Position numbers and translations under genes: made by a program
From: an uncultured Flavobacteriaceae bacterium
Lineage (GTDB): Bacteria > Bacteroidota > Bacteroidia > Flavobacteriales > Flavobacteriaceae
Length of the DNA: 32,834 nt
Reading direction: 5' to 3'
Assembly (NCBI GenBank): GCA_937930675.1
Contig: CALHCC010000096.1
Span: forward strand, 1-32,834
The notes under the pieces: generated by a model
What the model was told of the DNA's origin: nothing
Database searches by the model: none
What the model saw: only the letters and a program-made list of their open reading frames with translations
Shown: in pieces, positions 1-32,834 of the stretch
Position numbering within the stretch: the stretch's first letter is position 1
Layout: each line of letters starts with the position of its first letter

Positions 1-2039
1 ACAGGCTTTTTTAGAAACAACCATTTAAATTTTAATCCAAACTCTGTAAAGGTAAAGCCACTTGCAGCTGCGGAAGCAATATTACTATGGTTTACGTAGC
101 TTTCTAACGTACAAAATTCGTTAAATTTATACCCTAAATTCGCTTGCACTCGGTAGGTACTTTGTTTGCTTTGTGCTTCTATAAATTGATACCCCACAGC
201 AGCAGTTAAACCGTAGTACATGTTTTTGTTTTTAGTCACCGCTTTGTCTTTAAGCAGGTTGATGAAAACTTCAACAGCGTTAAATTTAGAAGGACTAAAA
301 TACGTACTCGGAACTTGATTTTTAAATGCTAAAAATTGATAATTGACTCCTGTCTTTAAAACAGGTTTTCTTAGAATGTTGTAATATAAAGAAGTAAAGA
401 AAAGATTTCTTTGATTTCCATCGCTTTGTGAGGTGTAAAAATACTGCGTAAACCACCCTAAATTAAAATTTGTACTGATGTTGTAATTGGTGTAAAAGTG
501 GTTTTGAACAATGTTTCTGTTTAACAATTCAGCATTAAAATTTTGCAATTCTCTTTTGTATCCAACATCAAGATTTTGCAATTTAAAAGGTTGTGTTTTT
601 ATCAATAGATGTGCGTAAAACTGCTCGTAATCATTTTTGTTACCCCTTACCTTATCAATTCCCGCCAATGCCGAGATGTAAATTTGAGGATGAAGCTGAT
701 GTCCAATTCCCAACCCTAAAATAATAGACTTACTATCGTTATGGGTTACATTATTAAAAGCATCTTTGTAATTGTAAATAGCTTTTACAGAAGTTTTAGT
801 AGTTACGGGAATGTTTAATTTGTTGGTAAATGTATACGCTTCACTATCACCGTTATCAAATCCGTAGGCAATGCTAGAGGTAATAGACGGAAGTAAAGAT
901 TGATTGATTTTAACTATAAAATTTTCAATATCTGTCTGATTTGGAAACAATGTTAAAGCATGCTTAGCTGCTTCATAAGCTTTTTTAGTTTGATTGTTAG
1001 CTTTTAGGGCATTGGCTTTCCCTAAATTCCCATCAAACGAACTAGGATCTTCTTTAAGAATATGGTTGTATGTTTTAAGCGTATTTTTAAAATCTCCGGT
1101 ATACGTGTATAGCGTTGCTTTTAAACCCAATACCCATGTTTTGGAGGTGTCAAGCGTATTGATGTATTCTTGAGCAGCTTTAAATTTTCGATTCCAAATA
1201 AGTGCTTGTACGTATCTTTCTTGTGTACTTTCTTGGTCTTTTTTTGAATTTTGTTCGTTTAGTTGCTCTAATGTTTTATTGCTAATTTCTAAAGCTTTCT
1301 TGTTGTTTTCTTGTAAATGAGCAATTAGAGCTAAGCCATTTTTTGCTGTAAAAAACAACGCTTTAGTATCACACATCTCCACATACAATAGCTCTGCATT
1401 TTTATATTGTTTTGCTACCGTATAAGTGTTGGCTAAGTTTAAATAGATGTCTTTGTCTTTAGGGAATTGTTTAAAAATGGTTTTTAGAATATGAATTGCT
1501 TTTGCATGATGGTTGTTTTGAAGTTCTTGATATGCCCAACCCAAATACATATATTTTTTAGACGTTAAAGCATTGGAATTGTTTTTAGAAACCTCCAAAG
1601 CTTTATCAACATACACAATAGCTGTTTGATATTCTTTTAAATTCGATAGCGTATTTGCATAACCTAAAAGAGCAGGGAAACTTGTAGCATCTATGGCAAT
1701 AAGATGGGTATAATATTCCTTAGCCTGTTTAAACTCTTTATTCCATAGTAAAGACTCTCCGTAGTTTAATTTAAGTTCAAAATTGCGAGGAGCTACTTGT
1801 AACAATTCATTAAAAATAACTTTTGCTTCTGATGTCTTACCATTTAATCCAACAGCTCTTCCGTAACAAAGTTTTGCTGTTTTGTTATTAGGGAATTCAA
1901 CGAGTGTTTTTTTAAAATACGTTTCAGCTTCGTTGTATTTTCCTGTTTCTAACAATGTAAAACCTTTTTGTAGGTTTTGCGATACACAAAAAACGGTGGT
2001 TAACAAGCTGATTATATAGCAGAAGAATTCTTTTTTCAT
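1..2039 (-). CDS. TPR protein with C-terminal outer-membrane beta-barrel (YaiO/PgaA-like exporter), 3' end beyond window
   Basis: An open frame runs on the minus strand from ATG at 2039-2037 to the left edge without a stop, giving at least 679 codons; the C-terminus is missing. Residues 1-18 or so form a signal peptide (MKKEFFCYIISLLTTVFCVS). Residues about 20-385 are tandem TPR-like helix pairs, visible as repeated patterns such as KGFTLLETGKYNEAETYFKK. From about residue 390 the sequence switches to alternating beta-strands rich in Tyr, Phe and Asn, like a Bacteroidota outer-membrane barrel. Periplasmic TPR plus barrel is the layout of exopolysaccharide exporters (PgaA, BcsC, PelB) and of YaiO-family proteins. 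I infer that it moves the glycan made by the adjacent genes through the outer membrane. It is divergent from the flippase gene. The architecture is clear; the family name is not certain. Confidence 0.8.
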   Translation of the reverse strand, partial: MKKEFFCYIISLLTTVFCVSQNLQKGFTLLETGKYNEAETYFKKTLVEFPNNKTAKLCYGRAVGLNGKTSEAKVIFNELLQVAPRNFELKLNYGESLLWNKEFKQAKEYYTHLIAIDATSFPALLGYANTLSNLKEYQTAIVYVDKALEVSKNNSNALTSKKYMYLGWAYQELQNNHHAKAIHILKTIFKQFPKDKDIYLNLANTYTVAKQYKNAELLYVEMCDTKALFFTAKNGLALIAHLQENNKKALEISNKTLEQLNEQNSKKDQESTQERYVQALIWNRKFKAAQEYINTLDTSKTWVLGLKATLYTYTGDFKNTLKTYNHILKEDPSSFDGNLGKANALKANNQTKKAYEAAKHALTLFPNQTDIENFIVKINQSLLPSITSSIAYGFDNGDSEAYTFTNKLNIPVTTKTSVKAIYNYKDAFNNVTHNDSKSIILGLGIGHQLHPQIYISALAGIDKVRGNKNDYEQFYAHLLIKTQPFKLQNLDVGYKRELQNFNAELLNRNIVQNHFYTNYNISTNFNLGWFTQYFYTSQSDGNQRNLFFTSLYYNILRKPVLKTGVNYQFLAFKNQVPSTYFSPSKFNAVEVFINLLKDKAVTKNKNMYYGLTAAVGYQFIEAQSKQSTYRVQANLGYKFNEFCTLESYVNHSNIASAAASGFTFTEFGLKFKWLFLKKP

Positions 2040-2070
2040 AGGTCTATTATTTATAGATACAATTTAAGGA

Positions 2071-2078
2071 CAAACGTA
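2071..2078 (-). promoter_or_regulatory. Candidate -7 element for the TPR-barrel gene
   Basis: On the minus strand this reads TACGTTTG, an exact match to the Bacteroidota -7 consensus TAnnTTTG, 32 nt before the ATG. No clear TTG sits at the expected -33 distance, so this is only a partial promoter match. Confidence 0.4.
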
Positions 2079-2201
2079 TGTTTATTCATCGTACGAAAAC
2101 GGTCGTTAAACGAATTAAAACAAGCTTTGATGGAGTTTTAACTGAAATTAGCTCTTAAAAGTCATTTTTTAGACAGTAAAGACCAAACAAAAAATAGCCT
2201 T

Positions 2202-3455
2202 ATGAAACTTATAATTGCTTTAAAAAACAAGTATCTATCACAAGAGAATACCTTTATGTTAAGTGTGTTGTTGGTAAACGCAGGAAACTATATATACAAT
2301 TTAGTATTAGGAAGGTGGTTGGGACCCAAACAATTTTCGGATGCCGCTATTTTAATTACGTTGTTGTTGGTATTGTCTTTTGTAGCAATGACATTTCAAA
2401 TTTCTGTAGCGAGATTTTCGGCAACGTTTCAACAAAAACGATTGCCTGTTTTTTTAACTTATGTCTTAAAAAATGCCTTGTATGTCGGTTTTTTCTTAGG
2501 TTTCATCACTATTGCTTTTGCACATCAATTGCAAGTGTTTTTTAAAACCTCATCTAGCACCATGTTTGTATTATTTGGATGCGGAATTCCTCTGTATTTT
2601 TTGATGAGTGTAAACCGAGGAATATACCAAGGTACCAAGCAGTTTAATAAATTATCCATTACTTATCAAACAGAAATGTGTACGCGGTTGTTGGTTACTT
2701 TAGGGCTTATCTATGTTGTAAAAATAAATTTATCCAATGTAGTAGCGGTGGGTATTGTGATCTCATTATTGGTAGCATTGTTTCCGCTTCAAATAAAATC
2801 ATCCATGGTAAAAACAACTACAAAACTATCGACTCTAGAAAAACAAACGATTCAAAAGTTTTTTGTCATTACAGCATTTTACGAGCTTACGCAGATTGTG
2901 ATTAATAATAGTGATATTTTGTTGGTAAAACATTATTTCGATACCTATCAGGCAGGTTTGTATGCCTCGTTAGCACTAATAGGTCGGGTGGTTTATTTTA
3001 TAGCCTGGATGTTTGTAATGTTGTTATTGCCTACGGTGGTACAGTTAAAAAAAGAAGGGAAACCTACCACACCTGTTTTTGTAAAATACGTAGCCTATAT
3101 TTTATGTATTGCCATTGCTATTGTCTTGATGTGCAAATGGTGCCCCGTATTTATTATTAATACGTTATTTGGGAGTAGTTATGTGAGTATGGCTCCTTTG
3201 CTTTGGAAATATGCTTTGGCTACGGGAATTTTTGCTGTTGCAAATATTTTTGCTTATTATTTTTTATCGTTAGACCAATACTTGCCTGTAATTATATCAG
3301 GAGTATTTGGAGTTTTACAATTGGTGTTTATTGTTTTTTATCACAATACGTTGGCAGACGTTGTGCAAGTACAAATTTATGCCATGTTATTGTTGTTGCT
3401 ATTTCAGTGTGCTACTTTTTGGATGATGAGTCGTAAACAAAAAACAAGAGTTTAA
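2202..3455 (+). CDS. Polysaccharide flippase (Wzx/MATE-like, MOP superfamily)
   Basis: 417 residues, almost entirely hydrophobic, with about 12 predicted membrane segments evenly spread from residue 15 to 405. The N-terminus (LVNAGNYIYNLVLGRWLGPK) matches the opening helix of Wzx/RfbX-type flippases, including the small-residue and GPxxF region; length is normal for the family. Such proteins move undecaprenyl-linked or similar lipid-linked glycans from the cytoplasmic to the periplasmic leaflet of the inner membrane. Its place between a TPR-barrel exporter and a GT4 enzyme supports a glycan-export role. PelG, the flippase-like protein of Pel polysaccharide systems, is an alternative relative, but I cannot show orthology. 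It is probably its own transcription unit, ended by the hairpin at 3599-3633. Confidence 0.8.
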   Translation: MKLIIALKNKYLSQENTFMLSVLLVNAGNYIYNLVLGRWLGPKQFSDAAILITLLLVLSFVAMTFQISVARFSATFQQKRLPVFLTYVLKNALYVGFFLGFITIAFAHQLQVFFKTSSSTMFVLFGCGIPLYFLMSVNRGIYQGTKQFNKLSITYQTEMCTRLLVTLGLIYVVKINLSNVVAVGIVISLLVALFPLQIKSSMVKTTTKLSTLEKQTIQKFFVITAFYELTQIVINNSDILLVKHYFDTYQAGLYASLALIGRVVYFIAWMFVMLLLPTVVQLKKEGKPTTPVFVKYVAYILCIAIAIVLMCKWCPVFIINTLFGSSYVSMAPLLWKYALATGIFAVANIFAYYFLSLDQYLPVIISGVFGVLQLVFIVFYHNTLADVVQVQIYAMLLLLLFQCATFWMMSRKQKTRV

Positions 3456-3598
3456 TCTGTTCTATATTTAGAATTTGATGTGTTAGATTGCGTGAATTTT
3501 GTCATGATAAGGAACAAGATTTGTATCGAAATCAGGTTCTCAATGTTTTACTTCTTTAGATTGGTTTCATTATCCAGTAGTTTTATAAAGATAAAATC

Positions 3599-3633
3599 TC
3601 CGTTTATCGATAGTCCCAATATCGATAAACGGA
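3599..3633 (+). terminator. Hairpin terminator downstream of the flippase gene
   Basis: A perfect 14-bp inverted repeat, TCCGTTTATCGATA and its complement, flanks a 7-nt loop and is followed by a T-rich run (ATTCTTTTTT). It lies 143 nt after the flippase stop in the 291-nt gap before the GT4 gene. Rho-independent termination is the simplest reading. The stem is AT-rich and far from the stop codon, so a different role is possible. Confidence 0.6.
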
Positions 3634-3746
3634 ATTCTTTTTTAGAAGCTGTAATTCATCGATACAAAAAGGGGAGTTGGCTAAAATTTGGCTAAAAGGG
3701 TACGATTCGGTTGCAAATTTATCATAGAATTTAAAATTGTAACCTT

Positions 3747-4961
3747 ATGAAACTAGCCATTGTCACCTCTTATCCGCCAAGTAAAGTAACGTTGAATGAA
3801 TATGCGTATCATTTAGTAAAGCACTTTAGACAAAAAGAAGAAATTTCTGAAATTGTTTTATTAACAGATGAAACACCAGAAGCAAAAGACATCAATTTTA
3901 AAACTCAAGGTTGTAAAATAACAATAAAAGAATGTTGGAAGTTTAACAGTTATAAAAACATGGTTACCGTTACGCAAGCAATCACAGCTATACGTCCAGA
4001 TGCAGTGTTGTTTAATTTACAATTTATGAAGTTTGGAGACAAAAAAATGGCAGCGGCTTTAGGGTTATTGTTGCCTTTGGTATGTAAATTAAAAAGAATA
4101 CCAAACATAGTCTTACTACATAATATTTTAGAAGAAGTAGACTTGGGAACCGCAGGTTTTACCTCTAACAAATGGATGCAAAAAATATATGGTTTTATAG
4201 GGGCAACCTTAACAAAAATGTTATTACAAGCTGATACCGTAGCGGTAACTATGCAAAAATACGTAGATGTATTAGCACAAAAATACAAGGCTACCAATGT
4301 AATATTAATACCACATGGAACTTTTGAAATGGCAGCAGTACCTAATTACAAAACAAAAGCAGGAGCGTTAAAAGTAATGACTTTCGGAAAGTTTGGAACC
4401 TATAAAAAAGTAGAAATGATGATAGAAGCTGTAGAAAAAGTAAGAAACACTACAGGTTTAGAATTAGAAGTAGTAATTGCAGGAACAGACAATCCAAATG
4501 TGCCAGGGTACTTGGCAGGAGTTCAAAAAGAGTACCGTCATGTAAAAGGAGTAACTTTTACAGGTTATGTAGAGGAAGAGGAGGTAGCTCCATTGTTTAG
4601 AGAAAGTGCTGTGGTGGTATTTCCATATACCGCTACTACAGGAAGCTCAGGAGTATTACACCAAGCAGGGAGTTATGGTAAAGCAGTGGTGATGCCAGAT
4701 TTAGGAGATTTGGCACTGTTGGTGCAAGAGGAAGGATACCAAGGAGAATTTTTTAATCCTACCAGTGTAGATAGTTTGGCAACAGCCATTCAGAACATTG
4801 TAACGGACGAAGCGTATAGAGTAGCTTTAGGAAAAGCAAATTACAAAGCGGCTACTGCATTTCCTATGAGTTTGATTACAGATAGGTATGTAGATCATTT
4901 TGAACGTATTATTTTGGAAAAACAAGCTGGACAAACAGCAACAGTCTCTGTTAAGGCATAA
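3747..4961 (+). CDS. Glycosyltransferase family 4 (GT-B fold)
   Basis: 404 residues. The N-terminal Rossmann half starts with MKLAIVTSYPPSK, the usual GT4 acceptor-domain opening with glycine replaced by serine. The C-terminal nucleotide-sugar half begins near residue 207, with FGKFGTYKK at 213-221 and the phosphate/sugar-binding segment TTGSSGVLHQAGSYGKAVV at about 297-315. That segment replaces the commoner EGFGLxxxEAMA motif; the TxxSSGxL form is typical of one GT4 subgroup. No signal peptide or membrane helix is visible, so it should act at the cytoplasmic face. The donor and acceptor cannot be read from sequence. The 3' end overlaps the convergent hydrolase gene by 11 nt. No clear -7 element was found upstream; an 11-nt tandem repeat (unit TTGGCTAAAAT) lies at about 3677-3697. 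Confidence 0.85.
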   Translation: MKLAIVTSYPPSKVTLNEYAYHLVKHFRQKEEISEIVLLTDETPEAKDINFKTQGCKITIKECWKFNSYKNMVTVTQAITAIRPDAVLFNLQFMKFGDKKMAAALGLLLPLVCKLKRIPNIVLLHNILEEVDLGTAGFTSNKWMQKIYGFIGATLTKMLLQADTVAVTMQKYVDVLAQKYKATNVILIPHGTFEMAAVPNYKTKAGALKVMTFGKFGTYKKVEMMIEAVEKVRNTTGLELEVVIAGTDNPNVPGYLAGVQKEYRHVKGVTFTGYVEEEEVAPLFRESAVVVFPYTATTGSSGVLHQAGSYGKAVVMPDLGDLALLVQEEGYQGEFFNPTSVDSLATAIQNIVTDEAYRVALGKANYKAATAFPMSLITDRYVDHFERIILEKQAGQTATVSVKA

Positions 4962-6477
4962 CTAAATATTCAAAAGATTTTTTTCGTTTCCCTTTTTGGT
5001 TGATAAAACCAAAATGTTTTTGATGGTATTTTCTCCAAGGAAGTTTTCCAACAACTTCTTTGGGGATTTTTTTAAAATCGTATAAGGTCCAAGCCATGAA
5101 AGGAATGTGGTGTTTTTTAGCGATTTCCTGAAACCTTTTGTGGTATTGAGCCTGATCTTCTTCTGAGTTTCCAAAAACATTCCAAATACCTCGGTAACTA
5201 GACAGACCAAATTCTCCTATGACAATGGTTTTGTTAGGGATTTTGTTTTTTAGCTGAGCATACTTTTGAGGTAATTCTTGCAACTTTTCGTAATAATGAA
5301 AAGAAACAAAATCCAATCGGTCAGCTAAAATGGAAGCACTTTGCGTATTAGACCACCCGATAGTCACAGGATGTTTGGAGTCTATAGATTTTACATAGGT
5401 AATCATTTGTTTAAGCCAGGCAAGTATTGTAGATTTTCCTCTACTTTCAAAATCTAAATTAGGTTCATTTTTAATATCCCAGGCAAACAAAGTAGGATGT
5501 TCTTTAAGAGCATTTACAATGTGTAAGGCATGTTGGTTGTTTAAGGTCCAATCGCTTACCGAATAATCTCCATAAAAATCAAACAGCGTTACAATGGTTT
5601 TTAAGTTGTTTTGGTGTGCAATGTCTAATACCTTTTTTAATTTCTTTAATTTTTCGGGACGTACTTCCGAAGCTCCAAAATCTTGGTATTGAATAAAAAT
5701 TCGCAGGGTATTGATTCCTGCATCTTTAAGAAGTTCAAAATCTTTATGAATAATTGTTGGATTAAACTTTGTTCCAAACATATCCCATGGAGTTTCTTGC
5801 GGATAATAATTAATTCCCTTTATGGTTGTATCTACAGGAATAGGAGGAAAGGATTCTTTGTGATGTACTGTAGGTTTTATTTTTAAAATTTGTCTTGTTT
5901 TCCAAAAACCATCTTCTAGTAATAATATGTATTGATAGGTGTTGGTTTCAGAAGTTTCAAGAATTAATTGTTTGTTTTTAAACACTCGTTTTACTTCTGT
6001 TACATCGTAATCTGTAAGTTCTATCAATTGACCATCTTCACTAAACAAGTTAATTTCAGGGTGATGATTTAAGGTAGTACTTTCTATAGTAATAGCATTG
6101 TTCGTATTAAAATCTATATATTTTTTTAGCTGAGTTAAAGCATTTTTGGTAAAATAATTTTCTAAACCTTTGGTGGTATTTTTTTCAAAAGCAAGCTGCT
6201 TTACATACCAGCTGTTTAAATAATCTTTTTCTACCAATTTTAAGTTGCTGTTAGAAATGGTTCTTCCTTTGACTTTGGTATTGTTCCATTGTAAAGTAGG
6301 TTGGTAATGTGGTGTTTCGTAAATTTTAGTATGAAGCATTAAATTTTTATCAGCTCCCGTATTTAAGTAGGTAAACACTTTACTTAGGCCTACTAAAGCA
6401 AGCGTAATTAGTAAAATGTAGAAACTTATAAGTACCGTTCTAATAATTAGTTTGGTATAGTGAATACGAATCATCAT
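4951..6477 (-). CDS. Membrane-anchored clan-A glycoside hydrolase (GH5/cellulase-like TIM barrel) with NTF2-like domain
   Basis: 508 residues. One N-terminal membrane segment at about 11-35 (RTVLISFYILLITLALVGL) anchors it in the inner membrane with the rest in the periplasm. Residues about 75-200 look like an NTF2-like alpha+beta domain (DYLNSWYVKQL to DGFWKTRQILKI). Residues 218-508 form a TIM barrel: GINYYPQETPWDMFG, then AGINTLRIF. The proposed acid/base is Glu338 in WDIKNEPN and the nucleophile Glu422 in VIGEFG, the two-glutamate arrangement of clan GH-A. Both catalytic residues are present, so it should be active on a beta-glycan. The ATG overlaps the stop of the upstream gene (ATGA), and the operon has 1- and 4-nt overlaps throughout. 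I infer trimming or quality control of the glycan made by this locus. The substrate and exact GH family are unknown. Confidence 0.8.
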   Translation of the reverse strand: MMIRIHYTKLIIRTVLISFYILLITLALVGLSKVFTYLNTGADKNLMLHTKIYETPHYQPTLQWNNTKVKGRTISNSNLKLVEKDYLNSWYVKQLAFEKNTTKGLENYFTKNALTQLKKYIDFNTNNAITIESTTLNHHPEINLFSEDGQLIELTDYDVTEVKRVFKNKQLILETSETNTYQYILLLEDGFWKTRQILKIKPTVHHKESFPPIPVDTTIKGINYYPQETPWDMFGTKFNPTIIHKDFELLKDAGINTLRIFIQYQDFGASEVRPEKLKKLKKVLDIAHQNNLKTIVTLFDFYGDYSVSDWTLNNQHALHIVNALKEHPTLFAWDIKNEPNLDFESRGKSTILAWLKQMITYVKSIDSKHPVTIGWSNTQSASILADRLDFVSFHYYEKLQELPQKYAQLKNKIPNKTIVIGEFGLSSYRGIWNVFGNSEEDQAQYHKRFQEIAKKHHIPFMAWTLYDFKKIPKEVVGKLPWRKYHQKHFGFINQKGKRKKSFEYLVMP

Positions 6478-7646
6478 GGAATGTTTATTTCTTTATGTTG
6501 GTTAGCCGCATTTATTTTTAAGGTATAAGTGTGTTCAGGACTTAGGTAATTGCCTAGATATACCTTGCTACCACCATTTTCTGTTTGCGTACGTAGTTGT
6601 TTAATGAATTGATGATTTTTAAAAATCTGGATAAAAATCTCCAAACCATCAGGAGCAAATTGATGCATATAACTTTTAAAATCTCCAATAAATAAGGTTT
6701 TATTTTCGGGATGGTATTCAACACGATATTCAGAAATAGCTTCTTTAAATTGAATATCAATAGGTTTACTTTTAGCCATTTCATTCACAAAAGCAGTCAC
6801 TTTCCATTGCTGTTCAAAATCAGGATGAATAATTTTAGCACTTGCAATTCCGTGAATTGTGCTACCATAGGTTTGATGCGTTTGTCCTGTATTCGTTTCC
6901 ATTTTAAAGTTGACCAAAGTACCATCTACCACAATATTGTTGTAAACATCTTTAAGCACAGAGGTAGTAAATGTTACAATTTGATTGCCATCAGCAAAAT
7001 GATGATTTGTTTTGTAAAATAATTTAAAATCAGTAGGCTGATTAGGGGTGATTTCTAAACTGTGCTCTTTGGTGTTTTTGTTTTTACACGTAGCACTAAT
7101 AAACATTCTTCCGCTTTTGGGTTGTGTGTAAATTAAATGGTGTGCCGTCATTCCATCAAAAATAAGTGTGTTTTTTGTTTGTTCGTTTACATAGCCTTGA
7201 TGAATAGTAATAGGAGTGCCTTTAGGTAAAGGATTGTCTAAACGGTCCAAGGGTATGGTTACTAGCATGGCATAATCTTGCGTTCCTGCCAGTAAACTAG
7301 GAGGTCCTAAATAGGTTTCTATGTTGGCTACGTTTTCTAAAGGAGAAATGTAAAAAGAGCCTTTGTTGTTTTCTGTGTTTTCTGGAAAACTCCAATGAAT
7401 CCATCCACTTTTTTTAGAGATAAAATCAGGAATGTGATAGGTAACTATGTCTTTTTGAATTTGGGGAATTAGTAAGGTATTCCCATAGCTAGAATGGATG
7501 TATAGCGGCTGTGCTTGTTTGTTAGTAGCTTTGAATTGGAGGTTTATTTTTTGCCCAGCTTGGTACGTTGTACGCGTGTTTTTTTGAGCAACCATGTTAC
7601 TGGCAACTAGAATGATAAAAACGATATGTGTTAAATAAAATTTCAT
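6474..7646 (-). CDS. Exported beta-sandwich protein of unknown function
   Basis: 390 residues with a signal peptide, MKFYLTHIVFIILVASNMVAQ, cut near residue 20-21; no lipobox, so probably soluble periplasmic or secreted. The body is beta-rich. A middle segment (about 225-300, VTFTTSVLKDVYNNIVVDGT to WKVTAFVNE) resembles bacterial Ig-like, invasin-type domains, in which DxxNNxVxxGTxV is a common turn. The N-terminal part also reads as beta-sandwich. No catalytic motif is visible. The start overlaps the stop of the GT-C gene by one base (TAATG) and its stop overlaps the hydrolase start, so the three are translationally coupled. I infer a periplasmic scaffold or glycan-binding partner of the hydrolase and GT-C protein; the function is not recognised. 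Confidence 0.75.
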   Translation of the reverse strand: MKFYLTHIVFIILVASNMVAQKNTRTTYQAGQKINLQFKATNKQAQPLYIHSSYGNTLLIPQIQKDIVTYHIPDFISKKSGWIHWSFPENTENNKGSFYISPLENVANIETYLGPPSLLAGTQDYAMLVTIPLDRLDNPLPKGTPITIHQGYVNEQTKNTLIFDGMTAHHLIYTQPKSGRMFISATCKNKNTKEHSLEITPNQPTDFKLFYKTNHHFADGNQIVTFTTSVLKDVYNNIVVDGTLVNFKMETNTGQTHQTYGSTIHGIASAKIIHPDFEQQWKVTAFVNEMAKSKPIDIQFKEAISEYRVEYHPENKTLFIGDFKSYMHQFAPDGLEIFIQIFKNHQFIKQLRTQTENGGSKVYLGNYLSPEHTYTLKINAANQHKEINIP

Positions 7647-10600
7647 TAATAAGGAATTCCAGTATACGTATTTACTTCTATTTTAATAAAAGGGATGTGT
7701 GGTAGGTTTGTTTTTATAAAAGATAATTTTTCTTGATTAGAAGGTTGTGTATTGTTAGGCAATCCGTTTACAAAACAATGTTCTAGGCTACTATTAATAA
7801 TCTGTACATCATTGAGTGAAGGTAATGGATGCGTAAAGTTTAATTTACGTTGTTGTCGTATTCCCGAAATTAGAAATTGATGGTCTACATTAATTAATTC
7901 TTGTTGTTGGTTGTAGTAAGAAATAATTAGCTGAGGTATGGTGGCTTCTGAAGTTCCACTATTGTAGAGTGTTCCTGTGAGGTACTTGGAATGTATATTA
8001 ACATTGCTAATGGCTGTTTTTTTATACAAATCCGTTCCTGTTACATTTCCAGCAGCATGCAAATCAAACTTTGTAGGAATGTCAGCAAAGTCTACAGGAG
8101 TAAATTCTTTGGGGTTAAATGTTTTTGGACTTTTGTCTGTCGCTTTTAGCCAAGCAATTCCTTCAAAATCTATTTTAAAAGAAGTTATTTCTTTAGGCAG
8201 TAGTTTGTGTTTTAGAACATCTTTAGCACTATAATTCCCCAACTTTACGTTGTTATGATTGTATAAAGTAGCATTTAAAACCACATCAGCAGGTGTATTA
8301 TCGATATTTTGAATTTCTCCAATCATATAAAATTGCTCCTTTTTTTTGATGAGCCTGGCACTCAAAATACGGAGTTTGGGTTGTTTTAATATATCTTCAT
8401 GATGTGTTTGTTCTGTAGTAATTCTTCGTCGTCCTTGGTTGTGAAATTTAGGAATGTTTTCTACATACAATTGATCGGGAGGAAGGTCTTTGTTTTTTTC
8501 TTCGACATTTACATACCATTTTTTATGTATTTTTTCTAAATCTTTAAAGCAACTATCTTTTATAATTTCTAATGCGGTAATCCATTCGGTGTTTACTTTA
8601 ACCGTAGCTGTAGTGTCTGTTTGTTTTACCACATTTACGGTAATAGCCTCCATTTTTGCATAAGAACTTAACAAACCATCTGTTACCGAAATTTCTAACA
8701 TGTACTGATCCATGCCAATATCATTCTTAGGATTTATCAAATGATAGGCTTTTTTAAATCGTTTAAAATCCAAATGATCAAAATAAGCGAGCGTTGCATT
8801 CGTAGGAGTTCTTTGTGCATCGTTTTTAATATAAAATAGATAGCAAGAATAGGCGATGATACTTAGCAGTACTACTGCCCAACCTTGTAATACCATAGCT
8901 AATTTCCAAGGTTTTTTGTAAACGTATACCAAACTTGTAGAATGTTTCTTCTGAACTACTTTTTTAATTTTAAAAGTTCTAGAAACCAGTGTTTGCAAAT
9001 TTAAAATAAGGGCAATAAACGCCGTTAATAATGGAACCACTCCCCAATGAATTTTTTGCCAAGTGGCAACATCTATTCTAGGTAGTATTACTCCCATGGG
9101 AGGAATATTGAGTTTTTCCCAAACCATAATTCCGTTTTCCAATTGTCGTAATCGTTGCCAACCACAGAAGTACAAAACAGGATCGTAGAATTTGTCGTTA
9201 GAAAAAATGTATTTAAGATGGTATTTTTCGGGTACGGTTAAAAATTGTTGTAAAGAACCTAAGCCTTCAATTCCTTTAAACTTAGAATTTTCTAAACGCT
9301 CTATGGCTCTTGTGGTTAACTCTGGCAATCGTCTTGCAGAATGATAATTTCCGTCCACACTCAATGCTTGTGTATTAGAACCCAACCAAGCCATTTGATC
9401 GCCAAACCCTAATGTTAAATATCTCCATTGATCATGCTGATCTTGGTTTAAAAAGTTAACAATGGGTAACATTTTAATTTTAGCAGGTTGCGAAGGTCTA
9501 AAATAACCCAAGCTAATGGTAAACACCGCCATAAACAGAAATAGAAAAGCCAAAACTCCTCCAAGAATTCTATGGTAAACAGCACTTGTTTTTTTCTGAA
9601 TGGCTTGTTTTATATCTCCTTCTGCAAATCTGTATATAAATTCTCCTGTCATGGGAATGGCCATAATGGCTGCCCATAACGTAAATCTATCTAGGGTGAG
9701 AATATTAAACGCGTTGGCTCCTAAAATTAATTTAGGCAGGGGAGTAGTACCACCTGTACCCAATAAGGTTAACATAGAAATAGACAAACCAAAGCAAATA
9801 AACTTTTTACTGTAATACCTGTAAAATACATACGGAAGTATAAAAAGTAAAATTCCCCATGGAATCACAAAAAAGGCCAATCCAGAAGAAGTAACCTCTA
9901 AAAAATGATCTCTAGATCCGTGTGGAATAGGGACTTGCGTAATGGGGTTGTTCTTGGTGTTGATCCAATACGGAAGTAAACAACTGATGATCATAAACAA
10001 GGATGAAATTCCAAAAGCTAAAATTCGTTTGAATAATTTTTTAAAGGACGTTAAAAAGTGTATAAAAGTTACTTGTTTTAAATCTTGAGTTTCTTGTGCT
10101 GCCATTTCTATCACCGCGGTACCTATTAACGGAAAAATAAAGAATACCATTCCAAAAATGGGAGTTACATGGTGTGACGTTACGGTGACAGAAATAAGCG
10201 AAATCGCCTTAAAAAAATACTTAAGCTTTCCTCTGGTGAGCCATAAATATATTTCGGGTAAGGCATGACACAGAATAGAAAGCCCAATAATACTAGGTAA
10301 CTGACCAAATAAATGTAAGGTTTCTATAAAAGTAGAAGAGAGGATGGCAACAAGAGCAGCATACCCCGCTGAGGTTCGGTTTTGAGTGATTAAAAGAGAA
10401 AATCGATAGATACCTGTAATAAAAAGAACAACTGCAATAAGAGTTAAGCTAAACAGTCCAAATTTTAATCCGCCTATTAAAGACAATAAGGCAATGGATT
10501 GATGGACCAGTGGCGGATAACTCATTACCGTAAAACCTGTGTACCATTTAAAGTTCCAAGGTTCAAACCAATTATGTGCATAATGATCGGCAAAAAATAA

Positions 10601-10726
10601 ATGAATCAAAGCATCATAGGTAGTTTCTAGGGTAAAGAACATAGCGGTTCCATGAAAAACCAACCCTACGAGTAGGGCTACAATTAAATACTTGTTGGTA
10701 TTAGGCTTCATGATTCTTTTTCGCAA
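7646..10726 (-). CDS. Large polytopic GT-C-like membrane protein (PTPS-related domain) with NTF2-like and FxLYD-like C-terminal domains
   Basis: 1026 residues. Residues 12-430 hold about 10-12 membrane helices. The first large loop carries ETTYDALIHLFFADHYA (34-50) and WYTGFTVMSYPPL (61-73), which match the '6-pyruvoyl-tetrahydropterin synthase-related' membrane family; that family resembles GT-C glycosyltransferases, and Asp38 would be the candidate catalytic acid. Residues 431-555 are soluble. Two more helices follow (about 560-580 and 608-632), then an NTF2-like domain (about 640-745) and two Ig-like domains (about 785-865 and 900-985); the first, with MIGEIQNIDNTPADVVLNAT, resembles FxLYD. 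The role is inferred: transfer of a polyprenyl-phosphate-linked sugar to a glycan on the periplasmic side. It is first gene of a three-gene operon. Met6 is an equally good start. Confidence 0.7.
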   Translation of the reverse strand: MRKRIMKPNTNKYLIVALLVGLVFHGTAMFFTLETTYDALIHLFFADHYAHNWFEPWNFKWYTGFTVMSYPPLVHQSIALLSLIGGLKFGLFSLTLIAVVLFITGIYRFSLLITQNRTSAGYAALVAILSSTFIETLHLFGQLPSIIGLSILCHALPEIYLWLTRGKLKYFFKAISLISVTVTSHHVTPIFGMVFFIFPLIGTAVIEMAAQETQDLKQVTFIHFLTSFKKLFKRILAFGISSLFMIISCLLPYWINTKNNPITQVPIPHGSRDHFLEVTSSGLAFFVIPWGILLFILPYVFYRYYSKKFICFGLSISMLTLLGTGGTTPLPKLILGANAFNILTLDRFTLWAAIMAIPMTGEFIYRFAEGDIKQAIQKKTSAVYHRILGGVLAFLFLFMAVFTISLGYFRPSQPAKIKMLPIVNFLNQDQHDQWRYLTLGFGDQMAWLGSNTQALSVDGNYHSARRLPELTTRAIERLENSKFKGIEGLGSLQQFLTVPEKYHLKYIFSNDKFYDPVLYFCGWQRLRQLENGIMVWEKLNIPPMGVILPRIDVATWQKIHWGVVPLLTAFIALILNLQTLVSRTFKIKKVVQKKHSTSLVYVYKKPWKLAMVLQGWAVVLLSIIAYSCYLFYIKNDAQRTPTNATLAYFDHLDFKRFKKAYHLINPKNDIGMDQYMLEISVTDGLLSSYAKMEAITVNVVKQTDTTATVKVNTEWITALEIIKDSCFKDLEKIHKKWYVNVEEKNKDLPPDQLYVENIPKFHNQGRRRITTEQTHHEDILKQPKLRILSARLIKKKEQFYMIGEIQNIDNTPADVVLNATLYNHNNVKLGNYSAKDVLKHKLLPKEITSFKIDFEGIAWLKATDKSPKTFNPKEFTPVDFADIPTKFDLHAAGNVTGTDLYKKTAISNVNIHSKYLTGTLYNSGTSEATIPQLIISYYNQQQELINVDHQFLISGIRQQRKLNFTHPLPSLNDVQIINSSLEHCFVNGLPNNTQPSNQEKLSFIKTNLPHIPFIKIEVNTYTGIPY

Positions 10727-10764
10727 TTTCTTATAGACTAAATATACTATAAAGTTTTGGAGCT

Positions 10765-10905
10765 CTAAAAGTTAATTCGTCGAACTTTTGTCCGTTTATC
10801 TACTTTGTTGGTATCGATGAAAGAAATGGATGGAACATAAAAATTCATTGGTCTAAACAAAGCTACAACTGGTCTAATAACTTGAAAGTAAGCCTCAGTT
10901 CTCAT
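10765..10905 (-). CDS. Doubtful 46-residue ORF upstream of the GT-C gene
   Basis: An ATG at 10905-10903 opens a 46-codon frame to TAG at 10767-10765, 38 nt before the GT-C start. The product begins MRTEAYFQVIRPVVALF and ends in a basic tail, TKVRRINF. It has no recognised family. A consensus -7 element (10858-10865) lies inside this ORF, so if that promoter is used, the ORF is not on the transcript. I give it as a candidate only. Confidence 0.2.
   Translation of the reverse strand: MRTEAYFQVIRPVVALFRPMNFYVPSISFIDTNKVDKRTKVRRINF
10858..10865 (-). promoter_or_regulatory. Candidate -7 element for the GT-C/hydrolase operon
   Basis: On the minus strand this reads TAGCTTTG, an exact TAnnTTTG match, about 130 nt before the GT-C start. 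No TTG is seen at the -33 distance. It would give a leader of roughly 120 nt. Confidence 0.4.
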
Positions 10906-10938
10906 GTAATTTTAAGGTATCATTAAAATCAAAATATT

Positions 10939-11694
10939 ATGAAAACTGGAATCATCATACCTTGTTATAACGAAGCAAACAGATTGGCTGTAGCTACTTT
11001 TATTAATTTTGCAAACACACATCAAGACTATCATTTATGTTTTGTGAACGATGGGAGTTCTGATCACACGTTAGAAGTTTTACAAAACATAGAACAAGCA
11101 TGTTACGGAAATGTAAGTACCATAGATGTTAAAATAAATGCAGGAAAGGCTGCTACTGTTAGAACAGGAGTGAAATATTTAAATAGAATGAAGACCATAA
11201 ATACTATAGGGTTTATGGACGCAGATTTATCTACAGACTTTAACGATTTTAAAAACTTGGTGACTACCTTAAGAAATAATGAAGATTTGTCTTTAGTATA
11301 TGGTTCTAGAGGAAAAGGAGAAGGAGCTATTAAGAGAACTGTTTTTAGAAGCCTATTTTCTAAAATGGTAAAAATGATTGTGTTTTTAATTTTAGGATTG
11401 CCTATTGAAGATACACAATGTGGAGCCAAAGTATTTAAGAAAGAAATTATAGGAGTAGCCTATGGTAAAAAGTTTTTAACGCGTTGGTTGTTTGATGTAG
11501 AAATTTTTATGAGATTAAAAAAATACTACGGACAACAACAAATTATGAATAAAATGTATGAGCAACCTTTACAAAGATGGGAACATGCAGAAGATTCTAA
11601 ACTAGGTGTAAAAGATGCTTTGAAAATACCGTATATGTTATTGTCTATTTGGTTTTCGTACAATTTTAATTCACTAGTATATACCATTTCTTAA
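10939..11694 (+). CDS. Family 2 glycosyltransferase, dolichyl/polyprenyl-phosphate sugar synthase type
   Basis: 251 residues, GT-A fold. The N-terminus GIIIPCYNEANRL, the NDGSSD nucleotide-binding stretch (37-42), the metal-binding DADLS at 94-98 (DxD equivalent) and DTQCGAKVF at 158-166 are hallmarks of the Alg5/DPM1-like GT2 branch. These enzymes make polyprenyl-phosphate-linked glucose, mannose or related sugars at the cytoplasmic face. One hydrophobic stretch at about 144-156 may sit against the membrane; the C-terminal membrane pair found in GtrB-type enzymes is absent. Divergence from the operon encoding a GT-C-like protein fits, because GT-C enzymes use lipid-phosphate sugars as donors. 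The sugar is not determinable. Upstream TTG at 10882-10884 and TAATTTTA at 10907-10914 (one mismatch, 22-nt spacer) form a weak promoter candidate. Confidence 0.88.
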   Translation: MKTGIIIPCYNEANRLAVATFINFANTHQDYHLCFVNDGSSDHTLEVLQNIEQACYGNVSTIDVKINAGKAATVRTGVKYLNRMKTINTIGFMDADLSTDFNDFKNLVTTLRNNEDLSLVYGSRGKGEGAIKRTVFRSLFSKMVKMIVFLILGLPIEDTQCGAKVFKKEIIGVAYGKKFLTRWLFDVEIFMRLKKYYGQQQIMNKMYEQPLQRWEHAEDSKLGVKDALKIPYMLLSIWFSYNFNSLVYTIS

Positions 11695-12008
11695 ATATTT
11701 TGTCAATATAATCGAAATATGCATTTTTCTTGAAAATGAATTACTCCAATTATTCTTTATAATTTCATTTTAATGGAAATGGAAAATACTGCTTTTAGCT
11801 TTTAGTAGTTATTTTTTGAATGTATTGAGTTAATAATAGTTGAAAAAGAAATCCCAAGATTTATTAGATTTAAATCTTGGGATTCTATTCTTGATCTTAT
11901 TTTCCAAATATATTTTGAAAATTCTGTGTAGAATTGTATCTATATAATAGCAAATATTGTAACATTTATTATAAATTGACTACTACTACTACTATTAAAA
12001 ATACAAAT
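11695..12008. other. Intergenic region between convergent genes
   Basis: 314 nt between the GT2 and outer-membrane barrel stops. It holds the hairpin at 11850-11884 and a short trinucleotide repeat, (ACT)5 at 11979-11993. No ORF with coding character and no RNA gene was seen. Confidence 0.7.
11850..11884 (+). terminator. Hairpin terminator after the GT2 gene, possibly bidirectional
   Basis: A perfect 14-bp inverted repeat, AATCCCAAGATTTA and its complement, surrounds a 7-nt loop and is followed by a T-rich stretch. It lies between convergent genes and could stop both. It has the same 14-7-14 geometry as the hairpin at 3599-3633 with unrelated sequence. Confidence 0.7.
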
Positions 12009-12695
12009 TTAAAAGTTATACATAAGTTGTATTCCTGTTGAAATTATATCTATTTTTTGTTCAGTATCAATTCCTTGAATGATAAATTCAGAATTTGTAG
12101 CAAAATAGCTTGAGTATACCCCTAAACCAAACGTCTTATTTATATTGTAGTTTAAAGAAACTTTACCTTGATAGGCAAAAGAGTTTTGAGAGCCACTAGA
12201 TCTTATTTCTCTATAAGGAGAAGAACTAGCTACTGTTATGTATTCTTTTGCTCTTTGGAAATTAACAATCCCAAATCCAAGTTGCCCTTGGATATAAAAT
12301 TTATTATTTAAACTAACAGAATATTCAGGAGCTATTAAGAACGATAAAAGCGAATGACTTCCACTCTTAATGGAAACGCTATTGTAGGAAGGGTTTGAAT
12401 TTAAAGATTTTTCCGCTTTTTTACTAGCATCAGTTGCTTGAGTATTGTAATTTAAAATAATTCCAATACCAAAATTATTTGCTAATTTATAGGAAATATC
12501 AACAGCTCCATTATATCCATTTTTAGCATAACCTGAACCCGAATCTTCTGTTGATTTAAAATCACTTAGCGGAAATGTAATTCCATTAGAGAGTCTTAGA
12601 GTGAACTTTTTTTCACTGTCATTAGAAACTCCATTTTGTGCTGTAAGTGTATTTGTTGAATAAATACACAATATAATAAATAATATTTTTTTCAT
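12009..12695 (-). CDS. Small outer-membrane beta-barrel protein
   Basis: 228 residues with a signal peptide, MKKILFIILCIYSTNTLTAQ, cut after residue 20. The mature part alternates polar and hydrophobic residues with glycine turns (LSNGITFPLSDF, YNGAVDISYKLANNFGIGII) and ends in an aromatic strand, IDIISTGIQLMYNF, with the terminal Phe used by the BAM assembly machinery. This is the pattern of the 8-stranded OmpA/OmpW-like 'outer membrane beta-barrel' families of Bacteroidota. It starts 5 nt after the carbonic anhydrase stop, so the two are co-transcribed. I infer a channel or surface partner for that enzyme; no substrate can be assigned. Confidence 0.82.
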   Translation of the reverse strand: MKKILFIILCIYSTNTLTAQNGVSNDSEKKFTLRLSNGITFPLSDFKSTEDSGSGYAKNGYNGAVDISYKLANNFGIGIILNYNTQATDASKKAEKSLNSNPSYNSVSIKSGSHSLLSFLIAPEYSVSLNNKFYIQGQLGFGIVNFQRAKEYITVASSSPYREIRSSGSQNSFAYQGKVSLNYNINKTFGLGVYSSYFATNSEFIIQGIDTEQKIDIISTGIQLMYNF

Positions 12696-12700
12696 ATTTA

Positions 12701-13474
12701 TTATATTTTTTCTAATACAGTTCTACCATTCAATGGTTGAATAGGTCGTGCATTAATGTTGTGTGTTTCCTCAAATTTAGCGATTTGTTCTATTGAAACA
12801 TCTACCTTGTCTTTTAACAAAATCCATCTTAAACCCTCAGTACACGGAGGTGTAGTTAAAGAACCTGTATAAGTATAATAGTTACGATTTGACGGTAAAA
12901 GATTATCTAAATCTATAGTTGTAGTTGTAGTTATTTCATTATTTTCTGTAGATGGAAAATTCTCTAAATAAGATTTAATAAAATTATTAGGAGTTGTTCC
13001 ATTAGCATTTAACATAATACCTACAACTGCTAAATTTTTAGTAATTGGATCTTGATGTACTAGATGTATCTCCATTTCATCTGTTTCTCCATCAATTTCA
13101 TGTTCACTATGTGTGTGATAATGAAATTGTAAGAATTCATAAGTTATACCATCAATAATCATATTGTTGGTTTTTGCAGCATCTCTATTAACCTGTACTG
13201 TATGACCGTTATCAACAATTTTAATATCAAAAGCATTGTAGTCAAAAGTTATATCTGATAGATTTACCGACTTTATAGTCTTTGTAGTTTCGATATTGAT
13301 TGGAGTTTGAATGACACCACCACAATCAGTATAACCTGAATTTTGCCACACTGTATTTTCATAATTCCACTCTGGAGAATTTCTTTCAACTGTTACTTCT
13401 TCTTTTTGACAAGAGGATGCTAAAATTCCTGAAATTGCAACCACTAAAATTGGCAATAAATAATTTTTGTTCAT
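12701..13474 (-). CDS. Alpha-class carbonic anhydrase, predicted surface lipoprotein
   Basis: 257 residues. It interconverts CO2 and bicarbonate using zinc. Zinc ligands are His118 and His120 (QFHYH) and His137 (MEIHLVH). Glu124 (SEH) and Thr207 (GSLTTPP) match the catalytic Glu-Thr gate, and QTPINIE (56-62) matches the family's QSPINI. Cys51 and Cys211 are placed to form the disulfide typical of secreted bacterial enzymes. The N-terminus is a lipoprotein signal ending ILASSC, with acylated Cys22 followed by QKEE. This resembles the Q-K-D-D-E lipoprotein export signal described for Capnocytophaga surface lipoproteins, so the enzyme is probably on the cell surface. It heads a two-gene operon with an outer-membrane barrel. 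Length is normal and all catalytic residues are present. Confidence 0.92.
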   Translation of the reverse strand: MNKNYLLPILVVAISGILASSCQKEEVTVERNSPEWNYENTVWQNSGYTDCGGVIQTPINIETTKTIKSVNLSDITFDYNAFDIKIVDNGHTVQVNRDAAKTNNMIIDGITYEFLQFHYHTHSEHEIDGETDEMEIHLVHQDPITKNLAVVGIMLNANGTTPNNFIKSYLENFPSTENNEITTTTTIDLDNLLPSNRNYYTYTGSLTTPPCTEGLRWILLKDKVDVSIEQIAKFEETHNINARPIQPLNGRTVLEKI

Positions 13475-13932
13475 TTCTATTTTTTTTTTAATGAACGCGA
13501 ATATATTTTTTTTTTAGGGAAAAACTAAATATTACTAGTAATATTTAGTTTTTAGAACGTAAATTTATTTTGTGTTTTACACTAAAAATAAGTCTAAGTT
13601 TATTATGAATTTATTGTTTTAAATCGTTTTGTGGTTAATGCGAGGAGATTAAAATTCTAAGATTGGATTATTTAAATAAACCTAAGCATTTTTTTCTTCG
13701 TTTGTGTCTTCTAATATTTTGCTAGCAGGATAAGATAACAACCAGTATGAGTATAGGAATGTTTTCTTAGGTGTATTTTCCTAATTAAATTACAAATCCT
13801 CGTTTTCATATGTATATCATAGTATTAGTAATGGAAATCTATGCTTCGTTTTTTTTATTTATTGTTAGTCATAAAGCTAGGGTTAATTTACTGACTAATT
13901 TTGTTTTTTAGGTTAAGTGTTTTTGAATGTGT
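13475..13932. other. 458-nt intergenic region upstream of the carbonic anhydrase
   Basis: It contains two 10-nt T tracts (13480-13489 and 13506-13515), the 34-bp palindrome at 13520-13553 and a plus-strand TAATTTTG at 13896-13903 that faces into the DUF389 gene. No TAnnTTTG was found on the minus strand before the carbonic anhydrase. A 33-codon hydrophobic plus-strand ORF (13810-13911) is not convincing. No RNA gene was recognised. Confidence 0.6.
13520..13553. repeat. 34-bp perfect palindrome upstream of the carbonic anhydrase
   Basis: The half-site is AAAAACTAAATATTACT, followed by its exact complement; the centre is ACTAGT at 13534-13539. There is no spacer. It lies 46 nt before the carbonic anhydrase ATG. 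It could be an operator for a dimeric regulator, or a terminator for the DUF389 operon 380 nt upstream. The stem is very AT-rich, which weakens the terminator reading. Confidence 0.75.
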
Positions 13933-15363
13933 TTATTTGAGATTGCCTTTTACTTCTATGTTAAAATTGTTTAATCGGGTTTTTAACCATTCAGAGAGTT
14001 GTTGTTTCATTTCTAATCTGTTGTTAATAGAATCTTTCCATTGAGTTTCAAAAACAATTAGCGTATCTACTTTACTAAAATTGGTTTCTACTTTGGTGGC
14101 ATAACTCATTTTTTGCAACCCTTTGTAAAGGATTTTCGCTTCTTGGCTAATTTGTAAAAACGGAATTTGTTGTTTGCGTAATTTTTGTAGTGTTCTATCT
14201 TTCTCAATAATCAATGCATTCTTTTGCTGTATAATTTCATCTTTGGATGCAATTAAGTTCTGATTTTTGATATAAGAGTTTTTAATGGTATTGATTTCAT
14301 CTTGTAAAATAGAAGCTTTATCGTCTTGTTGAATGATTAATGAAGAGTTAGGAATGTTAAACTCTTCCATTCGGTTAGACCATATTTTCTTTTGATTTTC
14401 ATCAATATTTGTTCCTAAAACTACAATTTTAATAGTTTTGCTGTTGTAATCAATATTGGAATTAATAATACCTGCTCCTGTTTTTTCTTGTAGTTGTTCT
14501 ATAAAAGTAGTAGCACATCTATGGTATTGATTTTCTTGAAATAGCAAATAAAATTGATAAATACTAAATCCAATAATCAAGGTGGCAGTAATTCCTGCTA
14601 TTTGTGCAATTCTTTTTCGTTTAGCTTGATTAATGTATTTAACCATAGGAAAACGTAAAAACTTTACCACCACAAAGGTTGCTAAGGCAATAAAAATAGC
14701 ATTAATTACAAATAAAAATAGAGCTCCAAAAAAGTAATCTAAATTCCAAGTAGCCAATCCAAAACCTGCAGTACACAAAGGAGGCATTAAGGCGGTAGCA
14801 ATGGCTACACCCGAAATGGTTGTGGTCATTTCAGATTTTCTACTAAAGGCAAGAATAATGGCCAATCCACCCGCTAGGGCAATTAACACGTCTCGAACAT
14901 CTGGAGCCGTTCTGGCAATAATCTCTGGAGTTGCTTCTTGAAACAAAGGAATGCTAAAAAATAAAAAGGAGGTACTAATACTTAGTCCAACCATCACTCC
15001 TAAGTTTACTAAAGACCTTCTTAGTGTATCAATGTCATTAATACCAATAGAAAGTCCTAAACCTAGGATCGGTCCCATTAAGGGAGATACAAGCATGGCT
15101 CCAATAACTACGGCAGTAGAACTTACATTTAAACCAATGGAAGCGATAAAAATAGAAAATACCAATACCCAAGCATTGTGGCTTCTTACAGGAATACCCG
15201 CTTTAATTTTGGTAATGGTTAGTTCTTTATCGGTCTCTTCTCTAATATTTAAAAGATCGGTTAAAAAAGTTTTAAAGGCACTGTAAAAACCTTTAAATTC
15301 TTGTTTTACTTCGTCTTTTTTTTGATTTAATTGTTCGTCACTATTTTCAGAATTAGTTGTCAT
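13933..15363 (-). CDS. DUF389 / TIGR00341-family membrane protein
   Basis: 476 residues. The N-terminal 50 residues are charged and cytoplasmic. Residues about 62-275 hold seven or so membrane helices with the family's conserved loops: SSTAVVIGAMLVSPLMGPI (81-99), FSRKSEMTTTISGVAIATAL (173-192) and PPLCTAGFG. The C-terminal 200 residues are soluble, with a coiled-coil-like stretch at about 345-395 (ILQDEINTIKNSYIKNQN). This family is widespread and its function is not established. The C-terminal extension is longer than in minimal family members. It is the last gene of the five-gene minus operon; its start overlaps the SprT-like gene by 11 nt. Confidence 0.85.
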   Translation of the reverse strand: MTTNSENSDEQLNQKKDEVKQEFKGFYSAFKTFLTDLLNIREETDKELTITKIKAGIPVRSHNAWVLVFSIFIASIGLNVSSTAVVIGAMLVSPLMGPILGLGLSIGINDIDTLRRSLVNLGVMVGLSISTSFLFFSIPLFQEATPEIIARTAPDVRDVLIALAGGLAIILAFSRKSEMTTTISGVAIATALMPPLCTAGFGLATWNLDYFFGALFLFVINAIFIALATFVVVKFLRFPMVKYINQAKRKRIAQIAGITATLIIGFSIYQFYLLFQENQYHRCATTFIEQLQEKTGAGIINSNIDYNSKTIKIVVLGTNIDENQKKIWSNRMEEFNIPNSSLIIQQDDKASILQDEINTIKNSYIKNQNLIASKDEIIQQKNALIIEKDRTLQKLRKQQIPFLQISQEAKILYKGLQKMSYATKVETNFSKVDTLIVFETQWKDSINNRLEMKQQLSEWLKTRLNNFNIEVKGNLK

Positions 15364-15970
15364 AGGAATCTTTTAAGGAATCAATAATAGTTACAGAAGC
15401 ATTTCCCCTTATTAAATATTTTTTATTGGTTTTAAGTTCTAAACATTCGTAACGTGTTCGTCTTTTGTTTAATATCTTAAAAATTCTGTTTTGTAATTTA
15501 AATAAAGTTCCAAGTTCTAAATCAAATATAAAACAATTATGGTTATCTGTTGTTTTATTTTGTTTTTGTAGGTAAGCAGATAGTTTTGTATCTGTATCTG
15601 TAGTGGCTTTTGGATTGATAAAATGCTTAGCTAACAACTTAAGTAAGTGCTCATCAAAAATAGTAGGTATTAAAAAAGGGAGCATTAACAATTTAAAGTT
15701 TTGTTTCCATTCCGTGCCATGAGGTCTTGCTTTTGGCGTTTTTATATAGGTTTCTAAATGGGCAATTTCGTGTACCAAGGTAATTAAAAATTGCTCTTTA
15801 GATAGGTTGTTGTTAATGGTAATGGTAGGAAGTGGAGCAGTGGCTCTAAAATCGCCCCTTTTTGTTTTTCTGCCTCCCACTATTTTTAGCGTAAACTGAT
15901 AGTTGTTTAACAGTTGATTTAAGGGCAAACGAGCATGTATAGGGATGTATGGTTCTAATTTTGCAATCAT
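15353..15970 (-). CDS. SprT-like zinc metalloprotease-fold protein
   Basis: 205 residues. The zinc site is HEIAH at 67-71 with a third ligand His84 in RPHGTEWKQNF, the SprT/Spartan arrangement of HExxH followed by HGxxW. Glu68 is the catalytic base. Eukaryotic Spartan cleaves DNA-protein crosslinks; the bacterial SprT role is little known. Many SprT proteins end in a zinc ribbon with four cysteines. Here residues about 140-205 instead form a beta-rich region with a single Cys (YECLELKTNKKYLIRG), so the ribbon fold may persist without zinc. No signal peptide is seen, so it is cytoplasmic. It begins one base after the SDR gene. Confidence 0.85.
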   Translation of the reverse strand: MIAKLEPYIPIHARLPLNQLLNNYQFTLKIVGGRKTKRGDFRATAPLPTITINNNLSKEQFLITLVHEIAHLETYIKTPKARPHGTEWKQNFKLLMLPFLIPTIFDEHLLKLLAKHFINPKATTDTDTKLSAYLQKQNKTTDNHNCFIFDLELGTLFKLQNRIFKILNKRRTRYECLELKTNKKYLIRGNASVTIIDSLKDSYDN

Positions 15971-15971
15971 A

Positions 15972-16655
15972 TTAAGGATTGGTGGTGGAAACCTCTAATA
16001 CTTTTCCGTTGTAAAATTGATGCCCTGTACAGGTAAAATCGTAAATATACGCTGCCATTTTATTAGGAGTTATAGGGGCTTTGTAACCAGGAAAAGCCTC
16101 TTCTAACATTTCTGTTTGTACAGCTCCTAAAGCTAGAACATTAAAAGCTATTTGTTGTTCTTTGTATTCTTCTGCTAATAACTCTGATAAGGTAATAACA
16201 GCTCCTTTAGAAGAGCTATACGCAGCCAAACCAGGGAATTTAAGGCTCCCGTTTACACCACCTATACTACTAATGGTAACTACATGGCTATTGGGGATTA
16301 AAAAAGGAATCACTTTTTGAGTAAGCAAAGCCACAGAAAAAACATTTACTTGGTATACCTCTTTAAAATCTTGCGTAGAAAGTTCTGCAAAGGGTTTATT
16401 AATTAGTTTGCCTGCATTGTGAATTAATGCAGAGATTTTAATTTTATGTGTTTGTAAATAGTGTGTTAGTTGTTCTAATTCTTGTTCTTTAGCTAAATCT
16501 ATTCCAAAAGTTTTAATGTTTGGATGCCTAAGAACCTCTAATGTTTTTGTATTTCTAGAAATGGCTAAAACGGTGTAGTCGTTTTGGACAAAAATTTGTG
16601 CCAATTCAAAGCCAATACCTCTGCTGGTTCCTGTAATAATAACTGTTTTATTCAT
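15972..16655 (-). CDS. Short-chain dehydrogenase/reductase (SDR)
   Basis: 227 residues, a complete but short classical SDR. The cofactor motif is TGTSRGIG (8-15) with Arg34 (ISRN) after beta-2, suggesting NADP(H). NAG is at 80-82, the structural Asn at 104 (VNVFS), and the active site is Ser130, Tyr146 and Lys150 (AAYSSSK). The C-terminal substrate-binding segment is brief, so the substrate cannot be guessed. It overlaps the preceding lipoprotein gene by 8 nt in the five-gene operon. The neighbours do not point to one pathway. Confidence 0.9.
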   Translation of the reverse strand: MNKTVIITGTSRGIGFELAQIFVQNDYTVLAISRNTKTLEVLRHPNIKTFGIDLAKEQELEQLTHYLQTHKIKISALIHNAGKLINKPFAELSTQDFKEVYQVNVFSVALLTQKVIPFLIPNSHVVTISSIGGVNGSLKFPGLAAYSSSKGAVITLSELLAEEYKEQQIAFNVLALGAVQTEMLEEAFPGYKAPITPNKMAAYIYDFTCTGHQFYNGKVLEVSTTNP

Positions 16656-18111
16656 CTTCCTTGTTTTCTTCTTCGTCTTCTTCTAGCGTTGTAAAATCAA
16701 TATGTTGATAGGCTCCAATATCTGGAGTTGCAGTTCTATCCATTCCTAAAATATCTTGAGGAACTAAGCTTGCTGAGGTTGGGTCTGCTTTGTTAATTCC
16801 TTCGTTGTCCAATCCAATTCTTAAATCGTTCTCAGAAGGATCTTTAAAGTTTACTTCTTTGTTAAATAAAACATCGGTATATAGAGTGGTATCGTCTGTG
16901 TCTAACAAATCTTCTCCTTGTTCTAAATCTACCATACAGTTTTTAAAGTTGAAATTAAAAATAGGTTCATCCTCATTTTTTTCTAATGCCACTTCGTCTC
17001 TTACAAAACTAGAACCTGTGACAATGGTATTGGTAAAGTTAGCAGCTTGTAATGGAGTAGGAATCAAATTATCGTCATCGTCTAAATATTCATTTGCCAA
17101 ACTTAGATTTGCGTTAAATCTATTTCCTCTAGACCAAAAATTTCCGAAAGTGCAGTGGTTAAAATTGTAAGTTCCTCCTTGCAATCGTAAGCCAGAAATA
17201 CGTGCAGCACCTATCACAAGGTTGTTGGCTGTAATTGCACTGTTTTTGGTTAGAATTCCGTATTCAGATGCGTTGTAAATCTCTGTATTGTTTATGTTTA
17301 CGGTATTGCTATTGTTGTCTATTTCAATAGCTGTTTGGGGATTTAGTATTTTTAAATAATCAATGGATACATTGGTGTTTTCTTCTAAACGAATTCCCTT
17401 CCATTGTCCTGGGACATCTTCAAAAAGATAGCTAAGCTTATCGGATTTAAAAACAATAGAATCTAATAGAGAACCTTGTATATTTAAGGTAGCTCCATCA
17501 GAAATGGTTAAGCTGGCATCGGTACTAAAATGGACTATAGTTCCAGCTTCTATGGTTAAGCTACCGTCTTTGGGAACTATGGCATTTCCAAAAATAACGT
17601 ACGGTATGTCTTTGGTAAAGGAGGTTTGGGTAAGTTCAAAACTAGTTCCTGTGTTGGGGAATAAAAGATTGGCTTCTTTTACTAGCGTGACTAAATGGAC
17701 TTTTTGTAGGCTACCGTTAGGATCAAAAAGTAAGTTGTCTGTAAATAACATATCTTTAAGATCACTAGCATCTGGAGTACTTTCTACAGAAACAAACAAA
17801 CTATCTTTAGCCCTTAACAATACATCCGAAAAAGAAGTGCCAGCAATACCATCTACATTCAATCGATATTTAGAGTTGTCCTTTTCTAATTTTACCAAAG
17901 GAATTAAAATGTCTTCGTTACTGGGGTTGTGTACCGTAAATCGGGCAGTGTTGGTGGATAGGTTGTTAAAAATAGTATCTAAAAACAGGGTATCTACAGA
18001 AAAACGTAAATTTCCGTTGCTTAACTCTGTACTAAAGTCTTTTCTGCAAGAGAATTGACTGAGTAATGCAAGAATAAAGAGTGCTTTTAGAAGCGATTTT
18101 AAGATATTCAT
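16648..18111 (-). CDS. Beta-helix lipoprotein
   Basis: 487 residues. The lipoprotein signal is MNILKSLLKALFILALLSQF followed by Ser-Cys22. Residues 30-135 look like an Ig-like domain (ARFTVHNPSNEDILIPLVKL). Residues about 165-430 contain short repeated beta-strands with Asn/Ile ladders (LTIEAGTIVHFSTDASLTIS; NNSNTVNINNTEIYNASEYG), as in right-handed parallel beta-helices. The protein ends LGMDRTATPDIGAYQH and a very acidic tail, LEEDEEENKEDE. DIGAYQ is a common end for Bacteroidota 'choice-of-anchor Q' surface proteins. No catalytic residues are evident. It is second in the operon, 4 nt after the glutamine cyclotransferase. Confidence 0.8.
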   Translation of the reverse strand: MNILKSLLKALFILALLSQFSCRKDFSTELSNGNLRFSVDTLFLDTIFNNLSTNTARFTVHNPSNEDILIPLVKLEKDNSKYRLNVDGIAGTSFSDVLLRAKDSLFVSVESTPDASDLKDMLFTDNLLFDPNGSLQKVHLVTLVKEANLLFPNTGTSFELTQTSFTKDIPYVIFGNAIVPKDGSLTIEAGTIVHFSTDASLTISDGATLNIQGSLLDSIVFKSDKLSYLFEDVPGQWKGIRLEENTNVSIDYLKILNPQTAIEIDNNSNTVNINNTEIYNASEYGILTKNSAITANNLVIGAARISGLRLQGGTYNFNHCTFGNFWSRGNRFNANLSLANEYLDDDDNLIPTPLQAANFTNTIVTGSSFVRDEVALEKNEDEPIFNFNFKNCMVDLEQGEDLLDTDDTTLYTDVLFNKEVNFKDPSENDLRIGLDNEGINKADPTSASLVPQDILGMDRTATPDIGAYQHIDFTTLEEDEEENKEDE

Positions 18112-18115
18112 ACGC

Positions 18116-19138
18116 TTATTTTATAATTTCAATTTCAAATATTTTGTCCCAGTTTTTACCTGTAACGTATAGTTTTTTTGTGGTAGCATTGTAGGCAATT
18201 CCGTTTAGTACCTTATCCTGAGAGTCTGCAACGGTTTTGTTGTCTAATTGTTTTGCCAAATTTTTCATATTCACAAGTGCTTCTACAGCTCCATTTTTAG
18301 GATTAATGATAACGATGGCATTTTTAGTCCATACATTGGCATATATTTTTCCATCAATATACTCTAGTTCGTTTAGGTTGTTTATTTTTTTCTTGTTGGT
18401 ATAAACCTCAATAACCCTTTCTTCTTTTCCGTTTTCAGGATTTAAAAACCAAATTTTCTCGGAACCGTCCGATTTTATCAAATGCGTGTTGTTGTGTGTC
18501 AAGCCCCAACCTTCTAAACTTTCTTGATAAGAAAACGTATTTAGTGTTTTAAAAGTATCTAAATCGTAAATAAAACCAAGTTTATTTTGCCAAGTAAGTT
18601 GGTATATTTTATCGTTAAAAATAGTAATTCCTTCTCCAAAAAACTTTTTGGCTAAGGCTTGTTCTTGTAAAACTTCGCCTGTGTGTAAATCAACTTTTCG
18701 TAATACAGATTTTCCTCTTTGCCCCGTACCTTCGTATAAATGGTTGTTGTGAAACTCTAAACCTTGGGTAAAAGAAGTTCTGTCGTGCGGAAAACTATGA
18801 ATTACTTTATAACCGTATACTTTAGGAGCAGAAGGAGCTAGAAAAATAACTTTTTTTTCTTTCATTGTAGCGTTTTCTGAGGTTCCTACTTTAGCTTGTA
18901 GGGTATGTTTTCCTAATTTATAATCATGGATATCCAAATGAAGAGAGGGTTGCTTACCTACAGAAATGCCATCTAAAAAATATTCTACTTCAGAATTTGT
19001 GGTATTTTCTAAAGCAATTGTTAGTTTTTGATGAATTTGAATTTTATCAGGACTAACAATGGTAATTTCGGGAGTTTTGTTACAAGAATGTAAGCCTATA
19101 ACAAGTGTTGCAATTGCTAAAAATCTATTAAGTTGCAT
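18116..19138 (-). CDS. Glutamine cyclotransferase-like lipoprotein
   Basis: 340 residues. The lipoprotein signal ends GLHSC at Cys19. Residues 25-105 form an Ig-like domain (KQPSLHLDIHDYKLGKHTLQ). Residues about 112-338 match the plant/bacterial type glutaminyl-peptide cyclotransferase, a five-bladed propeller: FPHDRTSFTQGLEF, YEGTGQRGKS, EGWGLTH, SDGSEKIWFL, LNELEYIDGKIYANVW and LNGIAYN are all family signatures. The enzyme turns N-terminal glutamine into pyroglutamate on exported proteins. In Bacteroidota, signal-peptidase cleavage often leaves N-terminal Gln, which would supply substrates. It is first of five genes and its promoter overlaps that of bL31B. Confidence 0.92.
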   Translation of the reverse strand: MQLNRFLAIATLVIGLHSCNKTPEITIVSPDKIQIHQKLTIALENTTNSEVEYFLDGISVGKQPSLHLDIHDYKLGKHTLQAKVGTSENATMKEKKVIFLAPSAPKVYGYKVIHSFPHDRTSFTQGLEFHNNHLYEGTGQRGKSVLRKVDLHTGEVLQEQALAKKFFGEGITIFNDKIYQLTWQNKLGFIYDLDTFKTLNTFSYQESLEGWGLTHNNTHLIKSDGSEKIWFLNPENGKEERVIEVYTNKKKINNLNELEYIDGKIYANVWTKNAIVIINPKNGAVEALVNMKNLAKQLDNKTVADSQDKVLNGIAYNATTKKLYVTGKNWDKIFEIEIIK

Positions 19139-19187
19139 ATATTTTAAAAAAAAGGTTGTTTTAAATAAATTATTTCTTTCATATTTT

Positions 19188-19216
19188 TTGATTATTCAAA
19201 AATATACTTAAATTTG
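19188..19216 (+). promoter_or_regulatory. Promoter of the bL31B gene
   Basis: TTG at 19188-19190 and TAAATTTG at 19209-19216, separated by 18 nt, match the Bacteroidota -33/-7 consensus. The ATG lies 40 nt downstream. It overlaps the divergent promoter at 19197-19225. Confidence 0.75.
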
Positions 19217-19225
19217 CAGTCTCAA
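19197..19225 (-). promoter_or_regulatory. Promoter of the glutamine cyclotransferase operon
   Basis: On the minus strand, TTG at 19225-19223 and TATTTTTG at 19204-19197 with an 18-nt spacer match the consensus. The ATG lies 58 nt downstream. The -7 box falls within the spacer of the opposite promoter. Confidence 0.65.
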
Positions 19226-19256
19226 AAATAAACACAGTTAAAACATACATATAATT

Positions 19257-19508
19257 ATGAAAAAAGGAATACATCCAGAAAATTATAGAATGGTAGCTTT
19301 TAAAGATATGTCTAATGGTGATGTATTTTTAACACGTTCAACAGCTAATACTAAAGAAACTTTAGAGGTAGATGGAGTAGAGTATCCTGTAGTAAAAATG
19401 GAAATCTCTAGAACTTCTCATCCTTTTTATACTGGTAAATCTAAATTGGTAGATACAGCAGGACGTATTGATAAGTTTAAAACAAAATACGCTAAATTTA
19501 AAAAGTAA
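19257..19508 (+). CDS. rpmE2: 50S ribosomal protein L31, type B
   Basis: 83 residues, with the type B signature [20 protein letters not shown] and the C-terminal [20 protein letters not shown]. Type B bL31 lacks the zinc-binding cysteines of the standard form, and there is no Cys here at all. It sits at the subunit interface of the ribosome. The length is normal, the upstream promoter is strong and the gene ends at a perfect hairpin, so it is a single-gene unit. Confidence 0.97.
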
Positions 19509-19531
19509 TTTAAATTTACGTTTATCTTATA

Positions 19532-19563
19532 AAAAAGCTGTTAAAATATTTTAACAGCTTTTT
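19532..19563 (+). terminator. Bidirectional terminator between bL31B and the convergent lipoprotein gene
   Basis: A 32-bp perfect palindrome with half-site AAAAAGCTGTTAAAAT. The stem has an AGCTGTTAA core flanked by A on one side and T on the other, so it can work on both strands. It lies 23 nt after the bL31B stop and 10 nt from the stop of the opposing gene. Confidence 0.85.
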
Positions 19564-19573
19564 CTATGGTTGT

Positions 19574-20029
19574 TTACTCTAACATTTTTTTTGTACAACC
19601 ATACAACACTTGATGGTTCCAATTAATTTGAAGAGCACCTGGTAGTTCATTTCCTGCCATATCTAAGCAAGGTGTATTTGTATATAAAATAGTAATTTCT
19701 TTTCCAAAATCATCATACCCTTTAAAATAAGTAGTTAGATTATTTTTTTTAGAAATGGTGTTTTTTAAAGTGACGCTTCCTGTAGTTACTTTACTTCCTA
19801 ATTGAGTGGTTAGTTTAAATATAAAATTAGAATTTGTCTTTTTAGAAATTACAATGTTCCAATTAGGTTCAGAACCAAAGGCTGTAATTGGAGAGAATTT
19901 TCTAGGTTTTATAGTTTGATTGTTGGAACTTATAACGGTATCTGTTTTGTTATGATTATGATGATTTTGTTTTTTACAAGATATTAATAGTAGTATTATT
20001 AATAGTAAAAGAGGAGATGAGGTTTTCAT
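19574..20029 (-). CDS. COG3650-like lipoprotein
   Basis: 151 residues from the ATG at 20029-20027. This start gives a clean lipoprotein signal, MKTSSPLLLLIILLLISC with Cys18 acylated; an ATG 30 nt upstream would add MNYYNNYLTK and overlap phoH. After a His/Asn-rich linker, residues about 45-150 carry FGSEPNWNIVI, then CLDMAGNELPG and LYGCTKK. The pattern GxEPxW, CxDxMxG and a terminal GC is that of the COG3650 'predicted lipoprotein' family, whose role is unknown. The two cysteines probably form a disulfide. It follows phoH by 16 nt and ends at the bidirectional terminator. Confidence 0.75.
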   Translation of the reverse strand: MKTSSPLLLLIILLLISCKKQNHHNHNKTDTVISSNNQTIKPRKFSPITAFGSEPNWNIVISKKTNSNFIFKLTTQLGSKVTTGSVTLKNTISKKNNLTTYFKGYDDFGKEITILYTNTPCLDMAGNELPGALQINWNHQVLYGCTKKMLE

Positions 20030-20045
20030 TTTCGTTAAATAGTTA

Positions 20046-21377
20046 TTATAATAGTTCATTCGCCAAATTAGCCAATTCCGATCTTTCTCCTTTTTCTAAT
20101 TTAATATGGGCAAAGAGCTCGTTTCCTTTTAATTTGTCAATTAAGTAGGTAAGTCCATTACTGTGCTCATCCATGTACGGAGTGTCTATTTGGTTAATAT
20201 CTCCCGTAAATATAATTTTGGTTCCTTCTCCAGCTCTTGTAATAATCGTCTTTACTTCGTGCGGAGTTAAATTTTGAGATTCATCAATAATCATTATTAC
20301 ATTGGCCAAACTTCTACCTCTAATAAAGGCAAGTGCGGTTAATACCAATTCTTCGTTCTCTTCCATTTCGTCCAAAGATTTACGTTTTCTAGAATCTGCT
20401 TTGTATTGAGATTTTATAAACTTTAAATTATCAAACAAAGGTTGCATGTAAGGAGATATTTTTTCTTCGGCACCTCCAGGTAAAAAACCAATATCTCTAT
20501 TGCTTAATGGAATAATAGGTCTGGCTAAAATAATTTGATGGTACAAGTGCTTTTGTTCCAAAGCACTGGCCAAAGCCAACAAGGTTTTTCCAGTTCCTGC
20601 AACTCCTTGTAAAGCTACTAATTTTATGTTGTCGTTTAATAACGCATCAATGGCAAAGGTTTGTTCTGCATTTCTAGGTTTAATACCAAAAGCATAGCTT
20701 TTTTCTACACGTTGAATTTTATTAGTATTGGGACAATATCTAGCCAATACAGAATCGTTTTGATTGTTGATAATATAATATCCGTTTGCTATTTTTTGAG
20801 TTCCTAAAATACCATTTTCTTCTATTTCGTTATTTTGATACAATTGTTTAATAACATCCGATTCTAATTCGTTAAGATTGATGGTTCCTTTAGAAACTTC
20901 TTTAATATCTTCAACCTTACCTGTTTTGTAATCTTCCGCAGCTAATTCAAGAGCCTTGGCTTTAATTCTTAAATTGATGTCTTTGGTAACCAATGTTACT
21001 TTAGATTTTGGATACGATTCTTTGATTAGCAAAGCGGTGTCAATAATTTTATGATCGTTTTTGTTAGATCCATACGCATCTTTAGCACTAATGCCTGTTG
21101 CATTGTCGTGCATAGAAATAAATAAGTTTCCTTTGCCTTTACCAATAGAAATCCATTCGTTTAAGTTTTGGTGTTCTGAAATTTTATCTAAAAAGCGAAT
21201 TACAGATCTTGCTTCAAAATTTTTGGTGTCGTTACCAATTTTAAAATTGTCTAACTCTTCTAATACAGTGATGGGAATTACGACGTTGTTGTCCTGAAAA
21301 TTATTGATAGAGTTATGATCGAATAATAATACAGAAGTGTCTAAAACAAATATTTTTTTAGGTTGTTTTTTAGCCAT
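20046..21377 (-). CDS. PIN domain-PhoH ATPase fusion (PhoH2-like)
   Basis: 443 residues. The N-terminal PIN domain (about 8-140) keeps the acidic residues of this nuclease fold: Asp13 (VLDTS), Glu41 (EELDNFK), Asp108 (NDHKIID) and Asp133 (TKDINLRIKA). The C-terminal PhoH ATPase (about 235-443) has Walker A GVAGTGKT (258-265) and Walker B IMIIDESQNL (Asp365, Glu366). PhoH2 proteins of this layout are reported as RNA-unwinding and RNA-cleaving enzymes; in actinobacteria they pair with an antitoxin-like gene. No such small partner lies upstream here. It is cytoplasmic. The promoter candidate is at 21400-21430. Confidence 0.92.
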   Translation of the reverse strand: MAKKQPKKIFVLDTSVLLFDHNSINNFQDNNVVIPITVLEELDNFKIGNDTKNFEARSVIRFLDKISEHQNLNEWISIGKGKGNLFISMHDNATGISAKDAYGSNKNDHKIIDTALLIKESYPKSKVTLVTKDINLRIKAKALELAAEDYKTGKVEDIKEVSKGTINLNELESDVIKQLYQNNEIEENGILGTQKIANGYYIINNQNDSVLARYCPNTNKIQRVEKSYAFGIKPRNAEQTFAIDALLNDNIKLVALQGVAGTGKTLLALASALEQKHLYHQIILARPIIPLSNRDIGFLPGGAEEKISPYMQPLFDNLKFIKSQYKADSRKRKSLDEMEENEELVLTALAFIRGRSLANVIMIIDESQNLTPHEVKTIITRAGEGTKIIFTGDINQIDTPYMDEHSNGLTYLIDKLKGNELFAHIKLEKGERSELANLANELL

Positions 21378-21399
21378 ATTTAAAAGATTAGGTTTTACT

Positions 21400-21430
21400 T
21401 AAATATAGGAATCTTTTTTATGTAAAGCAA
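21400..21430 (-). promoter_or_regulatory. Candidate promoter of phoH
   Basis: On the minus strand, TTG at 21430-21428 and TATATTTA at 21407-21400 (one mismatch to TAnnTTTG) are 20 nt apart. The ATG begins 22 nt downstream. Confidence 0.4.
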
Positions 21431-21535
21431 TGAAATAAAAACAATGTGACTCTCCTAAAAGTGAAAAATAGTTGTTTTTTAGGTGTAATAATTTGATAAT
21501 GAAAAAAGTATCTTTTTTAAAAAAGCTAATAAAAG

Positions 21536-22579
21536 TTAAGAGTTACTTTTTACATCCCAAGTATCTCTAAGCGTGTTTCCAATAATCATAAAAGAAAGTA
21601 CCAAAAGAACAATTAAAGTTCCTGGAATTACAGCTAAGTATGCTTTACCTGTTACAATGTAATTGTAATGGTTTTTAATAATAATTCCCCAAGAGGGGGT
21701 AGGGGGCTGTGCTCCTAAACCTAAAAAACTCAATCCGCTTTCTACTAAAATGGAAGCTGCAAAATTAGAGGCAGAAATTACAATAACAGGCCCTATAATA
21801 TTGGGGAGAATGTGTTTGGTAATGATTCTAATATTCGAAAGGCCTAATACTTTAGCTGCTTCTATGTATTGTAAGTTTTTAATGCTTTTGGTTTGACCTC
21901 TTACAATTCTTGCTACTTCTACCCACATGGTTAGTCCAACAGCAACATAAATCTGCCACAAGCCTTTTCCTAAACTAACGGTAATGGCAATTACTAATAA
22001 AATAGTAGGGATAGACCAAGTAACGTTGATAAACCACATGATAACACTATCTATAATTCCTCCATAATAGCCAGCAATCGCTCCTAATAACAAACCAATA
22101 AGTAAAGAAATACTAACGGCTACCACTCCTATAGAAAACGAAATTCTAGCTCCAACAAGTAATCTGCTTAACAAATCTCTTCCATATTTATCGGTTCCTA
22201 ACCAAAATGTTTTTTTTAGGATGATTGTATTTTGGGTTTTTGTAATAGTAATGGCATCATTTTGTAATAAAGGTCTGTAGGTAATGGTCGTAGGAGTGAT
22301 GGTAAAATCTTTATCAATAGGCGTTTCTTTTTTAAAAGAAGCATCTCCATTCATAAATTTACGCCACAACGATTGTTGTTTGGCAGGACTAATTTCTTGT
22401 AACATATACGTGCTATATCCAGGTGGTTTTGTTTGTATAGTTACGTGCATGGTATTGGCATTAGCAGTATTGTCTGGAGCAATACAATAGGCAAAAACAG
22501 CTAAAATACAGCCTAAACAAATAAAGCCAACACAAAGGTTGGCTAATAGATGTTTAGAATGAGCTGTTTTTAAAAACAT
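21536..22579 (-). CDS. ABC transporter permease, DppC/OppC type
   Basis: 347 residues. There is one helix at about 14-32, a periplasmic stretch to about residue 130, LGTDKYGRDLLSRLLVGARIS (family signature, about 127-147), then five helices. The EAA loop that docks on the ATPase is IEAAKVLGLSNIRIITKHILPN in the last third. These permeases import peptides or nickel as DppBCDF-type complexes. No DppB, ATPase or binding protein is adjacent, so partners must be elsewhere. It follows the Prc gene by 9 nt and is likely co-transcribed with it. I would not assign a substrate. Confidence 0.9.
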   Translation of the reverse strand: MFLKTAHSKHLLANLCVGFICLGCILAVFAYCIAPDNTANANTMHVTIQTKPPGYSTYMLQEISPAKQQSLWRKFMNGDASFKKETPIDKDFTITPTTITYRPLLQNDAITITKTQNTIILKKTFWLGTDKYGRDLLSRLLVGARISFSIGVVAVSISLLIGLLLGAIAGYYGGIIDSVIMWFINVTWSIPTILLVIAITVSLGKGLWQIYVAVGLTMWVEVARIVRGQTKSIKNLQYIEAAKVLGLSNIRIITKHILPNIIGPVIVISASNFAASILVESGLSFLGLGAQPPTPSWGIIIKNHYNYIVTGKAYLAVIPGTLIVLLVLSFMIIGNTLRDTWDVKSNS

Positions 22580-22588
22580 GGCATAGAA

Positions 22589-24703
22589 CTATTGAGCTAT
22601 TTTTAACTTACTAAGCGTTTCAATCGCTTTACTAATGTAAATGTCTTCGTCTAATGTTTTGTGCCAAGCCGTTCTTTTGTCTCTTAAAATACTATCCTTT
22701 GCAACCAAAATACTCTCGTATTTAGGAAAGGTATATTTGTTTACAGATTTGTATTTTAAAATGTCTTTATACTTTTTAGCTTCGGAATTTAATTTTTCTT
22801 GATCGTTTTGATAGGTTTTTAAGTTTAACGAATAGGTTAAATTGTCTTGGTTTTTCTTTAACCACTTTGCATAAGCATCAATATCATTAAATTGTTTGCT
22901 GTTTTTAATAGTGCTTTGCATGTCTGTAACTACCTGATCTAAATTGGTATAAAACGGATTGTTTTTGTAGTTGGCCTTTTCTATTTGATCCCAATTTAAA
23001 GGTTGCTTTAACTCACTTTCTGCAATATTTAAATAACTATACCTGTCTGGCATTACAACGTCAGAACTTACACCTTTTAACTGTGTAGAACCTCCGTTAA
23101 TTCTATAAAATTTTTGGATGGTTAATTTTAAAGCCCCTAAATCTTTGCTGTAGTTTAAGTATTGATTAATTGGAATTACATTTTGCACCGTTCCTTTACC
23201 ATAGGTTTGTTTACTACCTATAATAATAGCTCTTTTATAATCTTGCATAGCAGCCGCTAAAATTTCTGAAGCAGAAGCAGAAAGTTCGTTTACCATAATA
23301 ACCAATGGACCGTTCCAAACAATTTTACTGTCTCTATCGTTTCTAATGTCTGGTTTGTTTCCTTTGTATTTCACTTGTACTACAGGCCCTTTTTCTATAA
23401 ACAAACCTGCAATTTCAATGGCTGTTTTTAAAGAACCTCCACCGTTGTTTCGTAAATCAATAGCCAAACCTTCAATACCTTCTTTCTTTAAGGCTTCAAT
23501 TTCTTTACGCATATCATCTCCAGAATCTCTTTGCTTCTTTTTACTAAAATCAATGTAAAACTTAGGTAGGTGAATAATACCATATTTTTTTCCATCTTTA
23601 ATCGTAACAGATGATTTTATAAAAGTATCCTCAAACTCCACAATGTCGCGAACAATCGCTATTTTTTTATAGGTATTGTCTACTTTTTTAACAGTTAATA
23701 CTACGGTAGTTCCTTTTTTACCTTTAATCAATTCAATAGCATCAGAAAGTCTCATGCCTACAATGTCGGTAGGCTCTCCTTTATGTCCTTGGGCTACTTT
23801 TACAATAAAGTCTCCTACTTCTAAGTCTCCTTGTTTGTAAGCAGGTCCTCCAGGAATTAATTCTACAATTTTAGTATATCCTCTTTCGTCAGAAAGCCTT
23901 GCACCAATCCCTTCAATAGATCCAGAAATACTAGATTCAAATCTTTTCTTTACATCCGGAGCAAAATAAGTGGTATGTGGATCGAACTGAGCCGTAATAC
24001 AATTTAAGAAAATATCAAAACGCTCGTTTACGGGAGTCTTATTCTCGTAATAAAATAAATCTTTAATGTTGTCTAATGTTTTTTCACGAGCTTTTTTCTC
24101 TAAAACATCAAAATTTTGTGCTTTGTATTTTTTATCCTCTTTTTTCTTGTCTTCCTCTTCTTTTAAATAATCGTTTAGTTTGCTAACGGTAGAAAACTTA
24201 AGATGCTTACGCCAAACATTTCTTTGTCCTTTTTTATCAAGGGCATATTCAGAAGATTTTGCATCTAAATTGATGGTTTCTTTTTTGGAGTAGTTAAACT
24301 TTTTAGAAAGTAATTCTTGGTATAAGTTTTCAGATTCTTTTAATCGAACGTTAAATGTTTTAATCACTTCGTTAAAAAATGTAAATTTTCTTCGTACAAT
24401 CTGATTGTCTACATCGTGATAATATTTTTTAAATCGTGCAATGTCTGTAGCTAAAAAGTAGCGTTTGTAAGGGTCTAAATCGTCTATAAATTTATTAAAA
24501 ACACCTTCGGAGAATTCATCATTTATTAATTTGGGTTCGTAATGACCTTTTTCTAGAATAAATCTTAGAGCCTCAATCAATACTTGGTCTCGCTCAGGAT
24601 CTTTTTCTTGAGTGTTTCTCGTAAAGCTGTAAAATATTGATATTGCAATAATTACAGTAAAAATGTAGAGGTATTTTATATGTTTTTTCATGTATGATAG
24701 CAT
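22589..24703 (-). CDS. prc: Tail-specific carboxy-terminal processing protease (S41)
   Basis: 704 residues; Met5 (MKKHIKYLYIF) is the more likely start, giving 700. One N-terminal signal or anchor helix at about 9-27 places it in the periplasm. An N-terminal helical domain (40-235), a PDZ domain (about 250-345, GIGARLSDERGYTKIVELIPG) and the S41 core follow. The catalytic dyad is about Ser477 (ELSASASE) and Lys503 (TYGKGTVQ). The C-terminal DUF3340-like region completes the Prc/Tsp layout. It degrades periplasmic proteins and cell-wall hydrolases recognised by nonpolar C-termini. Length is typical for Bacteroidota Prc. It is the first gene before the OppC-like permease. Confidence 0.95.
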   Translation of the reverse strand: MLSYMKKHIKYLYIFTVIIAISIFYSFTRNTQEKDPERDQVLIEALRFILEKGHYEPKLINDEFSEGVFNKFIDDLDPYKRYFLATDIARFKKYYHDVDNQIVRRKFTFFNEVIKTFNVRLKESENLYQELLSKKFNYSKKETINLDAKSSEYALDKKGQRNVWRKHLKFSTVSKLNDYLKEEEDKKKEDKKYKAQNFDVLEKKAREKTLDNIKDLFYYENKTPVNERFDIFLNCITAQFDPHTTYFAPDVKKRFESSISGSIEGIGARLSDERGYTKIVELIPGGPAYKQGDLEVGDFIVKVAQGHKGEPTDIVGMRLSDAIELIKGKKGTTVVLTVKKVDNTYKKIAIVRDIVEFEDTFIKSSVTIKDGKKYGIIHLPKFYIDFSKKKQRDSGDDMRKEIEALKKEGIEGLAIDLRNNGGGSLKTAIEIAGLFIEKGPVVQVKYKGNKPDIRNDRDSKIVWNGPLVIMVNELSASASEILAAAMQDYKRAIIIGSKQTYGKGTVQNVIPINQYLNYSKDLGALKLTIQKFYRINGGSTQLKGVSSDVVMPDRYSYLNIAESELKQPLNWDQIEKANYKNNPFYTNLDQVVTDMQSTIKNSKQFNDIDAYAKWLKKNQDNLTYSLNLKTYQNDQEKLNSEAKKYKDILKYKSVNKYTFPKYESILVAKDSILRDKRTAWHKTLDEDIYISKAIETLSKLKIAQ

Positions 24704-24827
24704 CTGAATGTATAAGAATTACTAAAATAGGTTTTTTTGATAGCTTTTAAAACAATTCAATCGAATAGATTTTAAAGAATTGTACATCTAAAAGCTTTGC
24801 AAGAAAATTACCTAAATTTATTTGTCT

Positions 24828-24835
24828 TAAATTTG
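24828..24835 (+). promoter_or_regulatory. Candidate -7 element of the surE operon
   Basis: TAAATTTG, an exact TAnnTTTG match, ends 18 nt before the surE ATG. The nearest upstream TTG (24797-24799) is 28 nt away, too far for a standard -33 element. Confidence 0.5.
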
Positions 24836-24853
24836 TCGAATAACTAGAACTAC

Positions 24854-25636
24854 ATGACAAAAATCAAACCAAAAATTTTAGTAACCAATGATGATGGTAT
24901 TGATGCCAATGGAATTCGTGTACTTATTGCAGAAATGTGTAAACTAGGAGAGGTGTACGTGGTAGCTCCAGACAAACCTCAGAGTGGTAAAGGACATGCC
25001 ATTACCATTGATGCTATTTTAGAGTTAAAGCCTCAAAAAGTAACCACAGAAGGAGTGGTGAAAGAGATGGCTTGTACAGGAACTCCTGCGGATTGTGTAA
25101 AATTAGCAATTAATGAGGTGTTGACTTCGAAACCAGATCTTTGTGTATCGGGAATTAATCACGGAAGTAATTCTTCTATCAGTGTTATTTATTCTGGTAC
25201 GATGAGTGCGGCAATAGAAGCTGGTGTAGAAGGAATTCCTGCCATTGGTTTTTCTTTATGCGATTATGCTAAAGATGCAGATTTTAGTCAAACTCAGAAA
25301 TACATCAACAAAATAACGCAACAAGTTTTAACACATGGTTTGCCAGATGGAATTGTGTTAAATGTAAATTTCCCTAAAATATCCGAAGAACCGTATAAAG
25401 GAATTAAAGTGTGTAGACAAGCAAGAGCCAATTGGAAAGAAAAATTTGACAAAAGAACCAACCCAATAGGAAAAGAATATTTTTGGTTGACAGGAGTGTT
25501 TGAAAATTTAGATGCTGGAGAAGATACTGATGAGTTTTGGTTACAGAAAAATTATGTGTCCTTAGTACCTACTCAATTTGATTTAACGGCACATTACATG
25601 ATACAAAAATTAAATAATTGGAAGCTGAATGAATAA
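24854..25636 (+). CDS. surE: 5'/3'-nucleotidase SurE
   Basis: 260 residues. It dephosphorylates nucleoside monophosphates and some polyphosphates using a divalent metal. The metal site is Asp13 and Asp14 (TNDDG), Ser44 (QSGKGH) and Asn102 (SGINHGSN), all present. YSGTMSAAIEA is the family's second signature. Length is typical. It opens a four-gene plus-strand operon; the next gene starts 8 nt before its stop. Confidence 0.97.
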   Translation: MTKIKPKILVTNDDGIDANGIRVLIAEMCKLGEVYVVAPDKPQSGKGHAITIDAILELKPQKVTTEGVVKEMACTGTPADCVKLAINEVLTSKPDLCVSGINHGSNSSISVIYSGTMSAAIEAGVEGIPAIGFSLCDYAKDADFSQTQKYINKITQQVLTHGLPDGIVLNVNFPKISEEPYKGIKVCRQARANWKEKFDKRTNPIGKEYFWLTGVFENLDAGEDTDEFWLQKNYVSLVPTQFDLTAHYMIQKLNNWKLNE

Positions 25637-25919
25637 TATAAAAAAAGATATTTTAATAGGTGCATTGGTAGGACTTGCAGTTTGTTTATTGGGTTCTGTG
25701 TTGTACATTCTCATCATGTTTCCCCAGTACAGTTTACAAAGTGCTTTTACCAAATTAAAACATAGCGGATTATTATCTAAAGTAATTACGTTAGGTACGC
25801 TGCCCAATGTATTGATATTTCATTTATTTATTAAAAGAAATCAAGTATATAAGGCTAGAGGAGTGTTGATGGCTGTAGTGGTGTTGGCTGTTGTTTTTGC
25901 CATATTAAAATTTTTGTAA
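25629..25919 (+). CDS. Small integral membrane protein between surE and lpxB
   Basis: 96 residues with three predicted membrane helices: about 8-30 (LIGALVGLAVCLLGSVLYIL), 50-68 (VITLGTLPNVLIFHLFI) and 78-95. No family name is known to me. It overlaps surE by 8 nt and its stop is directly followed by the lpxB ATG, so it is translated with both. The hydrophobic pattern and tight packing make it a real gene. Its position next to lpxB suggests a membrane or lipid A link, which is inference only. Confidence 0.85.
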   Translation: MNNIKKDILIGALVGLAVCLLGSVLYILIMFPQYSLQSAFTKLKHSGLLSKVITLGTLPNVLIFHLFIKRNQVYKARGVLMAVVVLAVVFAILKFL

Positions 25920-27026
25920 ATGAAGTATTATATTATTGCAGGAGAAGCTTCTGGAGATTTACATGCTTCTAATTTGATGAAATCACTAGTTCAAAAAGAC
26001 GAACATGCAGATTTTAGATTTTTTGGAGGAGATTTAATGAAAAATGTAGGAGGTACACTTGTAAAGCATTACAGAGAATTGGCTTTTATGGGACTCTTAG
26101 AAGTGTTAAAAAATTTACGAAGTATTTTTAAAAACATCAATACCTGTAAGCAAGATATTTTAGCGTATCAACCCGATGTGCTGATTTTGGTAGATTATCC
26201 TGGTTTTAATTTAAGAATTGCCCAATTTGCCAAAGAAAATAACATAAAAGTACACTACTATATTTCTCCTAAAATATGGGCTTGGAAAGAAGGGCGAATT
26301 CATAAAATTAAAAAATACATAGATACCCTGCATGTTATTTTTCCTTTTGAAGTACCTTATTTTAAAAACAAGCACAATTACAAGGTAAATTATGTAGGAA
26401 ATCCTCTGTTGGATGAAATTACGAGTAGAAAACCAGTAGACGAGCATGCTTTTAGGACACAACACAATTTAGGAGCCAAACCTATTATAGCTTTGTTACC
26501 AGGGAGTAGAACGCAAGAAATTAATAAAATTTTAAGTGAAATGCTTACGGTAGTTCCCAATTATCCAGATTATCAGTTTGTCATTGCAGGAGCTCCTAGT
26601 AAAAAAGAATCTTTTTATAAAGAGTTTATCGGAGATACCGATGTGAAGTTTATTACAAATCAAACCTACGATTTGTTAGCAATTGCTCATACAGCTTTGG
26701 TAACCTCTGGAACGGCAACTTTAGAAACAGCTTTGTTTAAAGTTCCGCAAGTGGTGTGTTACAAAACAAGTGGGTTGACTTATTTTGTAGCAAAATTGTT
26801 TGTGAAAATAAAATACATTTCTTTGGTTAATTTAGTGATGGACAAAGAAGTAGTTAAAGAATTGATTCAACAAGATTTAAATCCACAAGATTTACAAAAA
26901 GAGTTAAATACCATATTAGAAGGAGACGGGAGAACTTTGATGTTAAAAGAATACGAAGTATTGCATCATACACTAGGAGGAGATGGAGCTTCTAACAATT
27001 TAGCCAACTATATTTTAAACGCATAG
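25920..27026 (+). CDS. lpxB: Lipid-A-disaccharide synthase
   Basis: 368 residues, GT19 family, GT-B fold. It joins UDP-2,3-diacylglucosamine and lipid X into the lipid A disaccharide on the inner face of the inner membrane. Recognisable parts are the N-terminal YYIIAGEASGDLHASNL, FFGGDLM, VDYPGFNLRIA, YISPKIWAWKEGR, YVGNPLLDE, LLPGSRTQEI and TSGTATLETAL, all LpxB signatures in order. Length is normal. The ATG abuts the stop of the preceding small membrane protein gene with no gap. Confidence 0.97.
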   Translation: MKYYIIAGEASGDLHASNLMKSLVQKDEHADFRFFGGDLMKNVGGTLVKHYRELAFMGLLEVLKNLRSIFKNINTCKQDILAYQPDVLILVDYPGFNLRIAQFAKENNIKVHYYISPKIWAWKEGRIHKIKKYIDTLHVIFPFEVPYFKNKHNYKVNYVGNPLLDEITSRKPVDEHAFRTQHNLGAKPIIALLPGSRTQEINKILSEMLTVVPNYPDYQFVIAGAPSKKESFYKEFIGDTDVKFITNQTYDLLAIAHTALVTSGTATLETALFKVPQVVCYKTSGLTYFVAKLFVKIKYISLVNLVMDKEVVKELIQQDLNPQDLQKELNTILEGDGRTLMLKEYEVLHHTLGGDGASNNLANYILNA

Positions 27027-27048
27027 ATTTTTGTAGCTTTAAAGAGCT

Positions 27049-29016
27049 ATGAAATTATTGTTTACATATTTACCTTTTCAATTATTGTTAGGTGTACTCA
27101 TAGGGGTTTTATACCCTGCTGATTATGAGTGTTTACTGATAGTGTTTTTATGTTTGCTAGTTTGTGTTTTAGGTTTTTATCGTTATAAAAGAGCTTACTT
27201 ATTTCTGTTTTTTATTGTATGCGTTGGATATGTATTCAGTTCTTTTTCGGTGTATATTACCAACGATGTTCATAAAGAAGATCATTATACACATTTTAAA
27301 ACTAAAAAAGGAAATTTGCGTTTTACCATTGTAAAACAGATAACATCTACAGCAGCAAATCATAGGTTTTATGCAAATCTTCATCAAATCAATACAAAGA
27401 AGTGTTCCGGTAAAATTTTAGTTACCATTCCTAAATTATATGTAGTTCAAGTGGGGGATGTACTCGTAGCAAACGCTGTGCTTAAAGAAATAAATCATCC
27501 TATTTCTCCTTATGATTTTAATTACAAGCACTACTTAAAACGCAAACAGGTTTACGGAAAAGTATATGTAAAACAGTACGTAAAAATAAGGAGAGAAGAA
27601 ACTATACCGTTTCAACTTCAATATTTAAGAACAGCTGTAGAGCAAAAAGTAATCAAATTAGCATTATCGTCTACTACAAAAAGTTTATTAATTGCGATGC
27701 TTTTGGGCGATAAAGAGTATTTAACATCAGAAACAAAAACGGCTTTTGTAAATAGTGGAGTGGTACATTTAATAGCCATTTCGGGTATGCACATTGGAGT
27801 ATTGTATTTACTCTTTTATTATGCGTTATCCTTTTTAAATATCCTAAAATCAGGAAAATACATACAGGTGTTTTTGGTGTTATTGCTTTTAATTGGTTTT
27901 GCTATTTTTTCTGGTTTGTCTAGTTCTGTTGTAAGAACCGTTACGATGTTTGGTTTTATTTTGTTGGCAAAATTAAAACGACAAAAAGGTTTGTTGTTAG
28001 AACCTATTGTAACATCTGCTTTGGTGCTGTTGCTATGTCATCCTAATTATTTGTTGGATGCAGGTTTTCAGTTAAGTTATTTAGCGGTTATTTCTATAGT
28101 AACCTTTTATCCTATCGTGGCTAGCAGGTGGAAACTTAAAAATAAAATCCTCAAATATTTTGTGGATGTTTTATTGGTTTCTGTGATTGCTCAACTGGGT
28201 GTTTTAGGAGTCTCTTTGTATTACTTTCATCAATTTTCGTTTCAGTTTTTAATCGCTAATTTTTATGCAGTTTCGTTATTACCTTTGGTATTGTACGGAG
28301 GTATTGTTGTATTGTTAAAATTAGTAGTGTGGGAGCAAGTTGCAGGAGTAGATTATGTATACACGTTGTTTATAGAACAGTATGTAGCTGTGATTCGTTT
28401 TTTAGGGGAGATGGATTCCTTTTTATGGAAACAAATTAATTTTACTCAGTTACAGGTCTTCGGATATTATATACTCTTGTTTTTAATTTGGTATTTGTTT
28501 AAAAATTGGAATTTTAAAAGAGGGACTTTTGTGCTTGTTTGGGTGATGGTATTACAATTACATAGTGTGTATATGCGGAATGTTCTACATCATAAAAAGG
28601 AACTAGTGGTGTACAATACTTACAAATCTGTAATGATCTCTGTTAAGAAAAAGGATAAGTTGTTTGTTTACAACCATTTTGATGAGAGAGATTTGCAAAT
28701 GAATGGTATTAGAAATAACATTAAGGAACAGGTGCTTGTATCGGATGAGGTATTTCAATTTCATCAAAACACCTATTTATTGTTAGACGATGCTTTAGAT
28801 TATAGTTCATTGTCTACACCTAATTTAGTATTGATTTTAGACGATCATCCGAATGTAAATTTGGAGCGAGTGATCAAAACATTGCATCCAAAACGTATCA
28901 TTATATGTGCTAATAACTACCCGAATATTGTTTTAAAATGGAAAGGCACCTGTAAAAAATTACAAGTACCTTTTTATGATGTTAAACAACAAGGTGCTTA
29001 TGTGGTAAGCTTATAG
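27049..29016 (+). CDS. comEC: ComEC/Rec2-family membrane protein
   Basis: 655 residues. An N-terminal membrane and OB-like region (about 5-190, DUF4131 type) is followed by the competence channel domain (about 205-490), with LLIAMLLGDK and the signature HLIAISGMHIGVLYLL around 240-255. The family moves single-stranded DNA across the inner membrane in transformation. The C-terminal 150 residues sit where the metallo-beta-lactamase-like nuclease domain usually lies, but no HxHxDH metal motif is visible, as in shorter Bacteroidota members. It is 22 nt after lpxB and overlaps the convergent thioredoxin gene by 6 nt. No other competence genes are in the window. Confidence 0.9.
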   Translation: MKLLFTYLPFQLLLGVLIGVLYPADYECLLIVFLCLLVCVLGFYRYKRAYLFLFFIVCVGYVFSSFSVYITNDVHKEDHYTHFKTKKGNLRFTIVKQITSTAANHRFYANLHQINTKKCSGKILVTIPKLYVVQVGDVLVANAVLKEINHPISPYDFNYKHYLKRKQVYGKVYVKQYVKIRREETIPFQLQYLRTAVEQKVIKLALSSTTKSLLIAMLLGDKEYLTSETKTAFVNSGVVHLIAISGMHIGVLYLLFYYALSFLNILKSGKYIQVFLVLLLLIGFAIFSGLSSSVVRTVTMFGFILLAKLKRQKGLLLEPIVTSALVLLLCHPNYLLDAGFQLSYLAVISIVTFYPIVASRWKLKNKILKYFVDVLLVSVIAQLGVLGVSLYYFHQFSFQFLIANFYAVSLLPLVLYGGIVVLLKLVVWEQVAGVDYVYTLFIEQYVAVIRFLGEMDSFLWKQINFTQLQVFGYYILLFLIWYLFKNWNFKRGTFVLVWVMVLQLHSVYMRNVLHHKKELVVYNTYKSVMISVKKKDKLFVYNHFDERDLQMNGIRNNIKEQVLVSDEVFQFHQNTYLLLDDALDYSSLSTPNLVLILDDHPNVNLERVIKTLHPKRIIICANNYPNIVLKWKGTCKKLQVPFYDVKQQGAYVVSL

Positions 29017-29535
29017 TTTACTTTTAAATTCTTTTTCAAAACTCTCCCAATCTTTAGTTAAATACACTTCGTTTTTCATAAAGTAGGTTAGTTTTTCCAT
29101 CATAGGCGTTTTAAGATATCCAGGAGCTGCATAAATTAGTTGTTTTTCTTTATTAAAGAATACAGTAGACGGAAAACTTAATTTTCCTTTTAAAATAGCT
29201 CCTGCAAATTCATGATAGCCTCTTCTTCCGCTAGCTACATAATTAAATGTAGTGTCGTTAAAAGTAAGTGGCTCTTTTTGTTCTGCGTCAAATTTAACAG
29301 CGTAAAAATTAGTGTTTATATAGTTTACCACAGTTGGGTTGGTGTATGTTTTTTTGTCCATTACTTTACACCAATGGCACCAGTCTGTATATACATCTAC
29401 TAAAATAGGTTTGGGAGTTTTGTTATTTAAAGCAACGGCTTCTTCAAAACTAATCCAATGTATTTCTTTGGGTTCAGGATTGTTGGCTAATAAGGTTAGT
29501 GGTATAAGAAATAAAAATAAAAAATATCGTTTCAT
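29011..29535 (-). CDS. Exported thioredoxin-like protein
   Basis: 174 residues with a signal peptide, MKRYFLFLFLIPLTLLANN, cut near residue 17. The thioredoxin fold has the redox motif Cys53-His-Trp-Cys56 (VYTDWCHWCKVMD) and a cis-Pro in LSFPSTVFF. It resembles the thioredoxin_7/DUF255-like periplasmic family and DsbD C-terminal domains. The likely role is reduction of disulfides in the periplasm or cell envelope. Both cysteines are present, so it should be active. Convergent overlap with comEC leaves no room for a terminator between them. Confidence 0.88.
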   Translation of the reverse strand: MKRYFLFLFLIPLTLLANNPEPKEIHWISFEEAVALNNKTPKPILVDVYTDWCHWCKVMDKKTYTNPTVVNYINTNFYAVKFDAEQKEPLTFNDTTFNYVASGRRGYHEFAGAILKGKLSFPSTVFFNKEKQLIYAAPGYLKTPMMEKLTYFMKNEVYLTKDWESFEKEFKSKL

Positions 29536-29588
29536 AATTTGTATGTTTTTAATGTTGGTCTATGTTTAGAGAACAGTCTTACGTTTGT

Positions 29589-31358
29589 TTACGTGATACC
29601 ATGCATTTTTCGTACCAAAGTTTTATTTAACAATGCAATAACAACTCCTGCTACAATAGGTACTAAGGTAAAGATTAAGAAAAAAGTAGATAAGCTATAA
29701 TGTTGTGTAATCTCCTCTATTTTTCCTCCTAAAGATCCTGCTAATTTATTTCCTATGGCAATGGCTAAGTACCACATTCCGTACATAAAACCAATCATTT
29801 GTCCTGGTACGAGTTTACTAACTTGTGACAATCCTAAAGGAGATAAACACAACTCTCCTAAAGTATGGAATAAATAGGCTAATATCAACCAAATCATACT
29901 AACTTTTACCGTACCTGCTGTTGCATTAGAAGGAATAGCATGAGCTCCATAAGCTAAAAAGGCAAAACCAATTCCTAACAACACCAAACCAAGGGCATAT
30001 TTTTGTGCAGAACTAGGATTGTATTTACTTTCCCACCACTTAGAAAAATAAGAAGCAAAGGCAATGATAAAAAATGAATTTAAGGTACTAAACCAAGAAA
30101 CGGTAACAGTGGTTACGTCTGAGGAGAATTCTTGATAAACCATTTGTCCTACGACTACCCAAATGGCTAAAAAGCTAACGATTAAAATCCAGTTTGATAT
30201 TTTAATTAATTGATGAGTTTGCTTGTATAATAAAAACAATACCCAAGAAATAATAAGCAAAGGCAATACGGTAAGTAAGGTATTAATAATGTTAAATACG
30301 GTAGCGTAATTGCCGAATAACTCTCGTTGCGTATAATCTCTTGCAAAGATAATAAGTGAGGTGGCACCTTGTTCAAAAGACATCCAAAAGAAAACGGTAA
30401 AAATGGCAAAAATAATTAAAGCAATCATTCTATCGGCAATTACTTTTTCATACCTACGAATTCTACTAATTACTAAAAATAAAAAGATTCCTAAACAACT
30501 TATGATAATTTGCGTAGCACCTGAAATGCTATCAATATTAGGAAGTAGTTTTTTAGGTAATAAATTAATATTGGCAATTTTAGAACTAGGATCGTTTAAT
30601 AAATATAAAAGCCCTCCAGTGGCAGAGATGGCAATTAAAATTTTATCAATAGAAGTAAATGGGTTTATTTTTTTAGCAATCTTTTCTTTGTCTGTTTCTT
30701 TTTTAGGAACGTCTCCAATGTTTCCAAATAAAGGAGCAGCTAACCAAAATTGTAAAGTTCCAAATAGCATAAAGATACCTGCCAATCCAAAACCGTAAGC
30801 CCAACCTTTGGTTTCGGCTAAATAACCACACAACATCATTCCAAAAAAAGCACCAGCATTTACACCCATATAATAAATAGTGTAGGCTCCATCTTTTTTT
30901 TGAGGAACGTGTTTGTACATTTCAGAAATAATAGAAGTCATGTTGGGTTTAAAAAAACCAGTACCAATCACTAATAAAGTTAAACCTAAATACAGCGTAA
31001 TTTCTGTCTCTAGAGCCATGGCAGCATGACCTAACGTCATAATAAAAGCTCCAATAACAACGGCCCATTTATAACCTGTTAATTTATCGGCAACAATTCC
31101 TCCTACAATAGGGGTAATGTAAAGCAATCCTGCATAGGTACCAAACAAGGCTCCTGCTTGGTCTGCGTTCCAACCCCAACCAGGATTGTTAACACCTGTA
31201 ACAGCCATGGTTAAAAAATTCACCAAAAGAACTCGCATTCCATAAAAAGAAAAGCGCTCCCACATTTCGGTAAAAAACAGTACAAAAAGCCCCGAAGGAT
31301 GCCCTAAAACTTGCTGTTGATTTGTTTTACTACCTCCATATGTAAGTTCCATAAGCAT
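29589..31358 (-). CDS. Proton-dependent oligopeptide transporter (POT/PTR2, MFS)
   Basis: 589 residues with about 14 membrane helices. The proton-coupling motif ExxERFxxYG is present as Glu31-Met-Trp-Glu34-Arg35-Phe (EMWERFSFYG) in the first helix. GTGFFKPNMTSIISEMY is the second POT signature. It imports di- and tripeptides with protons across the inner membrane. The length is longer than DtpA-type proteins because of loop segments, as is usual in Bacteroidota. A later start at Met3 is possible. It is a single-gene unit facing away from HMG-CoA reductase. Confidence 0.93.
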   Translation of the reverse strand: MLMELTYGGSKTNQQQVLGHPSGLFVLFFTEMWERFSFYGMRVLLVNFLTMAVTGVNNPGWGWNADQAGALFGTYAGLLYITPIVGGIVADKLTGYKWAVVIGAFIMTLGHAAMALETEITLYLGLTLLVIGTGFFKPNMTSIISEMYKHVPQKKDGAYTIYYMGVNAGAFFGMMLCGYLAETKGWAYGFGLAGIFMLFGTLQFWLAAPLFGNIGDVPKKETDKEKIAKKINPFTSIDKILIAISATGGLLYLLNDPSSKIANINLLPKKLLPNIDSISGATQIIISCLGIFLFLVISRIRRYEKVIADRMIALIIFAIFTVFFWMSFEQGATSLIIFARDYTQRELFGNYATVFNIINTLLTVLPLLIISWVLFLLYKQTHQLIKISNWILIVSFLAIWVVVGQMVYQEFSSDVTTVTVSWFSTLNSFFIIAFASYFSKWWESKYNPSSAQKYALGLVLLGIGFAFLAYGAHAIPSNATAGTVKVSMIWLILAYLFHTLGELCLSPLGLSQVSKLVPGQMIGFMYGMWYLAIAIGNKLAGSLGGKIEEITQHYSLSTFFLIFTLVPIVAGVVIALLNKTLVRKMHGIT

Positions 31359-31533
31359 TGATTGTTTTGAAAATATAAAAATAAACTATTTGTGATAACT
31401 AACGAAAAGGATCGAGTTTTAATGTAAGTTATAGTGATGTTTTTTAGTTGACAAGGCAGCTATAGAATAATAGGTCTTTTAAAATTACAAAAACAATGTA
31501 CTGTTCAATTTTACGAGATTTTAAAAGGAACTG

Positions 31534-31541
31534 TATATTTG
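31534..31541 (+). promoter_or_regulatory. Candidate -7 element of the HMG-CoA reductase gene
   Basis: TATATTTG, an exact TAnnTTTG match, ends 21 nt before the ATG. No TTG is seen at the -33 distance. Confidence 0.5.
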
Positions 31542-31562
31542 TTGTTAAAATAATCCGATAAC

Positions 31563-32834
31563 ATGTCAAAATTAATTTCAGGTTTTTCTAAGCTATCTAA
31601 AAACGAAAAAATAGATTGGTTAGCCAATAACTTTACCCTTTCTCCTACAGAAACCAAAAATGTGTTAGCTCAATATGTAAATAATGATGAGCAATTGCAA
31701 CAATTACACGATGATTTTATAGAAAATACCATCTCTAATTATTACATGCCTTATGGTATTGCACCCAATTTTATCATCAATGATAAAAATTACACCATAC
31801 CGATGGCTATTGAGGAAAGTTCTGTAGTAGCTGCGGCCTCTTTGGTTGCAAAGTTTTGGTCGGATAAGGGAGGGTTTACTGCAGAAGTAATAGACACGCA
31901 AAAAGTAGGACAAGTACATTTTATGTATGAAGGTGATTTTGAAACATTGCAAGATTATTTTAAAGTTAAGAAAGAGCGTTTACTCCAAGCAACCGATGCG
32001 ATTACTAAAAATATGCGTAAACGAGGAGGTGGAATTTTAACGGTGGAGTTAAGAGATAAGACAGAGGAATTAGCAAACTATTATCAAATCCATGTAACTT
32101 TTGAGACAAAAGATTCTATGGGAGCTAACTTTATAAATTCTTGTTTAGAAGCCATTGCGAAGGAATTTAAAAAAGAAGATATAGAAATTGTGATGAGTAT
32201 TTTATCCAATTACGTACCTCAATGTGTTGTAAAAGCATCGGTATGTTGTGAGGTAGAAAAATTACATCCAACAGATGGAGCTTTGTTTGCTAAAAAAATG
32301 CAACAAGCAGTTGCCATAGCCAATGTAGAACCCCATAGAGCGGTAACACATAATAAGGGAGTAATGAACGGTATTGATGCCGTAGTAATTGCTACAGGAA
32401 ACGATTTTAGAGCTGTAGAAGCTGGAGTACATGCCTATGCAGCAAAAACAGGAAACTATAAGAGTTTAACATCTTGTAGTATAGAAAACGGAATGTTTAC
32501 ATTTTCTATAGAAGTGCCTTTGGCTTTAGGTACGGTTGGAGGTTTAACCAGTACGCATCCATTGTCTAAATTGTCTTTAGAAATTTTAGACAATCCATCG
32601 GCTAAAGAATTAATGCAAATTATTGCTGTGGCAGGTTTGGCTCAAAATTATGCTGCTTTAAGAGCGTTAACAACTACTGGAATACAAGAAGGGCATATGA
32701 AAATGCATTTGGTGAATATTTTAAATCAATTAGAAGCGAATCAACAAGAAAAAGAATGGGTAACACAACAGTTAAAAGGACAAGTAGTAAGTTATAGTGG
32801 TGTAGCAGATGCTTTACAAAAAATAAGAGCTTAA
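31563..32834 (+). CDS. Hydroxymethylglutaryl-CoA reductase, class II (degradative-type sequence)
   Basis: 423 residues, complete; TAA is the last codon of the window. It reduces HMG-CoA to mevalonate, the committed step of the mevalonate isoprenoid route used by Flavobacteriia. Class II motifs are clear: PMAIEESSVVAAAS (80-93, catalytic Glu84 or Glu85), DSMGAN (184-189), the Lys of HNKGVMNGIDAVV (265), Asp281 in TGNDFRAVEAG, and His378 in EGHMKMH. The 'degradative' label describes sequence class; in this phylum the enzyme is thought to work in synthesis. The cofactor preference cannot be read safely. It starts after a single -7 element, and the next genes lie beyond the edge. Confidence 0.95.
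   Translation: MSKLISGFSKLSKNEKIDWLANNFTLSPTETKNVLAQYVNNDEQLQQLHDDFIENTISNYYMPYGIAPNFIINDKNYTIPMAIEESSVVAAASLVAKFWSDKGGFTAEVIDTQKVGQVHFMYEGDFETLQDYFKVKKERLLQATDAITKNMRKRGGGILTVELRDKTEELANYYQIHVTFETKDSMGANFINSCLEAIAKEFKKEDIEIVMSILSNYVPQCVVKASVCCEVEKLHPTDGALFAKKMQQAVAIANVEPHRAVTHNKGVMNGIDAVVIATGNDFRAVEAGVHAYAAKTGNYKSLTSCSIENGMFTFSIEVPLALGTVGGLTSTHPLSKLSLEILDNPSAKELMQIIAVAGLAQNYAALRALTTTGIQEGHMKMHLVNILNQLEANQQEKEWVTQQLKGQVVSYSGVADALQKIRA

Follow-up and report, generated by a model that had tools for sequence, protein, structure and literature searches.

A lipoprotein-type alpha-carbonic anhydrase with a candidate surface-export motif in a Flavobacteriaceae genome

The window analysed here is a stretch of 32,834 nucleotides from the genome of an uncultured Flavobacteriaceae bacterium. 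It contains the complete gene of an alpha-carbonic anhydrase (CA), whose identity and exact boundaries had already been given in a preliminary description of this DNA; the gene is read from the minus strand (Table 1). The protein matches the Pfam family Carb_anhydrase (PF00194) over residues 41-255 with 158.3 bits (cut-off 27, E 3.6e-46), and a search of the same protein against NCBIfam profiles gave no match. The closest solved structure is the CA of Persephonella marina (6im0, E 1.2e-41). An AlphaFold model of moderate confidence (pLDDT 68.7) served for fold assignment alone: its best structural matches were bacterial alpha-CAs, with 5hpj at the top of the Foldseek list (E 1.2e-18). Residues H91, H118, H120, E124, H137, T207, T208, C51 and C211 are invariant in family alignments of seven and eight sequences. 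By human CA II numbering we take H118, H120 and H137 to be the zinc ligands, T207 and E124 the gatekeepers and H91 the proton shuttle. The enzyme looks catalytically competent, its activity being a prediction. It shares the fold family, the zinc-site and TTPPC motifs and the conserved cysteine pair with the CAs of P. marina (6im0), Neisseria gonorrhoeae (1kop/1koq) and Photobacterium profundum (5hpj), but differs from these bacterial enzymes in carrying a lipoprotein signal followed by residues that resemble an export signal.

Table 1. Features at the carbonic anhydrase locus (positions in the window)
Feature	Coordinates	Strand	Basis
Alpha-carbonic anhydrase, lipoprotein precursor, 257 aa	12701..13474 (read 13474 to 12701)	-	PF00194, 6im0, Foldseek 5hpj
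Signal peptide II, residues 1-21 (MNKNYLLPILVVAISGILASS)	13412..13474	-	Translation, rule-based lipobox
Cys22 (presumed acylated) with export-signal-like QKEE (+1 to +5)	13397..13411	-	Translation, fit to C-X-K-(D/E)2
Outer-membrane beta-barrel protein, 228 aa	12009..12695	-	PF13568, 29.3 bits (cut-off 27)
Terminator-like hairpin beyond the barrel gene, seen on both strands	11849..11885		
Perfect 34-base palindrome (17+17, loopless), beginning 46 bases ahead of the CA start codon; candidate operator	13520..13553		

The palindrome upstream of the CA gene was considered as the operator of a regulon and rejected: a search for the central 24 bases, with up to three mismatches allowed, found a single site in the window's own genome. 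The region adjoining the CA (2202-11694) holds, by eye, genes of surface glycan synthesis, among them a flippase-like gene at 2202 and a glycosyltransferase-like gene at 3747. In this region a glycosyltransferase (10939) and a glycosidase-like protein (4951) have Pfam support; the 1026-residue product of 7646-10726 matched no Pfam family.

None of six same-genus genomes gave a match to the CA, so the gene is accessory in its genus. A lipoprotein-SDR-SprT-DUF389 block is common to all five same-genus stretches compared (in the sixth genome, G006, the block lies at a contig edge and was left out), and the CA, the barrel and GT2 had no match in these five stretches of about 13.4 kb. An insertion with visible borders is not supported. 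The content past DUF389 is similar in three of the five stretches and differs in two, and this comparison does not discriminate between acquisition by the window's genome and loss from the others of the genus. All six other genomes possess one or two beta-CAs (PF00484), and in one inspected genome the beta-CA adjoins a SulP-type transporter gene. The window's genome (G000, 85.6% complete) has two SulP transporters and no PF00484 match; at this completeness the missing beta-CA may be an assembly gap. Loss of the cytoplasmic enzyme is not claimed, the corresponding locus having been checked on the two SulP contigs only.

The CA translation opens with MNKNYLLPILVVAISGILASSCQKEEVTVERNSPEW. The signal has a charged N-region, a hydrophobic core and small residues ahead of the cysteine, and ends in LASS directly before CQKEE; C22, invariant in both alignments, is followed by QKEEV. 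Lipoproteins were called throughout with our own rule, not with SignalP, and under this rule the lipoprotein nature proposed in the preliminary description is borne out. Surface lipoproteins of Capnocytophaga canimorsus share the consensus QKDDE at +2 to +6, which brought a periplasm-facing lipoprotein to the surface when added to it and has C-X-K-(D/E)2-X as its optimum (Lauber et al. 2016, PMC5080379). In the same work the consensus derived for SusD proteins of Flavobacterium johnsoniae was SDDFE, so the form of the tag varies inside the family. A 2025 study (PMC11885536) that used the SiaC reporter in F. johnsoniae located a sialidase with the lipoprotein export signal (LES) at the cell surface and grouped lipoproteins according to the tag, so the prediction of location from the tag is accepted practice. 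CQKEEV agrees with the LES definition, either as C-X-K-(D/E)2-X or as a pair of acids preceded by a polar or basic residue, right after the cysteine. The likeness to QKDDE that had been pointed out earlier is thus upheld: the start corresponds to the published optimum, is retained in the nearest relative and is frequent in two branches of the family tree (below). Like the QKDDE lipoproteins of C. canimorsus, MucG and SusD-type LES lipoproteins, the protein has a cysteine followed by X-K-(D/E)2 at optimal spacing. It differs from known LES lipoproteins in its cargo, a carbonic anhydrase, and its surface location is predicted from sequence.

On the evidence that follows, the CA is probably exposed on the cell surface. 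The first alternative, which we consider unlikely, is that it is an outer-membrane lipoprotein facing the periplasm, in the same compartment as periplasmic alpha-CAs elsewhere in Gram-negative bacteria, and that QKEE is acidic by chance. Alpha-CAs of Gram-negative bacteria are usually assumed to be periplasmic. They are also described in this way in PMC5617987, which speaks for the alternative. Against it stands the agreement of the CA motif with the measured optimum.

As a control, 36% of the window's genome was searched (713,767 of its 1,972,886 bases), and 631 long frames yielded 42 rule-based lipoproteins, some of them likely false, such as a permease. The motif C-X-K-(D/E)2 was found in one of the 42, the CA itself, which is the protein under test. 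From the position frequencies in the other 41 N-termini it is expected in 0.65% of lipoproteins, or 0.27 per 42, and with one seen the motif by itself is therefore only suggestive; it exceeds chance because of its pattern among relatives. Two or more acids at +2 to +6 were present in nine of the 42 (CA included), and none or one in the remaining 33. Besides the CA, the nine include a SusD-like protein that scores above the Pfam cut-off (CDDVTDD, contig C128), the protein next to it (CDDELED) and a further SusD-like candidate that falls short of the cut-off (CSKDLD). SusD-like proteins are of a type expected at the surface, so the CA groups with a probable surface set. These three starts have the acids in common with CQKEEV of the CA but not C-X-K-(D/E)2, and the lysine form of the tag is unusual for this genome. 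That its own SusD-like protein has a tag without lysine is a point in favour of a periplasm-facing CA. Two proteins of a same-genus genome, SusD-like by context, begin with CEEFLD and CSFDPE and are likewise acid-rich without lysine.

Of 397 genomes sampled across the family, 49 encode PF00194, that of the window among them; G111, G148 and G347 (broken or partial frames) and three partial second matches did not enter the protein set. With the CA protein as query, matches came from 20 of 395 genomes drawn from the order and from 15 of 395 drawn from the phylum, the draws overlapping. The 77 loci encode 72 distinct proteins; a cysteine was assigned in 64, of which 11 have at least two acids at +2 to +6. 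The rule overlooked lipoboxes visible by eye in L049, L077 and L171; the cysteine was placed by hand for L171 in the second tree and in the position control described below, and for L049 in the position control. A single-protein search of named-genome contigs confirmed no relative. In an alignment-based scan of named genomes, the best 80 of 581 loci were retained; 16 of these are from Bacteroidota, nine of them tagged. The nearest relative among these 80, L170 from a Saprospiraceae MAG, is 55-58% identical to the CA and starts with CKKEEETTQ. Retention of the same motif at this distance argues against acidity by chance. Among the same best 80 of 581 loci, 43 of 48 Pseudomonadota relatives lack a lipoprotein signal by the rule.

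For the phylogenetic analysis a protein was labelled as tagged if it had two or more acids at +2 to +6, a threshold fixed after the N-termini had been viewed. The second tree comprises 92 proteins (77 labelled, 20 tagged); from the best 80 of 581 loci it takes the 16 Bacteroidota in full and a selection of 13 others. L081 is absent from both trees, and L010, L045, L051, L056, L071, L075, L078 and L080 are absent from the second. In the first tree, built before L170-L172 were available, the window's CA formed a long branch (2.18) in a seven-member group with six tagged members (95/91). In the second tree it moved from that group to L170, L171 and L172 (98/95), and three of these four are tagged. 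A further branch of 13 proteins (97/90) contains 12 tagged ones.

Two other branches are devoid of tags. One comprises 11 proteins (100/95), some of them from Chlorobiota, Calditrichota and KSB1, with none tagged. The other is the main Flavobacteriaceae-type branch of 43 proteins (98/91), in which none of the 41 labelled members is tagged (none of 42 with one hand-placed cysteine). Its members resemble the window's CA in having an alpha-CA domain behind a lipoprotein signal, but they form a separate supported branch and none of the 42 has two acids at +2 to +6. Pooled, 15 of 17 proteins are tagged in the two tagged branches, one of which holds the window's CA, against none of 53 in the two untagged ones. 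The latter count favours the periplasm-facing alternative, since it makes a lipid anchor without surface display common in the family. With the 41 labelled members of the main branch, the Fisher value for the contrast is 2.4e-13, which is not a true probability because related proteins are not independent. The tag label changes six times on the tree against a shuffled mean of 17.9, and none of 500 shuffles was as low.

The pattern has exceptions. In the window's own branch L171 begins with CQRSV and lacks a tag, as would be expected more readily of a periplasm-facing lineage, and in the branch of 13 L057 has a single acid (CEKNQ). Five tagged proteins (L006, L069, L070, L073 and L082) lie outside the two tagged branches. 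The strict form C-X-K-(D/E)2 is found in two of four members of the window's branch and in one of the 13 (3/17 in total), and a neighbouring acid pair at +3 to +6 in two of four and ten of 13, respectively. On the tree the branch of 13 pairs with the 11 untagged proteins (99/98); the deeper placement of the window's branch is weak (61/75). The sisterhood of the tagged branches is unsupported, which makes several gains or losses of the tag in the alpha-CA family probable. The family seems to be split into untagged branches, presumably facing the periplasm, and tagged ones, presumably facing the outside.

The strongest evidence for a tag comes from the position of the acids. At +2 to +6 the mean number of acids is 1.75 in the window's branch and 2.54 in the branch of 13, against 0.82 and 0.60 in the untagged branches. 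At +7 to +11 the means are 1.00 and 1.54 against 1.00 and 0.86, and at +12 to +16 they are 1.00 and 1.15 against 1.18 and 1.10. The excess in the tagged branches peaks at +2 to +6 and has vanished by +12 to +16, which speaks against a periplasm-facing protein that is acidic by chance; some of it spills past the tag positions, as the 1.54 of the branch of 13 at +7 to +11 illustrates. This control is limited by the post-hoc threshold, the kinship of the proteins, the exceptions L171 and L057 and the rarity of the lysine form.

The beta-barrel gene begins five bases past the CA stop codon on the same strand and is probably co-transcribed with the CA. This arrangement, together with the terminator-like hairpin past the barrel gene, would suit a functional pair of CA and barrel, such as an enzyme supplied with a dedicated outer-membrane pore. 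Such a pair is nevertheless highly improbable: the barrel had weak matches in two of 59 other genomes, one of them of the same genus but with the match at another genome position, and the 11 loci tested around related CAs yielded nothing significant (best E 0.19). The same results led to the rejection of a conserved operon partner of the CA. At eight of the 11 loci the neighbouring genes look mutually dissimilar (compared by eye over the first 60 residues; one locus is a 3-kb contig). The single-sequence structure model of the barrel was useless (pLDDT 31.3). The protein weakly resembles AcfA-family barrels (20.9 bits, cut-off 100).

Least probable of all is that the CA reaches the outside chiefly on outer-membrane vesicles or by shedding and acts away from the cell: Helicobacter pylori vesicles are reported to hold an alpha-CA (PMC6327981) and surface exposure and vesicle packing of Bacteroides lipoproteins are called coupled (PMC6222051), but sequence cannot separate this route from plain surface display, which it would extend.

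Under the preferred reading, that of a surface-exposed CA, the protein would be exported by Sec, acylated at Cys22 and transferred to the exterior side of the outer membrane through the Bacteroidota route that recognises QKEEV at positions +2 to +6. In the film of water around the cell it would then accelerate the reaction CO2 + H2O = HCO3- + H+. The most likely benefit would be the conversion of respired CO2 to bicarbonate with damping of pH, or the continued availability of inorganic carbon for uptake. Both CO2 disposal with pH damping and the supply of bicarbonate to uptake systems are plausible, and any role of the CA beyond the equilibration of CO2 and bicarbonate would be conjectural. 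Nothing in the sequence supports carbonate precipitation, which the preliminary description had also suggested.

More broadly, and tentatively, lipid-anchored alpha-CAs of Bacteroidota may have split into periplasm-facing and surface-facing lineages through repeated gain or loss of the tag. The surface lineages would then provide bound external CA, and the tag would be an address label readable from genomes at the level of the family. If the tagged branches face outside, Bacteroidota could alter CO2, bicarbonate and pH wherever they settle on a surface, and might contribute to external CA activity in nature. The family also offers a natural experiment on the export tag: its tagged and untagged branches have one enzyme fold in common, and external activity is easily assayed.

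The enzyme and the tag are each known already. No proposal of tag-bearing surface alpha-CAs in Bacteroidota was found in the open-access literature as covered (titles and starts of abstracts, in part), which leaves absence from print unproved. In a marine bone microbiome, four of 94 carbonic anhydrases were predicted to have SPII signals (PMC7883544). These four differ from the window's CA in coming from Beggiatoales and Campylobacterales, and the available portion of that paper does not mention an export signal.

Two minor observations concern other CAs. In L150:5036-5974, a CA from the tagged branch of 13, about 40 residues are inserted ahead of the YYTYSGSLTTPPC motif. Two genomes from another family of the order encode distant alpha-CA lipoproteins, L153 and L154, which start with CHSDKDE and CSKDDD; genes close to them resemble, by eye, those of ribosomal proteins and elongation factor G.
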